Of a stretch of 64,000 bases of DNA, positions 1-64,000 are shown one piece after another. How positions within the stretch are numbered: position 1 is the stretch's first letter; every line of letters starts with the position of its first letter. The stretch is from positions 1 to 64,000 of the forward strand of contig JAURZM010000055.1 in NCBI GenBank assembly GCA_030653385.1, read 5' to 3'. The position numbers and the translations under genes are program-made. The notes under the pieces were generated by a model. That model did no database searches. It was given only the letters and a program-made list of their open reading frames with translations, and was not told the DNA's origin. The stretch is from Rubrivivax sp. (GTDB taxonomy: Bacteria > Pseudomonadota > Gammaproteobacteria > Burkholderiales > Burkholderiaceae_C).

Positions 1-19
1 CCATGAGTACATGGCCCAA

Positions 20-34
20 CCGGAGGGCCTCCGG
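20..34. repeat. Short perfect palindrome in the non-coding left edge
   Basis: CCGGAGG-g-CCTCCGG is a perfect 7-bp inverted repeat with a one-base centre, followed by a G run. The first 211 bases hold no credible gene and no recognisable promoter. GC-rich palindromes of this kind are common between genes in Burkholderiales. No T run follows, so it is not a clear terminator. Confidence 0.4.
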
Positions 35-211
35 CGGCCCCTGCGGGGGGGCTGGAAGAGAGGAAGTCCGAACCCAAGACAGTCAGGCCAACCCGGTCTG
101 ACTCAAGCCAACAGGCCTCCTCGAAACCCGGTGCGGTTCACTTTCATGGTCTGATCTTGTCGACATTAGGGTAACCAAGTTTGCCCGATCGCTGCCTGAC
201 CGCTTGTTAGC

Positions 212-2059
212 ATGCCCGGCTCAAACCCTGGCTGCCAGCGTCTCAGTTTTGTGCCTTCTTCCTCCGACAACCCTGTTCGCGCCGACGTCGGCGACATGGC
301 GGGCACCCCCGGCCGCCGCTGGCAGGCCACCACCCCTGCCGCTTTCGCCGCCGCCGCCGCTGCCTTGCCAGCCCTGCTGGCCTACAACGTCTCCCCCTCA
401 CCCACCTTCCTGAACCAGGCCCTGGCCTTTGCGCTGTGGGGTGGTTTCGTGGTGTTGACGGCGTCGGCCGCAGGGCGCGGGCTGTGGCGTCTGAACACGG
501 CGCTGGGCTTGATGATCTTGGCGGCTGCAGCGTCCTGGCTGTTCGGCAGTTTGCCGGCCAGCCTGGCTCTGGCCAGCATCGGCACGCTGGCGGCCGCCGC
601 GCTCTTGTCGGTGGGTGGAAACTCTGCAGCCGCACGGCCCGACGCCCCTTCGCTGTTTGCCGCCTTCAGCTGGGCCTGGCTGGTGGCCGGTGCGCTGTGT
701 GTGCTGGTGGCGCTGACTCAGGTGTTTGCCCCCGGCCTGCCCGACGGAAAGTGGATCGCCGTCTCGGGCAGCGTGGGTCGCGCCGTGGGCAATATGCGGC
801 AGCCCAACCACCTGAGCAGCCTCTTGCTGTGGTCGTGCATCGCCGTGGTCGCTTTGCTGGAACTGCGCCGCCTGGCGCTGCGGCCCGCGGCGGGCCTGAT
901 GGCAGCCTTTGTCTTTGCCGTGGTGCTGACCGCTTCGCGCACCGGCCTCGTCAGCGTGTTGCTGCTGGGCCTGTGGGGCCTGCTGGACCGCCGCCTGGAC
1001 AAGCCCACACGCATTCTGCTGTTGTGCACACCGCTGATCTACGCGCTGTCCTGGTGGGGCATGGCGCAATGGGCCACGTTGGCCGACCACCGTTTTGGCG
1101 GCGCCGAGCGCCTGGCCGAAACCGACATCTCGGGTTCACGCTTCGGCATCTGGAAAAACACGCTGGCGCTGATCCAGGCCCACCCGTGGACGGGGGTCGG
1201 TTGGGGCGAATTCAACCTGGCCTGGACGTTGACGCCCTTCCCCGGCCGGCCCACGGCGTTTTTCGACCACACGCACAACCTGCCGCTGCAACTGGCGGTT
1301 GAACTGGGTCTGCCCTTGGCCAGCGTCGTGTTGGCCTTGCTGCTGTGGGCGCTGGGCCGCGCCGCGCTGAACGCCTGGCGCTCGGACAGCGACACCGGTC
1401 TGGCACAACGCTGTGCCGTGTTGATGGTGGTGATGATTGGTCTGCACAGCCTGCTGGAGTACCCGCTGTGGTACGCCTACTTCCTGCTGCCCGCCGCCTG
1501 GGCGCTGGGTTTTGCGGTGCAGCAGGCCGGCCCGGCATCGGACTCCCCCGGCGGCAATGGCCAGCCGCGCTGGCCCGCCACGCGCCTGGCCCTGCTGGCG
1601 GGTGGCGGCGTGCTCATCGCCGGCGCCCTGTTTTCGGTCTGGGACTACAGCCGCGTGACCGCCATCTTCCAGGCCAAGGCGGGTGACCCACCGCTGGCTC
1701 AGCGCATCGCACGTGGCCAGCGCAGCGTGTTTTTTGCCCACCACGCCGACTACGCAGCCGTGACCTCGGGTGTGCCGACCGCCACCCCGGCCAACGCCGA
1801 CCGGGCCTTCGACCGTGTCAGCCACTACCTGCTGGACACGCGGCTGATGATCGCGTGGGCGAAGTCACTCGCCGCTCGGGGTGAACTCGATCCCGCGCGC
1901 CACCTGGCCGCGCGGCTGCGTGAATTCAACAAGGCCGACGCCGAGAAGTTCTTCGAGAGCTGCCCACCAGCGGCCGTGCCCGCAGCGCCCGGCCTGCCGT
2001 TCCAGTGTGAACTGCCCGACGTGGCCCAGCGCTGGCAAAACTTCGTGCCGGCGCGCTGA
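212..2059 (+). CDS. Wzy/PglL-type O-antigen ligase or O-oligosaccharyltransferase
   Basis: This is a polytopic inner-membrane protein of about 615 residues, with roughly ten or more hydrophobic segments between residues 40 and 490 and a soluble C-terminal tail. A large periplasmic loop carries WTGVGWGEFN and then DHTHNLPLQLAVELG, the Wzy_C pattern (HN..LQ...E.G) of O-antigen ligases and PglL-type enzymes that move lipid-linked glycans to lipid A or to pilin. The C-terminal third fits the extra domain of the betaproteobacterial pilin-glycosylation ligases, but no pilin gene is visible upstream, so the acceptor is unknown. The start is uncertain. Neither ATG 212 nor in-frame ATG 296 has a good ribosome-binding site, and the first 28 residues look non-native, so 296 is the more natural start. 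WaaL or Wzy remain alternatives to PglL. Confidence 0.8.
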   Translation: MPGSNPGCQRLSFVPSSSDNPVRADVGDMAGTPGRRWQATTPAAFAAAAAALPALLAYNVSPSPTFLNQALAFALWGGFVVLTASAAGRGLWRLNTALGLMILAAAASWLFGSLPASLALASIGTLAAAALLSVGGNSAAARPDAPSLFAAFSWAWLVAGALCVLVALTQVFAPGLPDGKWIAVSGSVGRAVGNMRQPNHLSSLLLWSCIAVVALLELRRLALRPAAGLMAAFVFAVVLTASRTGLVSVLLLGLWGLLDRRLDKPTRILLLCTPLIYALSWWGMAQWATLADHRFGGAERLAETDISGSRFGIWKNTLALIQAHPWTGVGWGEFNLAWTLTPFPGRPTAFFDHTHNLPLQLAVELGLPLASVVLALLLWALGRAALNAWRSDSDTGLAQRCAVLMVVMIGLHSLLEYPLWYAYFLLPAAWALGFAVQQAGPASDSPGGNGQPRWPATRLALLAGGGVLIAGALFSVWDYSRVTAIFQAKAGDPPLAQRIARGQRSVFFAHHADYAAVTSGVPTATPANADRAFDRVSHYLLDTRLMIAWAKSLAARGELDPARHLAARLREFNKADAEKFFESCPPAAVPAAPGLPFQCELPDVAQRWQNFVPAR

Positions 2060-2069
2060 CCGGGCAGCT

Positions 2070-3233
2070 TCAACGCAGCCGCAGCAGCGGCGTCAGCTCG
2101 TCCAGGCCCACCACCTGCACACCTTCGGCCAGGCTGTAGCCCCGCTGCACGGGTGCAACGACAAAGGTGCGGTCAGGCTTGACGTCTTGCAGGGCCTGCC
2201 AGAAACCGCGTGCGGGCTTGGGCGCCGACGACAGCTTGATCTCGAAGGCCCATGTCTGCCCCTGCACCTGCACCACCAGGTCCAGTTCAGCGCCAGCCGA
2301 CGTGCGGTAGTAACCCAGCACGGCGTCGCCCGGCAGTGCCGCCGCAATCTGCTCGATGACAAAACCTTCCCAAGACACACCGGCAATCGGGTGGCCCTGC
2401 AAAACCTGCGCATCGGCAATGCCCAGCAGCGCATGCAGCAGGCCGCTGTCACGCACGTAGATGCGCGGCGACTTCACCAGCCGTTTGCCCACATGCGCCA
2501 GGTGCGGTTGCAGGCGGCGCACCACCAGCGCGTCCACCAGCAGGTCCAAGTGCCGCGCCACCGTGGTGTGCGAAGCACCGCCCAGCGCCAGGCCCAGCTG
2601 CGAAGCATTGAAGGTTTGGCCCTGAAGATGGGCCAGCATGGTCCAGAAGCGGCGCAGGGTTTCGGCTGGCACACGCACACCCAGTGCCGGCATGTCGCGG
2701 TGCAGGAAGGTGCGGATGAAGTCCTGGCGCCAGGCCAGCGACAGTTCATCCGATGCCGCCAGGTGGCTCAGCGGGAAGCCGCCACGTTGCCACAGGTGCT
2801 GCAGGCTGGCCAGGTCGTGGCTCACCTCGCTGGCCAGGAAGGGTGTCAGCTCGGCGTAGGTGGCGCGCCCGGCCAGCGATTCGGACGTCTGCTGCAACAA
2901 AGGCCCCGAAGCCGAACCCAGCAGCAGGAAGCGGCCGGCACGCCGGTGGGCGTCGATCTCGGGGCGCAGGGCGCGAAACAGGTCGGGCAGCGTCTGCACT
3001 TCGTCCAGCACCACCAGGCGGTCGCGCAGCGGCGGGAAAAACAGCTCGGGCCGGGCCACGGCCGCGCGGTCGGACTCGCGCTCCAGGTCCATCACCACCG
3101 CGCCCGGGTGCTGTGCGGCCAACTGCTGCGCCAGCGTGGTCTTGCCCACCTGGCGCGGGCCCAGCAGGACCAGCACCGGGCTGCGCGTCAGCGCCTGCTG
3201 CAGCGCGGGCTGGAGTTGGCGGGTGAACATCAT
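2070..3233 (-). CDS. AAA_14 / DUF4143 family ATPase
   Basis: The 387-residue protein has an N-terminal P-loop ATPase domain: Walker A GPRQVGKTT near residue 25 and Walker B LVVLDEVQ near residue 75. From about residue 190 a DUF4143-type C-terminal domain follows, with the family's R.Y..DSGLLHALLGI-like stretch. These two-domain proteins are widespread and sporadically distributed in bacteria and archaea. Their function is not established, and nuclease-like or toxin-like roles have only been suggested. The gene lies 90 bp downstream of moaC on the same strand and ends only 10 bp from the opposing ligase gene. Its start codons (ATG ATG) sit inside a perfect inverted repeat, which suggests that its expression is tightly controlled. 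Confidence 0.85.
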   Translation of the reverse strand: MMFTRQLQPALQQALTRSPVLVLLGPRQVGKTTLAQQLAAQHPGAVVMDLERESDRAAVARPELFFPPLRDRLVVLDEVQTLPDLFRALRPEIDAHRRAGRFLLLGSASGPLLQQTSESLAGRATYAELTPFLASEVSHDLASLQHLWQRGGFPLSHLAASDELSLAWRQDFIRTFLHRDMPALGVRVPAETLRRFWTMLAHLQGQTFNASQLGLALGGASHTTVARHLDLLVDALVVRRLQPHLAHVGKRLVKSPRIYVRDSGLLHALLGIADAQVLQGHPIAGVSWEGFVIEQIAAALPGDAVLGYYRTSAGAELDLVVQVQGQTWAFEIKLSSAPKPARGFWQALQDVKPDRTFVVAPVQRGYSLAEGVQVVGLDELTPLLRLR

Positions 3234-3272
3234 TGCATTTTGATCATGCCATGATCAAAATGCAATGATGTT
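3226..3272. promoter_or_regulatory. Perfect 23-bp-arm inverted repeat over the ATPase start codon
   Basis: Two 23-bp arms (right arm ends ...AAAATGCAATGATGTT) are exact reverse complements around a single central C. The repeat is AT-rich against very GC-rich surroundings. It spans the start codon of the AAA_14 ATPase and about 40 bases upstream. As DNA it could be an operator for a dimeric repressor. As RNA it would fold into a long hairpin hiding the start codon. No T run follows, so a simple terminator is unlikely. Confidence 0.8.
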
Positions 3273-3323
3273 TAAGTGGGCAGAGACGTGTCAGGGCGCC
3301 ATCGAGGCGCTGATCAGACCTCG

Positions 3324-3803
3324 TCAAGCGCCCTGCCAGTGCCCCGACTTGCCGCCGCTTTTTTCCAGCACGCGGATACCGCCCATCACCATGCCCCGGT
3401 CGGCGGCCTTGCACATGTCGTAGACGGTCAGCAGGCCCACCTGCACCGCGGTCAGCGCTTCCATCTCGACACCGGTGCGGCCCAGCGTTTCCACCTGCGC
3501 GGTGCAGTGCACGGTGTGGGTGTCGCTGTCCAGTTCGAAGTCCACCGCCACGCGGGTGATGGGCAGCGGGTGACACAGCGGCACCAGGTCGGCCGTGCGC
3601 TTGGCGCCCTGGATGGCCGCGATGCGCGCGATGCCGATGACGTCGCCCTTTTTCGCCTGGCCGGTGGCCACAAGCTCGAAGGTGGCGGGCTGCATGCGGA
3701 TGTGGCCGGTGGCACGGGCCACGCGGTGGGTTTCGGCCTTGGCCGACACATCGACCATGTGGGCCTGGCCTTGGCTGTCGAAGTGGGTCAGCGGTGAATT
3801 CAT
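3324..3803 (-). CDS. moaC: Cyclic pyranopterin monophosphate synthase MoaC
   Basis: MoaC converts 3',8-cyclo-7,8-dihydro-GTP into cyclic pyranopterin monophosphate in molybdenum cofactor synthesis, in the cytoplasm. At 159 residues it has the usual length. The family signatures are intact: LCHPLPI near residue 75, [20 protein letters not shown] around residue 110, and [12 protein letters not shown] with the catalytic Lys and Asp, followed by LEKSGGKSG. The ATG at 3803 gives the normal N-terminus MNSPLTHFD. No other mo-cofactor gene is nearby. It diverges from the M48 protease gene across about 145 bp. Confidence 0.96.
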
Positions 3804-3948
3804 TTGGGTGGGCGCAGGTTCACATGCAGAAACATGCCGGTGTCATGATAGCCACCAGCCTGCGGGATGCCTTGAAGCCGCAAGCCCGGGCAGGGAACGC
3901 ATCCGCCGCAGACCCGTCCAAGCCCAGCCCGCACTTCACGCCCACGCC

Positions 3949-5592
3949 TTGAACCCTTCCGCTTCTGCCGTCACCCCACCCTGGCGCCGCCTGCTGGCCG
4001 CTGGTCTTGCGGCTTCCACGCTGTTGAGCGCGGTGCTGACACCCGCCGTGGCACAAGCCCAGGTGCGTCTGCCGGCGTTGGGTGAATCGGCATCCGACGA
4101 CCTGTCCGTCAGCCAGGAAAGGCGCATCGGCGAACAGATCATGCGCGAAGGCCGGCGCGACCCGGCCTACCTGGACGACCCGGTGCTGCTGGAATACCTG
4201 CAGCAACTGTGGCAGCCGCTGGTGGAAGCGGCGCGCAAACAAGGTGACATCAACCCGGAAACCGACCGCGCCTTTGCCTGGGAAGCCTTCCTGGTGCGCG
4301 ACCGCAGCGTGAATGCCTTTGCGATGCCCGGGGGTTACATCGGTGTGCACCTGGGTTTGATCGCGCTGACCAACGCGCCCGACCAGCTGGCGTCGGTGCT
4401 GGCACACGAGTTGACCCACGTCACGCAGCGCCACATCGCACGCAGCATCGCGCCGCAGCAAAGCGCTTCGCTGATGGCGGTGGCGGCGCTGCTGTTGGGG
4501 GTCATCGCGGCGAGCCGCAGCAACAGCATCGACGCGGCCAATGCCGCCATTGCCACCGGCCAGGCCGCGGCGGTGCAGACCCAGCTGAACTTCTCGCGCG
4601 ACATGGAACGCGAGGCCGACCGCGTGGGTTACAGCGTGCTGCAGGCGGCGGGGTTTTCCACCGCCGGCATGGCGTCGATGTTCGAAAGGCTGGACGCCGC
4701 GACACGGCTGAACGACAGTGGCGGTTTCCCCTACCTGCGCAGCCACCCGCTCACGGTGGACCGCATCAGCGAAGCCCGCAACCGCACGCTGCTGTCGGGC
4801 GCCAAGCCGCCGCAGCCGACCCTGCTGCACGCGGTCATGCAGGCGCGGTCACGCGTGATGATGGACGACAGCGCGCAGGCGTTGCAGCGCCTGAACGGCG
4901 GCAGTTCGTCGCCGCTGCTGGCCGACCGCGTGGGCGCGGCGTACGCCGGCGCGCTGGCTGCATCACTGCTGCGCGACCACGGTCGCGCACAGGTGCTGGC
5001 CGCCGACGCCATGGCGCAGGCCGTCACCGCTTCGCCGCGTGAACCGGCGGCCGAACGCGTGATCCTGCTGCTGCAGGCACAGCTGCAATTGGCCCGTGGC
5101 GACGCCGCAGCGGCCGTGGCCACGCTGGACACGCTGCGCAGCAGCGAACTGGGCAAGGGCCGGCAGCGGCCGCCGCTGCTGCTGCGCGCGCAGGCCCTGC
5201 TGGCGCTGCAACGCAACGAACCCGCTCGCGAAGGCCTGGCCGCGACACTGCGCGACAGCACCGAAACCCTGCAGACCTGGGTCGCCGACCACAGCCAGGA
5301 CGCCGCCGCCTGGGAACTGCTGGCCGCCACCAGCCAGGTGCTGGACCTGCGCCTGCGCTCGATGCGCGCCGCCGCCGAAGCGCGTGCAGTGGTGGGCGAC
5401 CTGACCGGCGCCATCGACCGCCTGCGCGCTGCGCAGCAGACCTCGCGCGGAGCCACGGGGCAGGACTTCATCGAAGGTTCGGTCATCGATGCCCGCCTGC
5501 GCCAACTGGTGGCGCAACGGCGGCAATTGCAGCTGGACGCACGCGACCCCACGGGCCGCGATCGCAACCCCGAAGAGCCGCTGCCGCAGTAG
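3949..5592 (+). CDS. M48 family metalloprotease with TPR-like C-terminus (BepA/YfgC-like)
   Basis: This is a periplasmic zinc protease of the BepA type, which in E. coli helps assemble or degrade the LPS-transport protein LptD and other outer-membrane proteins. A signal peptide (LLAAGLAASTLLSAV... ending AQA) opens the protein. The zinc motif HELTH lies near residue 153, with the third ligand in DMEREADRVGY. The helical C-terminal half (from about residue 300) fits TPR repeats. The family is about 490-550 residues, and this one is 547 if it starts at TTG 3949. The ORF track extends it to 3595, but that stretch lies over moaC and reads as shadow sequence. No strong ribosome-binding site precedes the TTG, so the exact start is uncertain. 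Confidence 0.88.
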   Translation: MNPSASAVTPPWRRLLAAGLAASTLLSAVLTPAVAQAQVRLPALGESASDDLSVSQERRIGEQIMREGRRDPAYLDDPVLLEYLQQLWQPLVEAARKQGDINPETDRAFAWEAFLVRDRSVNAFAMPGGYIGVHLGLIALTNAPDQLASVLAHELTHVTQRHIARSIAPQQSASLMAVAALLLGVIAASRSNSIDAANAAIATGQAAAVQTQLNFSRDMEREADRVGYSVLQAAGFSTAGMASMFERLDAATRLNDSGGFPYLRSHPLTVDRISEARNRTLLSGAKPPQPTLLHAVMQARSRVMMDDSAQALQRLNGGSSSPLLADRVGAAYAGALAASLLRDHGRAQVLAADAMAQAVTASPREPAAERVILLLQAQLQLARGDAAAAVATLDTLRSSELGKGRQRPPLLLRAQALLALQRNEPAREGLAATLRDSTETLQTWVADHSQDAAAWELLAATSQVLDLRLRSMRAAAEARAVVGDLTGAIDRLRAAQQTSRGATGQDFIEGSVIDARLRQLVAQRRQLQLDARDPTGRDRNPEEPLPQ

Positions 5593-5645
5593 TCGGAGCA
5601 GTAGTCGGAGCAGTCGCGCCAGAATGGGCCATCGGGAGGTGGCTC

Positions 5646-8600
5646 ATGCAGGTGGGTTCGACAAAGGGTTGGCTGAAGCTCGACCCATGGCCGCAGCTGA
5701 GCTCACTTGCGCTGGTGCTGTTGGCGGGACTCGGCGCAGCGCAAGCCGCTGCGGTGACCCAGGTCACCCCCCAGGGCGAGGTGGGCGAAGTGCGCCAGGT
5801 CTCGATCCGTTTTGACAGCGCCGTGGTGCCGGCCGGCGACCCACGTGCAGCAGCACCCTACACGCTGCAGTGCAACGGCAGCACACCGGCGGGTGAAACG
5901 CGCTGGCTGAACGAACGCCAGTGGGTCTACGATTTGCGTGAACCCTTGGCCTCGGGCCAGCGGTGCACGCTGAAACCCGCTGCGGGTTTTGTGCCTTTGG
6001 GTGGCGGAACAGGCAGCACGACCAGTGCCACCCCGGCCGGCTTCAAGGACTACAGCTTTGCCACCGGCGCGCCGCTGGTGCTGCAGGTGCAGCCCTGGCC
6101 GGGTTCGACGATCGAAGAAGACCAGCACTTCCTGCTGCGCCTGAACGGCGCGCCCGACCCGGCCAGCGTGCGCACATCGGCCTGGTGTGAAGTGGAAGGC
6201 CTGGGCGAGCGCATGCCGGTGCGGCTGCTCGAAGGCACCGAACGCAGCGAGGCGCTGCGCCTGATGCGGCGCGACACCCGCAGCGGCCACTTCGTGCTGC
6301 TGGCCTGCCAACGGCCCTTTGCCGCCGAAGCCGGTGTGCGGCTGGTCTGGGGGCCGGGCATCGCGTCGGCCGGGCAGGCGCAGATCGTGTCCAAACGCGC
6401 GCAGCGTTTCCAGTGGAAGGTGCGCCCGCGCCTGCTGGCCGAGTTCAGCTGCGAACGCGAAAGTGCCCGTGCGCCCTGTTTGCCGCTGCGGCCCATGGTG
6501 CTGAGTTTCAACGCCCCCGTGCCACGCGCGCTGGCACTGGCCGCGCGCTTGCAGCCTGCGCAGGGCGCAGCCTTGTCGCCGCAGGTGGATGCGCAAGACC
6601 GCGGCGCTACTTTGCGCGAAGTGCGTTTTGCCGCGCCCTTGCCCGAGAACACGCGCTTCAAGCTGACCTTGCCACCGCAGGTGCAGGACGAAACCGGCCG
6701 GCCGCTGGCCAACGCCGGCAGTTTTCCGCTGGACGTGGCCACCGGTGCGATGCCGCCGCTGGCACGTTTTGCCGGCGCGCCTTTTGGCATCGTCGAAGCC
6801 GGCAGCTCGGCGGCCGAACCGGCGATGCTGCCTCTGACCCTGCGCCATGTGCAGGCCGACCTGCAAGGTGCCAGCACCAGCGGCCGCGTGGCCATCAAGC
6901 ACATCAACCCCGGCAGCAGCGACGAGACCCTGCTGAAGTGGATGTTGCGCCTGCAGAAAGACCACGACGAACAGTTCAAGACCCGCGAACAGCCGCTGCT
7001 GGCCCAGGAAGCCGACGTGCGCCGCGCCGACCTGCCGCAGCTCACCACCACGCAGCCACGCGCCACCGAAGTCATCGGCGTGCCGCTGATGCAGCGCGGT
7101 TACCACGTGGTCGAGGTCGAGTCGCGCATCCTGGGCCAGGCGCTGCTGGAATCGAAGGCGCCGATGTACGCGCGCACTGGCGTGCTGGTCACCAACCTGG
7201 GCGTGCACTTCAAGCGTGGCCGCACGTCCAGCCTGGTGTGGGTGACCACGCTGGACCGCGGGCGGCCGGTGGCCGGCGCGAAAGTGGCCGTCAATTCCTG
7301 CCGCGGAGTGCCGCTGTGGAACGGCAGCACCGACGCCAACGGCATCGCACGCGTCGACCGCAGCTTCGACGACACGAAAGACGACAACTGCGACGAAGGC
7401 AACGGACTGTTTGTCACCGCGCGTCACGCCGACAAGATGGGGCCCGACATCGGTTGGGTCTTCAGCCGCTGGAACCGGGGCATCGAACCGTGGCGCTTCA
7501 ACATCGCCAGCCAGGGCCACGGTGCACCGGCCTCGACACAACGTGCGCACACGGTGTTCGACCGCACGCTGCTGCGTGTGGGCGAAACGGTGTCGATGAA
7601 ACACTTCGTGCGCGAAGAGACCCTCAGCGGCCTGGCGCTGCCCGCGGTGGACACGCTGCCCACCGAGGTGGTGCTCACGCATGTGGGCAGCGACGCGGTG
7701 GTGAAGCTGCCGCTGCTGTGGCCGGCGCGGGCTGGTGCCGGCGGCCCGGCACGCTCGACGGAAAGTCAGTGGCAGATTCCGCGCACCGCCGCGCTGGGCC
7801 TGTACGACGTGGCACTGCAGCGTGGCGACACGCGCCTGGGCAGCGGCAGTTTCCGTGTCGAGGCTTTCCGTGTGCCCTTGGTCGATGCACGCCTGTCCGG
7901 CCCTTCGGGTGTGCTGGTGGCGCCCACCGAACTGCCGTTTGCGGCGCAGCTGAATGCACTGGCGGGTGGGCCGATGGCGGCCGCGCCGGTCACGCTGTCG
8001 GCGCTGCTGCGCCCGGCCGCGCCGCAGTTTGCGGGCCATGAGGAATTCAACTTCACGGCAGCTCGGCCTGATCCGTCACAAGATGAAGACAGCGGTGACG
8101 CCGGCGACGGCAGCGTGCTGGTGGCCGACAAGCTGGCCGCCACCACCGACCGCAACGGCGCCGCGCGACTGGTCGTGCCCAAACTGCCGCCACTGAGCGG
8201 CCCGGCCGACCTGCAGTCCGAACTGACCTTCACCGACCCGAACGGTGAAGTGCAGACCGTGAGCCAGCGCCTGCGCTTGTGGCCCGCCGCCGTGGTGGTG
8301 GGCCTGCGCCTGCCCGGCTGGGCCGCTGCACGTGGCGAGGTGCCGTTCACAGCGCTGGTGCTCAGCACCGACGGCAAGGTGCTGCCAGGCCGCGCGGTGC
8401 AGGTGCAGGCCGTGCAACACACGACGATCAGCACACGCAAACGCATCGTCGGTGGCTTCTACAGCTACGACAACCGGCGCGAGAGCAAGCCGCTGGGTGT
8501 GGTGTGCAGCGGCAACACCGACGCGCAAGGGCGGCTGAGTTGCAGCGCCAAGCTGCAGGTGTCGGGCGAAGTGGAATTCCAGGCCACGGCCAAGGACGAC

Positions 8601-11480
8601 GCCGGCCGCAGCAGCAGCGCCACCGCATCGGCCTGGCTCAGCAGCGCCGACCAGATGTGGTTTGCGCAAGACAATGACGACCGCATCGACCTGCTGCCCG
8701 AGCGCCGCGAAGTCGAGCCCGGCCAGACCGCACGGCTGCAGGTGCGCATGCCCTTCTTGCAGGCCACGGCGCTGGTGACGGTGGAACGTGAGGGGGTGAT
8801 CGACGCCCGGGTGGTGACGCTGAACGGCCGCGAGCCGGTCATCGAGGTGCCCATCCCCAAGTCGGCGGGCAGTGGGACCGACACCGGCGTCAGCTGGGCA
8901 CCCAACGTCGTCGTCAGCGCCTTCGTGCTGCGTGGCCGCCTGCGTGAAGCGCCGTGGTGGAGCCTGTTCACCTGGGGCTGGAAAGAACCCGGCGAATGGT
9001 GGCGTGCCTTCCGCTACGAAGGCAAGGAATGGCGTGCACCCACGGCGCTGGTCGACTTGGCCAAGCCGAGTTTCAAGCTGGGTGTGGCCGAGCTGAAAGT
9101 GGGCCTGGCCGACCACCGGCTGGATGTGAAAGTGAGCGCACCGCAGCCGCAATACGGTGTGCGCGAAACCGTGAAGGCCACGATCAGCGTGCGCCGTGGT
9201 GGCCAGCCGTTGGCGGGTGTGGAAGTGGCTTTCGCGGCCGTCGACGAAGGCTTGCTGGCCTTGCAGGGCAACGGCTCGTGGGCGCTGCTCGAAGCGATGC
9301 TGCAGCCGCGGCCGTGGGCCGTGGACACGGCCACCGCACAAAGCGAGATCATCGGCCGCCGCCATTACGGCCGCAAAGCCCTGCCACCCGGCGGTGGTGG
9401 TGGCCGCAACCCCACGCGCGAACTCTTCGACACGCTGCTCTTGTGGCGCGGCACGGTGGTGCTGGATGCCCAAGGCCAGGCCGTCGTCGACGTGCCCTTG
9501 AACGACTCGCTCACCAGCTTCCGGCTGGTGGCCGTGGCCGACGCGGGCACGGCGCTGTTCGGCACCGGCAGCACCAGCGTGCGCGTGACGCAAGACCTTC
9601 AGATGCTCAGCGGCCTGTCGCCGCTGGCCCGTGCCGGCGACCGTTTCGACGCCGGCTTCACGCTGCGCAACACCACGGCGCGTGCGATGACGGTGACCGC
9701 GTCGCTGCAGGGCAGCGCACAAGGTGCCGAACTGGCCGCACAGCCCGCCCCGCAGACCGTGCAGCTGGCCGCCGGTGCCGCCGCCGAGGTGCGCTGGCCG
9801 GTGCAGGTGCCCGATGGCGCGACGCGCATCGACTGGCAAGCGTCGGCCAGCGAAGTGGCCGGCGCAGGTGGCAGTGCACCCGCCAAGCCGGCCGCCGACC
9901 GCTTGAAGATCGTGCAGGCCATCGCACCCGCCGTGCCGCAACGGGTGTGGCAGGCCAGCCTGCAGGCGCTGGATGGCGCGGTGTCGGTGCCGATGTCCGC
10001 ACCGGCGGATGCCTTGCCCGGCTCCACGCAGGTCAACGTCGCGCTGATGCCCAGCCTGTCGGGTGCGCTGCCGGGCCTTCGTCGCTTTTTCGAAACCTAC
10101 CCCTACAGCTGCCTGGAGCAGAAAACCTCGCGGGCCATTGCGCTGCAGGACAGCGCGGGCTGGGCCCGGCTGCGCGAAGAAGCCGCGGGTTACCTGGACA
10201 AGGACGGCCTGGCGCACTATTTCCCACCCGGCGCGGGTGCGGACGCCACCGGCAGCGACCGCCTGACCGCCTACCTGATCACGGCGGCCCACGAAGCTGC
10301 GATGGCCTGGCCCAACACCACCCGCGAGACCATGCTGCAGGGCCTGCAGGCTTTTGTCGAAGGCCGCATCGAACGCCGCTTTCCTTCGCCGCGCAACGAC
10401 CTGGACGTGCGCAAGCTGGCCGCGCTGGACGCGCTGGCGCGCCACGGCCGGGTGCAGGCGCGGCAGCTGGGCAGCATCGCGTGGACACCCGCAGCCTGGC
10501 CCACGTCGGCCCTGCTCGACGCCTGGAGCCTGTACCGCCGCGTCGACACGCTGCCCGACCGCGAGGCACGGCTGGACGAAGTGCAGCGCCTGATCCGCAG
10601 CCGCCTGGTGGCCGGTGGCACGACGCTGAAGTTCAGCACCGAAAGCAGCGACGACTGGTGGTGGTTGATGGACGGCCCCGACGCCAACGCCGCCCGCCTG
10701 TTGCTGGCAGCGGTGGACGCGCCGGCGTGGAAGGACGAGGTGGCGCAGATCCTGACCGGAACGCTGGCACGGCAGAAACGTGGTGCCTGGACCACCACCA
10801 CCGCCAACCTGTGGGGCGTGCTGGCGCTGCAGCGTTTCGCTGCGCGCTTCGAAAGTGTGCCGGTGGCCGGCCGCAGCACGGTGCAGCAGGGCGCGCTGGC
10901 CTTGACGCTGGACTGGGCGATGGCACCCGCTGGCGACATGCTGCAGCTGCCCATCGGCGACGGTTCGCCGCTGAGGGTGCAGCACGAAGGCAGCGGCCGG
11001 CCCTGGTTGACGGTGCAGACACTCGCCGCCGTGCCGCTGAAGGCGCCGCTGTTTGCCGGCTACCGCATCACCAAGACCATGGCTGCCGTGCAGCGCAAGC
11101 AGCCCAACGTGTGGAGCCGGGGCGACATCGTGCGTGTGCGCATCGAGGTCGATGCGTCTGTGGACATGTCCTGGGTTGTTGTCGCCGACCCGGTGCCTGC
11201 CGGCGCCACGCTGCTGGGCAGCGGGCTGGGGCGCGATTCGGTCATCGCCACGCAGGGCGAAAAGCGCGAAGGCCGCGCCTGGCCGGCTTTCGAAGAACGC
11301 GCGGCCGACGCCTGGCGCGGTTACTTCGACTGGATGCCACGCGGCAAGCAGGTGGTGGAGTACACCTTGCGCCTGAACACCAGCGGCCGCTTCCTGATGC
11401 CCCCGACCCGCGTCGAGGCCATGTACGCGCCCGAGACCTTCGGCGAGCGGCCCAACACGGCCTGGGAGGTGGTGCCGTGA
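5646..11480 (+). CDS. Bacterial alpha-2-macroglobulin (YfhM type, with thioester)
   Basis: This very large protein (1944 residues) is a periplasmic protease trap of the bacterial alpha-2-macroglobulin family. The thioester motif CLEQ is intact at about residue 1489 (SCLEQKTSRA), followed by the alpha/alpha-toroid segment and a C-terminal receptor-like domain. MG domains fill the N-terminal half. An N-terminal hydrophobic segment (LSSLALVLLAGLGAAQAAA) acts as export signal, with no lipobox Cys visible. GGGAGG-like sequence ahead of ATG 5646 supports the start. The stop overlaps the GTG of pbpC, the classical macroglobulin-PBP1C pair thought to protect and repair the envelope when proteases breach it. 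An AGAATG candidate -10 lies at 5621. Confidence 0.95.
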   Translation: MQVGSTKGWLKLDPWPQLSSLALVLLAGLGAAQAAAVTQVTPQGEVGEVRQVSIRFDSAVVPAGDPRAAAPYTLQCNGSTPAGETRWLNERQWVYDLREPLASGQRCTLKPAAGFVPLGGGTGSTTSATPAGFKDYSFATGAPLVLQVQPWPGSTIEEDQHFLLRLNGAPDPASVRTSAWCEVEGLGERMPVRLLEGTERSEALRLMRRDTRSGHFVLLACQRPFAAEAGVRLVWGPGIASAGQAQIVSKRAQRFQWKVRPRLLAEFSCERESARAPCLPLRPMVLSFNAPVPRALALAARLQPAQGAALSPQVDAQDRGATLREVRFAAPLPENTRFKLTLPPQVQDETGRPLANAGSFPLDVATGAMPPLARFAGAPFGIVEAGSSAAEPAMLPLTLRHVQADLQGASTSGRVAIKHINPGSSDETLLKWMLRLQKDHDEQFKTREQPLLAQEADVRRADLPQLTTTQPRATEVIGVPLMQRGYHVVEVESRILGQALLESKAPMYARTGVLVTNLGVHFKRGRTSSLVWVTTLDRGRPVAGAKVAVNSCRGVPLWNGSTDANGIARVDRSFDDTKDDNCDEGNGLFVTARHADKMGPDIGWVFSRWNRGIEPWRFNIASQGHGAPASTQRAHTVFDRTLLRVGETVSMKHFVREETLSGLALPAVDTLPTEVVLTHVGSDAVVKLPLLWPARAGAGGPARSTESQWQIPRTAALGLYDVALQRGDTRLGSGSFRVEAFRVPLVDARLSGPSGVLVAPTELPFAAQLNALAGGPMAAAPVTLSALLRPAAPQFAGHEEFNFTAARPDPSQDEDSGDAGDGSVLVADKLAATTDRNGAARLVVPKLPPLSGPADLQSELTFTDPNGEVQTVSQRLRLWPAAVVVGLRLPGWAAARGEVPFTALVLSTDGKVLPGRAVQVQAVQHTTISTRKRIVGGFYSYDNRRESKPLGVVCSGNTDAQGRLSCSAKLQVSGEVEFQATAKDDAGRSSSATASAWLSSADQMWFAQDNDDRIDLLPERREVEPGQTARLQVRMPFLQATALVTVEREGVIDARVVTLNGREPVIEVPIPKSAGSGTDTGVSWAPNVVVSAFVLRGRLREAPWWSLFTWGWKEPGEWWRAFRYEGKEWRAPTALVDLAKPSFKLGVAELKVGLADHRLDVKVSAPQPQYGVRETVKATISVRRGGQPLAGVEVAFAAVDEGLLALQGNGSWALLEAMLQPRPWAVDTATAQSEIIGRRHYGRKALPPGGGGGRNPTRELFDTLLLWRGTVVLDAQGQAVVDVPLNDSLTSFRLVAVADAGTALFGTGSTSVRVTQDLQMLSGLSPLARAGDRFDAGFTLRNTTARAMTVTASLQGSAQGAELAAQPAPQTVQLAAGAAAEVRWPVQVPDGATRIDWQASASEVAGAGGSAPAKPAADRLKIVQAIAPAVPQRVWQASLQALDGAVSVPMSAPADALPGSTQVNVALMPSLSGALPGLRRFFETYPYSCLEQKTSRAIALQDSAGWARLREEAAGYLDKDGLAHYFPPGAGADATGSDRLTAYLITAAHEAAMAWPNTTRETMLQGLQAFVEGRIERRFPSPRNDLDVRKLAALDALARHGRVQARQLGSIAWTPAAWPTSALLDAWSLYRRVDTLPDREARLDEVQRLIRSRLVAGGTTLKFSTESSDDWWWLMDGPDANAARLLLAAVDAPAWKDEVAQILTGTLARQKRGAWTTTTANLWGVLALQRFAARFESVPVAGRSTVQQGALALTLDWAMAPAGDMLQLPIGDGSPLRVQHEGSGRPWLTVQTLAAVPLKAPLFAGYRITKTMAAVQRKQPNVWSRGDIVRVRIEVDASVDMSWVVVADPVPAGATLLGSGLGRDSVIATQGEKREGRAWPAFEERAADAWRGYFDWMPRGKQVVEYTLRLNTSGRFLMPPTRVEAMYAPETFGERPNTAWEVVP

Positions 11481-13633
11481 ATCGGCAGCGCGCGGCGGCG
11501 GTGGTGGCTGCGGCCAGCTTGGCGCTGACTGCGGCCAGCTTGGCGCTGGCGGCCTTCGATGCCCACGCCTTGCCCAGCTTCGACAGCGTGCGGGCCGCAC
11601 ACACGCCGTCGGACATTCCGCTGCTCAGCCGCGACGGCGTGCCGATGCAGCAACTGCGCATCGACAGCCACGTGCGGCGTGGGCCGTGGTTGGCGCTGGC
11701 CGATGTGTCACCGGCCTTGCGCCACGCGCTGGTGCTCAGCGAAGACCAGCGTTTCTGGCAACACGGCGGCGTGGACTGGCGCGCACTGGCCGCCAGCGCC
11801 TGGGGCAATGCCTGGAACAGCAAGACCCGTGGCGCTTCGACGCTGACCATGCAGCTGGCCGGCCTGCTGGACGAAGACCTGGCACGCCCCGCCGGCGGCC
11901 GCACGGTGGGCGGCAAGGTGTCGCAGATCGTGCGGGCGCGCGAGCTCGAAGCGCAGTGGAGCAAGACGCAGATCCTGGAGGCCTACCTGAACCAGGTGCC
12001 GCTGCGCGGCGAACTGGTGGGCGTGGCGGCGGCGTCGCAGCAGCTGTTCGGCAAACATGCCAGCGGGCTGGATGCCATCGAAGCGGCCATGCTGGCAGTG
12101 ATGGTGCGTGCCCCCAATGCGCAGGCGGCCGTGCTGCAGCGCCGCGCCTGCGAGGTGCTGAATCAACAGGCGCAAAGCTGCAGCGGCCTGGCCACCACCA
12201 TCGAACAGGCCCTGGCGCGCCGCCCCGGCCCGGCGTCCGGCCCCAGCCTGGCGCCGCACCTGGCGCAGCTGATGTGGCGGGAACACCTGCGTGAACGCGC
12301 CCGGACCTCGTCAGATGCACCCGCACCCCGTGCGCTGCACAGCACGCTGGACGCCACGCTGCAGCGTGTGGCGCTGCAGGCGCTGCGCCGGCAGCTGCAG
12401 GAACTGCGCGGCCGCAACGCCGAAGACGGCGCCGTGCTGGTGCTGGACAACCGCAGCGGCGAGGTGCTGGCCTGGGTGGGGTCCAGCGGCGCCACTTCAT
12501 CGGCCGCCGAGGTGGACGCCGTGCTCGCGCGCCGCCAACCCGGCAGCACGCTGAAGCCGTTTGTGTACGCGACCGCGCTGCAGCAAAAGCTCATCACACC
12601 CGCCAGCGTGCTGGACGACGCACCGCTGCAACTGGCCGCGGGCGGCGCGTTGTACCAGCCGCAGAACTACGACCAGCGCTTTCGCGGGCCGGTGAGTGTG
12701 CGCACCGCGCTGGCGTCCAGCCTGAACATCCCGGCGGTGCAGGTGGCCGCGATGCTGGGCCCCGATGCGCTCTTCGACAGCCTGAACCGCGCCGGCCTGA
12801 AGCTGGACCAGACGGCCGGTTTCCACGGCCTGGCGATGGCGCTGGGTGGTGCCGAGGTGACGTTGCTGGACCTGGGCAACGCCTACCGCATGCTGGCGCG
12901 GCAGGGCCTCGTCGGCCCGGTTCGCTGGCGCAGCGACATGAGCACAGCCGCTCCGACCCGTGTGCTGCCGGCCACCGTGGCCTGGCAGGTGGCCGACATG
13001 CTGGCCGACCCCGCCGCACGCGCGCTGACCTTCGGTCTGGACAGCCCGCTGGTGACACGCGGCTGGGCGGCCGTGAAAACCGGCACCAGCAAGGACCTGC
13101 GCGACAACTGGTGCATCGGCTTCACGCCGCAGTTCACGGTGGGCGTGTGGGTGGGCAATGCCAGCGGCGCGCCGATGCATGGCGTCAGCGGCGTCAGCGG
13201 CGCAGCGCCGGTGTGGCGCGAGGTGGTGATGCACCTGCAGTCCCGCACGTCGGCGGGCACCGCGTCACCAACACCCACACGGCCGACCGGTCTGGTGGCG
13301 CAGGGCGGCGACTGGTTCCTGCCCGGCACCGAACCCCACGTGGCTTCCTTGCGGCCCGTGGTGATGCCGCGCTTTGGCATCCAGTCACCCCGCAACGGCA
13401 GCGTCATCGTGCTCGACCCCGAGATCCCGATGGCCGCGCAGCGGCTGGTGTTTGTCGGTCAGCCCGGCCAGTGGTTCGTGGGTTCGCGCCAGGTGGGCAG
13501 CGGCAGCACGGTGCACTGGCTGCCGCGCCCGGGGCGGCATGTGCTGGAAAGGCGTTCGGCCGAAGGCACCGACCGTGTCGAGTTCGAGGTGCGCGCGGCG
13601 CCGAACCGGGCCGTCAGGAAGCCGAGCGGCTGA
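11477..13633 (+). CDS. pbpC: Penicillin-binding protein 1C
   Basis: This bifunctional class A penicillin-binding protein carries a transglycosylase domain (LSEDQRFWQHGGVDW with the catalytic Glu near residue 88, then GASTLTMQLAGLL). The transpeptidase domain has Ser-x-x-Lys at STLK (about 357), SLN in ASSLNIP, and KTGTS at about 534. A C-terminal beta-sandwich typical of PBP1C follows. The start is GTG 11477, overlapping the macroglobulin stop as GTGA. The ORF track's start at 8954 is read-through of the other frame. The N-terminus carries a membrane anchor (AAAVVAAASLALTAASLALAA). At 718 residues it is slightly shorter than E. coli PBP1C. Its 3' end overlaps the convergent membrane-protein gene by 20 bp. 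Confidence 0.95.
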   Translation: MNRQRAAAVVAAASLALTAASLALAAFDAHALPSFDSVRAAHTPSDIPLLSRDGVPMQQLRIDSHVRRGPWLALADVSPALRHALVLSEDQRFWQHGGVDWRALAASAWGNAWNSKTRGASTLTMQLAGLLDEDLARPAGGRTVGGKVSQIVRARELEAQWSKTQILEAYLNQVPLRGELVGVAAASQQLFGKHASGLDAIEAAMLAVMVRAPNAQAAVLQRRACEVLNQQAQSCSGLATTIEQALARRPGPASGPSLAPHLAQLMWREHLRERARTSSDAPAPRALHSTLDATLQRVALQALRRQLQELRGRNAEDGAVLVLDNRSGEVLAWVGSSGATSSAAEVDAVLARRQPGSTLKPFVYATALQQKLITPASVLDDAPLQLAAGGALYQPQNYDQRFRGPVSVRTALASSLNIPAVQVAAMLGPDALFDSLNRAGLKLDQTAGFHGLAMALGGAEVTLLDLGNAYRMLARQGLVGPVRWRSDMSTAAPTRVLPATVAWQVADMLADPAARALTFGLDSPLVTRGWAAVKTGTSKDLRDNWCIGFTPQFTVGVWVGNASGAPMHGVSGVSGAAPVWREVVMHLQSRTSAGTASPTPTRPTGLVAQGGDWFLPGTEPHVASLRPVVMPRFGIQSPRNGSVIVLDPEIPMAAQRLVFVGQPGQWFVGSRQVGSGSTVHWLPRPGRHVLERRSAEGTDRVEFEVRAAPNRAVRKPSG

Positions 13634-13973
13634 ACATCTTCTCGGTGGCCACGTCGATGACCATGCCACACAGGCTGTACAGCAGCGAGCCGATGAGTGC
13701 GGCGGTGAAGCCCGGCACGTTGAAGCCGCTGAGCAAGGACGCCGCGGCCCAGAACATCAGCGCATTGATGACAAAGAGAAAAAGTCCCAGCGTCAAGAGC
13801 GTCACCGGCAGCGTCAACAGCACCAGCAGCGGCCGTACCAAAGTGTTGAGCAGACCCAGCACGAATGCGGCAAACAACGCCGTTCCGAAGCTGGCCACCG
13901 ACACCCCGGGGTACACGTTGGCCACCAGCAAAAGCGCTGCGGCAAGCAACAACCAACGCACGATGATCTTCAT
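13614..13973 (-). CDS. Phage holin family 4 / YvlD-like small membrane protein
   Basis: The 119-residue protein has four predicted transmembrane helices (about residues 5-25, 30-52, 58-80 and 88-108). Its sequence is of the YvlD or 'holin superfamily IV' type (FGTALFAAFVLGLLNTLVRPLL is diagnostic in style). Despite the name, such genes are chromosomal and are not part of a prophage; their function is unknown. The ATG at 13973 gives a clean N-terminus (MKIIVRWLLLA). The gene converges on pbpC with a 20-bp overlap and diverges from the SWIB gene. Confidence 0.85.
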   Translation of the reverse strand: MKIIVRWLLLAAALLLVANVYPGVSVASFGTALFAAFVLGLLNTLVRPLLVLLTLPVTLLTLGLFLFVINALMFWAAASLLSGFNVPGFTAALIGSLLYSLCGMVIDVATEKMFSRSAS

Positions 13974-14156
13974 GGCCGCAGCATACCGTGGTGCCGAAGC
14001 CGCTTTTACCTAGGAAAACCGCTTCTCTTTGCCCGGTGCAGGCATTACCATCGCGGCTGCCCGTTTGCTAGCACAGACAGGTCCTGAAAAGTTGCAAAGC
14101 TTCAAGAGACCTGCACGGCATTCGGCTTCCCTCATCCACTGACGGAGAACATCCAC

Positions 14157-14573
14157 ATGGCAACTGCGAAGAAACCCGCCCCGAAAAAAGCCCCGGCCAA
14201 GAAGGCTGCACCGGCAAAGACCGCCGCCAAGAAGGCCGCTCCGGCCAAGAAGGCAGCGCCTGCAAAGAAGGCCGCTCCGGCCAAGAAGGCAGCGCCCGCC
14301 AAGAAGGCAGCACCGGCCAAGAAGCGCGCCCCCAGCGCGGCATTCATGAAGGCCATGACCCCGAGCGCAGCCCTGGCCGCGATCGTGGGCGACAAGCCGC
14401 TGCCGCGCACCGAGGTGACCAAGAAGGTGTGGGAATACATCAAGAAGAACAGTCTGCAAGACAAGGTCAAGCGCACGATGATCAACGCCGACGCCAAGCT
14501 CAAGGCCGTCGTCGGCGTCAGCCCGATCAGCATGTTCGGCATGACCAAGGAAATCAGCAAGCACCTCAAGTGA
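14157..14573 (+). CDS. Lys/Ala-rich SWIB/MDM2-domain protein
   Basis: This 138-residue DNA-associated protein has two parts. Residues 1-60 are histone H1-like, made of repeated AAPAKK units. Residues 65-138 form a SWIB/MDM2 domain (TEVTKKVWEYIKKNSLQD ... MFGMTKEISKHL). SWIB domains in eukaryotes belong to chromatin remodelling complexes. In bacteria they occur as small basic proteins in chlamydiae and many Burkholderiales, presumably nucleoid-binding. GACGGAGAAC precedes the ATG at a suitable spacing. A strong terminator follows directly, so it is a monocistronic unit. The 183 bases upstream contain no gene. Confidence 0.92.
   Translation: MATAKKPAPKKAPAKKAAPAKTAAKKAAPAKKAAPAKKAAPAKKAAPAKKAAPAKKRAPSAAFMKAMTPSAALAAIVGDKPLPRTEVTKKVWEYIKKNSLQDKVKRTMINADAKLKAVVGVSPISMFGMTKEISKHLK
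14180..14322 (+). repeat. Tandem AAGAAGGC(A/C)GC(T/A)CC-type repeats encoding AAPAKK units
   Basis: About eight imperfect copies of an 18-base unit (core GCCAAGAAGGC) encode alternating Lys-Lys and Ala/Pro. Such in-frame repeats can gain or lose units by slippage, so tail length may differ between strains. Confidence 0.75.
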
Positions 14574-14595
14574 GGCCTGCTGCGCTGTTTTGAGC

Positions 14596-14619
14596 AAGGG
14601 CCCTTCGGGGCCCTTTTTT
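14596..14619 (+). terminator. Rho-independent terminator of the SWIB gene
   Basis: AAGGGCCC-TTCG-GGGCCCTT forms a perfect 8-bp stem with a stable UUCG loop and runs into TTTTC. It begins 22 bases after the SWIB stop. Confidence 0.92.
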
Positions 14620-14665
14620 CTTTGGCTCCCTCTCCTTCCGGGAGAGGGGGCAGAAAGAAACACGC

Positions 14666-15265
14666 TCAGCCCAGCCGGCGCTGCAGGAAGTCCAGCCGGT
14701 CCTGGCCCCAGAAGATCTCGCCTTCGACCACGTAGCTGGGCGAACCGAAGACCTGCGCGGCGATGGCCTGCTGCGTGTACCGCTCGTAGGTGGCCTGCAC
14801 CTCGGGCGCCTGCGCATCGCTGGCGCGTTGCGCGTTCAAGCCACATTCGGCCAGCAGCTCGGCCCGTGTGGCGGGGTTGTTGATGTCACGTTCCTGCGCC
14901 CACACGGCCGTCAGCACGGCGCCGGTCAACTGCAGCGCGGCCGCCGCGCCGTCGAGCTGATCGACGGCGATGATCAAACGTGCCGCGTCATCACCCGGCA
15001 CCGGAAAGTGCCTGGGCTTGATGTTCAACGGCATCTGCAGCTGGTCGCGCCAGCGCGCCAGTTCCACCAGCCGGTAGGCCTGGCGCTGCGGCGGCCGCTG
15101 GGCCAGCGGCAGGCCGCCCGACACCGGGAAGATCTTGCCGCCCAGGTCGACCGGCATCACATGCACCGTGGCGCCGGCCTTCTGCGCCATGGCAACGAAG
15201 CGGGCGTGGCCCAGGTAGGTCCACGGCGATTGCGGCGCCAGGTAGTAGTCGATGGTGATGGGCAT
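14666..15265 (-). CDS. 2-hydroxychromene-2-carboxylate isomerase / DsbA-like protein
   Basis: The 199-residue protein belongs to the kappa-GST/DsbA thioredoxin-fold family that includes 2-hydroxychromene-2-carboxylate isomerase of naphthalene degradation. The active-site region SPWTYLG replaces the CXXC of true DsbA, with Ser as the glutathione-activating residue. The family's C-terminal VFGSPSYVVEGEIFWGQDRL is intact. No aromatic-degradation genes are nearby, so the natural substrate is unknown and a general glutathione-dependent role is equally likely. ATG 15265 gives the usual N-terminus (MPITIDYYLAP). Confidence 0.88.
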   Translation of the reverse strand: MPITIDYYLAPQSPWTYLGHARFVAMAQKAGATVHVMPVDLGGKIFPVSGGLPLAQRPPQRQAYRLVELARWRDQLQMPLNIKPRHFPVPGDDAARLIIAVDQLDGAAAALQLTGAVLTAVWAQERDINNPATRAELLAECGLNAQRASDAQAPEVQATYERYTQQAIAAQVFGSPSYVVEGEIFWGQDRLDFLQRRLG

Positions 15266-15331
15266 GTGAGCTTTCGGTGGGCAAGCGGGGGAAGTCGGCA
15301 GAAGGAACAGGCTGTCGGGGATACGGACGGC

Positions 15332-15991
15332 TTACACCAGCAGACCCGCCGCGCGCAGAGTGGCCAGCAGGCCGCGTGCGAACTTGTCGTGGCCGGCGGC
15401 GTTGGCGTGGATGGCGTCGGCGCGCAGGCTGTCGTCGGCCAACACATCCGACCAGCCCTGGCGGTGCAGCGGCACCTGCAAGGCTTCGGCCAGTTCGCGG
15501 TACATCGGGTGGTCGCTCAGCGAACCGGTGAAACGCGCCGCCAGGGTGGGCCGCGGCACCGCGATCAACAGCAACTGCGCGCCACTGGCCTTCACGGTGT
15601 CCACCGTTTGCCGGATGTTGGCGCGGGTCTGGTTTTCGTCCATGCGCCGCAGCAGGTCGTTGCCGCCGATGCCCAGCAGCACCAGCGAAGGCTGGTGTTC
15701 GGCCAGCAGGCCAGGCGCACGTTCCAGCGTCTGGGCCGAGGTGTGGCCCGGCACGCCGGCGTTGACCACGTCCCAGCCCGTCAGGCCGGCCAGCACGGCG
15801 GGGAAGGCAGTGTCGGGTGTGGCGCCGGTGCCGTGGGTCAGCGAATCGCCGAGGGCCAGCACCTTCGCACCCGCCGCCACCGGCCGGCCCTGGATGGGCT
15901 TGCGGCTGCAGGCCGGCAGCGTGAACACAGCCACGCCGCCGATCAGTGCGACCAGACAGTGACGGCGGTGAACAGACGGCATGCAGGGCAT
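15332..15991 (-). CDS. SGNH-fold arylesterase / TesA-like lipoprotein
   Basis: This GDSL/SGNH hydrolase has all four blocks: GDSLTHG (nucleophile Ser), the block II Gly in NAGVPGHT, GGND, and D.IH in DAIHANAAGH. The N-terminal hydrophobic stretch ends in LPAC, a good lipobox, so the mature enzyme should be lipid-anchored in the periplasm. Family members hydrolyse short-chain esters or thioesters (arylesterase, TesA); the substrate cannot be read from sequence. It lies 26 bp downstream of uvrA's end on the same strand. Confidence 0.87.
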   Translation of the reverse strand: MPCMPSVHRRHCLVALIGGVAVFTLPACSRKPIQGRPVAAGAKVLALGDSLTHGTGATPDTAFPAVLAGLTGWDVVNAGVPGHTSAQTLERAPGLLAEHQPSLVLLGIGGNDLLRRMDENQTRANIRQTVDTVKASGAQLLLIAVPRPTLAARFTGSLSDHPMYRELAEALQVPLHRQGWSDVLADDSLRADAIHANAAGHDKFARGLLATLRAAGLLV

Positions 15992-16017
15992 TCTGCCGCC
16001 GTCGGCGATGCTGCCGT

Positions 16018-19000
16018 TCAGGCCGGCAACAAGGCCTTCAAGAACCGCCCCGTGTGGCTGCCTTCGTGTGCCGCCACGTCTTCCGGTGTGCCCACCACCA
16101 CCACCTGGCCACCACCGGCACCGCCCTCGGGGCCCATGTCGATCAGCCAGTCGGCGGTCTTGATGACGTCCAGGTTGTGTTCGATGACGACGATGGTGTT
16201 GCCCGCGTCGCGCAACTGGTGCAGCACCTTCAGCAGCATGCCCACGTCGTGGAAGTGCAGGCCGGTGGTGGGTTCATCCAAGATGTACAGCGTCCTGCCG
16301 GTGTCGCGTTTGCTCAGCTCCAGCGCGAGCTTCACACGTTGCGCTTCGCCGCCCGACAGCGTGGTGGCGGCCTGGCCCAGGCGGATGTAACCCAGGCCCA
16401 CGTCCAGCAGCGTCTGCAGTTTGCGCGCGATGTTGGGCACGGCGCTGAAGAAGGCATGTGCGTCTTCCACCGTCAGTTCCAGCACCTGCGTGATGTTCTT
16501 GCCCTTGTACAGAATCTCCAGCGTCTCGCGGTTGTAGCGCGCGCCGTGGCACACATCGCAGGGCACGTACATGTCGGGCAGGAAGTGCATCTCGACCTTG
16601 ATGACACCGTCGCCTTCGCAGGCCTCGCAGCGGCCTCCGCCACTGCTGGCGCTGACGTTGAAGCTGAAGCGCCCGGCGCCGTAACCGCGTTCACGCGCCG
16701 CCGGCACCTCGGCAAACATCTCGCGGATGGGCGTGAACAGGCCCGTGTAGGTGGCCGGGTTGCTGCGCGGTGTGCGGCCGATGGGGCTTTGGTCGACGTT
16801 GATCACCTTGTCGAACTGCTCCAGGCCTTCGATGCGGTCGTGCGGCGCCGGTTCGGCGTGGCTCTGGTACAGCTTGCGTGCCACGGCCGTGTACAGCGTG
16901 TCGTTGATCAGTGTGCTTTTGCCCGAACCGCTGACGCCGGTGACGCAGGTCAGCAGGCCGACCGGGATTTCGACGTTGACACCCTGCCCTTGTGGCCCGT
17001 GCAGGTTGTTGCCCCGTGCGCCGACGATGCTCAGCCGGTAGGGCACCGAACCGAAGCCGCTGGCCGCGCGGCGGCGCTTGGGCACTTCGATGCGCATCAC
17101 ATTGGCCAGGTACCGGCCGGTCAGGGAATCGGGGTTGTCGGCCACTTCCTGCGGTGTGCCTTGTGCCATCACGCGTCCGCCGTGCACACCGGCACCGGGG
17201 CCCATGTCCACGACGTGGTCGGCGGCGCGGATCATGTCTTCGTCGTGTTCCACCACCAGCACGCTGTTGCCCAGGTCGCGCAGGTGTTTCAGCGTGCCGA
17301 TGAGCCTTTCGTTGTCGCGCTGGTGCAGGCCGATGCTGGGCTCGTCCAGCACGTACATCACACCGCTCAGGCCGCTGCCGATCTGGCTGGCCAGGCGGAT
17401 GCGCTGGGCTTCGCCGCCGCTGAGTGTGTCGGCCCCGCGGTCCAGGCTCAAATAGTTCAGGCCCACGTCGTTCAGGAAACGCAGCCGGCTGCGGATTTCG
17501 CGCACGATCTTGTCGGCGATCTCGCCCTTCGCACCCACCAGCTTCAGGCTTTCGAAGTAAGCCAGCGCATGCGCCAACGTGGCGTGTTCGACTTCGTAGA
17601 TGGGCTTGCCCCTGACGCCGTCGGCCTGGGCTTCGCTGCCGTCGCCCACGTGCTGCAAAAAGACGTGGCGTGCTTCGCGCCGCAACCGTGAACCCTCGCA
17701 CTGCACACAAGGTTTGGCGGCCTGGTAACGCGACAGCTCTTCGCGCACCGCCACCGAATCGGTTTCCCGGAAGCGGCGCTCGAAGTTGGGAATGATGCCT
17801 TCGAAGGGGTGGCTGCGTTTCACGCTGCGTGTCTTGCCCTTGCCGGCGCGGCCGCTGCCTTCAGCTTCGTAGACAAACTCGATGTCAACTTCGCCCGAGC
17901 CGTACAAGACCACCTTCTGCGCGGCTGCCGGCAACTTGTCGTAGGGCGTTTCGGTGTCGAAGCCGTAATGCTTGGCCACGCTTTCCAGCAGCGAGTGCGT
18001 GTAGCTGTTGCGACGGTCCCAGCCCTTCACCGCGCCAGACGCCAGGCTCAGCGTGGGGAAACCGACCACCCGATCGGGGTCGAACACCGTCACCTGGCCC
18101 AGGCCGTCGCAGGCCGGGCAGGCGCCCACGGGGCTGTTGAAGCTGAACAGGCGAGGCTCCAGTTCAGGCAGCGAATAGCTGCACACCGGGCAGCCAAACT
18201 TGCTGCTGAAGAGGTGTTCTCTGCCGTTGTCCATCTCCAGCGCAATCGCGCGGCCGTCGGCGATGCGCAGGCTGGCTTCGAAGCTCTCGGCCAGGCGCTG
18301 CTTGACGTCGGCTTTGGCACGCAGGCGGTCGATGACAACGTCGATGTCGTGTTTTTCGTTTTTCTTCAGCGCCGGCAAGCCTTCGGCTTCCAGCACTGCA
18401 CCGGGCTTGCCGTCGCTGCCGACACGAAAACGCACATAACCACGCGCCTGCATGTCCTCGAAGAGGTCGGTGAACTCACCTTTGCGGTCGCGCACCACGG
18501 GCGCCAGGATCATCAGGCGTGTGTCTTCAGGCAGCGCCAGCACCGCGTCGACCATCTGGCTGACGCTCTGCGCCTGCAGCGGCAGGCCATGGTCGGGGCA
18601 GTAGGGCGTGCCGGCGCGGGCGTACAGCAGGCGCAGGTAGTCGTGGATCTCGGTGATGGTGCCCACCGTGCTGCGTGGGTTGTGGCTGGTGGCCTTCTGC
18701 TCGATGCTGATGGCCGGGCTCAGGCCTTCGATGACATCGACATCGGGCTTGTCCATCAGCTGCAGAAACTGCCGCGCGTAGGCGCTCAGGCTCTCGACGT
18801 AGCGCCGCTGACCTTCGGCATACAGCGTGTCGAAGGCCAGGCTGCTCTTGCCACTGCCCGACAAACCCGTGATCACGACCAGCGCGTGTTTGGGAATGTC
18901 GAGGTCGATGTTCTTCAGGTTGTGCGTGCGCGCGCCGCGCACCTTCAGCGCGCGGGCTTCACCGGGCGAAGTGCGTGGCACCGTCGCTTGGGCATTCGCC

Positions 19001-19047
19001 TGAAGGTTCGGCTGTGCAGAGGACTCGGAGGGTTTGTCGGCAGGCAT
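16018..19047 (-). CDS. uvrA: Excinuclease ABC subunit A
   Basis: UvrA is the damage-recognition ATPase of nucleotide excision repair. It has two ABC modules, with Walker [10 protein letters not shown] near residue 61 and GVSGSGKST in the second half, and signatures [12 protein letters not shown] and [12 protein letters not shown]. Two zinc modules are present: CPVC...CPAC and CEAC...CDVC. I place the start at ATG 19047 ([10 protein letters not shown]), giving 1009 residues, because the ORF-track extension to 19200 runs into recQ and reads as shadow. The roughly 30-residue N-terminal extension before the conserved [16 protein letters not shown] is longer than in E. coli UvrA. The gene follows recQ by 46 bp and the SOS-linked ssb diverges beyond recQ. 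Confidence 0.97.
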
Positions 19048-19093
19048 GGCGGATGGCAGGGGCAACCGACCATCATAGCGGTGCCACCCTTTT

Positions 19094-21085
19094 TCAGCTG
19101 TGTGCCAGCAAGCGCAGGATCTGCTGACCGTAGGCTTCCAGCTTCTTGCTGCCCACGCCGCTGATGCCGGCCAGGTCGTCCAGCGAGGCCGGGCATTCAC
19201 GCGCCATCTCGGCCAGCGTGGCGTCGTGGAAGACCACGTAGGCCGGCAGGTTGTGTTCTCGCGCCACTTCGGCGCGCCAGGCCTTCAGCGCCACGAAACG
19301 TTCGGTGGCGGCTTCGTCCAGCGGCAGCGGCGGTGGTTTGCCGGCGCCCCTTGAAGCGCTGTTTGCGCCCGCTGCGCCCGTGGCCCCGCGCACACGGCTG
19401 GCCTTCACCCGCGGCTTGCTTTCCGTGGGCACCCGCAGCAGCACCGGCACCTCGCCCCGCAGCACCTCGCGGGCGCTGTCGGCCAGCGCCAGCGTGTTGT
19501 AGTCACCTTCGGTTTGCACGTGACCCATGGCGATGAGCTGCCGCAGCACCAGGCGCCACTGCGCTTCGCTCACGTCGGCGCCGATGCCGAAGGTGGACAG
19601 GCTCTCGTGGCCGTGTTGGGTGGTCTTGTCGGTGGTCTTGCCACGCAGCACGTCGATCAGGTGACCCGCGCCGTAACGCTGGCCGCCGGCCTGGCGGAAG
19701 CGGTAGATGCAGCTCAGCGCCTTGCGGGCGGCTTCGGTCGCGTCCCAGGTATCTGGCGCGCGCAGGCAGTTGTCGCAATTGCCGCACTGGGCCCCCAAGC
19801 TCCCTTCGGTCGCTGCCCCCCGAGGGGGCGCGTTCGAGCCCGGGAGACCCGTGCTCGAACCGTGTGCTGGTTCGCGGTAGGCTTGACCAAAGTAGCCGAG
19901 AAGGCGCACACGCCTGCAGTCGTGCGCTTCGCACAGCGCCAGCAGCGCGTCGAGCTTGGTTCGCTGCAGTCGCTTGAAGTCTTCATTGGCTTCGCCGTCG
20001 TCGATCATGCGGCGTTGGTTGACGACATCGGCCAGGCCATAGGTCATCCAGGCGTCGGCGGGCAGGCCGTCGCGCCCCGCGCGGCCCGTCTCCTGGTAGT
20101 AGCTCTCGATGTTCTTGGGCAGGTCCAGATGCGCAACGAAACGCACATCGGGTTTGTCGATGCCCATGCCAAAGGCGATGGTGGCGACCACCACCACCCC
20201 TTCTTCGCGCAGGAAACGGTCCTGGTGGCGGCGGCGGGTGTCGGCGTCCAGGCCCGCGTGGTAGGGCAAGGCGGTCAGGCCTTCGCCGGTCAGCCAGGTG
20301 GCAGTTTCTTCGACACGCTTGCGGCTCTGGCAATAGACGATGCCGGCGTCGCCGTCGTGTTCTTCGCTCAGGAAACGCAGCAGCTGTTTGCGCGGTTCGT
20401 CCTTCTCGACGATGGTGTAGCGGATGTTCGGCCGGTCGAAGCTGGCCACGAACAGGCGCGCTTCTTCCAGCTTCAGGCGCTGGATGATGTCGGCGCGGGT
20501 GTGGTCGTCGGCGGTGGCCGTCAACGCCAGGCGCGGAACCCCCGGAAACTGCTCGTGCAACGCGCTCAGGCCCAGGTATTCCTCGCGGAAGTCGTGGCCC
20601 CACTGGCTGACGCAGTGCGCTTCGTCGATCGCAAACAGGCTGAGCTGCCCACGTTCGTGCAGGCTCGTCAGCATGGCCATGAAACGTGGGGTGAGGATGC
20701 GTTCCGGCGCGGCGTACAGCAGCGTCAGGCTGCCTGACAGCAGGTCACGTTCGACACGGCGGGTTTCGTCGGCGTCGAGTGTGCTGTTCAGGAAAGCCGC
20801 GTTGACACCGGCTTCGTGCAGCGCGCCCACCTGGTCGTGCATCAAGGCGATCAGCGGGCTGACGACCACCGCCACACCCTGGCCCGAGCGGTGGCGCACG
20901 ATGGCGGGCACCTGGTAACACAGGCTCTTGCCGCCGCCGGTGGGCATGAGCACCAGTGCGTCGCCACCGGCCACCACGTGGTTGACGATTTCGGCCTGCG
21001 CGCCGCGGAAGGCGGGGTAGCCAAAAACTTCGTGCAGCACCTGCTGCGGCATTGAATCGGTGGCGGCGGAAAGGACGGCGGACAT
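19094..21085 (-). CDS. recQ: ATP-dependent DNA helicase RecQ, with an in-frame repeat insertion
   Basis: RecQ is a 3'-5' helicase acting in recombination and fork repair. Walker A TGGGKS lies near residue 50, DEAH in [16 protein letters not shown], then the RecQ-C winged helix and a C-terminal HRDC domain (about 585-663). The zinc module is [12 protein letters not shown]...CGNCDNC. In E. coli RecQ the first and second zinc cysteines are separated by 16 residues. Here the same 16 are followed by 27 extra residues (407-433, AHGSSTG...GAQ) before CGNC. The insert is Gly/Pro/Ser-rich and encoded by a palindromic GC-rich element. The frame and all four cysteines are preserved, so the protein is probably still functional. 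A sequencing artefact is unlikely because the insert is exactly 81 bp. Confidence 0.95.
19787..19867. repeat. 81-bp palindromic repeat element inserted in recQ
   Basis: The insert contains CCCCCCGAGGGGG and a separate stem GTTCGAGC/GCTCGAAC around a 13-base loop. Its complement shares CCGGGCTCG and CCCCCTCGGGGGG, in the same order, with the intergenic stretch 57407-57429, so it looks like a member of a dispersed intergenic repeat family. The boundaries were set by comparing with E. coli RecQ spacing, which I recalled rather than aligned. Confidence 0.7.
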
Positions 21086-21236
21086 GGTTGGAGCAGGATG
21101 CTACGCGACGCCCTGTGCCGGCCACCCCAAGGCGGGTGCCCTCGGCCGGGCGAACTCAACAGGGTGAGTGCCAGCCGGAGGGCCAGCGCGATAATGGCCA
21201 CAACCCCATCCGCAACGTGTCACCCGGGAGCAGCCC

Positions 21237-21737
21237 ATGGCCTCAGTCAACAAAGTCATCCTCATCGGCAACCTCGGCAAAGACCCCGAGATCCGCTACG
21301 CACCCAGCGGTTCCGCCATCTGCAACATCACCGTGGCCACCAGCCGCGTGTCCAAGGACAAAACCAGCGGCGAAAAGCAGGAACAGACCGAATGGCACCG
21401 CGTGGTGATGTTCGACCGCCTGGCCGAAATCGCCGGCGAGTACCTGAAAAAGGGCAAGTCGGTCTACATCGAAGGCCGCCTGCAGACGCGCAAGTGGACC
21501 GACAAGGAAGGCGTGGAAAAGTACAGCACGGAAATCATCGCGCAAGAGATGACCATGCTCGGTGGCCGTGACAGCGGCGGTGGCGGTGGCGGTGGCATGG
21601 GCGACGACATGGGCGATGCCCCCCGTTCGGCCCCGGCGCAGCGCAGCGCACCGCCGGCCCGCACCGCCCCTGCGGCCAAGCCGGCCGCCAAGCAAGGCAC
21701 CGGCTTCGACGACATGGACGACGACATCCCGTTCTGA
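21237..21737 (+). CDS. ssb: Single-stranded DNA-binding protein
   Basis: SSB coats single-stranded DNA during replication and repair. The N-terminal OB fold (residues 1-110: [36 protein letters not shown]) is complete. A Gly-rich linker with a GGGGGGG run follows, and then the acidic tip DMDDDIPF that docks partner proteins such as RecQ and PriA. At 166 residues it is a normal length. GGGAGCAGCCC precedes the ATG. A GATAAT candidate -10 lies at 21190. It diverges from recQ and ends in its own terminator. Confidence 0.97.
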
Positions 21738-21757
21738 GGCCCCCCGCGCCCAGCACC

Positions 21758-21782
21758 AAGCCCCGTCCGGCGGGGCTTTTTC
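21758..21782 (+). terminator. Rho-independent terminator of ssb
   Basis: AAGCCCCG-TCCGG-CGGGGCTT makes an 8-bp stem followed by TTTT. It separates ssb from the efflux operon promoter that begins 11 bases later. Confidence 0.9.
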
Positions 21783-21792
21783 AGGGCCCCAC

Positions 21793-21836
21793 TTGATACC
21801 CAGCACCGTATCAAGTACGATACCCAACATGGTATC
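21793..21836 (+). promoter_or_regulatory. Promoter with two tandem palindromic operators, probably leaderless
   Basis: A -35 TTGATA (21793-21798) and a -10 TACGAT (21816-21821) are 17 bases apart, which predicts transcription starting almost exactly at the adaptor's ATG (21829). Two 18-bp palindromes, GATAC-N8-GTATC, lie at 21795-21812 and 21819-21836, 24 bp apart. One covers -35 and spacer, the other covers the -10 and the start codon. The ATACC...GGTAT layout resembles operators of the CsoR/RcnR family, and such a regulator is encoded in the same cluster (26491). The promoter and repressor assignment are inferences; the repeats are seen. Confidence 0.72.
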
Positions 21837-22896
21837 TAAACATCTGCTCCTCCTGGCCTTGTCGGCCTCCTTGCCTGCTCTTTCGGCCTGGGCCCAGCCG
21901 GTCACGGTGCCGACCGTGCCCGTCGGTGCCGGCCAGGCGGTCGGCAGCTTCGACATCGAAGGTGTGCTGCAGGCGCAGCAACAGGTCACGGTGTCGGCGC
22001 AAGCCGCCGGCCGTGTGCTGCTGCTGGCCGTGAAGGCGGGTGACCGCATCAAGGCCGGCCAGGTGCTGGCGCGCATCGACGACCGCGAACTGCAAGCCGG
22101 TGTGGCCGGTGGTGACGCCGGTGTGGCGCAGGCCCAGGCCGCGCTGCTGCAGGCCGAACAGAGCGCCAGGCGCACGCAAGACCTGCGCGCCCAGGGTTTT
22201 GTCAGCAGCGCCGCAGTGGACGGTGTCACGGCCCAGCTGAAAGCCGCACAGGCCGCGCTGCAGCAGGCCCAGGCCGGCCGTTCACAGGCCACGTTGGCCC
22301 GGGGTTTTGCGACGGTGCTGGCGCCGTTTGACGGCGTGGTGCTGTCCACGCAGGTCGAGGCCGGCGAGCTGGCGCTGCCCGGTCGTGCGCTGATGACCGT
22401 CTACGCACCCGGCCGCCTGCGCGCCGTGGTGCAACTGCCGGCGTCCCGCTCGGCCGCCGCACGTGCTGCCACACTGGTGGAGGTCACCCTGCCAGACGGC
22501 CAACAGGTGAAACCGGTTCAGCGCACCGAACTGCCGGGCACCGACGCCGTGTCGCAGACCGTCGAATGGCGGCTGGACCTGCCGGTCGCAGCGGGCTCGT
22601 CAGCCGCCGGCAACCCGGCGGCGCAGCCCGGCCAGCCGGTTCAGGTGCGGTTTGCCGGCGGCGCGGCGGTGGCTGTTTTGCCGGGTCTGTCGATTCCCGC
22701 TGCCGCCGTGCTGCGGCGCGGTGAACTCACCGCTGTCTATGCCGCACAAGGCGAGCGCTTCGTGCTGAAGGCGGTGCGCCTGGGCGCGCCACAAGGCGAC
22801 AGCGTGCCGGTGCTGGCCGGCCTGAAAGCCGGTGAGCGCATTGCCACCGACCCGGTGCGCGCAGGTCTGGCGGATGCCAAGCCGGCTTCACCTTGA
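21829..22896 (+). CDS. RND efflux periplasmic adaptor (membrane fusion protein)
   Basis: The 355-residue adaptor links an inner-membrane RND pump to the outer membrane. A signal peptide (HLLLLALSASLPALSAWA) is followed by the lipoyl/barrel-sandwich half QQVTVSAQAAGRVLLL. Next come a short alpha-hairpin (VAQAQAALLQAEQSARRTQDL...QAGRSQATLAR), the second lipoyl half (ATVLAPFDGVV) and beta-barrel sequence. The start is ATG 21829. The ORF-track extension to 21562 overlaps ssb. The ATG lies at the predicted transcription start, so the message may be leaderless. The stop overlaps the TTG start of the permease, so both are one operon. There is no outer-membrane channel gene in the cluster. Confidence 0.92.
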   Translation: MVSKHLLLLALSASLPALSAWAQPVTVPTVPVGAGQAVGSFDIEGVLQAQQQVTVSAQAAGRVLLLAVKAGDRIKAGQVLARIDDRELQAGVAGGDAGVAQAQAALLQAEQSARRTQDLRAQGFVSSAAVDGVTAQLKAAQAALQQAQAGRSQATLARGFATVLAPFDGVVLSTQVEAGELALPGRALMTVYAPGRLRAVVQLPASRSAAARAATLVEVTLPDGQQVKPVQRTELPGTDAVSQTVEWRLDLPVAAGSSAAGNPAAQPGQPVQVRFAGGAAVAVLPGLSIPAAAVLRRGELTAVYAAQGERFVLKAVRLGAPQGDSVPVLAGLKAGERIATDPVRAGLADAKPASP

Positions 22897-25800
22897 ACAG
22901 GTCGATCGACGTGAACACGCCTCAAGCCCCCCTGGGCATCTCGGGCCGCCTGGCCGCCAACTTCCAGTCCAACGCGCTGACCCCGCTGCTGGCGCTGGTG
23001 GCTTTGCTGCTGGGCCTGTTTGCCGTGTTGGTGACACCGCGCGAAGAAGAGCCGCAGATCAACGTCACGATGGCCAATGTGCTGATCCCCTTCCCGGGGG
23101 CCAGCAGCGCCGACGTGCAGAACCTGGTCGCGCGCCCGGCCGAGCAGGTGCTGGGCCAGGTGGCCGGCATCGAACACACTTACTCCGTCTCGCGCCCGGG
23201 CATGGCGGTGTTGACGGTGCAGTTCCAGGTGGGTGTGCCGCGCACCGAAGCGCTGGTGCGGCTGTACGACGTGCTCAACGCCAACCAGGACTGGTTGCCA
23301 CGCGACCTGGGCACGCTGCCGCCTATCGTCAAGCCCAAGGGCATCGACGACGTGCCGGTGCTGGCGGTGTCGTTGTGGAGCAAGGACATCACGTCGGCCA
23401 GCGAGCTGGAACGCGTGGCGCACACGGTGGAAGCCGAACTGAAGCGGGTGCCCGGCGTGCGCGAAGTGGCCACCATCGGCGGCCCTGGGCGCGTGGTGCA
23501 GGTCACGCTGCAACCGCAGCGCCTGCGCGAACGGGGTGTGGACGTGCTGCGGCTGAAGCAGGCCATCGGCGCGGCCAGCTTTGCGCTGCCTTCGGGACAG
23601 GTGATGGACGACCAGGCCGCAGGCGGCAGCGCACGCACGCTGGCCGTGGAAACCGGCGAATTCCTGCGCTCGGCGCAGGACGTGGGCGACCTGGTGGTGG
23701 GTGTGCACCAGGGCAAGCCGGTCTACTTGCGCGAAGTGGCGCAGGTGGAAGACGGCGCCGCGCAAGCCACGAAGCAAGTCTGGTTCACGCCAGCCGGCAA
23801 AGATGGCGCCGCCGCCAGCGCCGGCCACCCGGCCGTCACGATCACCGTCACCAAAAAGCCCGGCACCAATGCGGTGGACGTGGCCAGCGCCACGCGTGAA
23901 CGCCTGGACGTGCTGCACAACACGCTCATTCCGGCCGGCGTGGAAGCCACCGTGGTGCGCGACTACGGCGCCACGGCGGCGGAAAAGGCCAACAAGCTGA
24001 TCCAGAAGCTGGCCTTTGCCACCGCGTCGGTGATCCTGCTGGTGGGCCTGGCCCTGGGCCGGCGCGAGGCGGTCATCGTCGGCGCGGCGGTGATCCTGAC
24101 GCTGATGGCCACCTTGTTCGCCAGCTGGGCCTGGGGTTTCACACTCAACCGCGTGTCGCTGTTTGCGCTGATCTTTTCCATCGGCATCCTGGTCGACGAC
24201 GCCATCGTGGTGGTGGAAAACATCCACCGCCACATGGCGCTCACACCGACCAAGCCGCTGAAGGAGATCATTCCGCTGGCCGTGGACGAAGTGGGCGGCC
24301 CCACCATCCTGGCCACACTGACGGTGATTGCGGCGCTGCTGCCGATGGCCTTCGTCAGCGGCCTGATGGGCCCCTACATGAGCCCCATCCCCATCAACAG
24401 CAGCCTGGGCATGGCGCTGTCGCTGGCCATCGCCTTCACGGTCACGCCCTGGCTGGCGCTGAAGCTGATGAAGCCCCACGGCACGGCCCACGCCGAGACC
24501 GCGGATGCCGCCATCCCCGCGCCCGCCGCGCCGCAAGGCATGGCGGGCAAGCTGCAGCGCCTGTTCACGCGCCTGCTCACGCCGCTGCTCGACAGCGCCC
24601 GCAAGCGCTGGCTGCTGCTGGCCGGCATCGTGGCCGCGCTGTTGCTGTCGGTGGGCCTGGCCGCGGTGCAGTGGGTGGTGCTGAAGATGCTGCCCTTCGA
24701 CAACAAGAGCGAGTTTGCGCTGGTCGTGGACATGCCCGCCGGCACGCCAGTGGAAGACACCGCCGCCGCCCTGCACGCGCTGGGCGGTCATCTGGCGCAA
24801 CAGCCCGAAGTGCTGCATTTGCAGGGTTATGCCGGCATCGCCAGCCCCATCACCTTCAATGGCCTGGTGCGCCAGTACTACCTGCGTGCCGACGCAGAAC
24901 AGGGCGAGCTGCAGGTCAACCTGATCGACAAGGACCAGCGTTCGGAACAGAGCCACGCCATCGCCCAGCGCCTGCGCCCCGAACTGGAGAAGATCGCGCT
25001 GGCCCACGGCGCCAAGCTGAAGCTGGTGGAAGTGCCACCCGGCCCGCCGGTGATGAGCCCGCTGGTGGCCGAGGTCTACGGCCCCGATGAAGCCGGCCGC
25101 CAGCAACTGGCCGCGCGCCTGGCGCAGGCCTTTGCCGCGACACCCGACATCACCGCCATCGACACCAGCCTGCAGGCCGACGCACCACGTGCTTTCCTGC
25201 GTGTGCAGCGCCAGCGAGCTGACAGCCTGGGCGTGCCGGTGTCGGCCATCGCCGCCACCGTGCAGGGTGCTTTGAGCGGCACCGACGCCACCTACCTGCA
25301 CGACGGCCACAGCAAGTACGCCGCGCCGGTGCGCCTGCAACTGCCGCGTGAATCGCAGGTGGGCCTTGAAGCCCTGCTGGCGCTGCCGCTGCGCACGGCC
25401 AGCGGACAGCTGGTGCCGCTGAGTGAACTGGTGCGCGTGGAGCGTGGTGTCATCGACAAGCCGCTGTTCACGAAAGACCTGCAGGGCGTGAGCTACGTTT
25501 TTGCCGACGTCGGCGCCGGTGGCCAGACACCCGATTCACCGCTGTACGGCCTGTTCAACATCCGCCCGCGCCTGCAAGCCGCCGCGCTGCCGGGCACCGG
25601 TGAGCTGGGCGAATACTGGATCAACCAGCCCGCCGACCCTTACCGCGGCTACGCCATCAAGTGGGACGGCGAATCGCAGATCACCTACGAAACCTTCCGT
25701 GACATGGGTGCCGCCTACGGTGTGGGCCTGATCCTGATCTACCTGCTGGTGGTGGCGCAGTTCAAAAGTTATGTGACGCCGCTGATCATCATGGCGCCGA

Positions 25801-26195
25801 TTCCGCTGACGATGATCGGCGTGATGCCGGGCCACGCCATCTTCCAGGCCAGTTTCACGGCCACGTCGATGATCGGCATGATCGCGCTGGCCGGGATCAT
25901 CGTGCGCAACTCCATCCTGCTGGTGGACTTCATCGACCTGCAGGTGGCGCAGGGCATGGCCTTCAAGCAGGCCGTGATCAGCAGCGCCGCCGTGCGTGCG
26001 CAGCCCATCGCGCTGACCGGCCTGGCCGCCATGACCGGTGCCGTGTTCATCCTGGACGACCCCATCTTCAACGGCCTGGCGATCAGCCTGCTGTTTGGCA
26101 TCTTCGTGTCCACCTTGCTCACGCTGGTGGTCATTCCGGTCCTTTACTACGCGGTGAACCGGCGCCGCCTGGAAACTTCTGGAGTCACACCATGA
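22893..26195 (+). CDS. RND efflux permease (AcrB/HAE family)
   Basis: The 1100-residue proton-driven pump has the RND layout: a transmembrane helix near residue 30, a large periplasmic domain, helices 2-6 and then the duplicated second half. The proton-relay helix reads FSIGILVDDAIVVVENIH, with the paired Asp of hydrophobe/amphiphile pumps rather than the pattern of heavy-metal CzcA types. It starts at TTG 22893, overlapping the adaptor stop (TTGA); GTG 22911 is an alternative. Its stop overlaps the DUF2892 ATG (ATGA). The substrate is unknown. The neighbouring DUF2892 and CsoR-family genes suggest a reactive small molecule rather than a classical drug. Confidence 0.93.
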   Translation: MNRSIDVNTPQAPLGISGRLAANFQSNALTPLLALVALLLGLFAVLVTPREEEPQINVTMANVLIPFPGASSADVQNLVARPAEQVLGQVAGIEHTYSVSRPGMAVLTVQFQVGVPRTEALVRLYDVLNANQDWLPRDLGTLPPIVKPKGIDDVPVLAVSLWSKDITSASELERVAHTVEAELKRVPGVREVATIGGPGRVVQVTLQPQRLRERGVDVLRLKQAIGAASFALPSGQVMDDQAAGGSARTLAVETGEFLRSAQDVGDLVVGVHQGKPVYLREVAQVEDGAAQATKQVWFTPAGKDGAAASAGHPAVTITVTKKPGTNAVDVASATRERLDVLHNTLIPAGVEATVVRDYGATAAEKANKLIQKLAFATASVILLVGLALGRREAVIVGAAVILTLMATLFASWAWGFTLNRVSLFALIFSIGILVDDAIVVVENIHRHMALTPTKPLKEIIPLAVDEVGGPTILATLTVIAALLPMAFVSGLMGPYMSPIPINSSLGMALSLAIAFTVTPWLALKLMKPHGTAHAETADAAIPAPAAPQGMAGKLQRLFTRLLTPLLDSARKRWLLLAGIVAALLLSVGLAAVQWVVLKMLPFDNKSEFALVVDMPAGTPVEDTAAALHALGGHLAQQPEVLHLQGYAGIASPITFNGLVRQYYLRADAEQGELQVNLIDKDQRSEQSHAIAQRLRPELEKIALAHGAKLKLVEVPPGPPVMSPLVAEVYGPDEAGRQQLAARLAQAFAATPDITAIDTSLQADAPRAFLRVQRQRADSLGVPVSAIAATVQGALSGTDATYLHDGHSKYAAPVRLQLPRESQVGLEALLALPLRTASGQLVPLSELVRVERGVIDKPLFTKDLQGVSYVFADVGAGGQTPDSPLYGLFNIRPRLQAAALPGTGELGEYWINQPADPYRGYAIKWDGESQITYETFRDMGAAYGVGLILIYLLVVAQFKSYVTPLIIMAPIPLTMIGVMPGHAIFQASFTATSMIGMIALAGIIVRNSILLVDFIDLQVAQGMAFKQAVISSAAVRAQPIALTGLAAMTGAVFILDDPIFNGLAISLLFGIFVSTLLTLVVIPVLYYAVNRRRLETSGVTP

Positions 26196-26407
26196 CCGTC
26201 GAGCGCTTGATCCGCATCTTTGCTGGCAGCTTCATCCTGCTGTCGCTGGCCCTGGGCGTGCAAGCCAGCCCACTGTTCGTGAACAGCTGGTGGCTGGCCT
26301 TCACCGCCTTCGTCGGCGCCAACCTGCTGCAGTTTGGCTTCACCAACGTCTGCCCGCTGGGCTGGATGCTGCGCAAGCTGGGTGTGCCCGACCGCGCCGC
26401 TGCTTGA
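26192..26407 (+). CDS. DUF2892 (YgaP-like) inner-membrane protein
   Basis: This 71-residue protein has two transmembrane helices (about 5-25 and 32-52) and the DUF2892 C-terminal signature TNVCPLGWMLRKLG with its conserved Cys-Pro. DUF2892 is the membrane part of the YgaP rhodanese, which links it to sulfur transfer, and it often stands alone beside sulfur or metal stress genes. The 4-bp ATGA overlap with the RND permease shows translational coupling. Confidence 0.88.
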   Translation: MTVERLIRIFAGSFILLSLALGVQASPLFVNSWWLAFTAFVGANLLQFGFTNVCPLGWMLRKLGVPDRAAA

Positions 26408-26490
26408 GTTCGCTGAACACCCCCATGAACCGGCAGGCGGAGCAGGCGAGAATGCGGGCCGACGCTCAGCCTGCCCGGGAGACCTGCCCC

Positions 26491-26781
26491 ATGTCCGTTC
26501 TGACCGATGCCACCAGCCGCACCGACCTGCTCAACCGCCTGAAGCGCGCCGAGGGGCAGCTGCGTGGCATCCAGCGCATGCTGGAAGAGGGGCAGGAGTG
26601 CATGGACATCGCCACGCAGATGGCGGCCGTGCGCAAGGCGCTGGACAGCACCTACGTGCGCATGACGGTGTGTTTCATGCAGCAGGAATTGCACGCCCGC
26701 CTGGGCACCGACGCCGCTGCCGACACGCAGATCGAGTCGGTGCTGGAAGGTGTGCAGGACTTGCTGGGCAAGATCCGCTGA
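26491..26781 (+). CDS. CsoR/RcnR/FrmR-family repressor with atypical sensor residues
   Basis: This 96-residue all-helical regulator of the CsoR family starts LLNRLKRAEGQLRGIQRML, the DNA-binding helix. The first sensor Cys is present (C37 in GQEC). At the place where CsoR and FrmR have His (25 residues on) there is Phe62, and at the second CsoR/CstR Cys position (29 on) there is Glu66. Instead a Cys sits one position early (C61, TVCFMQQEL). It is therefore not a standard copper, nickel, formaldehyde or persulfide sensor by sequence, though two Cys could still form a thiol switch. ATG 26491 was chosen because the family begins here; 83 bp separate it from DUF2892 and an AGAAT candidate -10 lies at 26449. 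Confidence 0.9.
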   Translation: MSVLTDATSRTDLLNRLKRAEGQLRGIQRMLEEGQECMDIATQMAAVRKALDSTYVRMTVCFMQQELHARLGTDAAADTQIESVLEGVQDLLGKIR

Positions 26782-26842
26782 ACGCAGGCCACACGATGAA
26801 GCGGCCACGCCGGCATCGCCGCGGCCGTGTTCACCACGCGCG

Positions 26843-27841
26843 ATGACGGCCCCTGCCACCCCGCTGAAGTTCCTGGGCACCGCCTGGTTTTCGGTGGTCA
26901 TGGGCTTGTCGGGCCTGTCGCTGGCCTGGCACAGCGCCGTGCCCTTGATGGGCGAGGCCGCCGACGTCGCCGCGCTGGCCTTCGGCGCGGCCGCGGCGGC
27001 CGCCTTTGTTGCACTCGCACTGGGCAGCCTGTGGCGCGCAAGGCGCCACCCCGATGCCTGGCTCGAAGACCTGCGCCACCCTGTGCGCCACCCCTTCGTG
27101 GCGGCCATCGCGGTGTCGCTGATCCTGCTGGCCACGGTGGCGGTGTCGCTGTTTGGCGCCAGCCCGGCTGCGCGTGTGTTGTGGTGGGCCGGCTGCCTGG
27201 CGCAGCTGCTGGCCACGGTGTGGGTGCTGGCGCGCTGGTGGCGCGGCAACGGCGCGGGTGGGCTGCAGTGGGCGGGTGTCACGCCGGTGCTGCTGATTCC
27301 CGTTGTCGGCAATGTGCTGGCACCGCTGGCCGGCATGACGCTGGGGCACGGCGAATGGGCCACGGCGCAGTTTGGCATCGGGCTGATGTTCTGGCTGCCG
27401 GTGTTGGCGCTGGTCGCCGCCCGCGTGGTGGTGGCCGGGCTGTGGGCCGACCGGCTGCGGCCTTCGGTTTTCATCTTCATCGCACCGCCGGCGGTGGTCG
27501 GGCTCGTTCTGCTGCAACTGGGTGCGCCCCCCGCCGTGGGCTGGGCCTGCTGGGGCATGGCGCTGTTCTGCTTCTTGTGGGCGGCGACCCAGCTGCGGGC
27601 CATTGCCAGCCTGCCCTTTGCGGTGCCGCACTGGAGCCTGAGTTTTCCGCTGGCTGCGCTGGCCGCGCTGACGCTGCGCCTGGCCCAACCCGGCAGTGCA
27701 TGGGTGGTGCCGGCGATGGCGCTGCTGGCCCTGGCCACGCTGGTGGTGGCCGCGCTGCTGCTGGCCACGCTGCGCGGCCTGCGCAGTGGCAGCCTGCTGG
27801 CGCCGGAACCGGTGGCGGCCATCCGGCCCGTCGGCGCCTGA
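26843..27841 (+). CDS. SLAC1/TehA-type anion channel or transporter
   Basis: The 332-residue protein has about ten hydrophobic helices and reads as a SLAC1/TehA (tellurite-resistance/dicarboxylate transporter) family member: KFLGTAWFSVVMGLSGLSLAW at the start and VTPVLLIPVVGNVLAP in the middle, which recalls the conserved helix with the pore Phe. The family includes plant anion channels, TehA and the yeast sulfite exporter Ssu1. The start is ATG 26843, 61 bp after the CsoR-like gene, and it is probably cotranscribed. In this setting it may move an inorganic anion such as sulfite, but that is inference. Confidence 0.85.
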   Translation: MTAPATPLKFLGTAWFSVVMGLSGLSLAWHSAVPLMGEAADVAALAFGAAAAAAFVALALGSLWRARRHPDAWLEDLRHPVRHPFVAAIAVSLILLATVAVSLFGASPAARVLWWAGCLAQLLATVWVLARWWRGNGAGGLQWAGVTPVLLIPVVGNVLAPLAGMTLGHGEWATAQFGIGLMFWLPVLALVAARVVVAGLWADRLRPSVFIFIAPPAVVGLVLLQLGAPPAVGWACWGMALFCFLWAATQLRAIASLPFAVPHWSLSFPLAALAALTLRLAQPGSAWVVPAMALLALATLVVAALLLATLRGLRSGSLLAPEPVAAIRPVGA

Positions 27842-27973
27842 GGGCAGCGACACCACGGCGCCGCGGCAAGATTGCACACCCAGGTCGGGCGGCGTGTGCC
27901 CGAGTGTGTGCAAGTGACGCTGCCGGATGCCGATGGAAACGGACCGGCGCGTCGATGCCGCATGCTGCTGACC

Positions 27974-28612
27974 ATGAATCCATCAAAAAGAACCTTGGGC
28001 GTGTTTTGGCTGGCCGCGGCCAGTAGCCTGGCGGCTTGCGGCGGCGGTGGCGACACCGCAGCGCCCGCGCCGCCGACAGCCGGCTCGCCGGCGCCCACGC
28101 CCACACCCAGCCCAACACCCGCACCGCCCACGGCGTCGCCCACGCCCGGCCCTGGCGTGGCCGGTACACGCGCCACCTGCGGCCTGGCCAATTTCGAAGC
28201 CGACCTGATGGCGCGCATCAACGCCCAGCGTGCCTCCGGGGCCAGCTGCGGTGCGGAAGGCAGCTTCCCCGCTGCAGCAGCCCTGAGCTGGAACGCCGCG
28301 CTGACGCAGGCATCGCTGGTGCACAGCGACGACATGATGGCGCTCAACTTCTTCAGCCACACCGGGTCCAACGGCAGCAGCGCCGGCCAGCGCGCCACGA
28401 ACGCGGGCTACGTCTGGCAGACCTGGGGTGAAAACATCGCCGCCGGTCAGCCCACGGTCAACAGCGTGATGGACGCCTGGGTGGCCAGCCCCGGCCACTG
28501 CGCCAACCTGATGAACGCCCGCTTCCGCGACATCGGCCTGGCTTGTGTCAGCGGCAGCGCAAACAACACCTACCGCAGCTACTGGACCATGACGCTGGGC
28601 ACAGCGCGATAA
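27974..28612 (+). CDS. CAP (SCP/PR1) domain lipoprotein
   Basis: The N-terminus ends in the lipobox LAAC at about residue 22, so this should be a membrane-anchored, exported protein. A Pro/Thr/Ala-rich linker (residues 30-65) leads to a CAP domain: HSDDMMALNFFSHTGSNG, YVWQTWGENIAAGQ and MDAWVASPGHCANLMN. These are the CAP blocks with the cavity His and Glu residues. Bacterial CAP proteins are secreted; some bind lipids and others are proteases, but most are uncharacterised. I chose ATG 27974 over 27962 because it gives a typical lipoprotein signal. Confidence 0.87.
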   Translation: MNPSKRTLGVFWLAAASSLAACGGGGDTAAPAPPTAGSPAPTPTPSPTPAPPTASPTPGPGVAGTRATCGLANFEADLMARINAQRASGASCGAEGSFPAAAALSWNAALTQASLVHSDDMMALNFFSHTGSNGSSAGQRATNAGYVWQTWGENIAAGQPTVNSVMDAWVASPGHCANLMNARFRDIGLACVSGSANNTYRSYWTMTLGTAR

Positions 28613-28696
28613 AGCTCCCAAGGGGGGTGTCCGCCATCGGCCCGGCGGAGCCGGTGCCGTGCGAGGCCGCTGTGCATGAACGACGTGGCTGAAGCG

Positions 28697-29350
28697 TCAG
28701 GCGCCCTGTCGTTCCCCTGCAGCCGTGCTGGGCTGCGCTGGCAGGCCCGCCAGGTGGGCATCATCGGCCCAGCTGTCGATGTGCAGGGTGCCGCCGGCCC
28801 AGCGCAGGCGGTTGATGCCGGTGTTGGGAATCTCGCATTCACGCAGGCCGTCCAGCGACAGGCCGTTCGCGGTGCGCCACAACATGTCCAGCACACCGCC
28901 ATGCGTGACGATGACCAGGCGTTGCCCGGCACCGCCACCCGCCAGTTCACGAACGGCGTCGATGACCCGGGTGTGGAACTGCAGCAGGCTTTCACCCTTG
29001 GGCAGCGCAAACTGGCTGCGGTGTTCCAGCCACTGCTGCCACAGGTCGGGGTGGCGCTGTTTGATGGTCGGCACGTCCAGGCCTTCCAGCACACCGAAAC
29101 TCTGCTCGCGCAGGCCGGGCACCAGCTTGGGTGTTTTGCCCCAGGCCGCGGCCAAGGGTGCTGCGGTCTCCTGTGCGCGCACCAGGTCGCTGCTGAACAA
29201 CGCATCGTGTTGTTCGCGTGCAAGGCGTTGACCCAGGCGCGCCGCCTGTGCTTGGCCGGCGGCGTTCAGCGGCACGTCGATCTGGCCCTGGAAACGCTGC
29301 TGGCGGTTCCAGTCGGTTTCGCCGTGGCGAATGAAGAGCAGTTCGGTCAC
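28697..29350 (-). CDS. Histidine phosphatase family protein (phosphoglycerate mutase-like)
   Basis: The catalytic RHG motif opens the protein (ELLFIRHGETDWN), and the second His is in VIVTHGGVLDML near residue 150. The 217-residue length and the LFSSDLVRAQETA stretch fit the GpmB/CobC-like broad histidine phosphatases. The substrate is not predictable. The start is taken as GTG 29350, giving VTELLFIRHG and lying 22 bases after the VOC gene's stop on the same strand; the extension to 29479 in the ORF track is shadow. Confidence 0.9.
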   Translation of the reverse strand: MTELLFIRHGETDWNRQQRFQGQIDVPLNAAGQAQAARLGQRLAREQHDALFSSDLVRAQETAAPLAAAWGKTPKLVPGLREQSFGVLEGLDVPTIKQRHPDLWQQWLEHRSQFALPKGESLLQFHTRVIDAVRELAGGGAGQRLVIVTHGGVLDMLWRTANGLSLDGLRECEIPNTGINRLRWAGGTLHIDSWADDAHLAGLPAQPSTAAGERQGA

Positions 29351-29372
29351 GGCGCCGCGCTCACCGATGCAT

Positions 29373-29813
29373 TCACTTGGCAAACAGCTGGCTGCGGTCG
29401 CGAAAGCTCTTGAACTCCAGCGCATTGCCCGCCGGGTCGTAGAAGAACATCGTGGCCTGCTCGCCCACCAGGCCGGCAAACCGGATGTAGGGCTCGATGA
29501 CGAACTTCACGCCACGTTCGCGCAGCCGCGCGGCCAGGCTGTGGAAAACGTCCCAGTCCAGCACCACGCCGAAGTGCGGCACCGGCACGTCGTGGCCGTC
29601 GACCTCGTTGTGGTGGGCCTTGGCACGCGGCGGCGCCAGGTGGGCGACGATCTGGTGGCCGAAGAAGTCGAAGTCGATCCACTCGGCGCTGCTGCGGCCT
29701 TCGGGACAGCCCATCAGGCCGCCGTAGAAGTGGCGCGCAGCGGCCAGGTCGTCGACCGGGAAGGCCAGGTGGAAGGGGGTGAGGGTGGCTGGGGTGTTGG
29801 CGTTCGTCTGCAT
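29373..29813 (-). CDS. VOC (glyoxalase/dioxygenase superfamily) protein
   Basis: This 146-residue single-VOC-domain protein has metal-ligand candidates in [10 protein letters not shown] (His), HFGVVLDW (His) and ALEFKSF (Glu), close to the extradiol-dioxygenase-like group. The [13 protein letters not shown] ending is typical. Its reaction is not known. ATG 29813 gives the normal N-terminus and leaves the divergent hydrolase start 58 bp away. It is transcribed just ahead of the histidine phosphatase gene. Confidence 0.87.
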
Positions 29814-29871
29814 CCCGCCAGCATACCCGGGCCCGGCATGTCCCCGGTGCGTGCTCTGGCACACTGCGTCG

Positions 29872-30579
29872 ATGCTTTCGGTGATTCTGCTGCCCGGCCT
29901 GGCCTGCGACCCTGAACTGTTCCAGCAGCAAGTGCCTGCACTGACCGATGCGGGTGCGCGGGTGCACATCAGCGACGTGCACCGCCGATTTGCCACGCTG
30001 CCGCAAATGGCCGCGGCGCTGCTGGCCGAACAGCCCGGCCCCCACGTGCTGGTGGGCGCGTCGATGGGCGGCATGCTGGCCATGGAATTGCATCGTCAAG
30101 CGCCGCAGCGGGTGCGGGCGCTGGGCTTGCTGGGCACCACCGCGCGGCCCGACACCCCCGAGCTGATCAAGCTGCGCACCCAGGCCTGCGAACTGTTTGC
30201 CAAGGGCCGCATGGACGAGGTGCTGCGTGCCAACGTGCTGTTTGCCTTCCACCCCACCCGCGCCCGCGAGGCCGGCCTGGTGGAGCGTTACCTGGCGATG
30301 ATCGGCCGCGCCGGTGCGCAGCAACTGATTGCGCAGAACCGCGCCGTGATGGCGCGGGTGGACAGCCGACCGCACCTGGGCGCCATCAACTGCCCGGTGC
30401 TGGTGGCCTGTGGTGAAGCCGACCAGCTGACAACACCGGAACATGCGCGCGAAATGGCGGCGCTGATGCCCCATGCGCAGTTGGACATCGTGCCCGGCGC
30501 CGGCCACATGCTGACGATGGAACAGCCGCAGCGCGTGAACACCCTGCTGCTGAACTGGCTGCGTTCGCTGGGCGGCTGA
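29872..30579 (+). CDS. Alpha/beta hydrolase
   Basis: This 235-residue enzyme has the alpha/beta hydrolase fold. The nucleophile elbow is GASMGG (about residue 64), the acid is in [13 protein letters not shown], and the His is in GAGHML. The oxyanion region LLPGLACD is at the N-terminus. It resembles small esterases of the MenH/BioH-like group, with no further hint of substrate. ATG 29872 starts directly with the first beta strand. The end converges on the Nudix gene with 19 bp between the stops. Confidence 0.88.
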
Positions 30580-30598
30580 AGCGCCGCGACCCTGGTGC

Positions 30599-31099
30599 CT
30601 AGCGCTTCACCTCGGGCTGCAGCACGCTGCTGTCGGTGATGACCAGGTCCAGCGGATGGCGCTGGCCGGCCAGGTGGTCCAGCACACACTGCAGCACCAG
30701 CGGGCTGCGATGGCGCGCTGCACTGGCCTGCAATTCGTCCAGCGTCATCCACAGCGTTTGCACGATGCCGGTGTCCAGCTGCCGGCCCGGCAGAACTTCC
30801 CCCACCGTGCCGCTGTAGGCCAGCCGCAGGTAGGTCACGTCTTCACCGGTGGCCGGCCGCAGGAAACGCGACAGGTAGACCCCCACCAAAGCCTGCGGCG
30901 TGAAAACCCGTGCCGTTTCTTCCAGCGCTTCGCGCACGACACCCTGCTGCGAGCTTTCGCCCGGGTCCAGGTGACCGGCCGGGTTGTTCAGCTTCAGGCC
31001 TTCGGGTGTGTGCTCTTCCACCAGCAGGAAACGCGGCGGCTGGCCACCGTCTTCGATGATGGCGGCGACGGTGACACTAGGGCTCCAGCGGCTTGGCAT
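30599..31099 (-). CDS. Nudix hydrolase, NudJ-like
   Basis: The Nudix box is complete: GHLDPGESSQQGVVREALEETA fits Gx5Ex7REUXEE. VTVAAIIEDG at the start, NNPAGHL before the box and RSPLVLQCVLD at the end match the NudJ (YmfB) group, which removes phosphate from nucleoside and thiamine-precursor di- and triphosphates. ATG 31099 was preferred (MPSRWSPSVTV); ATG 31108 is three codons earlier. It diverges from the S9 peptidase gene, sharing a very short upstream region. Confidence 0.88.
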   Translation of the reverse strand: MPSRWSPSVTVAAIIEDGGQPPRFLLVEEHTPEGLKLNNPAGHLDPGESSQQGVVREALEETARVFTPQALVGVYLSRFLRPATGEDVTYLRLAYSGTVGEVLPGRQLDTGIVQTLWMTLDELQASAARHRSPLVLQCVLDHLAGQRHPLDLVITDSSVLQPEVKR

Positions 31100-31116
31100 G
31101 GCCGGCATCGTAGTCG

Positions 31117-33141
31117 GTGCAGAATGGACCGCACAGACATGAACAGTGCGCCAGGGAGGCTCAGCTGATTCACGCCCACACAAGCCGCCGGCTGACTGCT
31201 GCCCTGCGTTGCCTGAGCGCGGCGCTGGCGTTGTGTGCCGGCGCCGTCAGCGCCAGTGAACCGGTCACCGTGGCGAAAAGGCCGCTGACGGTGGCCGACT
31301 TCCTGGCGCCCTACGGCGTGCAGCAGGCCGCCATCTCGCCCGACGGCCGGCACGTGGCGCTGATCGAACACCGGGGCCGCATTCACAGCTTGAAGCTGGT
31401 GCGCATCGAAGACCTCGATCAGCGTGTGCTGTTGTGGGGGCGCTGGGTCGAAGACGGCCGCTACCTGGTGAACAAACAGCCGCGCCGGGTGAGCTGGGTC
31501 AACAATTCGATCCTGGCCGTGGACATGGGCGCCGTTGCCGAGGCGCTGGACCTGACCGGCAAGAAGATCGCCGACCTGGGCTCAAGGGTCATTGGCAAAG
31601 CCGTGCCAGGCGATCCCGATTCGACGTTGATGCTCGTGCATGACGACGAGGACCTGGACACTGTGTCCGCAGTGGACGTGCAGACACGCAAGTCGCGCCG
31701 CTTGCGCTACCCCATGAGCGGCACGCCCAAACACTGGACCTTCGACGAACAGGGCGCGTTGCGCGCGGTGTTGCTGGCCGATTCATCCATCTGGCGCGAC
31801 GACACCACGCTGCGCCTGTGGTACCTGCCCGGCGGCCAGAAAGACTGGATGCCGCTGCTGGAACACAGGGTGACCGACGACACCTGGCTGCCCTTGGCCG
31901 CTTCAGCCGAGCGCGACGAACTGCTGGTGGCTTCGCGGCACCAGCGCGACAAGGTCGCCGTGTTCCGCTACACGCCACTGAAGGGTGACTTGGCGGCCGC
32001 CGAGCTGATGCTGGCCGACGAACACGCCGACGTGGCACCTGGCGAAAACCTGCGTGGTCAAACCGCCATGAGCTTCTACGCCCTGGGCCTGAAACCGCAG
32101 CGGCAATGGCTGGACCGCGACTGGCGCACGGTGCAGACCGCCGTGGACGAGGTGCTGCCCGGCCGGATCAATGATCTCAGCGGCAACCCGGCGGGCCAGG
32201 TGCTGATTCACTCCTACTCTGACCTGGACCCGGGCCGGTGGTTGTTGCTGGACGTGCCGAAAGCCGAGCTGCGCTTGCTGGCCATGCACCGACAACGCAT
32301 CGACCCAGCGCACATGCGGCCGATGGAGACCTACCACTACGCCAGCGCAGACGGCCTGCAGATCCCTGCCTTCCTGACCCGACCCGAAGGCCCGGCGCAG
32401 CCGCGCCCGACCGTGGTGCTGGTGCATGGCGGGCCCGCGGCGCGCGACCATTGGGGCTGGAATGCCGAGGTGCAGTTGCTGGCCTCTCGCGGCTACGTCG
32501 TGTTCCAGCCGCAGTTCCGCGGCTCCACAGGTTTTGGCAAGGCCTTCGAGGTGGCGGGCCACGGCCAATGGGGCCTGGCCATGCAGGACGACATCACGGC
32601 CGGCGTGCAAGACCTGGTGCGGCGCGGCATCGCCGACCCGCGCCGCATCTGCATCTACGGCGCCAGCTACGGGGGTTACGCGGCGATGTGGGGGCTGGTC
32701 AAGACACCCGAGCTCTACCGCTGCGGCGTCACGCTGTCCGGTGTGTCCGACATCGGCTACATGCTCACCGACTGGTCGGACAGCAACGGCGACAAGATGA
32801 CCCGCGAGCTGATGCGCCTGACCGTGGGTGACCGCAAGCGGCAGCAGGCCCAGTTCGATGCGGTGTCGCCGCTGAAACACGCGGCGCGCATCCAGGCCCC
32901 GGTGTTCATCGCCCATGGCGAAGAAGACGTGCGGGTGCCCTTCTCACACGCCAGCAAGCTGAGGTCGGCCCTGGACCGCGCGGGTAAAAGATACGAGTGG
33001 CTGGCGCTGCCCCATGAAGGCCACAGCTTGTTTTACCTGGCCAGCCAGCAACGCTTCTACGCACAGCTGCTGAAATTCCTGGACCAAAACCTGCTGCCCG
33101 CCGCAGCGCCCACCGAAGCGCCCGCCGAAGCAAAACCCTGA
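31117..33141 (+). CDS. S9 family prolyl oligopeptidase-like serine peptidase, exported
   Basis: The protein has a signal peptide (LTAALRCLSAALALCAGAVSASE), a beta-propeller N-terminal domain and a C-terminal alpha/beta hydrolase domain. The nucleophile is in GASYGGYAAMWG, the Asp in HGEEDVRVPF and the His in PHEGHSLF. It belongs to the acylaminoacyl-peptidase/dipeptidyl-aminopeptidase group, acting on peptides in the periplasm. The GTG at 31117 is the only ATG/GTG/TTG start before the signal peptide but has no ribosome-binding site. A CTG at 31165 has AGGGAGG five bases ahead and would give a classical signal peptide, so the real start may be CTG. Confidence 0.9.
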   Translation: MQNGPHRHEQCAREAQLIHAHTSRRLTAALRCLSAALALCAGAVSASEPVTVAKRPLTVADFLAPYGVQQAAISPDGRHVALIEHRGRIHSLKLVRIEDLDQRVLLWGRWVEDGRYLVNKQPRRVSWVNNSILAVDMGAVAEALDLTGKKIADLGSRVIGKAVPGDPDSTLMLVHDDEDLDTVSAVDVQTRKSRRLRYPMSGTPKHWTFDEQGALRAVLLADSSIWRDDTTLRLWYLPGGQKDWMPLLEHRVTDDTWLPLAASAERDELLVASRHQRDKVAVFRYTPLKGDLAAAELMLADEHADVAPGENLRGQTAMSFYALGLKPQRQWLDRDWRTVQTAVDEVLPGRINDLSGNPAGQVLIHSYSDLDPGRWLLLDVPKAELRLLAMHRQRIDPAHMRPMETYHYASADGLQIPAFLTRPEGPAQPRPTVVLVHGGPAARDHWGWNAEVQLLASRGYVVFQPQFRGSTGFGKAFEVAGHGQWGLAMQDDITAGVQDLVRRGIADPRRICIYGASYGGYAAMWGLVKTPELYRCGVTLSGVSDIGYMLTDWSDSNGDKMTRELMRLTVGDRKRQQAQFDAVSPLKHAARIQAPVFIAHGEEDVRVPFSHASKLRSALDRAGKRYEWLALPHEGHSLFYLASQQRFYAQLLKFLDQNLLPAAAPTEAPAEAKP

Positions 33142-33253
33142 GCGCCCACGGCTGGCAAGCCGGGGCTGACCACAGGCCGGCTTGCAGGGGAATTGTGTTA
33201 GCTTCACGCGCCCCAAATCACAAGACACCGGCCAGCAGCCGCGAGGAGGCTTC

Positions 33254-34369
33254 ATGCTCATTGGCGTACCGCTCGAAACCGCAGCGGGAGAGACCCGCGT
33301 CGCGGTCACTCCCGAGACGGCCAAAAAACTGACGGCCCAGGGCCACACCGTGCGGGTGCAAAGTGGTGCCGGCATTGCCGCCAGCGCCACCGACGAGGTC
33401 TACACCGCGGCCGGCGCCGAGATCACCGACCGCGCCGGCGCCTTGGCCTGCGAACTGGTGCTGAAGGTGCGCAGCCCCGATGCCGACGAGTTGAGCCTGA
33501 TGAAAAGCGGCACCGCGCTGGTGGGCATGCTGAACCCCTTCGACAAGGACAACCTGGCGCGCCTGGCCACGGCCGGCATCACCAGCTTCGCGCTGGAAGC
33601 CGCACCGCGCACGACCCGCGCGCAGAGCATGGACGTGCTGTCGAGCCAAGCCAACATCGCCGGCTACAAGGCCGTGATGATGGCCGCCGACAAGTACCAG
33701 CGCCTGTTTCCGATGTTGATGACGGCCGCCGGCACCATCAAGGCCGCACGGGTCGTGATCCTGGGCGTGGGTGTGGCCGGCCTGCAGGCCATTGCCACGG
33801 CCAAGCGGCTGGGTGCGGTGATCGAGGCTTCCGACGTGCGGCCTTCGGTGAAAGAGCAGGTCGAGTCGCTGGGCGCGAAGTTCATCGACGTGCCCTACCT
33901 GACCGACGAAGAAAAGGAAGCCGCCGTGGGTGTGGGCGGTTACGCCAAGCCCATGCCGCCCAGCTGGATGGACCGCCAGAAGGTGGAAGTGGCCAAGAAG
34001 GTGGCGGCAGCCGACATCGTGATCAGCACCGCGCTGATCCCGGGCCGCGCGGCACCGGTGTTGATCACCGAAGACATGGTGAAGAGCATGAAACCCGGCA
34101 GCGTGATCGTCGACATGGCGGCACCCGCCGGTGGCAACTGCCCGCTCACCGAAGCCGGCAAGACGGTGGTCAAACACGGTGTCACGCTGGTCGGCGAGAC
34201 CAACATCCCTGCGCTGGTCGCGGCGGATTCTTCGAGCTTGTACGCGCGCAACGTGCTCGACTTCCTGAAGCTGGTGTTGCCCAAGGACAGTGGTTTCGTC
34301 GTGCCGATGGACGACGACATCGTCGTCGCCTGCCTGATGACGCAGTCGGGCGAAGTGAAGAGGAAATAG
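33254..34369 (+). CDS. pntAA: NAD(P) transhydrogenase subunit alpha part 1 (PntAA)
   Basis: This is the NAD(H)-binding dI component of the proton-translocating transhydrogenase that makes NADPH from NADH using the proton gradient. The N-terminal AlaDh/PNT domain (GETRVAVTPETAKKL) and the Rossmann motif GVGVAGLQA near residue 175 are intact. GAGGAGG lies eight bases ahead of ATG 33254. At 371 residues it matches the three-subunit form, where PntA is split. It is the first gene of pntAA-pntAB-pntB. Confidence 0.96.
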   Translation: MLIGVPLETAAGETRVAVTPETAKKLTAQGHTVRVQSGAGIAASATDEVYTAAGAEITDRAGALACELVLKVRSPDADELSLMKSGTALVGMLNPFDKDNLARLATAGITSFALEAAPRTTRAQSMDVLSSQANIAGYKAVMMAADKYQRLFPMLMTAAGTIKAARVVILGVGVAGLQAIATAKRLGAVIEASDVRPSVKEQVESLGAKFIDVPYLTDEEKEAAVGVGGYAKPMPPSWMDRQKVEVAKKVAAADIVISTALIPGRAAPVLITEDMVKSMKPGSVIVDMAAPAGGNCPLTEAGKTVVKHGVTLVGETNIPALVAADSSSLYARNVLDFLKLVLPKDSGFVVPMDDDIVVACLMTQSGEVKRK

Positions 34370-34372
34370 CAC

Positions 34373-34696
34373 ATGGACATCGTCAGCCCCACCGTCACCA
34401 ACCTGATCATCTTCGTGCTGGCCATCTACGTGGGTTACCACGTGGTGTGGACCGTCACACCCGCGCTGCACACACCGCTGATGGCGGTGACCAATGCCAT
34501 CAGCGCCATCGTCATCGTCGGCGCCATGCTGGCCGCGGCGCTGACCGAAACCACGCTGGGCAAGACCATGGGCGTGCTGGCGGTGGCGCTGTGTGCCGTC
34601 AACGTCTTCGGTGGCTTCCTGGTCACCCGGCGCATGCTGGAAATGTTCAAGAAAAAAGAGAAGAAGGCCCCGGCGGCCACCAAGGAAGGTCACTGA
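34373..34696 (+). CDS. pntAB: NAD(P) transhydrogenase subunit alpha part 2 (PntAB)
   Basis: This small membrane subunit (107 residues, about three helices) carries the transmembrane part split from PntA: VVWTVTPALHTPLMAVTNAISAIVIVGA is the family core. A charged tail (FKKKEKKAPA) ends it. It starts three bases after the pntAA stop and is followed by pntB after one base. Confidence 0.95.
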   Translation: MDIVSPTVTNLIIFVLAIYVGYHVVWTVTPALHTPLMAVTNAISAIVIVGAMLAAALTETTLGKTMGVLAVALCAVNVFGGFLVTRRMLEMFKKKEKKAPAATKEGH

Positions 34697-34697
34697 C

Positions 34698-36137
34698 ATG
34701 AGCATGAATCTGGTGACGCTGCTGTACCTGGTGGCCAGCGTCTGCTTCATTCAGGCGCTGAAGGGCCTGAGCCACCCCACCACGTCGATCCGCGGCAACC
34801 TCTTCGGCATGATCGGCATGGCCATTGCCGTGTTCACCACGGCAGCGCTGATCGTCGAACTGGCCAGCCAGATGGGCCAGACACGCGCGCAGGGCATGGT
34901 CTGGGTGCTGGGCGGTCTGGTGGTCGGCGGTGCCGCCGGCACGGTGATGGCCAAGCGCGTGGAGATGACCAAGATGCCCGAGCTGGTGGCCTTCATGCAC
35001 AGCATGATCGGTCTGGCGGCGGTGTTCATCGCGGTGGCCGTGGTGGCTGAGCCGTGGGCCTTCGGCATCACTGCCAAGGGCGTGCCGATTCCCTTCGGCA
35101 ACAAGTTCGAGCTCTTCCTGGGCGGCGCCATCGGCGCCATCACCTTCAGCGGCAGCGTGATCGCGTTTGGCAAGCTCAGCGGCAAGTACAAGTTCCGACT
35201 GTTCCAGGGCGCGCCGGTCACCTTCGGTGGCCAGCACATGATCAACCTGGTGCTGGGCCTGGCGATGCTGGGCCTGGGCGTGGGCTTTTCGTTCACCGAA
35301 AGCTGGCCGATGTTTTTTGCGATGCTGGCCATCGCGTTTGTGCTGGGCGTGCTGATCATCATTCCCATCGGTGGCGCCGACATGCCGGTGGTGGTCTCGA
35401 TGCTCAACAGCTATTCCGGCTGGGCGGCGGCGGGCATCGGCTTCAGCCTGAACAACAGCATGCTGATCATTGCCGGCAGCCTGGTGGGCAGCTCGGGTGC
35501 GATCCTGAGCTACATCATGTGCAAGGCCATGAACCGCAGCTTCTTCAACGTCATCCTGGGCGGTTTTGGTGGCGAAGCGGCAAGCCCGGCCGCGGCCGGC
35601 GGTGGCGCGGCGCGCAGCGTGAAGACCGGCAGCGCCGACGACGCGGCCTTTGTGCTGGGCAATGCCGAGACGGTGGTCATCGTGCCGGGGTACGGGCTTG
35701 CGGTGGCCCGGGCGCAGCACGCGGTGAAGGAACTGGCGGCCAAGCTCACCGAAAAGGGCATCACGGTGAAGTACGCCATCCACCCGGTGGCCGGCCGCAT
35801 GCCCGGCCACATGAACGTGCTGCTGGCCGAAGCCGAGGTGCCCTACGACCAGGTCTTCGAGATGGAAGACATCAACGGCGAATTCGGCCAGGCCGACGTG
35901 GCCATCATCCTGGGCGCCAACGACGTGGTGAACCCTGCGGCGCACGTCAAGGGCAGCGCCATCTACGGCATGCCCATCCTGGAGGCCTACAAGGCCAAGA
36001 CCGTGATCGTCAACAAGCGTTCGATGGCCAGCGGCTACGCCGGGCTGGACAACGAACTCTTCTACATGGACAAGACCATGATGGTCTTCGGCGACGCCAA
36101 GAAGGTGGTCGAGGACATGGTCAAGGCGATCGAGTAG
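34698..36137 (+). CDS. pntB: NAD(P) transhydrogenase subunit beta (PntB)
   Basis: PntB holds most of the proton channel (about nine helices, residues 1-270) and the soluble NADP(H)-binding dIII domain. The latter shows VIVPGYGLAVARAQHAV, HPVAGRMPGHMNVLLAEA and GANDVVNPAA, all characteristic. The start is ATG 34698; ATG 34704 is two codons later. At 479 residues the length is normal. Confidence 0.96.
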   Translation: MSMNLVTLLYLVASVCFIQALKGLSHPTTSIRGNLFGMIGMAIAVFTTAALIVELASQMGQTRAQGMVWVLGGLVVGGAAGTVMAKRVEMTKMPELVAFMHSMIGLAAVFIAVAVVAEPWAFGITAKGVPIPFGNKFELFLGGAIGAITFSGSVIAFGKLSGKYKFRLFQGAPVTFGGQHMINLVLGLAMLGLGVGFSFTESWPMFFAMLAIAFVLGVLIIIPIGGADMPVVVSMLNSYSGWAAAGIGFSLNNSMLIIAGSLVGSSGAILSYIMCKAMNRSFFNVILGGFGGEAASPAAAGGGAARSVKTGSADDAAFVLGNAETVVIVPGYGLAVARAQHAVKELAAKLTEKGITVKYAIHPVAGRMPGHMNVLLAEAEVPYDQVFEMEDINGEFGQADVAIILGANDVVNPAAHVKGSAIYGMPILEAYKAKTVIVNKRSMASGYAGLDNELFYMDKTMMVFGDAKKVVEDMVKAIE

Positions 36138-36211
36138 GTGAGGCCTGCCGTCGCGCGCGATTTTCACTGGCGCCGCTCGGCGCCGCTCTTGCGAAATTTT
36201 TCTCGCTATTC

Positions 36212-36248
36212 CTTTAGCAAGACCTAGACTCTATGGGTCTTGTTAAAG
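36212..36248. promoter_or_regulatory. Imperfect inverted repeat over the Fic start (candidate operator)
   Basis: CTTTAGCAAGACC (36212-36224) and GGTCTTGTTAAAG (36236-36248) are 13-bp arms with one mismatch around 11 bases. The repeat lies in an AT-rich island (GAAATTTTTCTCGCTATTCC just upstream) and overlaps ATG 36233. Fic proteins of this type end in a winged helix and could bind it themselves. No confident -35/-10 pair could be placed. Confidence 0.6.
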
Positions 36249-37432
36249 GATTGCCAGTGGACCATCCCCACCGGGCCGGCCGCAGTGTGCAGCAGCCCAG
36301 CGGCTACAAGGCCTTCATCCCGGCGCAGCTGCCGCCCGACCCGCCCATCACCTACAGCGGCGAACTGCAGACCTTGCTTTCGGCCGCCGACCGCGACATC
36401 GGCCGCCTCGACGCGCTGGCCGCCCTGCTGCCCAACCCCGACCTCTTCGTCGCCATGTACGTGCGCCACGAGGCGGTGCTGTCATCGCAGATCGAAGGCA
36501 CGCAGAGCACGCTGGAAGACGTGCTGGCCTTCGAAGCCGAGGCCGTGCGCGACGACACGCCCAAGGACGTGGCCGAAGTCGTGAACTACGTGCGCGCCAT
36601 GAACTACGGCCTGCAACGCCTGGCCACACTGCCGCTGTCGCTGCGGCTGCTGCGCGAGATCCATGGCGAGCTGATGACCGGCGTGCGCGGCGGCGACAAG
36701 TCGCCCGGCGAATTTCGCACCTCGCAGAATTGGATAGGCGGTGGCGGCAGCACCTTGCGCAACGCCGGCTTCATCCCGCCGCCGCCGCACGAGCTGACGG
36801 CGGCGCTGGGCCAGCTCGAAACCTTCCTGCACCAGGCGCGCGGCCAGGTGCCGCTGCTGGTGCGCTGCGCCCTGGCGCACGCGCAGTTCGAGACCATCCA
36901 CCCTTTCCTCGACGGCAACGGCCGCGTCGGCCGCCTGCTCATCACGCTGATGCTGTGCGAAGACGGCGCCCTGTCGCGCCCGCTGCTCTACCTGTCGCTC
37001 TATCTCAAGGCGCACCGCGCCGAGTACTACGACCGGCTCACCGCCATCCGCAGCCAGGGCCACTGGGAACAGTGGCTGGCCTTCTTCCTGCGGGGTGTGA
37101 GCCTGACGGCGCGCGCCGCCACGCGCACGGCGCAGGACATCGTGGCGCTGCGCGACGCCCACCGCAGCGCCGTGCCCCGCAACGCCAAGGCGCTGGCGCT
37201 GCTGGACCACCTGCTGCGCCAGCCCACCGTGTCCATCAAGCGCGTGGTGCAACTGCTGGGCTGCACCGCGCCCACCGCCACCAAGCTGGTGCGCGAGATG
37301 GAAGCGCGCGGCTGGCTGCGTGAACTCACCGGCTACGGCCGCAACCGGCTGTGGCGTTACCAGCCCTACGTCGACCTGTTCCACCGCGATACGCTCGATG
37401 CGCTGGTCGAAGCCGCGGCGCGCGCTGACTGA
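36233..37432 (+). CDS. Fic family protein (AMP transferase), N-terminally autoinhibited
   Basis: Fic enzymes transfer AMP from ATP to hydroxyl side chains of target proteins. The catalytic motif HPFLDGNGRVGR is complete at residue 223. An inhibitory (S/T)xxxE(G/N) motif, SSQIEG, sits ahead of it at residues 84-89, the class II arrangement that blocks ATP until relieved. A C-terminal winged helix (about 320-375: LLGCTAPTATKLVREMEARGWL) is typical of the Fic/DUF4172-like group. ATG 36233 lies inside an inverted repeat. GTG 36257 has AAAGGA six bases ahead and may be the true start. A degraded probable restriction-modification locus follows immediately, so both may have arrived together. Confidence 0.92.
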   Translation: MGLVKGLPVDHPHRAGRSVQQPSGYKAFIPAQLPPDPPITYSGELQTLLSAADRDIGRLDALAALLPNPDLFVAMYVRHEAVLSSQIEGTQSTLEDVLAFEAEAVRDDTPKDVAEVVNYVRAMNYGLQRLATLPLSLRLLREIHGELMTGVRGGDKSPGEFRTSQNWIGGGGSTLRNAGFIPPPPHELTAALGQLETFLHQARGQVPLLVRCALAHAQFETIHPFLDGNGRVGRLLITLMLCEDGALSRPLLYLSLYLKAHRAEYYDRLTAIRSQGHWEQWLAFFLRGVSLTARAATRTAQDIVALRDAHRSAVPRNAKALALLDHLLRQPTVSIKRVVQLLGCTAPTATKLVREMEARGWLRELTGYGRNRLWRYQPYVDLFHRDTLDALVEAAARAD

Positions 37433-37438
37433 AACCCC

Positions 37439-37597
37439 ATGCCCACGCTCGACTGGCTGAACCGCGAAGCCGCCTTCCGCAGCACCGAACAGCTGCCCAC
37501 GCGGGTGCTGCGGCCGCACCGCGCCGGCCATGAATTTGGCGACGTGGCTGCTGCGGCCGGCGGCGGCAACCTGCTGATCCAGGGCGACAACCTGTAG
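37439..37597 (+). pseudogene. N-terminal remnant of a type III restriction-modification methyltransferase (Mod)
   Basis: The 52 codons begin MPTLDWLNREAAFRST and end GGGNLLIQGDNL just before a TAG. Type III Mod proteins start with this kind of sequence (LDWLN.. near the N-terminus and NLLIQGDNLEAL just ahead of the first methylase motif). Everything after the GDNL, including the DPPY motif, is missing. It starts seven bases after the Fic stop. It is too short for the ORF track. Confidence 0.7.
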
Positions 37598-37732
37598 CCG
37601 CCGAAGGCCACGCCACCAGTGCTCGGCGCCGTCTGGGCCGAACGCAGCCTGGACCGCGCGGTTTTCGCGATGGTCTACAAGCAGGAAGGCGGCATGGCCA
37701 TGGCGCAGCAGATCGAGGCCGCGCTGGCCTGA
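37598..37732 (+). pseudogene. In-frame C-terminal remnant after the Mod fragment
   Basis: Directly after the TAG the same frame stays open for 44 codons (LGAVWAERSLDRAVFAMVYK ... QQIEAALA, then TGA). It reads like the tail of a protein, perhaps the Res subunit or another gene of the lost locus, but I cannot identify it. The junction suggests one large internal deletion. The next 124 bases, to the M28 start, hold only GC-rich sequence and an AGAATG motif at 37803; the whole 424-base gap between Fic and M28 has no intact gene. Confidence 0.45.
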
Positions 37733-37856
37733 TCTGCGCGGCGCAAGGCCCCGCCCCGCGGATGAGGGTGCCCCCGGTTCGGCGGCCGCGGCGCACTGCT
37801 CCAGAATGGGGGTCGCCCCACGAGGGCCCCGCTGCACCGTCGCCAAGGACATCCCC

Positions 37857-39170
37857 ATGACCCCCAGCCTCTTCAAGCAAGTCACCGTCGCGGCCCTGGC
37901 CACGCTGTGCACCGCCGGCGCCGCGCTCGCCGCCCCCGTCTGGATCACCATCGGCGACCAGGCCCATGCCGTGCTGCAGAAGGTGGCGCCGAACGCCCGC
38001 ACGGTGGCCAGTGCCCGCGTGGCGGTGGACGTGCCCGTCAAGCGCGGCAGCAGCACGCTCAAGCAGGCCCACGAGGACGTGTTTGCGGTGGAAGTCGACG
38101 AGGACATGATCCCCTCGCTGTCGCTGGCCGTGCACCTCCAGCTGCGCAAGTGCGGCGGCTTCGTTCAGCACGATTCGATGGCCGAAGCGCTGGCCACGCT
38201 GCACCGGCTGGAGAACCCCGACCAGACCCAGCTGCTGCTGCCCAGCTACGCCATCGACAACGTCGCCGAAGTCAATGCGCTGCTGCCGCAGCTGCAGGCC
38301 AGCAACCTGCTGTCGACCATCACCGACCTGTCGGCCTTCCAGAACCGGCGCTACAACAGCACGCACGGCGTGGCGGCGTCGGACTGGCTGCGCATCAAGT
38401 GGCTCACCCTGCTGCCGTCGCGCACGCAGACCGGCAGCAGGCCGCGCTGGCGCCTGAAGCAGATCACCCACACCTGGGCGCAGAAGTCGGTGGAGTTCGA
38501 GCTCATCGGCAGCGGCAACAGCGGCGAAACGCTGGTACTGGGTGCCCACCTCGACAGCATCGCCGGCAGCAACATCGAGGCGCGCGCGCCTGGCGCCGAC
38601 GACGACGCCAGCGGCGTCGCCGGGCTGACCGAGATCATCCGCGTGCTGGTGGCCAGCGACTTCCAGCCCAAGCGCAACATCCGCTTCATCGCCTACGCCG
38701 CCGAGGAAGTGGGCCTGCTGGGCTCGGCCAACATCGCCAACGCGGCCGCGGCAAGGCCCGACCGCGTGGTGGGCGTGATGCAGCTCGACATGACCGCCTT
38801 CAAGGGCAGCGCGCAAGACCTCTGGATCTACACCGACTACACCAACGCGGCGCAGAACCAGTTCGTGGCCAACCTCGCGGCCACCTACCTGCCGACGCTG
38901 ACGGTGGCCTACGACGCCTGTGGCTACGGCTGCAGCGACCATGCGTCCTGGCACAACCGCGGTTATGTCGCGTCCTTCCCTTTCGAGGCCGCCAACAGCA
39001 GCTACAACTTCGCCATCCACACCGCCAACGACACCACCGCCACCTTCGGCAACCAGGCCAACCACGCGCTGAAGTTCACGCAGCTGGCGCTGGCCTGGCT
39101 GGTGGAGCTGGCCAGTGACAGCACGCCGGCGGTGGCGGCGGCACCCATGCCGGTGGCCGCATCACGCTGA
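37857..39170 (+). CDS. M28 family zinc aminopeptidase, secreted
   Basis: This exported aminopeptidase resembles the Vibrio/Aeromonas leucyl aminopeptidases. The signal peptide is FKQVTVAALATLCTAGAALAA. Zinc ligands are visible in GAHLDSI (His), GADDDASGVAG (bridging Asp), AAEEVGLLGS (catalytic Glu and ligand Glu), MQLDM (Asp) and SDHASW (His). The N-terminal 130 residues look like a propeptide that would be removed. AAGGAC precedes ATG 37857 at seven bases. No partner gene is evident. Confidence 0.92.
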   Translation: MTPSLFKQVTVAALATLCTAGAALAAPVWITIGDQAHAVLQKVAPNARTVASARVAVDVPVKRGSSTLKQAHEDVFAVEVDEDMIPSLSLAVHLQLRKCGGFVQHDSMAEALATLHRLENPDQTQLLLPSYAIDNVAEVNALLPQLQASNLLSTITDLSAFQNRRYNSTHGVAASDWLRIKWLTLLPSRTQTGSRPRWRLKQITHTWAQKSVEFELIGSGNSGETLVLGAHLDSIAGSNIEARAPGADDDASGVAGLTEIIRVLVASDFQPKRNIRFIAYAAEEVGLLGSANIANAAAARPDRVVGVMQLDMTAFKGSAQDLWIYTDYTNAAQNQFVANLAATYLPTLTVAYDACGYGCSDHASWHNRGYVASFPFEAANSSYNFAIHTANDTTATFGNQANHALKFTQLALAWLVELASDSTPAVAAAPMPVAASR

Positions 39171-39347
39171 GGCCGCGCGTGACGGTCCGCAACGGCCCGA
39201 ACGGCTGCCGCGGGCCGGAAGACGATTCCATGCGCGCGGGCCGACCACGCGGCAGCGTCGGTGAGCGCGCCGCGCCGCTATCGAATCCCCTGATAGGAAG
39301 GTGTCAGGCAGCCGTCAGAATCCACCGTCGATGGTGACGGGGAGGTG

Positions 39348-41030
39348 ATGGAGAAGATCTGGCTGAAGCAGTACCCTGCCGGCGTGCCGGCCGAGGTGCG
39401 CGCCGATCTCTACCCCTCGCTGGTGGCGCTGCTGGAAAACAGCTTCAGTCAGTACCGCGAACGGCCGGCCTGCCGCTGCATGGGCCGCGACCTGGGCTAC
39501 GGCCAGCTCGACGAACATTCGCGCGCGCTGGCCGCCTGGCTGCAGGGCCGCGGCCTGGTGCGCGGCGACCGCGTCGCCGTGATGCTGCCCAACCTGCCGC
39601 AGTACCTGGTGGCCGTGGCCGCCATCCTGCGTGCCGGGCTGGTGGTGGTCAACGTGAGCCCTCAGCACATGCCGCGCGAACTGGAGTACCAGCTCAAGGA
39701 CGCCGGCGCCAAGGCCATCGTCATCATCGAGGACGCCGCCGCCACGCTGCAGCAGGTGCTGGAGCGTGTGCCCGTGCCGCACGTGCTGCTGACCGGTGCG
39801 GGCGACATGCTCGGCCCGCTGAAGGGCCCGCTGGTCAACCACATGGCGCGCCGGGTGCGCAAGCTGGTGCCTTCCTTCCATTTGCCCGGCGCCACGCGTT
39901 TCCTCGACGCGCTGGCGCGCGGCCGCCGCATGGCGCTGCAGCCGGCCGCGGTGGGCCCCGACGACATCGCACTGCTGCAGTACACCGGCGGCACCACGGG
40001 CCCCTGCAAGGGCGCCGTGCTGCTGCACCGCAATCTGGTGGCCAACTTGCTGCAGAGCCGCGCCTGGTACGGGCCGGCGCTGGCGCGCATCCCGGCCGGT
40101 GAACAGCCGGTGACGGTGTGCGCGCTGCCGCTGCACCACATCTACGGCTTCAACGTCATCATGATGCTGGGGCTGCTCACCGGCGGCTGCAGCCTGCTGA
40201 TCCCGAACCCGCGCGACACCGCGGCGCTGCTGAAGGAACTGGCGCGCCAGCGCTTCCACAGCTTCCCGGCGGTGGACACGCTGTTCGACACCTTGCTGCA
40301 GCACCCCGACTTCGACCGCGTCGACTGGAGCCACCTGCGCCTGAGCATCGGTGGCGCGATGGCGGTGCAGCAGGCCACGGCGCGCGCCTGGCTGGAGCGC
40401 ACCGCCTGCCCCATCTGCGAGGGCTACGGCCTCAGCGAGGCCAGCCCGTCCGTCAGCTGCAACCCGGTGGACACCACCGACTGGAGCGGCCACATCGGCC
40501 TGCCGCTGCCCGGCACCGAGGTGACCTTGCTCGACGACGAAGGCCGGCCCGTGCCCCCAGGCACGCCCGGCGAGCTGGCCGTGCGCGGCCCGCAGGTGAT
40601 GGCCGGCTACTGGCAGCGCCCCGACGAGACGGCCCGCGTGATCACGCCCGAAGGCTGGCTGCGCAGCGGCGACATCGCCGTGGTCGACAGCCGCGGCAAC
40701 TTCCGCATCGTCGACCGCAAGAAGGACCTGATCTTCGTCAGCGGCTTCAACGTCTATCCCGGCGAGGTCGAGGACGTGCTGACGCAGATGCCGGGTGTGC
40801 AGGAATGCGCCGTCATCGGCATCCCCGACGCCCGCGCCGGCGAGGCGGTGAAGGTGGTGGTGGTGCGCCAGGCCCCGACCACCGCGCGGCCCACCGAGGC
40901 CGACGTGCGCGCCTGGTGCGAGGCCAACCTGACGGGCTACAAGCGGCCCAAGGTGGTGGAGTTCCGCGCCGACCTGCCGAAGTCGCCGGCAGGCAAGGTC
41001 TTGCGCCGCGCCTTGCGCGACCACGTCTAG
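39348..41030 (+). CDS. AMP-forming long-chain fatty acyl-CoA ligase (FadD-like)
   Basis: The 560-residue enzyme activates a carboxylic acid to its CoA ester through an acyl-adenylate. The phosphate-binding loop is YTGGTTGPCKGAVLLHRN, the adenine motif GYGLSEASP, the hinge SGDIAVVDSRGNFRIVDRKKD, and the catalytic Lys is in SPAGKVLRR. HIYGFN and the overall length fit long-chain ligases of the FadD group. GTG 39345 directly precedes ATG 39348, and GGAGG lies just ahead, so either may be used. The 177-base gap before it holds only a CTATC/GATAG inverted repeat near 39278. Confidence 0.93.
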   Translation: MEKIWLKQYPAGVPAEVRADLYPSLVALLENSFSQYRERPACRCMGRDLGYGQLDEHSRALAAWLQGRGLVRGDRVAVMLPNLPQYLVAVAAILRAGLVVVNVSPQHMPRELEYQLKDAGAKAIVIIEDAAATLQQVLERVPVPHVLLTGAGDMLGPLKGPLVNHMARRVRKLVPSFHLPGATRFLDALARGRRMALQPAAVGPDDIALLQYTGGTTGPCKGAVLLHRNLVANLLQSRAWYGPALARIPAGEQPVTVCALPLHHIYGFNVIMMLGLLTGGCSLLIPNPRDTAALLKELARQRFHSFPAVDTLFDTLLQHPDFDRVDWSHLRLSIGGAMAVQQATARAWLERTACPICEGYGLSEASPSVSCNPVDTTDWSGHIGLPLPGTEVTLLDDEGRPVPPGTPGELAVRGPQVMAGYWQRPDETARVITPEGWLRSGDIAVVDSRGNFRIVDRKKDLIFVSGFNVYPGEVEDVLTQMPGVQECAVIGIPDARAGEAVKVVVVRQAPTTARPTEADVRAWCEANLTGYKRPKVVEFRADLPKSPAGKVLRRALRDHV

Positions 41031-41121
41031 GCCAGGCTGACCACGCTGCTGGCGCGGCCCCTGCGCGAGAATGCGCCGCGCCGGCTGCCCGCCCGGCCCC
41101 CGCCCGAACCGAGGACACCAC

Positions 41122-42462
41122 TTGCTGCTGCCGCCCATCCGCGAACTGCGCGCCCGCCTGACGCAGCCCGGCGCCCACGCGGCGCTCGTCGAAGAGGTGC
41201 TGGCGGCGGCGACCCTGCCAGCCGCGGCACACGCCTACACCGCGCTGCTGCCCGAGCTTGCACGGGCCGCGGCCGCGGCGGCCGACACGGCGCTGGCCGC
41301 GGGCCGACCGCTTCCACCGCTGGCCGGCCTGCCAGTGACGGTGAAAGACCTCTACGACATCGCCGGCCGCACGACGATGGCCGGTTCGGTGCTGCGCGAA
41401 GGCGCCGCGCCGGCGACCGCGGACGCCGAGGCCGTCGCGCGGCTGAAGCGCGCCGGTGCGGCCATCACCGGGCTCACGGCGATGAGCGAGTTTGCGTTCT
41501 CGGGCGTCGGCATCAACCCACACCACGGCACGCCGCGCAACCCCTGCGACGCCGCGCTGGCACGCATCCCTGGCGGCTCGTCTGCAGGCGCCGCGGTGTC
41601 GGTGGCGCTGGGCCAGGCGGTTGCCGCGCTGGGCTCCGACACCGGCGGGTCCATCCGCATTCCGGCGGCGCTGTGCGGGCTGGTGGGCTTCAAGAACACG
41701 CAGGCACGCACACCGCTGGCCGGCGCGTTTCCGCTCTCGTTCACGCTCGACACGGTGTGTGCCATGGCGCGTTGTGTCGACGACTGCCTGTCCGTCGACG
41801 CCTTGCTCGCAGGCGCGCCGCTGGTGGTGCAGCGGCGGGCGCTGGCCGGGCTGCGCCTGGCGCTGCCGCAGACCGTGGTGCTCGACGCGCTGGAGCCCGC
41901 GGTGGCCACGGCCTTTGAGCGCACGCTGCAGCGTCTGTCGGCCGCCGGCGCGGCCATCGTGCCGCTGGCGCTGGCCGAGCTGGCCGAGATCGGACAGATC
42001 AACGCGCCGGGCGGGCTGTCGGCCATCGAGGCCTGGGGCACGCACCAGCAGGCGATGCAGACGCAGCGTGAGCGTTTCGACCCGCGCGTGGCCGCGCGCA
42101 TCGCGCTGGGTGCAGGCGTGACACCCGCCGAGCACCTGGCCATCCTGATGCGCCGGCGCGACTGGATCGCGCGTGTCACGCAGCGCCTGGCGGGCTTCGA
42201 CGCGCTGGTCTGCCCGACGGTGCCCATCACCGCGCCGCCGATCGCCGAGCTGGTGGCCAGCGACGACGCCTTCTTCAAGGCCAACGGCCTGCTGCTGCGC
42301 AACACCTTCACCGTCAACTTCCTCGACGGCTGCGCCTTCACGCTGCCCTGCCACGTGCCCGGCGAGTTGCCTGTCGGCCTGATGCTGGCTGCGCCCTGCG
42401 GCCACGACGCCGCGCTGGCCGGCGTGGCGCTGGCGGTGGAAACGCTGCTGAACGGCGATTGA
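41122..42462 (+). CDS. Amidase signature family enzyme
   Basis: The Ser-cisSer-Lys triad is intact: Lys in TVKDLYDI (about residue 76), cis-Ser in PGGSSAGAA and the nucleophile in GSDTGGSIRIPAA. This is the GatA/amidase fold. Without GatB/GatC neighbours it is probably a stand-alone amidase of unknown substrate. The start is TTG 41122, with GAGGAC six bases ahead; the ORF-track GTG/ATG further upstream adds shadow residues. It is followed by rsmE after four bases, suggesting one operon. Confidence 0.9.
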   Translation: MLLPPIRELRARLTQPGAHAALVEEVLAAATLPAAAHAYTALLPELARAAAAAADTALAAGRPLPPLAGLPVTVKDLYDIAGRTTMAGSVLREGAAPATADAEAVARLKRAGAAITGLTAMSEFAFSGVGINPHHGTPRNPCDAALARIPGGSSAGAAVSVALGQAVAALGSDTGGSIRIPAALCGLVGFKNTQARTPLAGAFPLSFTLDTVCAMARCVDDCLSVDALLAGAPLVVQRRALAGLRLALPQTVVLDALEPAVATAFERTLQRLSAAGAAIVPLALAELAEIGQINAPGGLSAIEAWGTHQQAMQTQRERFDPRVAARIALGAGVTPAEHLAILMRRRDWIARVTQRLAGFDALVCPTVPITAPPIAELVASDDAFFKANGLLLRNTFTVNFLDGCAFTLPCHVPGELPVGLMLAAPCGHDAALAGVALAVETLLNGD

Positions 42463-42466
42463 AGGC

Positions 42467-43225
42467 ATGGCGATGCGCCTCTTCGTCGACACGCCGCTGG
42501 TCGCCGCCACCGAGCTCACGCTGCCCCCCGGTGCCGCTCGCCACGCCCAGGTGCGGCGTGTGCAGCCGGGCGACACGCTGCAGCTCTTCGACGGACAGGG
42601 CAGCGACTGGCCGGCCACCGTGCTGGCCATGGGCCGCAGCGAGGTGCGTGTGCGCGTGGGCCTGCCGCAGGCGGTGGCCAGAGAGCTGCCGCTGGCCATC
42701 ACGCTGGCGCTGGGCATGCCGGCCAACGAACGCATGGATGCGCTGGTGGAAAAGGCCAGCGAGCTCGGCGTCGCGACGGTCCAGCCGCTGATGACGCAGC
42801 GCTCGGTGCTGCGCCTGGCCGGTGAACGTGCGCAGCGCAAGCAGTTGCACTGGCAGGCCATTGCGGTGGCCGCCTGCGAGCAGTGCGGCCGCGCCCGCGT
42901 GCCCGTGGTGGCGCCGGTGCGTGAACTGGCCGACTGGCTGGCGCAGGCCGGCGCCGATCACGCCGCGGCGCCTGCGGCGACGCTGCGCCTGGTGCTCAGC
43001 CTGCAGCCCGACGCTGCGGCACTGCCGGCGCTGCCGTGGACCGACGCCGGCCGCGTGTTCACGCTCAGCGGCCCCGAAGGCGGCCTCACGCCCGACGAAG
43101 AAGCCGCGGCACGCGCCGCCGGCTTCGTGCCCGCAGCGCTGGGCCCGCGTGTGCTGCGCGCCGACACCGCACCGCTGGCCGTGCTGGCCTGGCTGGGCCT
43201 GACGGCAGGAGGTTCGGCATGCTGA
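42467..43225 (+). CDS. rsmE: 16S rRNA (uracil1498-N3)-methyltransferase RsmE
   Basis: RsmE methylates U1498 of 16S rRNA in the assembled small subunit. The N-terminal PUA-like part (MRLFVDTPLV..., QLFDGQGSDW) and the SPOUT knot are complete: SGPEGGLTPDEEAAA and LGPRVLRADTAPLAVLA form the SAM-binding trefoil. LGMPANERMDALVEKASELGV is also a family block. At 252 residues the length is standard. It converges on the ketopantoate reductase gene across about 96 bases with no gene. Confidence 0.95.
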   Translation: MAMRLFVDTPLVAATELTLPPGAARHAQVRRVQPGDTLQLFDGQGSDWPATVLAMGRSEVRVRVGLPQAVARELPLAITLALGMPANERMDALVEKASELGVATVQPLMTQRSVLRLAGERAQRKQLHWQAIAVAACEQCGRARVPVVAPVRELADWLAQAGADHAAAPAATLRLVLSLQPDAAALPALPWTDAGRVFTLSGPEGGLTPDEEAAARAAGFVPAALGPRVLRADTAPLAVLAWLGLTAGGSAC

Positions 43226-43321
43226 AGACCGTGGGCGGCGTGGCCATCCTGCCGCGGCACCGCACGCCGCGCCACTGGCCGGCCGCGCCGAGCAGCCGCC
43301 CCCGGTCCGGGGCCGCAGTCC

Positions 43322-44245
43322 TCAGTCGCGGCGCCCTTCGGCATGCAGCGAGAGGATGTCGACCACCGCGCGGTTGCACGGCGTGGGCACGCCCAAGCGG
43401 CGGCCGCGCTCGACGACATCGCCGCTGAGCCAGGGCAGTTCGAGCCGGTTGCCACGTTCCAGGTCGTGGTGCATCGACGAGGTCATGGTCTCGGGCAGGG
43501 TGTCGGCGAAGGCCAGGCGGTTCTCGGCGTACTCCGGCGGCAGCAGCACGCCCTCGGCGCGTGCCACCTTCACCACCTCGTCCATCACGTCGTGCAGGAA
43601 GGCGTGCGCACGGGGGTGGCTGCGGATGCGGCCGATGGGCAGCCGCGCCAGCGTGGTGGTGGCCGACAGGCCGACGAGGAAGACGAACTTCTCCCACTGC
43701 GCCTGGCGGATGCGCGGGCTCAGTTCGTGGTCGATGCCGGCTTCGGCGCAGGCCGCGGCAAAGGCCTGCAGTCGCGGGCTGGTGCTGCCGTCGAACTCGC
43801 CGAAGACCAGGCGCTGCATCGTGCCGTTGTGGCGGATGACACCTGGCTCGGCAATGCTGGCCGCGATGTAGCCCACGCCGCCGGCGACGTGGCGCGGGCC
43901 CAGGGCGGCGCGCAGCAGGTCGTCCTTCACGACGCCGTTCTGGAACGACACCACGACCGTGTCTTCGCCCAGCTGCGTCCACAGCGACTGCGCGGCGTCC
44001 ACCGTGTCCCACAGCTTGACGCCGAAGAGCACGAAGTCGGCTGCCGAGATTTCTGCGGGGCTCTCGACGGCCCGCACCTGCTTCAGGTGCAGGTCACCCA
44101 GCGGGCTGAGCACGCGCAGGCCGTGCTTGCGCAGCGCCTGCAGGTGCGCGCCGCGCGCGACGAAGCTGACTTCGTGCCCGGCCTGCGCCAGGCGGCCGCC
44201 GAAATAGCCGCCGACCCCGCCGCTGCCCATGATGGTGATGCGCAT
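43322..44245 (-). CDS. panE: 2-dehydropantoate 2-reductase family protein
   Basis: The NADP-binding Rossmann motif GSGGVGGYFGG opens the protein. The C-terminal ketopantoate reductase domain contains the catalytic Lys region (QWEKFVFLVGLSATTTLARLPIG) and E..N..LELP-like ending (RGNRLELPWLSGDVV). The reaction is ketopantoate to pantoate in coenzyme A synthesis, but many paralogues exist, so the symbol is tentative. It lies 113 bases downstream of the MFS gene on the same strand. Confidence 0.85.
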   Translation of the reverse strand: MRITIMGSGGVGGYFGGRLAQAGHEVSFVARGAHLQALRKHGLRVLSPLGDLHLKQVRAVESPAEISAADFVLFGVKLWDTVDAAQSLWTQLGEDTVVVSFQNGVVKDDLLRAALGPRHVAGGVGYIAASIAEPGVIRHNGTMQRLVFGEFDGSTSPRLQAFAAACAEAGIDHELSPRIRQAQWEKFVFLVGLSATTTLARLPIGRIRSHPRAHAFLHDVMDEVVKVARAEGVLLPPEYAENRLAFADTLPETMTSSMHHDLERGNRLELPWLSGDVVERGRRLGVPTPCNRAVVDILSLHAEGRRD

Positions 44246-44358
44246 CGCTGTTCCTTCAACCAGGCCCCGCGGGCCCGCGTCACTCAGCCGAGTCTAGGGG
44301 CCGTGCCGGCTCAGATGGCAGCGGCTTCCCACAACCCTGCGCGCAGCGTGCCGAAACT

Positions 44359-45678
44359 TCAGTCGCCCTTGCGCCCATAACCGGGGTCGATGCGCAGCAG
44401 CGCCGCCGCCGCAAACGAAGGCAGCGTGGCCACGCAGGCCCAGACGAAGAAGTTGAAGTAGCCCAGCTGGCTCTGCAGCCAGCCCGCCGCCATGCCGGGC
44501 AGCATCATGCCCAGCGCCATGAAGCCGGTGCACAGCGCGTAGTGCGCCGTCTTGTGCGGGTTCTCGCCGCCGGCGCCGTCGCTGCCCGGCGCGCCGCCGT
44601 GGCCGCCGGCCACCATCAGCATGTAGACCATGAAGGCGGTGAAACCCAACCCGTAGCCGAACTGCTCCAGTGCCACCGCGCCACTGACCAGCCACAGGCT
44701 GGCCGGCTGCGCCCAGGCCAGCAGCACGAACACCGTGTTCGGCAGGTGCATGCACAGCACCAGCGGCCACAGCAGCCGCTTCAGGCCCCCGCGGCTGATG
44801 AGCCAGCCGCCCAGCAGCCCGCCGATGGTCAGCGCCGTCACGCCCACGGTGCCGTAGGCGATGCCCACGTCCTGCGTCGTCAGGCCCAGTCCGCCGGCGC
44901 TGGCCGGGTCGAGCATGAAGGGTGTCACCAGCTTCAGCAGCTGCGCCTCGGCGAAGCGGTAGAGCAGCAGGAAGGCCAGCAGGCGGACGATGCCCGGGCG
45001 GCGAAAGAAGGCCGCGAAGACGGTGGCGAAGTCGGCCCAGAAGGTGGCGCTGCGGGGAGCCGGCCGGTCGCTCGCCGGGCGCGGCAATGCCCACTGGTGG
45101 TAGGCGGCGGCGGCGACGAAGAACACCGCCATCAACCCGAACACCCAGGCCCAGGCCAGCGCCACCTGCCCCGTGCGTTGCTGCAGGTGGCCCGCGAGCA
45201 CGACGAGCCCGCCCTGGCCGCCGATCATCGCCAGCCGGTAGAACGTGCTGCGCACGCCGACGAAGGCGGCCTGCGCCGCGGGCGGCTGGGCCAGCATGTA
45301 GAAGCCGTCGGCGGCGATGTCGTGCGTGGCCGAGGCGAAGGCCATGAGCCAGAAGATCACCAGCGTGGTCTGCAGGAAGGCCGGTGCCGGCACCGCCAGC
45401 GCCACGCAGGCCAGCGCAGCACCGACGACGAACTGCAGCGCGACGATCCAGCGCCGCTTGGTGCCCAACAGGTCGACCAGCGGCCCCCACAGCGGCTTGA
45501 TGACCCAGGGCAGGTAGAGCCAGCTCGTCAGCAACGCGATGTCCGTGTTGCTGACGCCCAGGTTCTTGTACATGACGACGGCCAGCGTCATCACCACCAC
45601 ATAGGGCAGGCCCTGGGCGAAGTACAGCGTGGGGATCCAGCGCCAGGGGCGGGCGGCGGTGAGCGGGGAAGGGGCCAA
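44359..45678 (-). CDS. AmpG-like MFS transporter
   Basis: The 439-residue protein has twelve predicted helices and starts with RWIPTLYFAQGLPYVVVM, the family pattern of the AmpG/PAT group. AmpG carries anhydro-muropeptides into the cytoplasm for cell-wall recycling. TSWLYLPWVIKPLWGPLVD and ASATHDIAADGFYM are also typical of this group. It diverges from the TonB-receptor/Dpp/LD-carboxypeptidase cluster across about 250 bp, which supports a peptide or muropeptide role, though other AmpG-like carriers have different substrates. Confidence 0.82.
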   Translation of the reverse strand: MAPSPLTAARPWRWIPTLYFAQGLPYVVVMTLAVVMYKNLGVSNTDIALLTSWLYLPWVIKPLWGPLVDLLGTKRRWIVALQFVVGAALACVALAVPAPAFLQTTLVIFWLMAFASATHDIAADGFYMLAQPPAAQAAFVGVRSTFYRLAMIGGQGGLVVLAGHLQQRTGQVALAWAWVFGLMAVFFVAAAAYHQWALPRPASDRPAPRSATFWADFATVFAAFFRRPGIVRLLAFLLLYRFAEAQLLKLVTPFMLDPASAGGLGLTTQDVGIAYGTVGVTALTIGGLLGGWLISRGGLKRLLWPLVLCMHLPNTVFVLLAWAQPASLWLVSGAVALEQFGYGLGFTAFMVYMLMVAGGHGGAPGSDGAGGENPHKTAHYALCTGFMALGMMLPGMAAGWLQSQLGYFNFFVWACVATLPSFAAAALLRIDPGYGRKGD

Positions 45679-45810
45679 GGAAGCGGAAGGTGAGGTGTCG
45701 AGGTCGGCCTGCGGGCCCGATGTTCACACGCTTCGTGTGCCTGCCCGCTGCCTGGCGGCGTTGTGCACACGCCGCAGCAGTGCCATGAAAGCGACATCGG
45801 CTACACGACC

Positions 45811-45840
45811 TTGGTTATTCCGGATGTGCCGCCCTATGCT
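45811..45840 (+). promoter_or_regulatory. Candidate sigma-70 promoter of the TonB-dependent receptor
   Basis: TTGGTT and TATGCT are 18 bases apart in the 247-base divergent region, about 85 bases upstream of the receptor's ATG. The matches are moderate. The rest of this intergenic region shows no other element I can name. Confidence 0.35.
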
Positions 45841-45925
45841 GCGCGGCAACACTGTGACAGTGCGCATCGCGCCCCGGCGAGCCGGCTCCAAGACCGGCCG
45901 TCACCACAACCTTCGAGGATCCCCG

Positions 45926-48838
45926 ATGAAACTGAAGACCGTCGTTGGCAGCCTGGCGCTGCTGGGCCTGGCCACGCATGCCCTCGCACAGACACCGGCG
46001 CCCAGCCAGCGCATCACCGTCACCGGGTCCAGCATCAAGCGCATTGCCGCCGAAGGCGCGCTGCCGGTGCAGACCATCAGCGCGGCGGAACTCACCCGTC
46101 AGGGCATCGTCAATGCCGAGCAGCTGATCGTCACGCTCACCAGCAACGGCAACGGCCTGGACAACATGGCCAGCAACGCCGATGTGGTCTCGGGCCAGTC
46201 GCGCGGCAACAACGGCGCCACCAGTGCCAACCTGCGCGGACAGGGCAGCAATGCGACGCTGATCCTGCTCAACGGCCGTCGCATCGCCGCCCACGGCCTG
46301 AACGGTGGCACCGTCGACCTGAACCAGATTCCCATGGCCGCGGTGGAACGCGTGGAGGTGCTGAAGGACGGCGCGTCATCGATCTACGGCACCGACGCCA
46401 TCGGCGGCGTCATCAACTTCATCCTGCGCAACAACTTTCAGGGCCTGCGCGCTGCAGCCAGCGTCGACGTCACCGAAGCCGGCGGCGGCAACATCCACCG
46501 CGCTTCGCTGGCCGGCGGTTTCGGCGACATCGACACCGACGGCTTCAACCTGCTGGCCACGCTGTCGGTCACCGAGTCGAAGCGCCTGAACGGCAGCGAC
46601 CGCAGCTTCGTCAACAGCTTCCAGCCCGAGCGCGGGCTTTCGCCCGACACGCGCGGCACGCCGTTTGCCACCGTCTTCACCGTCAACACCACCCTGCCGA
46701 ATGCACTGACACGCCCGGGCGGCAACGGCACGCCGGCCAACAACGGCCTGGCACCGCTGATCGGCGGCGTGGCCACAAACGGCATCAACGTGCTGGACCT
46801 GCCTGGCGGCGCCGGCTGTGCCAGCCAGCCCGACATGGGCCCCTACCAGGAAGTGCTGTGGGCGGCCGGTGCCGGCGCGCGCTACGGCTGTGCATGGGAC
46901 AGCGGCAAGTCGGCCGTCATCCAGCAGCCGGTGAAGAACACCAACCTGGTGACACGCGGCACGCTCAAGCTGGGCAGCAACCACATGCTCATCGGCGAGA
47001 TGCTGCTGGGCAAGTCTGAATCGGCCAAGAGCTTCTCCGAGAACCAGATCAGCGGTTCGTCCAACACCGCCAACATCACGCTGGGCAACGGCACCGTGGT
47101 GCCCAGCCCCTTCCGTGACCTCGTCTACCCCAGCACTGGCGCCGGTTACGACCGCGTCTTCAACCAACTGGTGGCGGCCTTCCCGGAACTGGCCGTGAAC
47201 CGCGGCAACGGCATGGCCTTCCGCTGGCGCTGCATGGACTGCGGCCAGCGCCAGATTGCCACCGAAACCGACACCAGCCGTTTCCTGGTGGGCCTGGAAG
47301 GCGTGCTGCCGATCTTCGGCGGATGGGACTACCGCGCCGCCGTGTCACAAGCCAAGAGCAAGAGCAAGAGCGTGCTGGGCAGCGGCTACCACTACATGGA
47401 AGGCTTCGCGAACCTGCTCAAGAACGGCACGCTGAACCCCTTCCTGCTGGCCGGCGAGCAGCAGACGCCGGCCGCGATGGCGGCGCTGGAAGGTGTCTCG
47501 GCGCGCGGCGTCGAGCTCTACGGCGGCGAATTCACGATGACGCAGGTCGACGCCGTGATGTCGGGCCCGGTCTTCAAGCTGCCGGCCGGCGATGTGCTCA
47601 TGGCCGTCGGCGTCGACTCGCGCAGCGAGAAATACAAGTTCAACGGCAACAACAACGCCGGCTTCAGCAGCATCAGCAGCTGGGTCTTCAACGCCCCCTT
47701 CGACAACGTCAACGCACTGGCCGGCGTGAAGCGTGACGTCAACGCCGTCTACACAGAGGTCATCATCCCGGTGCACAAGACGACCGAGATCAACCTCTCG
47801 GTGCGTCACGACCGCTACACCGGCTTCGGTGGCACCACCAACCCCAAAGCCTCGCTGCGCTTCCAGCCCATCGACAGCCTGCTGTTCCGCGCCAGCTACA
47901 GCACCGGCTTCCGCGTGCCCACCTTTAACCAGCTCTACAACGGCATCACCGAGTCGCCCAACACCGGCGCCGGCGTGCCCGACCCCGCCACGTGCCCAGC
48001 CAACGTGGTCAGCGCGACGCCGGGCTGCGAGGCCATCACCTTCACCACGCTGTTCGGCGGCCGCCCCGAGCTGGGCCCGGAAGAGTCGAAGATGGCCAAC
48101 GTCGGCGTGGTTTGGCAGCCTACGCCGGGCTTCAGCGCCAGCCTGGACTGGTGGGACATCCAGCGTGAAGGCGCCATCACCAGCTTCACTTTGGCCACGC
48201 TGCGCAACAACTACAAGCTCTTTCCGGAGGCCTTCATCCGCGAGACGGGCACCAACCGGCTGCTGACCATCGACACGCGGTGGCTGAACGCCGGCGACAC
48301 CGTCACCAAGGGCCTGGAGCTCTCGCTGCGTGGCAACACCGCGATTGCGGGCGCGCGCGTCAGCGCCGGGCTGGACGGCAGCTACCTGCTCGAGAAGAAG
48401 AGCCGCATCGCCACCAGCCCGGATTTCGGCCCCAGCGAGGTGGGCGTGTTCACGCGCAGCAGCGACCTCGGCATCCGATGGAAGCACACCGCTTTCGTGA
48501 CCTACGGTCGCGGCGACTGGAACGCCACGCTGCGCCAGCAGTACAGCGGCAAGTACGCGGGTTATGTGCCACCGGGCATGGCCAACGGCAACTTCGTGGC
48601 CAGCGCCACGCAGTGGGACCCCATCGTCAAGGCCTACACGCTGTACCACGCCAACGTCAGCTACACCGGCATCAAGAACCTGACGCTCACCGCCGGCATC
48701 AAAAACCTGTTCGACAAGGCACCGCCCTACGCGAACAGCTACGACACCAACACCGGCTCGGGCAGCAGCTGGGAGCCGCGTGTGGCTGACCCGCGCGGCC
48801 GCAGCTTCCAGCTGGGCCTGGACTACACGTTCTTCTGA
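45926..48838 (+). CDS. TonB-dependent outer-membrane receptor
   Basis: The 970-residue protein has a signal peptide (VVGSLALLGLATHALAQ), a plug domain with a TonB-box-like RITVTGSSIKR start, and plug blocks LRGQGSNATLILLNGRRI and VERVEVLKDGASSIYGTDAIGGVINF. A 22-strand barrel follows, ending in aromatic Phe (LDYTFF). It takes up a ligand at the expense of TonB energy. The VTGSSIKR-type N-terminus is usual for receptors of peptides or plant-derived compounds in Xanthomonas-like groups rather than siderophores, but this is only a hint. ATG 45926 has CGAGGA upstream. A terminator separates it from the permease genes. Confidence 0.95.
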   Translation: MKLKTVVGSLALLGLATHALAQTPAPSQRITVTGSSIKRIAAEGALPVQTISAAELTRQGIVNAEQLIVTLTSNGNGLDNMASNADVVSGQSRGNNGATSANLRGQGSNATLILLNGRRIAAHGLNGGTVDLNQIPMAAVERVEVLKDGASSIYGTDAIGGVINFILRNNFQGLRAAASVDVTEAGGGNIHRASLAGGFGDIDTDGFNLLATLSVTESKRLNGSDRSFVNSFQPERGLSPDTRGTPFATVFTVNTTLPNALTRPGGNGTPANNGLAPLIGGVATNGINVLDLPGGAGCASQPDMGPYQEVLWAAGAGARYGCAWDSGKSAVIQQPVKNTNLVTRGTLKLGSNHMLIGEMLLGKSESAKSFSENQISGSSNTANITLGNGTVVPSPFRDLVYPSTGAGYDRVFNQLVAAFPELAVNRGNGMAFRWRCMDCGQRQIATETDTSRFLVGLEGVLPIFGGWDYRAAVSQAKSKSKSVLGSGYHYMEGFANLLKNGTLNPFLLAGEQQTPAAMAALEGVSARGVELYGGEFTMTQVDAVMSGPVFKLPAGDVLMAVGVDSRSEKYKFNGNNNAGFSSISSWVFNAPFDNVNALAGVKRDVNAVYTEVIIPVHKTTEINLSVRHDRYTGFGGTTNPKASLRFQPIDSLLFRASYSTGFRVPTFNQLYNGITESPNTGAGVPDPATCPANVVSATPGCEAITFTTLFGGRPELGPEESKMANVGVVWQPTPGFSASLDWWDIQREGAITSFTLATLRNNYKLFPEAFIRETGTNRLLTIDTRWLNAGDTVTKGLELSLRGNTAIAGARVSAGLDGSYLLEKKSRIATSPDFGPSEVGVFTRSSDLGIRWKHTAFVTYGRGDWNATLRQQYSGKYAGYVPPGMANGNFVASATQWDPIVKAYTLYHANVSYTGIKNLTLTAGIKNLFDKAPPYANSYDTNTGSGSSWEPRVADPRGRSFQLGLDYTFF

Positions 48839-48856
48839 GCCAGACTGCGACGGCGG

Positions 48857-48881
48857 GGGGCCTCGCACGAGGCCCCTTTTT
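48857..48881 (+). terminator. Terminator after the TonB receptor
   Basis: GGGGCCTCG and CGAGGCCCC pair across a tiny loop and are followed by TTTTT. It lies between the receptor and the ABC genes, so distal genes may be read at a lower level. Confidence 0.88.
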
Positions 48882-48902
48882 GTTTGAAGGCCGCCACCGC
48901 CG

Positions 48903-49928
48903 ATGTTCACCCTGCTGCTGAAGAAGCTCGCCGCGCTGCTGCCCACGCTGCTGGGCGTGACGCTGGTGGCCTTCGCGCTGATCCGGCTGATCCCGGGTGA
49001 CCCGATCGAGATCATGGTCGGCGAGCGCCGGCTCGACGAAGCCGCGCGCACCGCGCTGATGGCGCAACTGGGGCTGGACCAGCCGCTGCCCGTGCAGTAC
49101 CTGCACTATCTCGGCCAGCTGCTGCAGGGCGACCTGGGCAAGAGCCTGGTCACGCGGGAGCCCGTCTCGGCCGAGTTCGCGGTGCTCTTCCCGGCCACCG
49201 TGGAACTGGCGCTGGGCGCGCTGCTGCTGGCGCTGCTGCTGGGCCTGCCGCTGGGCATTGCCGCGGCGCTGAAGCGCGGCTCGTGGTTCGACCAGCTGGT
49301 GATGGCCGTGGCCACCTTGGGCAACAGCATGCCGGTGTTCTGGTGGGGGCTGATCCTCATCATGTTCTTCAGCGTCGGGCTGGAGTGGACGCCGGTCAGC
49401 GGCCGCATCGGCATCGAGTACGACGTCGACACGGTCAGCGGCTTCATGCTGGTCGACAGCCTGCTGGCCGACCTGCGCGGCCAGGAGACCGGCGCCTTCC
49501 GCAGCGCCGTGCTGCACCTGGCGCTACCGGCCACAGTGCTGGGCACGATACCGATGGCGGTGGTGGCGCGCATGACACGCAGCGCGATGCTGGACGTGCT
49601 GCGCGAGGACTACATGCGCACCGCGCGCGCCAAGGGCCTGGGCCCGGCGCGTGTCATCGTGCACCACGGGCTGCGCAACGCGCTGATCCCGGTCGTCACC
49701 GTGCTCGGCCTGCAGGTGGGCAGCCTGCTCGGCGGCGCGGTGCTCACCGAGACCATCTTCTCGTGGCCCGGCATCGGCAAGTGGCTCATCGACGCCATCG
49801 CGCGGCGCGACTACCCCGTGGTGCAGGCCGGCATCCTGATATCGGCGCTGGTCTTCATCGCCGTCAACCTGCTCGTCGACCTGCTGTACGGCGTCGTGAA
49901 CCCGCGGCTGCGTGGGGGCGGACATTGA
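48903..49928 (+). CDS. Peptide ABC transporter permease (DppB/OppB type)
   Basis: This 341-residue inner-membrane permease has six helices and the N-terminal block LPTLLGVTLVAFALIRLIPGDP of DppB-type proteins. The EAA loop that contacts the ATPase is present: YMRTARAKGLGPARVIVHHGLRNALIPV. Its stop overlaps the start of the second permease by four bases. The unusually long loop between helices (about 165-205) is found in Yej/OppB relatives too. Confidence 0.93.
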   Translation: MFTLLLKKLAALLPTLLGVTLVAFALIRLIPGDPIEIMVGERRLDEAARTALMAQLGLDQPLPVQYLHYLGQLLQGDLGKSLVTREPVSAEFAVLFPATVELALGALLLALLLGLPLGIAAALKRGSWFDQLVMAVATLGNSMPVFWWGLILIMFFSVGLEWTPVSGRIGIEYDVDTVSGFMLVDSLLADLRGQETGAFRSAVLHLALPATVLGTIPMAVVARMTRSAMLDVLREDYMRTARAKGLGPARVIVHHGLRNALIPVVTVLGLQVGSLLGGAVLTETIFSWPGIGKWLIDAIARRDYPVVQAGILISALVFIAVNLLVDLLYGVVNPRLRGGGH

Positions 49929-50839
49929 GCGTGGTGACGCCACTGGGCGAGGCCCTGCCGACCGACACGCCGCCGCCGTCGCCGTGGCGCGAGTTCGTCA
50001 CAGCGTTCACCGCCAACCGCGGTGCCACCATCGCCTTCTTCGTCTTCGTCGCCGTCGTGCTGGGGGCGCTGTTCGCGTCCTGGCTGGCCCCGCACGACCC
50101 GCTGCAGCAGTTCCGCGACCACATGCTGACGCCGCCTTTGTGGCAGGCCGGCGGGCTGGCGATGTTCCCGCTGGGCACCGACGAGCTCGGCCGCTGCCTG
50201 CTCAGCCGGCTGCTGCACGGCGGGCGCATCTCGCTGCTCATCGGCTTCAGCGCCGTGACGCTGGCACTGCTGCCAGGCGTGGTGCTGGGCCTGGTGGCGG
50301 CCTTCGGCAAGGGGTGGATGTCGGCCACCATCATGCGGCTGATGGACGTGCTGCTGGCGCTCCCCGGGCTGCTGCTGGCCATCGCCGTCATCAGCATCCT
50401 GGGGCCGGGGCTGGTGAACACGGTGATCGCCATCGCGGTGGGCGCGCTGCCCGGCTACGTGCGGCTGACACGCGGCGCGGCGCTGGGTGAGCTGGCCAAG
50501 GACTACGTCACCGCCAGCCGGGTGGCGGGTGCGGGGCGGCTGCGCCTGATGTTCGACACCGTGCTGCCGAACTGCCTGGGGCCGCTGATCATCAACGCCA
50601 CCCTGGGCTTCAGCTCGGCCATCCTGGAGAGCGCGGCACTCGGTTTCCTGGGCCTGGGTGTGCAACCGCCGCTGCCCGAGTGGGGCAGCATGCTGAGCGC
50701 CGCGCGCGACTACATCGAGCGTGCACCGTGGGTGGTGACGCTGCCCGGGCTGACCATCCTGGGCACCGTGCTGGCCATCAACCTGATGGGCGACGGGCTG
50801 CGCGACGCGCTCGACCCGAAGCTGCGTTCAGCCTCATGA
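49925..50839 (+). CDS. Peptide ABC transporter permease (DppC/OppC type)
   Basis: The 304-residue second permease has the OppC N-terminal segment with a membrane anchor, [27 protein letters not shown] and the EAA loop ([23 protein letters not shown]). The start is TTG 49925, overlapping the DppB stop; GTG 49931 is an alternative. Its stop overlaps the first ATPase's ATG by four bases. Confidence 0.93.
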
Positions 50840-51804
50840 CCGCCTTGCTGGAAGTGCGCAACCTGCGCGTGAACTTCGGCGGCTTCACCGCCGTCGACGG
50901 CGTCGACTTCGAGGTCGCGCCCGGCGAGCTGCTGGGCATCGTCGGTGAGTCGGGCAGCGGCAAGAGCGTGGCGATGATGGCGCTGATGGGCCTCGTCGAC
51001 ACGCCCGGCATCGTCAGCGCCGACGTGCTGCGCTTCGACGGCCACGACTTGTTGACGATGAGCGCGGCGCAGCGCCGGCACATCATCGGCAAGGACATCG
51101 CGATGGTGTTCCAGGACGCGCTGAACAGCCTGAACCCGAGCCACACCGTCGGCGACCAGGTGCGCGAGGTGCTGCACGTGCACCTGGGCCTGCGCGGCGC
51201 GGCGTTGGAAGCGCATGTGCTCGAACTCTTCGAACTGGTGGAGATACCGGCCGCGAAACAGCGCCTGCGCAACTACCCGCACCAGATGAGCGGCGGCATG
51301 AACCAGCGCGTGATGATCGCGATGGCCATCGCGTGCCAACCGCGCCTGCTGATCGCCGACGAGCCCACCACGGCGCTGGACGTCACCATCCAGGCCCAGG
51401 TGATGGACCTGCTGGCCCGCCTGCAGCGTGAACGGGGCCTGAGCCTGGTGCTGATCACGCACGACCTGGCCGTGGTGGCCGAGATGGCGCGCGAAATGGC
51501 GCACCGGGTGGTCGTGATGTACGCCGGCCAGGTGGTGGAAACGGGTGCCGTCGACACCCTCTTCGAGCAACCGCGCCACCCCTACACGGCGGCACTGCTG
51601 GCTGCGCTGCCCGAACGCAGTGCGGGGCAGCGGCGCCTGGCCGCGCTGCCCGGCATCGTGCCCGGGCGCCACGACCGTCCGCCAGGCTGCCTGCTGGCGC
51701 CGCGCTGCGACCGGGCGCAGGCGCGCTGCCTGGCCCTGCGGCCGCCGTTGGCCGACGGTGTGCGCTGCTTCTTCCCCTTGTCCGCCGCCCATGACCCCGG
51801 ATAA
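50836..51804 (+). CDS. Peptide ABC transporter ATPase (DppD/OppD type)
   Basis: This 322-residue ATPase has Walker A GESGSGKS, signature MSGGMNQRV, Walker [13 protein letters not shown] and the switch His in LITHDL. The C-terminal oligopeptide domain has a Cys cluster ([15 protein letters not shown]) typical of DppD/OppD, which often binds an iron-sulfur cluster. It overlaps the second ATPase by 14 bases. Confidence 0.94.
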
Positions 51805-52777
51805 GGCGCCGGCCCTGCGCGCGGTCGACCTGGCGCGCCACTACGCCGTCAGCCGCGGCCTGCTCGGCGACCTGCGGCAGGGCCCCACGGTGGTCAAGGC
51901 GCTGGACGGCGTGAGCTTCGCGCTGCAACCCGGCCGCACGCTGGCGGTGGTGGGTGAGTCCGGCTGCGGCAAGAGCACGCTGGCCCGCCAGCTGACCCTG
52001 ATCGAGCCGCCCACCGCGGGCGCGCTCTACATCTCGGGGCAGAACGCGGCGATGGCCGATGCGGCCACCGTGCAGCGCCTGCGCCGGCGTGTGCAGATGG
52101 TGTTCCAGAACCCCTATGCCTCGCTCAACCCGCGCAAGACCATCGCTGCGGCGCTGAACGAGCCGCTCGCCATCAACACCAGCTTCGACGCTGCCGAGAG
52201 ACGCGAGCGTGTGCTGCAGATGGTCCAGCGCGTGGGTCTGCGCCCCGAGCACGCGCAGCGTTACCCGCACATGTTCAGCGGCGGCCAGCGCCAGCGCATC
52301 GCCGTGGCGCGCGCGATGATGCTGGACCCGGCGGTGGTGGTGGCCGACGAACCCACCTCGGCGCTGGACGTCAGCATCCAGGCGCAGATCCTCAACCTCT
52401 TGATGGACCTGCAGGACGCCACCGGCACGGCCTACGTCTTCATCAGCCACAACCTGGCGGTGGTGGAACACGTGGCGCACGACGTGATGGTGATGTACTT
52501 CGGCAGTGCCGTGGAGCAGGGCCCGAAAGCGCAGGTGCTGGGCGCACCGCTGCACCCGTACACGCAGGCGCTGCTGTCGGCCGTGCCGGCGCTGCGCGCA
52601 CAGGACCGCCGCCAGCGTGTGCCCCTGCAGGGCGAGATGCCCAGCCCGCTGGCACCGCCCACGGGTTGCGCCTTCCACACACGCTGCCCGCTGGCGCAGG
52701 CGCGTTGCCGCGAAGAGGTGCCGGCGCTGCGCGAGCTGGCCGGGCGGCGTGTGGCCTGTCACGTGGTGGCCGGCTGA
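51791..52777 (+). CDS. Peptide ABC transporter ATPase (DppF/OppF type)
   Basis: The 328-residue partner ATPase shows [43 protein letters not shown] and [12 protein letters not shown]. The C-terminal [14 protein letters not shown] cluster is intact. Like DppF it probably pairs with the preceding ATPase. ATG 51791 lies inside the end of that gene. A gap of 92 bases follows before the serine hydrolase. Confidence 0.94.
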
Positions 52778-52869
52778 GCTCGCGCGTCATGCACCTGCTT
52801 GCCGCTCCAGCCCTAAACTCGCGGCCGCCTGCCACCACTGGGCCGACCTGCCGCGCCTAAGCACACCCC

Positions 52870-53919
52870 ATGCAAGACCCTGCCCTCGCCCAGGCGCTGC
52901 GCGCCGCCATCCTGGCGCAGGACTTCGCGTCGACGCCCGACTCCTGGCAGCGCGACGCGCCGCTGGGCCTGCACCCCAGCATCGACCTCGCACTGGCGGT
53001 CTTCCCGCCCGCCGGGCCACCGCGCTGGGCCAACGTGCTGTTCTCGCGTGAACATCTTCAGGGCATGGTGGCGGACATCGGTGCAGACGCCGGTGCCGTG
53101 CGCAACGTGCAGTTCATGGCCGATCTGCAGGACGCACGCGGCGACTCCATCGCCTGGCTGCCGGGGGCCGACTGGGCGCAGCTGAACTTCCCGGTGCTGG
53201 CCGGCAGCGGCCCGCTGCGTTTCGTCGCGCCTTACCCGGCATCACTGCTCAAGCTGATGGTGGGCTTCGGCGTCGCGCTGGCCGTCGACCGCGGCCTGTG
53301 CGACTGGCCCGCGGCGCTGGAACCGATGATCGCCATCAGCGACAACCGCTCGACCGACGAGTGCGTCGCACTGCTGCACCGCTGCGGTGTCGTCGACCTG
53401 CTCAACCAGGCCTTCGCTCAACGTGGCCTGGTCACGCTGCAGCTCAACGACACCACGCCGGCCGGCGGCTGGCGCAACGCCGACGGCGCCGGCGTCGGCC
53501 ACATCCACATGACGGCCTGGGACAGCGTTCGGCTGCTGTGGCTGATCGACGCCACGGCGCCACCGCCGCCCTGGCTGCCGCCCGGCCTGCCGCCGTTGTT
53601 GCAGCCCGCCAGCGCCGCCCGCCTGCACGACGTGCTGCGGCGCCAGCAGCTCGACGAGACGCTGTCCTCGGGCACGCTCAGGCGCCTGCCCGGCTGGGTG
53701 GCCGGGCTGCCCGACGCGCCCGACTTCGCGCACAAGACGGGCAACACCGACAACTACGCGTCCGACGCCGGCATCGTGCGGCGCGGTGAACTGCACTACA
53801 TCATCGCCGTGCTCACCAGCCTGGGCCGCCGCTATGCCCCCTTGGCCGCAGCGTCCACCACCTGGCGGCTGCCGGCACTGGGGGCGGCGGTGCACCGCAT
53901 CGTCGAAGGGCTGGTCTGA
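52870..53919 (+). CDS. SxxK serine hydrolase of the class A beta-lactamase fold, cytoplasmic
   Basis: The 349-residue protein has the three motifs of penicillin-recognising enzymes: SLLK (Ser125, Lys128), SDN (157-159) and KTG (289-291). SDN is characteristic of class A beta-lactamases. The ExxLN motif carrying Glu166, needed for beta-lactam deacylation, is not visible; the corresponding stretch reads TTPAGGWRNAD. No signal peptide is present (MQDPALAQALRAAILAQ), so it should act in the cytoplasm, unlike a resistance enzyme. Its place between peptide importer ATPases and an LD-carboxypeptidase suggests a peptidase or amidase acting on imported material. Its stop TGA overlaps the next gene. 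Confidence 0.87.
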   Translation: MQDPALAQALRAAILAQDFASTPDSWQRDAPLGLHPSIDLALAVFPPAGPPRWANVLFSREHLQGMVADIGADAGAVRNVQFMADLQDARGDSIAWLPGADWAQLNFPVLAGSGPLRFVAPYPASLLKLMVGFGVALAVDRGLCDWPAALEPMIAISDNRSTDECVALLHRCGVVDLLNQAFAQRGLVTLQLNDTTPAGGWRNADGAGVGHIHMTAWDSVRLLWLIDATAPPPPWLPPGLPPLLQPASAARLHDVLRRQQLDETLSSGTLRRLPGWVAGLPDAPDFAHKTGNTDNYASDAGIVRRGELHYIIAVLTSLGRRYAPLAAASTTWRLPALGAAVHRIVEGLV

Positions 53920-54899
53920 ACGCGCCGGGCGCCTGCCTCAGCTTCGGCGGCTACCCGACGCTGCCGCCGGGCAGCCTCATCGGCGTCATCGCACCCGCCG
54001 GCCCCGTGACGCCCGAGCGCCTGGCCGCCGTGCCGGCGCTGTACGCGCGTTTCGGCTACCGCTGCCGCATCTACCCCGGTTGCAGCCAGCGCAGCGGCTA
54101 CCTCGCGGGCCCCGACGCGCAGCGCCTGGCCGACCTGCACGCCGCGCTGGCCGACCCCGAGGTGGCGGCGCTGCACGCCGTCCGCGGCGGCTACGGCTGC
54201 ATGCGCCTGCTCGATGCCGTCGACACGGCGCTGCTGCGCGCACATCCCAAACTGCTCATCGGCTACAGCGACCTCACCGCGCTGCACGCGCTGTGGGCGC
54301 GCGAGGGCCTGGCTGCGCTGCACGCACCGATGGCGGCTTCCGACCTGCTGCTGCCGGGCCGGGAGGCCGACTGCGACGCCCTCTTCACGCTGCTGCGAGG
54401 CGGCCTGCACGCCGGCGAAGTGCTGGCGCCCACGCTCGAGCCGTCACCGCTGCACGTGGGCGGCCGCGCCGAAGGCCGGCTGGTCGGCGGCAACCTCAGC
54501 CTGGTGGCGGCGCTGCTGGGCACGCCCTGGGCCTGGGACATGCGCGGCGCGCTGCTCTTCCTGGAGGACGTGAGCGAAGACCTCTACCGCGTCGACCGCC
54601 TGCTGACGCAGCTGCGCCTGGCCGGTGTGCTGGACGCCGCCGCGGGCATCGTGCTGGGCAGCTTCACCGAAGCCGAATCACCCGCGGCGCTGCTGCAGTC
54701 GCTGCTGCAGCCTTTGTGCGAGCGCCAGCGCAAACCGCTGCTGGCCGGCTGGCCCGCCGGCCACGGCACGCCCCACCGGCCGCTGCCGCTGGGCCTGAAC
54801 GCGGTGCTCGACGCCGACGCCGGCACCCTCACATTGACTCAGACGCTGCTGCACGGCCCGGGTCCGTCAGCGGCGCTGTCGGAGCAAGCCGCAGAATAG
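53916..54899 (+). CDS. LD-carboxypeptidase, S66 family (LdcA/MccF-like), probable CTG start
   Basis: S66 enzymes remove the terminal D-Ala from murein tetrapeptides (LdcA) or cleave acyl-sulfamoyl or peptide-nucleotide antibiotics (MccF). The nucleophile is in GYSDLTALH (Ser118), the Glu in FLEDVSED (Glu217) and the His in AGHGTPH (His283), all at the positions expected. The conserved opening block SLIGVIAPAGP lies upstream of the first ATG/GTG/TTG (GTG 54006). The reading frame therefore most likely starts at CTG 53916, which overlaps the preceding stop as CTGA and has GAAGGG five bases ahead. From 53916 the protein is 327 residues, a normal family length. Confidence 0.88.
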   Translation: MNAPGACLSFGGYPTLPPGSLIGVIAPAGPVTPERLAAVPALYARFGYRCRIYPGCSQRSGYLAGPDAQRLADLHAALADPEVAALHAVRGGYGCMRLLDAVDTALLRAHPKLLIGYSDLTALHALWAREGLAALHAPMAASDLLLPGREADCDALFTLLRGGLHAGEVLAPTLEPSPLHVGGRAEGRLVGGNLSLVAALLGTPWAWDMRGALLFLEDVSEDLYRVDRLLTQLRLAGVLDAAAGIVLGSFTEAESPAALLQSLLQPLCERQRKPLLAGWPAGHGTPHRPLPLGLNAVLDADAGTLTLTQTLLHGPGPSAALSEQAAE

Positions 54900-54933
54900 C
54901 GCGACCACTCTGCGGCGCCTCGCCGCCCCCGCC

Positions 54934-55875
54934 ATGACCCAGCCTACCCTGGCCACTTCCCTCCATGCCCTGGGCCCCGCCGTGCAGACGACGACGCTGC
55001 GCTCCCTGCCCCTCATCGCCCGCGGCAAGGTACGCGACCTCTATGCCGTCGGCAGCGACCGCATGCTGATGGTGGCCAGCGACCGGCTGAGCGCCTTCGA
55101 CGTGGTCATGAAGGCGCCCGTGCCCGGCAAGGGTAGGCTGCTCACCGAGATGGCGCTGTTCTGGTTCGATCTGCTGAAAGGCGTCGTGACCAACCACCTC
55201 AGCGGTGATGCACCCGAGAGCGTGGTCGCGCCCGACGAGGTGGCGCAGGTGCAGGGCCGCAGCATGCTGGTGAAGCGCCTGACGCCGCTGCCCTGCGAAG
55301 CGGTGGTGCGCGGCTACGTCGTCGGTTCGGGCTGGAAGGAGTACACGAAGAGCGGCACCGTCTGCGGCATCGCCATGCCCGCCGGCCTGCAGATGACGAC
55401 GCCGCTGGCCGCACCCATCTTCACGCCGGCCACCAAGGCCGCCGTCGGCGACCACGACGAGAACATCTCGTTTGCCCAGCTCGAAAGCCTGCTGGGCGCG
55501 GTGCGTGCGACCGAGGTGCGCGATACCGCGATCCGCATCTACACCGTGGCGCGCGAATACGCGGCCACACGCGGCATCGTCATCGCCGACACCAAGTTCG
55601 AGTTCGGCCTGGATGACGCCGGCACGCTGACGCTGATGGACGAGGTGCTGACGCCCGACTCGTCGCGTTTCTGGCTCGCCGACGAACTGGCGCAGGGGCG
55701 CATCGTGGCGCTGGACAAGCAGCCGCTGCGCGACTGGCTGGCGTCCACCGGGGTCACAGGCGGCGCCGAGCAGGCCGCGCTGGACCTGCCCGACGAGGTC
55801 ATCCTGGGTGTGCACGAACGCTATGCCCGGGCGCACCGCCAGCTGTGCGGCAGTGCAGCCGGGACCGCAGCGTGA
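54934..55875 (+). CDS. purC: SAICAR synthase (purine biosynthesis)
   Basis: PurC joins CAIR and aspartate with ATP to give SAICAR. Family blocks are intact: RGKVRDLYAVGSDRMLMVASDRLS, EAVVRGYVVGSGWKEY, DTKFEFGLD and LMDEVLTPDSSRFW. At 313 residues it has the usual length of the betaproteobacterial form. An AGAAT candidate -10 lies at 54893. Its stop overlaps the GTG of the aspartoacylase-like gene. Confidence 0.96.
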   Translation: MTQPTLATSLHALGPAVQTTTLRSLPLIARGKVRDLYAVGSDRMLMVASDRLSAFDVVMKAPVPGKGRLLTEMALFWFDLLKGVVTNHLSGDAPESVVAPDEVAQVQGRSMLVKRLTPLPCEAVVRGYVVGSGWKEYTKSGTVCGIAMPAGLQMTTPLAAPIFTPATKAAVGDHDENISFAQLESLLGAVRATEVRDTAIRIYTVAREYAATRGIVIADTKFEFGLDDAGTLTLMDEVLTPDSSRFWLADELAQGRIVALDKQPLRDWLASTGVTGGAEQAALDLPDEVILGVHERYARAHRQLCGSAAGTAA

Positions 55876-56840
55876 TCAGCAACCGCAACCTGCGCGCCCA
55901 TCGCATCACCGGGCTGGAAGGCGGCCGCGCCGCACCCCGGCTCATCGTCACTGGCGCCGTGCACGGCAACGAGGTGGCCGGCACCAAGGGCATACGGCGT
56001 GTGCTGCACGAGATCGACAGCGGCGACATCGAGATCGTGCGTGGTAGCGTCACCTTCGTGCCGGTGTGCAACCCGCTGGCCTACAACCACGTGCGGCGCA
56101 TGGGCGAGCGCAACCTCAACCGCCGGCTGCAGCCCACCGCGACACCGCAGGACAACGAGGACCGCATCGCCGGCGTGCTGTGCGACTGGCTGGCCGAACA
56201 CGACGTGCTGCTCGACCTGCACAGCTTCCGCAGCCCCGGCGAGCCCTTCGTGATGCGCGGCCCCGCCGACAACCGCGACACGCTGGAGCCCTTCGCGCAC
56301 GCCACGGCAGAAGCTCGGCTGGCCGCCCACGTGGGCGTGCGGCGCGTCGTCGAAGGCTGGATGCCAGCCTATGCCGACGGCGTGGCGCGGCGCCGCGCGC
56401 GCGGCCAGACACCGGGTGCGGTGCATGAAGACCCGAGCTACGGTGTCGGCACCACCGAATACATGCGCAGCGTGGGCGGCTACGGCGTGACGCTGGAATG
56501 TGGTCAGCATGACGATCCGGCGGGGCCCGACGTGGCCTACTTCGCCATCCGCCAGACGCTCGCCCTTCTGGGCCTGGCCGACATCGCCGTGGCGCCGCCG
56601 ACGCGCCCCTTCGAATGCCTGCTGCTGGCCGAGGTGATCGACCGCCACGCCGAGGCCGACCGCTTCGTCAAACCCTGGACCAGCTTCGACCCGCTGGCCG
56701 AAGGTGAACTCATCGCCGTGCGCGCCGACGGCAGCGAGCTGCGGGCGCCGCGCGCCGGCTACATCGTCTTCCCCGATGTCTCGGCGCAGCCGGGGCACGA
56801 GTGGTTCTACCTGGCGCAGGCAAGCCCCAGACCGCTGTAG
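55872..56840 (+). CDS. Succinylglutamate desuccinylase/aspartoacylase family protein
   Basis: This M14-like zinc hydrolase removes acyl groups from amino acids or related small molecules. Zinc ligands are in GAVHGNEVAG (His, Glu) and LDLHSF (His). NLNRRL is the substrate-carboxylate motif and LECGQHDD holds the catalytic Glu region. A C-terminal beta domain (residues 250-322) follows, as in AstE/AspA relatives. GTG 55872 overlaps the purC stop (GTGA), so it is coupled to purC. The exact substrate is unknown. Confidence 0.88.
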   Translation: MISNRNLRAHRITGLEGGRAAPRLIVTGAVHGNEVAGTKGIRRVLHEIDSGDIEIVRGSVTFVPVCNPLAYNHVRRMGERNLNRRLQPTATPQDNEDRIAGVLCDWLAEHDVLLDLHSFRSPGEPFVMRGPADNRDTLEPFAHATAEARLAAHVGVRRVVEGWMPAYADGVARRRARGQTPGAVHEDPSYGVGTTEYMRSVGGYGVTLECGQHDDPAGPDVAYFAIRQTLALLGLADIAVAPPTRPFECLLLAEVIDRHAEADRFVKPWTSFDPLAEGELIAVRADGSELRAPRAGYIVFPDVSAQPGHEWFYLAQASPRPL

Positions 56841-56867
56841 GCCAGGCTCGGGCGGGCCCGCGCCGCT

Positions 56868-56972
56868 GCGTTTACGGGCGGTCGTCGGCGGACGTCGGGC
56901 CGCGGCCCCCCAAAGGACGGGTGTCCCCCCGCCGAGGGATGCGCCCCCCTGGGGGACGGTCGATCATCGACC
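56868..56972. repeat. GC-rich palindromic intergenic stretch
   Basis: The stretch contains CCCCCC..GGG blocks, CCCCCCTGGGGG, and a perfect GGTCGAT-c-ATCGACC palindrome at 56958-56972. It resembles the GC-rich repeats common between Burkholderiales genes. No gene is seen. Confidence 0.45.
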
Positions 56973-57004
56973 CCGTTCCTTCCCGAACGCCCCGAGGTTC
57001 CGCC

Positions 57005-57259
57005 ATGCGATTCAACGAAGCTCACGAAGGCGACTACCGCATCTATGTCGGCGCCGTCGAGTCGACGCGTGGTGATGGCTACATCGCCGCCGTGGTCGTC
57101 AAACGCATGCGGGGCGGCTCGGTCGACGCCGGCGTGGCCTTCCGCGACGACAGCCTGGCCTGCGGTTACCGCTGGCCCTCTGCCGACGAGGCCCTGCACT
57201 ACGCGATGAACCGCGCCCGCGAACTCATCCGCAACCGCTCGCCCGTCCTGGCCTGCTGA
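57005..57259 (+). CDS. Conserved small hypothetical protein
   Basis: The 84-residue protein reads RFNEAHEGDYRIYVGAVE and then a mixed alpha/beta sequence with one Cys near the middle and an Arg-rich helix (YAMNRARELIRNR). It has no signal peptide or membrane segment. I recognise no domain. ATG 57005 was chosen because the ORF-track extension upstream crosses the repeat stretch. It converges on the Bug-type gene across about 209 bases. Confidence 0.72.
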   Translation: MRFNEAHEGDYRIYVGAVESTRGDGYIAAVVVKRMRGGSVDAGVAFRDDSLACGYRWPSADEALHYAMNRARELIRNRSPVLAC

Positions 57260-57375
57260 CAGCCCCGGTCTGGCGGGCCGACAGGACTGCCAGCCCTTCA
57301 AGGCCTGCCGCGGAACCGGCTCCGCCGGGCCGCTGGCAGAGCCCGCCAGCTTGCAGGCTGACAGGCCCTCGCAGG

Positions 57376-57429
57376 CTGAGAACAGTCCGCAGGGGCTGTT
57401 CTCAGTCCGGGCTCGGCCCCCTCGGGGGG
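57376..57429. repeat. Convergent-gene stem-loop plus dispersed repeat copy
   Basis: CTGAGAACAG and CTGTTCTCAG form a perfect 10-bp stem with a 10-base loop (57376-57405). Directly after it CCGGGCTCG and CCCCCTCGGGGGG (57407-57429) repeat the core of the element inserted in recQ. The stem lies between convergent genes and may act as a two-way terminator, but it lacks a T run. Confidence 0.6.
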
Positions 57430-57468
57430 TGGCGAAGGCGCGAAGCGACAAGCCTGGCGGTCACAACA

Positions 57469-58440
57469 TCAGTTGGCCTTGATGCCCGCCCGCTCGACGA
57501 TCAGCTTCCAGGTCTTCTGCTGCTGCGCGATGTAGGCGGCGAACTCCTCCGGCGGGCCACCGCCGCCCGAAGCGCCGTCGGCCGTGAAGCGTTCCGTGAC
57601 CGAGTTGCTCTTCAGCGCCTTCAGGCTCTCTTCCTGCAGCCGCTTGACCACCTCGCGCGGCGTGCCGGCCGGCGCCAGGATGCCGTACCACTGCGAGGTC
57701 TCGAAGTCCTTGAAGCCCATCTCGGCCACGGTGGGCACGTCGGGCAGCTGGCTCAGGCGCTGCGCCGTGCCCACGGCGATGGCGCGCAGCTTGCCGCTCT
57801 TGATGTGCGGCAGCAGCGCCGGCAGGCCGGCGCTGCTGGCCTGGGTGCGGCCGGCCAGCAGGTCGGTCAGTTGCGGGCCGGTGCCGCGGTAGGGGATGTG
57901 CACGATGAACATGCCCGTCACCAGCTTCAGGTACTCCATCGCCAGATGGCCGGCGCTGGCGTTGCCGGCACTGCCGTAGTTCAGCTGGCCGGGGTTCTTC
58001 TTCGCGTAGGCGACGAACTCCTTGAAGTCCTTCGCCGGCACGTCGGGGTGGACGACGAAGAGGTTGGGCACCTTCGCCAGCATCGTGACGGGAATGAAGT
58101 CCTTGTTCACGTCGTAGGGTTGGTTCGGGAAGATGTAGGGGTTCACCGCCAGCGAGCCGACGTGGCCCAGGATGATGGTGTGGCCATCGGGCTTGCTCTT
58201 GGCCACCTCCTGCATCGCCGGGATGCCGGCGCCGCCGCCCTTGTTGTCGACGAACACCGTCTGGCCCAGCTGCTTGGTGAGTTCGAAGGCCACGGTGCGC
58301 GCGACGATCTCGCTCGTGCCCCCGGGAGCGAAGGGCACGACGAAGCGGACGCTCTGGCTGGGCCAGCCGGCCTGGGCACGGCCCAGCGTGGGCAGGGCCA
58401 GCGCCGAAGCGGCCAGCAGGGTGCGGCGTTGCATGCTCAT
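57469..58440 (-). CDS. Bug/TctC-type periplasmic solute-binding protein
   Basis: This is a tripartite tricarboxylate transporter binding protein (Bug family). A Tat-like or Sec signal ([21 protein letters not shown]) precedes [23 protein letters not shown], the family's first ligand loop. Later blocks are [42 protein letters not shown] and [17 protein letters not shown]. No TctA/TctB membrane genes are adjacent, as is usual for the many orphan Bug proteins. AGGAGA precedes ATG 58440; the ORF-track extension is shadow. Confidence 0.95.
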
Positions 58441-58528
58441 GGGTCTCTTCTCCTGTTTGATCTTCGGGTGCAGGCCGGGCGGCTTGCGCCTCGGCGGCCC
58501 TGCGGGCATAGCCATTGTGTCGCGACGG

Positions 58529-58540
58529 GATAATCGCCCG
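58529..58540 (+). promoter_or_regulatory. -10 element giving a possibly leaderless mnmA transcript
   Basis: GATAAT at 58529-58534 ends six bases before ATG 58541, which would place the transcription start at or next to the start codon. No ribosome-binding site is present. No good -35 was found, so this is tentative. Confidence 0.45.
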
Positions 58541-59740
58541 ATGCCGAGTAAACGCGTGGTCGTGGGCCTGAGCGGCGGGGTGGACTCCGCGGTCACGGCC
58601 TACCTGCTGAAGGCCCAGGGCTACGACGTCGTCGGCATCTTCATGAAGAACTGGGAAGATGACGACCGACCCGCCGGGTCGGGCGACGACGACGACGCCT
58701 ACTGTTCGAGCAACGTCGACTTCGTCGATGCCGACGCGGTGGCCGACGTGCTGGGCATCGAAATCGAGCACGTCAACTTCGCCGCCGAGTACAAGGACCG
58801 CGTCTTCGCCGAGTTCCTGCGCGAATACGCCGCCGGCCGCACGCCCAACCCCGACGTGCTGTGCAACGCCGAGATCAAGTTCAAGGCCTTCCTCGACCAT
58901 GCGATGCGGCTGGGGGCAGAGAAGATCGCCACCGGGCACTACGCACGGGTGCGTGAACACCACGGCGGCCGCTACGAATTGCTCAAGGGCCTGGACCCGG
59001 CCAAGGACCAGAGCTACTTCCTGCACCGCCTGAACCAGGCCCAGCTGGCGAAGACGCTCTTCCCGGTGGGCGCGCTGAAGAAGACCGAGGTGAGGCGCAT
59101 CGCCGCAGAGATCGGCCTGCCGAACGCCAGGAAGAAGGACAGCACCGGCATCTGCTTCATCGGCGAGCGGCCCTTCCGCGACTTCCTCAACCGCTACCTG
59201 CGCCAGGAGCCCGGCCCCATGCTCGACGAACACGGGCGCGAGGTCGGCCGCCACCTGGGCTTGAGCTTCTACACGCTGGGTCAGCGCCAGGGGCTGGGCA
59301 TCGGTGGCGTCGCCACCAGCGCCGGGCCCGAAGGCCTGCACGCGCCCTGGTACGTGGCGCACAAGGACCTGTCCCGCAACACGCTGCACGTGGTTCAGGG
59401 GCATGAACATTCCTGGCTGCAATCGGGCTGGCTGGAAGCGCAAGACTGCAGCTGGGTCGCCGGCGTGCCGCCCACGCCGGGCGCATGGGCCGCCAAGACA
59501 CGCTACCGTCAGGCCGATGCGCCGTGCACGCTGGCGCTGCAGCCGGCCGGATTCCGGCTCGACTTCGACAGCCCGCAATGGGCCGTGACGCCCGGCCAGA
59601 GCGCCGTCCTCTACGACGGCGAGGTCTGCCTGGGCGGCGGCGTCATCGCCCGCGCGGCCACGCCCGACGTGGTGGCGGCCGCGCCACCGCCAGCGCGGCG
59701 GCGTGTCTTCCGACCGATCCGGCCCGCCAGCCGCGGCTGA
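58541..59740 (+). CDS. mnmA: tRNA-specific 2-thiouridylase MnmA
   Basis: MnmA puts sulfur on U34 of Glu, Gln and Lys tRNAs. The PP-loop GLSGGVDS is at residue 9. FMKNWEDDD and the first catalytic Cys in [12 protein letters not shown] are present. The second Cys is in [10 protein letters not shown], and the C-terminal barrel ([12 protein letters not shown]) is intact. The last 20 residues are an Ala/Arg-rich tail beyond the usual end. At 399 residues it is slightly long. Confidence 0.96.
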
Positions 59741-59788
59741 AGGCCCGGCGCCGGCTCAACCCCGGGCCTGCGCGGCCGATACCAGCGC

Positions 59789-60418
59789 ATGCCCCCTTCC
59801 GTCCATTACCCCCGGCCACTGCGGCTGGTCGGCGCAGCGCTGCTGCTGGCGGCGCTGCCCGCCGCGGCCGCCAGCGTCGAGGTGCTGGCCCTGGGCAGCG
59901 ACGGCAAGCCCCTGCCCGAGACCGTGGTGTTCCTGGAGTCGCCCGAGGCCCGCGCCGCTGCCCGGCCGCTGCCGGGTGTGGAGATCGTGCAGGTGGAGCG
60001 CCGCTTCGTGCCACTGGTGACCGTGGTCACGGCCGGCACGTCGGTGAGCTTCCCGAACCGCGACACGGTGCGGCACCATGTCTATTCCTTCTCGGCCATC
60101 AAGCCCTTCGACCTCAAGCTCTACGCCGGCACGCCCGCCAACCCGGTGGCTTTCGACAAGGCCGGTGTTGCCGTGCTCGGCTGCAACATCCACGACCACA
60201 TGATTGCCTGGGTGGTGGTGGTGGACACGCCGCACTTCGCCGTGGCCGGCGCCAGCGGTGCGCTGCGCCTGGACAACGTGCCGCCCGGCAGCTACCGGCT
60301 GCGCAGCTGGCACGCTGGCCTGCCCCCGGGCGCGCCAGCCGCCGACGAGGCCCTGGTCGTGCCGGCTGGCGGTGCCCGCGCGCAGGTGAAGCTGGCACTG
60401 AAGGCGGGTGCCCTGTGA
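59789..60418 (+). CDS. Exported cupredoxin-domain protein
   Basis: The 209-residue protein has a signal peptide (LVGAALLLAALPAAAA) and a cupredoxin fold. Copper-ligand candidates are His in TVRHHVYSF and Cys-His-Met in LGCNIHDHMIAW. A C-terminal segment (GALRLDNVPPGSYRLRSWHAG) resembles a small carboxypeptidase-regulatory beta domain. Relatives are often called methylamine-utilisation protein, but no mau genes are present. Its stop overlaps the GTG of the GGDEF/EAL gene, so a sensory or partner role with that enzyme is plausible. Confidence 0.88.
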   Translation: MPPSVHYPRPLRLVGAALLLAALPAAAASVEVLALGSDGKPLPETVVFLESPEARAAARPLPGVEIVQVERRFVPLVTVVTAGTSVSFPNRDTVRHHVYSFSAIKPFDLKLYAGTPANPVAFDKAGVAVLGCNIHDHMIAWVVVVDTPHFAVAGASGALRLDNVPPGSYRLRSWHAGLPPGAPAADEALVVPAGGARAQVKLALKAGAL

Positions 60419-62787
60419 ACGCGCTGCGGCACTGGTGGTCGCGGCGGCTCTCGTCACGCATCTTCGCGCTCTTCTTCGGCCTGCTGCTGGCGGTGCAGCT
60501 GACGGTGCTGGCCGTGGTCGACAGCAGCGTGGGCCAGAACGCCCGCAAGCTGTTGACGGCCGAACTGGTCACCGGCCAGAGCGTCTGGGAAGAGCTCTTG
60601 AAACAGCGCGCCGGCACGCTGACGCAGGCCGCGTCGGTGCTGGCGCAGGACTTCGGCTTCCGCGCCGCCGTCAGCTCGAACGACACCGACACGCTGCGCT
60701 CGGCGCTGGCCAACCACGGCGACCGCGTCAAGGCCACGGTGACCGCGATGCTGACGCCCGACCTCGCGCTGGTGGCGGTGGCCGAAGGCCAGGACGCCGG
60801 CACCGCGCGGGCCTTGCAGCCGCTGATCCCCGGCCTGGCGCAAAGCGGCAATGCGCTGGCGGTCGTGGGCGGGCTGCCCTACCAGCTGGTGATGGTGCCG
60901 GTGCGCACGCCACTGCTGTCGGGTTATGTCGTGATGGGCTTCGCCTTCGACCGCACGCTGCTGCAGAACATGAAACGTGTCTCCAGCCTCGACGTGGCTT
61001 TGCTGGTGCAAGCACCGGCAGGGCCTGCGCAGGCACCGCTGTCGACGCTGCGCGGGGTCGATACCGCCGCCCTGCTGGCCCAGCCCGAAGGCGACACCGA
61101 GCTGACGCTGGCCGCCGGCCCGCACCTGCTGCGGCGCATGACCCCCGCCGACGGCCCCAGCGGCCGCCTGCAGGTGGTGCTGCTGCGCGCACTGGCCGAC
61201 GCCGTGGCGCCCTACCGCCCGCTGCAGACCACGCTGGCGGTGCTGACCCTGGCCGCACTCGTGCTCGCCTTCTTCGTCAGCCTGGCCACGGCGCGGCGTG
61301 TCACGACACCGCTGCGTTCCCTGGTGCGCGCCAGCGAACGCCTGGGCCGCGGCGACTACAGCCACGCGCTGGACCACACACAGCGCCAGGACGAGATCGG
61401 CGAGCTGGCGCGCGCCTTCGACCACATGCGCCTGAACATCGCCAGCAACGAGGACGCGATCCGCAGGCTGGCCTACTGGGACCCGCTGACCGGCCTGCCC
61501 AACCGAGCGCAGTTCCGCGACGCCGTGCAGGCCGCGTTGGCCGACGCCGCGGCCGACGGTTTGCCGGTGGCCGTGGTGATGCTCGACCTCGACCGCTTCA
61601 AGCATGTCAACGACGTTCTGGGCTACGCCTTCGGCGACCGCCTGCTCAAGGGCGTGGCCGGCCGCCTGGCGGTGCACGAACTGGGCGCCGGCGCACTGGT
61701 GGCGCGCCTGTCGGGCGACGAGTTTGCGCTGCTGCTGCCGGGCAGCGACGCCGTGCAGGCGATGGTGGTGGCCGAAGGCGTGGCCGAGGTCTTCCACCTG
61801 CCGCTGAAGCTGGACGACCACACGGTGGACGTGGCCGCGGGTTTCGGCGTGGCCTGCTTCCCCGAGCACGCCGGCGACGCCGACACGCTGATCAACCACG
61901 CCGAAGTGGCGATGTACACCGCCAAGCGCAAGACGCGCATGGCCATGGTCTACGACCCGGCCACCGACGCCGCGAGTGCACTCACGCTGTCGCTGCTGAC
62001 CGAGCTGCGGCATGCGCTGGAACACCACGAACTGCGCCTCTTCCTGCAGCCCAAGATCGCGCTCAACGGGCCGCGCGCAGGCGAGATGACCGGCGCCGAG
62101 GCGCTGGTGCGCTGGCAGCACCCGCAGCGCGGCATGGTGCCGCCGATGGAATTCATCCCCTTCGCCGAGCAGACCGGCTTCGTGCGCCAGCTCACGCTGT
62201 GGATGCTGGAAGCCACGGCACGGGAATGGCCCAGGCTGCAGGCGCTGGGGCTGGAACGTGTCTCGGTGAACCTGAGCACCCGCGACCTGCTCGACCAGGA
62301 ACTGCCGGCCAAGCTGCAGGCGCTGCTGCAGCGTCACCCGATGCCGCCGCAGGCGCTGTGCCTGGAGATCACCGAGAGCGCCATCATGGACGAACCGCAA
62401 CGCGCCGAGGCGACGCTGAATGCGCTGAGCACGGCCGGCTACAAGCTGAGCATCGACGACTTCGGCACCGGCTACTCGAGCCTGGCCTACCTGAAGCGCC
62501 TGCCGGTGGACGAGCTGAAGATCGACAAGAGCTTCGTGATGGCGATGGAAAAGGACGACGACGACGCCAAGATCGTGCGCAGCACCATCGACCTGGCGCA
62601 CAACCTGGGCCTGACCGTGGTGGCCGAGGGCGTGGAGAACGCCACCGTGATGGCCCGCCTGGCCGCGCTGGACTGCGACGAGGGCCAGGGTTACCACATG
62701 AGCCGGCCGCTGCCGGCCAGCGAGATGGGTGCCTTCGCGGCCAAGTGGGCCCTGCGCATGCAAGTCGCCGAGGTGGCCACGGCCTGA
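60415..62787 (+). CDS. Membrane GGDEF/EAL protein with periplasmic sensor domain
   Basis: The 790-residue protein has a transmembrane helix near residue 20, a periplasmic sensor of about 250 residues, a second helix around 285, HAMP, then GGDEF and EAL domains. The GGDEF motif reads SGDEF (433-437), a tolerated variant, so cyclase activity is possible. The EAL domain is complete (EALVRW at 562, ITESAIMD, IDDFGTGYSSLAYLK, VAEGVEN), so it probably breaks down cyclic di-GMP. The start is GTG 60415, overlapping the cupredoxin stop; the ORF-track start at 59485 is read-through of other frames. Confidence 0.94.
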   Translation: MNALRHWWSRRLSSRIFALFFGLLLAVQLTVLAVVDSSVGQNARKLLTAELVTGQSVWEELLKQRAGTLTQAASVLAQDFGFRAAVSSNDTDTLRSALANHGDRVKATVTAMLTPDLALVAVAEGQDAGTARALQPLIPGLAQSGNALAVVGGLPYQLVMVPVRTPLLSGYVVMGFAFDRTLLQNMKRVSSLDVALLVQAPAGPAQAPLSTLRGVDTAALLAQPEGDTELTLAAGPHLLRRMTPADGPSGRLQVVLLRALADAVAPYRPLQTTLAVLTLAALVLAFFVSLATARRVTTPLRSLVRASERLGRGDYSHALDHTQRQDEIGELARAFDHMRLNIASNEDAIRRLAYWDPLTGLPNRAQFRDAVQAALADAAADGLPVAVVMLDLDRFKHVNDVLGYAFGDRLLKGVAGRLAVHELGAGALVARLSGDEFALLLPGSDAVQAMVVAEGVAEVFHLPLKLDDHTVDVAAGFGVACFPEHAGDADTLINHAEVAMYTAKRKTRMAMVYDPATDAASALTLSLLTELRHALEHHELRLFLQPKIALNGPRAGEMTGAEALVRWQHPQRGMVPPMEFIPFAEQTGFVRQLTLWMLEATAREWPRLQALGLERVSVNLSTRDLLDQELPAKLQALLQRHPMPPQALCLEITESAIMDEPQRAEATLNALSTAGYKLSIDDFGTGYSSLAYLKRLPVDELKIDKSFVMAMEKDDDDAKIVRSTIDLAHNLGLTVVAEGVENATVMARLAALDCDEGQGYHMSRPLPASEMGAFAAKWALRMQVAEVATA

Positions 62788-62810
62788 AGCCCAGCCGCGG
62801 GGCCGCCCGG

Positions 62811-63893
62811 CTAGACGCGGACGACCGGCGACGGCGGCACGAGCGGCGCCGAGAACACCGCGATGGCCTCCAGTGCCGCATCACGCTGCGCTTCGCCCAG
62901 GAAGGCGTGGCGCGCCGCCTCGGCGGCCATGGCCAGCAGGTCGACCTCGTTCAGCGTCGTGTGCTGCAGCAATGCCGCGGCTTCCTCGCTCTGGTTGATG
63001 CAGCTCATCAGCCGGTTGTCGGTGTGGTAGCTCAGGCTCACGCCGGCGTGCCACAGGTCGCTGATGGGATGGGTCCGCAGCGACTGCGCCGCGCCGGTGT
63101 GCACGTTGCTGGTCGGGCAGACTTCCAGATGCAGCCCGCGTTCGCGCACGGCGTCGACCATCCAGCGGCGCGCCGGGTCGCGCAGTGCATCGACCAGGTG
63201 CACACCGTGGCCGATGCGCGTGGCGCCCAGGTCGGCGGCTTCCAGCACACGTTCTGCGCCGTCGGCCTCGGCGGCATGCAGGGTGATCGCCAGGCCGGCG
63301 TCGCGCACCAGGCGCAGCGCTCTTTCGTGCTGCGCAGGCGGGTGACCGAATTCGGCGCCGGCGAGGTCGAAGCCGACGACGCCGCGGCCCCGGTACTTGA
63401 CCGCCAGGCGCGCTGCGCGCTCGGTCTCTTCGGGCGGCAGGTGGCGCATCGCGCAGACGATGAGGCCGCTCTTCTCGCCCAGCGGCAGCGGGCTCTTCGC
63501 CAGCCCGGCGAGCAGCGCCTCCACCGCGGCCTCGCCCGCCACGCCGTGGCTTTCGAAGAGCAGTGGCGCGATGCGGAACTCGGCCAGCACGGCACCTTCG
63601 GCCAGCGCGTCTTCGGCGGCCTCGAAGGCCACACGTTCCATCGCCGCCGGGCTGGCCATGGCCTCGACCGTGAGCGCAAAACCTTCCAGGTACTTCATCA
63701 GGCTGCCGGCATGCGCGTTGGCACTGAACCACGCGGCCAGGCCGGCCACCGAGTCGGCCGCCGGCTTCAGGCCACGCCGGTGCAGCAGCTCCAGCAGCGT
63801 GGCCACGCGCAGACCACCGTCCAGGTGTTCGTGTAGCAGCACCTTGGGCAGCTGGCGGGCGCGGGCCAGCGGATCGGCAAGCGAGGTCGTCAT
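62811..63893 (-). CDS. add: Adenosine deaminase family protein
   Basis: This zinc amidohydrolase converts adenosine to inosine. Metal ligands are in LLHEHLDGG (HxH), TLHAAEADG (His, with the catalytic Glu) and GHGVHLVD. The last metal Asp is in SYHTDNRLMS, the Streptomyces-type version of the usual SLNTDDP. At 360 residues the length fits. ATG 63893 gives the usual N-terminus (MTTSLADPLARARQLPKVLLHEHLDG). It converges on the GGDEF/EAL gene with 23 bp between the stops. The last 107 bases of the window contain no visible gene. Confidence 0.9.
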   Translation of the reverse strand: MTTSLADPLARARQLPKVLLHEHLDGGLRVATLLELLHRRGLKPAADSVAGLAAWFSANAHAGSLMKYLEGFALTVEAMASPAAMERVAFEAAEDALAEGAVLAEFRIAPLLFESHGVAGEAAVEALLAGLAKSPLPLGEKSGLIVCAMRHLPPEETERAARLAVKYRGRGVVGFDLAGAEFGHPPAQHERALRLVRDAGLAITLHAAEADGAERVLEAADLGATRIGHGVHLVDALRDPARRWMVDAVRERGLHLEVCPTSNVHTGAAQSLRTHPISDLWHAGVSLSYHTDNRLMSCINQSEEAAALLQHTTLNEVDLLAMAAEAARHAFLGEAQRDAALEAIAVFSAPLVPPSPVVRV

Positions 63894-64000
63894 GGCCTCG
63901 ATGCTAACCAGGGGTGTGACGGTGCCTGGCGCGGCAAACCCCGCGGACACGGGGGCGTGGGGGCAGCGCACGCGAGTGAGCCGCGCCGGCCGCGCGGCGC

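Follow-up and report, generated by a model that had tools for sequence, protein, structure and literature searches.

The window analyzed here, a 64,000-nucleotide stretch of a Rubrivivax sp. contig, carries on its minus strand a gene for the ATP-dependent DNA helicase RecQ, in whose zinc-binding loop lies a palindromic repeat element that is predicted to be translated in frame (Table 1). The reading frame is open across all 663 codons, and the helicase, zinc/RQC, and HRDC regions of the protein are all intact. Between the first zinc-binding cysteine (C390) and the CGNCDNC motif there are 43 residues, compared to 16 in Escherichia coli RecQ (PDB 1oyw) and 15 in same-genus RecQs whose loop is empty. 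The surplus of 27 residues over the E. coli loop, encoded by 81 bp of GC-rich, palindromic DNA, agrees with the original prediction. The insert ends directly before the C434 codon, and the four zinc cysteines are undamaged.

Table 1. Features of the window (E-values are rough)
Feature	Position	Strand	Evidence
recQ, ATP-dependent DNA helicase RecQ, 663 aa	19094..21085	-	TIGR01389, 742 bits; alignment to PDB 1oyw, 4q47, 4tmu
Codon of first zinc-binding cysteine, C390	19916..19918	-	Invariant in 95 RecQs
Codons of zinc cysteines 2 to 4, C434 (19784-19786), C437, C440 (CGNCDNC)	19766..19786	-	Nearly or fully invariant among RecQs
Palindromic repeat element, predicted in-frame translation in recQ	19791..19868	-	Covariance model R1, 68.4 bits; BLAST copies
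Hairpin 1, 13 bp, CCCCCTCGGGGGG	19832..19860 (arms 19832-19844, 19848-19860)	-	Repeat search; pair counts
Hairpin 2, GCCCCCTCGGGGGGC, nearly invariant	19815..19829	-	Sequence; pair counts
Hairpin 3, GCGACCGAAGGGAGC	19799..19813	-	Pair counts (23 double changes at one pair)
Possible further decayed copy	28599..28671	-	R1, 26.0 bits; E 0.003 in window
Partial intergenic copy (hairpin 1 half), adjoining the copy at 57379-57461	57299..57342	+	R1, 30.0 bits
Divergent intergenic copy (near 57407)	57379..57461	+	R1, 21.7 bits; E 0.023 in window

Structural modeling of the loop, which the original prediction had suggested, gave an AlphaFold2 model (mean pLDDT, 81) in which residues 408 to 429 score below 50 and have no secondary structure, with better-modeled domains on both sides. 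This model used 95 RecQs; a run on 30 close relatives modeled the zinc region poorly. The insert loop is thus predicted to be unstructured, and the acceptor loop is probably solvent exposed and tolerant of added length. An insert of this kind would be structurally neutral, and the protein would remain active. The same loop holds unrelated low-complexity inserts in six other RecQs (L036 to L038, L053, L081, and L095), being acidic, alanine rich, or made of repeated GGAT units, which indicates that it is a general hot spot for length variation.

The element in recQ spans about 78 nucleotides, and the family model has 83 positions with a GC content of 0.7 to 0.8. Its predicted fold is more stable than all 200 of 200 dinucleotide shuffles (z = −3.0). 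Among the genome copies, the stem of hairpin 1 varies freely in sequence while its pairing is kept, and the stem of hairpin 2 is a near-invariant CCCCC/GGGGG. One pair of hairpin 3 is G-C in 14 copies, C-G in 13, and A-U in 10. The covariation in the genome copies exceeded that in 500 shuffles and in all slid controls. A search of Rfam with the element gave only subthreshold matches, with no family at the curated threshold. On average, 4.9 of the 6 reading frames of a copy are open (4.2 of 6 for shuffles), which suggests that landing in frame is often survivable.

The original prediction called for the copies of the element in the genome to be counted. In the assembly of this genome (a draft of 79 contigs and 6.0 Mb, with 7% contamination), BLAST returned 41 matches, and a covariance model (R1) built from 38 copies returned 115 at an E-value of ≤0.01, although its E-values are rough; the element is thus far from unique to recQ. 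A pattern made from its 37-nucleotide core matched 15 times, compared to 0 times for the reversed control, and matches to the element were found in 73 of 81 genomes of the genus. The intergenic stretch at 57407, which had been proposed to share the element, is a genuine copy but a divergent one: the shared sequence CCGGGCTCG is not its informative part, and much more similar copies are found on other contigs. The fragmentation and contamination of the draft might raise the suspicion of an assembly chimera, or the insert might be a chance GC-rich similarity. Such an artifact is extremely unlikely, as the same type of insert occurs at the same site independently in many assemblies and isolates, the core pattern was absent from its control, and the reading frame of recQ is intact.

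Using the window to train a codon model, we classified about 100 of the copies in this genome, as GC3 alone failed to separate coding from noncoding sequence. No copy but the one in recQ lay in an open frame flanked on both sides by a coding signal; the rest were intergenic. This bears out the central claim of the original prediction, that a normally intergenic repeat is read as protein here without breakage of the frame or the cysteines. The intergenic copies are positioned nonrandomly. For 79 of 100 copies, the gene to the right reads toward the GGGGGC end of the element, and in 73 of these 79 the stop codon is at most 10 nucleotides away; none of the 100 copies lies in a spacer between divergent genes. 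This placement suggests either a role at gene 3′ ends or a target preference. Judging from position alone, the element probably acts in its usual intergenic place as a 3′-end mRNA hairpin, either a stabilizer or a terminator.

The loci L261, L263 to L267, L272, L329, and L333 to L337 represent a second subfamily, whose 3′ part differs (CCCCCTTGAGGGGGAGCGGCGAAGCCGCTTCGGGGG) but which has hairpin 1 in common with the intergenic main form. Plasmid matches to the element came from only six records, several of them megabase sized, and nearly all were partial, so there is no sign that the element spreads on plasmids.

A second genome (G046), assembled in three contigs, gave a similar picture. Among its 30 classified loci, an in-frame copy within a gene body again occurred in recQ alone, here in the opposite orientation. 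Elsewhere in this genome, three copies in tandem (L309 to L311) separate a stop codon from the following gene. The frame of that gene stays open backward across the whole array, which may extend its protein at the N terminus.

We compared RecQs mostly from Rubrivivax and neighboring genera, many of them from metagenome-assembled genomes. Most same-genus RecQs have an empty loop with a uniform length of 23 residues; others carry inserts at the identical position. The alignment proposed in the original prediction thus finds that the 27 residues are not conserved in distant RecQs. The inserts among the RecQs examined fall into type A (the variant in the window; n = 10), type B (n = 4), one reversed copy, and one decayed copy. 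Since type B matches R1 only weakly (E = 0.001 to 0.16), the treatment of types A and B as one family rests on their shared architecture and core. Across 301 genomes of the family, the RecQ loop holds the element in about 20 additional genera. These inserts use at least three frames and occur in both orientations; one is reversed, by a weak match (L296), and another combines a full copy with a remnant (L298). Carriers include the named isolates Methylibium Root1272, Aquincola tertiaricarbonis, and Leptothrix discophora. Two same-genus RecQs (L056 and L057) have longer inserts with extra hairpins, and the genome of the window has the beginning of a comparable long form between genes (L190).

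A RecQ tree of 93 rows was built with the loop excluded. On it, parsimony required 10 changes for the 10 rows with type A, at least 7 of them forced by supported branches, and 4 changes for the 4 rows with type B. A single clade of type A RecQs was rejected (p-AU = 1.6 × 10−5). Sister RecQs differ in state: L034 (type A) pairs with the empty L060, L173 (type B) pairs with the empty L157, and L056 (type A) pairs with L113 (type B). The inserts of the window and L034 are identical at 73 of 74 positions (99%), whereas the recQ flanks are 81% identical, with 71% identity at the third positions of shared residues, and a sister relationship between these two RecQs was rejected (p-AU = 0.0014).

Inserts have therefore recurred at one loop position in many lineages, a recurrence that the original prediction did not foresee. 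It could be argued that the RecQ of an early member of the Burkholderiaceae received a single insertion, which its descendants inherited and repeatedly lost or eroded, as the site is identical everywhere, decayed inserts exist (L032 and L182), and several related genera seem to share type B by vertical descent. This history is improbable given the rejected type A clade, the different types held by sister RecQs, the near identity of the inserts of nonsister RecQs, the differing orientations (L039 and L296), and the uniform 23 residues of the empty loops. The recurrence appears to reflect mostly gain, through reinsertion or through conversion from the genomic pool, although parsimony separates gain and loss incompletely. 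Microhomology between the empty site and the element was rejected as a targeting signal because the matches were only 7 to 12 nucleotides long and varied in sequence.

To describe how the inserts are conserved, we compared ten type B RecQs of different genera. Amino acid identity was 0.765 in the insert and 0.773 in the flanks, whereas third positions at shared residues were identical in 91% of cases in the insert compared to 71% in the flanks. In five disjoint, residue-matched type B pairs, third positions matched in 106 of 114 same-residue codons compared to the 80.5 expected from the flanks, a value reached in none of 2,000 resamples. Sixteen type B RecQ inserts also showed compensatory changes at paired positions, with 15 double-change cells versus 4.2 ± 1.6 in shuffles. 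The excess at third positions, together with flank-level amino acid identity and the compensatory pairs, means that the type B insert is conserved, or renewed, as nucleic acid.

These results bear on two further explanations. The insert might be a functional feature of the protein selected for its amino acids, such as a partner-binding loop; it does recur and persist in many lineages, and unrelated glycine, proline, and acidic inserts share the loop. We consider this quite improbable, even less likely than a single ancestral insertion, because amino acids in the type B insert are no more conserved than those in the flanks while synonymous positions are far more so, because the peptides are unrelated between frames, because the loop is predicted to be disordered, and because close sister RecQs lack the insert. 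The other explanation is that the element in recQ is kept for its hairpins, for example as a structure in the mRNA that tunes recQ expression or as a DNA structure at that place. The third-position excess and the double changes in the RecQ copies fit it, but an evolving genomic pool yields the same pattern through repeated reinsertion or conversion, and most RecQs manage without the element. Renewal from the pool and selection on hairpins both predict conservation at the nucleotide level, and we regard selection on the hairpins as unlikely but the least unlikely of these alternatives.

RecQ is not the only host protein among relatives. B-like copies lie in frame in HrpA, once in L202 and twice in L208, and the empty sites are reciprocal, each protein lacking the inserts of the other. 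MnmA (L204) contains two in-frame B-like copies in opposite orientations, and DNA topoisomerase III (TopB; L212) has one inside a zinc ribbon.

Among known repeats, the nearest described one is the beta-proteobacterial repeat element (BRE), a multicopy, GC-rich chromosomal repeat of about 75 to 91 bp in Betaproteobacteria, including Comamonadaceae (Hot et al. 2011, PMC3110155). BRE is mostly intergenic and at times tandem, with some copies entirely within coding sequences (PMC3110155). The element resembles BRE in size, GC content, and copy number, in its mostly intergenic placement, and in forming a tandem array. The text consulted (PMC3110155) names no in-frame host gene, RecQ site, recurrence, or hairpin covariation, all of which the element has. 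The nearest known process is the in-frame insertion of the Rickettsia palindromic elements (RPE), repeats found in frame in genes that likely encode functional proteins (Ogata, Claverie, and colleagues; summarized in PMC3733652). On this account, the element is RPE-like in lying in frame in conserved proteins (RecQ, HrpA, MnmA, and TopB). The hosts of RPE are AT-rich, obligately intracellular alphaproteobacteria, and the RPE sequences are probably unrelated to the element. Unlike RPE, only about 1 in 100 copies of the element is coding, one loop has been hit repeatedly, and a free-living betaproteobacterium of high GC content carries it. From host group and GC content, membership in the Rickettsia or Wolbachia RPE families is unlikely.

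Like REP/BIME, the element places hairpins at gene 3′ ends and is absent between divergent genes; unlike them, it is longer and has three hairpins, and no RAYT gene flanked by copies was found. We rejected a RAYT transposase as the mobilizer, since the sole RAYT-like gene (L186) scored 51 bits, below the NCBIfam cutoff of 80, and the surrounding 3.3 kb contained no R1 match. This gene encodes a RAYT-like Y1 transposase and lies near an RHS-type gene. Neither a target duplication nor a mobilizing gene was found for the element inserts. What is new here is that one site in RecQ has been hit repeatedly, that the inserts differ in frame and orientation, and that they are conserved as nucleotide sequence.

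Taken together, we conclude, with a probability of roughly 0.8, that the 27 extra residues of RecQ are a REP/BRE-like dispersed intergenic repeat that has been repeatedly inserted in frame into a permissive loop of the zinc domain. A copy of the hairpin-forming intergenic repeat would have entered recQ without shifting the frame, directly ahead of the codon for the second zinc cysteine. Since the element is GC rich and poor in stop codons, it would be translatable in most frames, and since the loop tolerates added length, purifying selection on RecQ would retain only the inserts that keep the frame and the cysteines. A more specific proposal is that the zinc loop is a dedicated acceptor, with the element repeatedly delivered to, or homogenized at, one codon boundary and kept for its hairpins. 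This is rather doubtful, somewhat more so than a hairpin role in itself; if true, a hairpin-forming repeat would have settled in the gene of a helicase able to unwind hairpins.

Protein-coding palindromic repeats have so far been a curiosity of the Rickettsiales, and the process is now seen in a GC-rich, free-living bacterial family. Sister species have vacant sites, one loop of a widespread repair helicase has taken up the element in many independent events, and copies of the element persist in the same genomes, which makes it directly testable how intergenic repeats become protein. Comparison of sister species makes it possible to ask whether it is the hairpin or the peptide that is kept.
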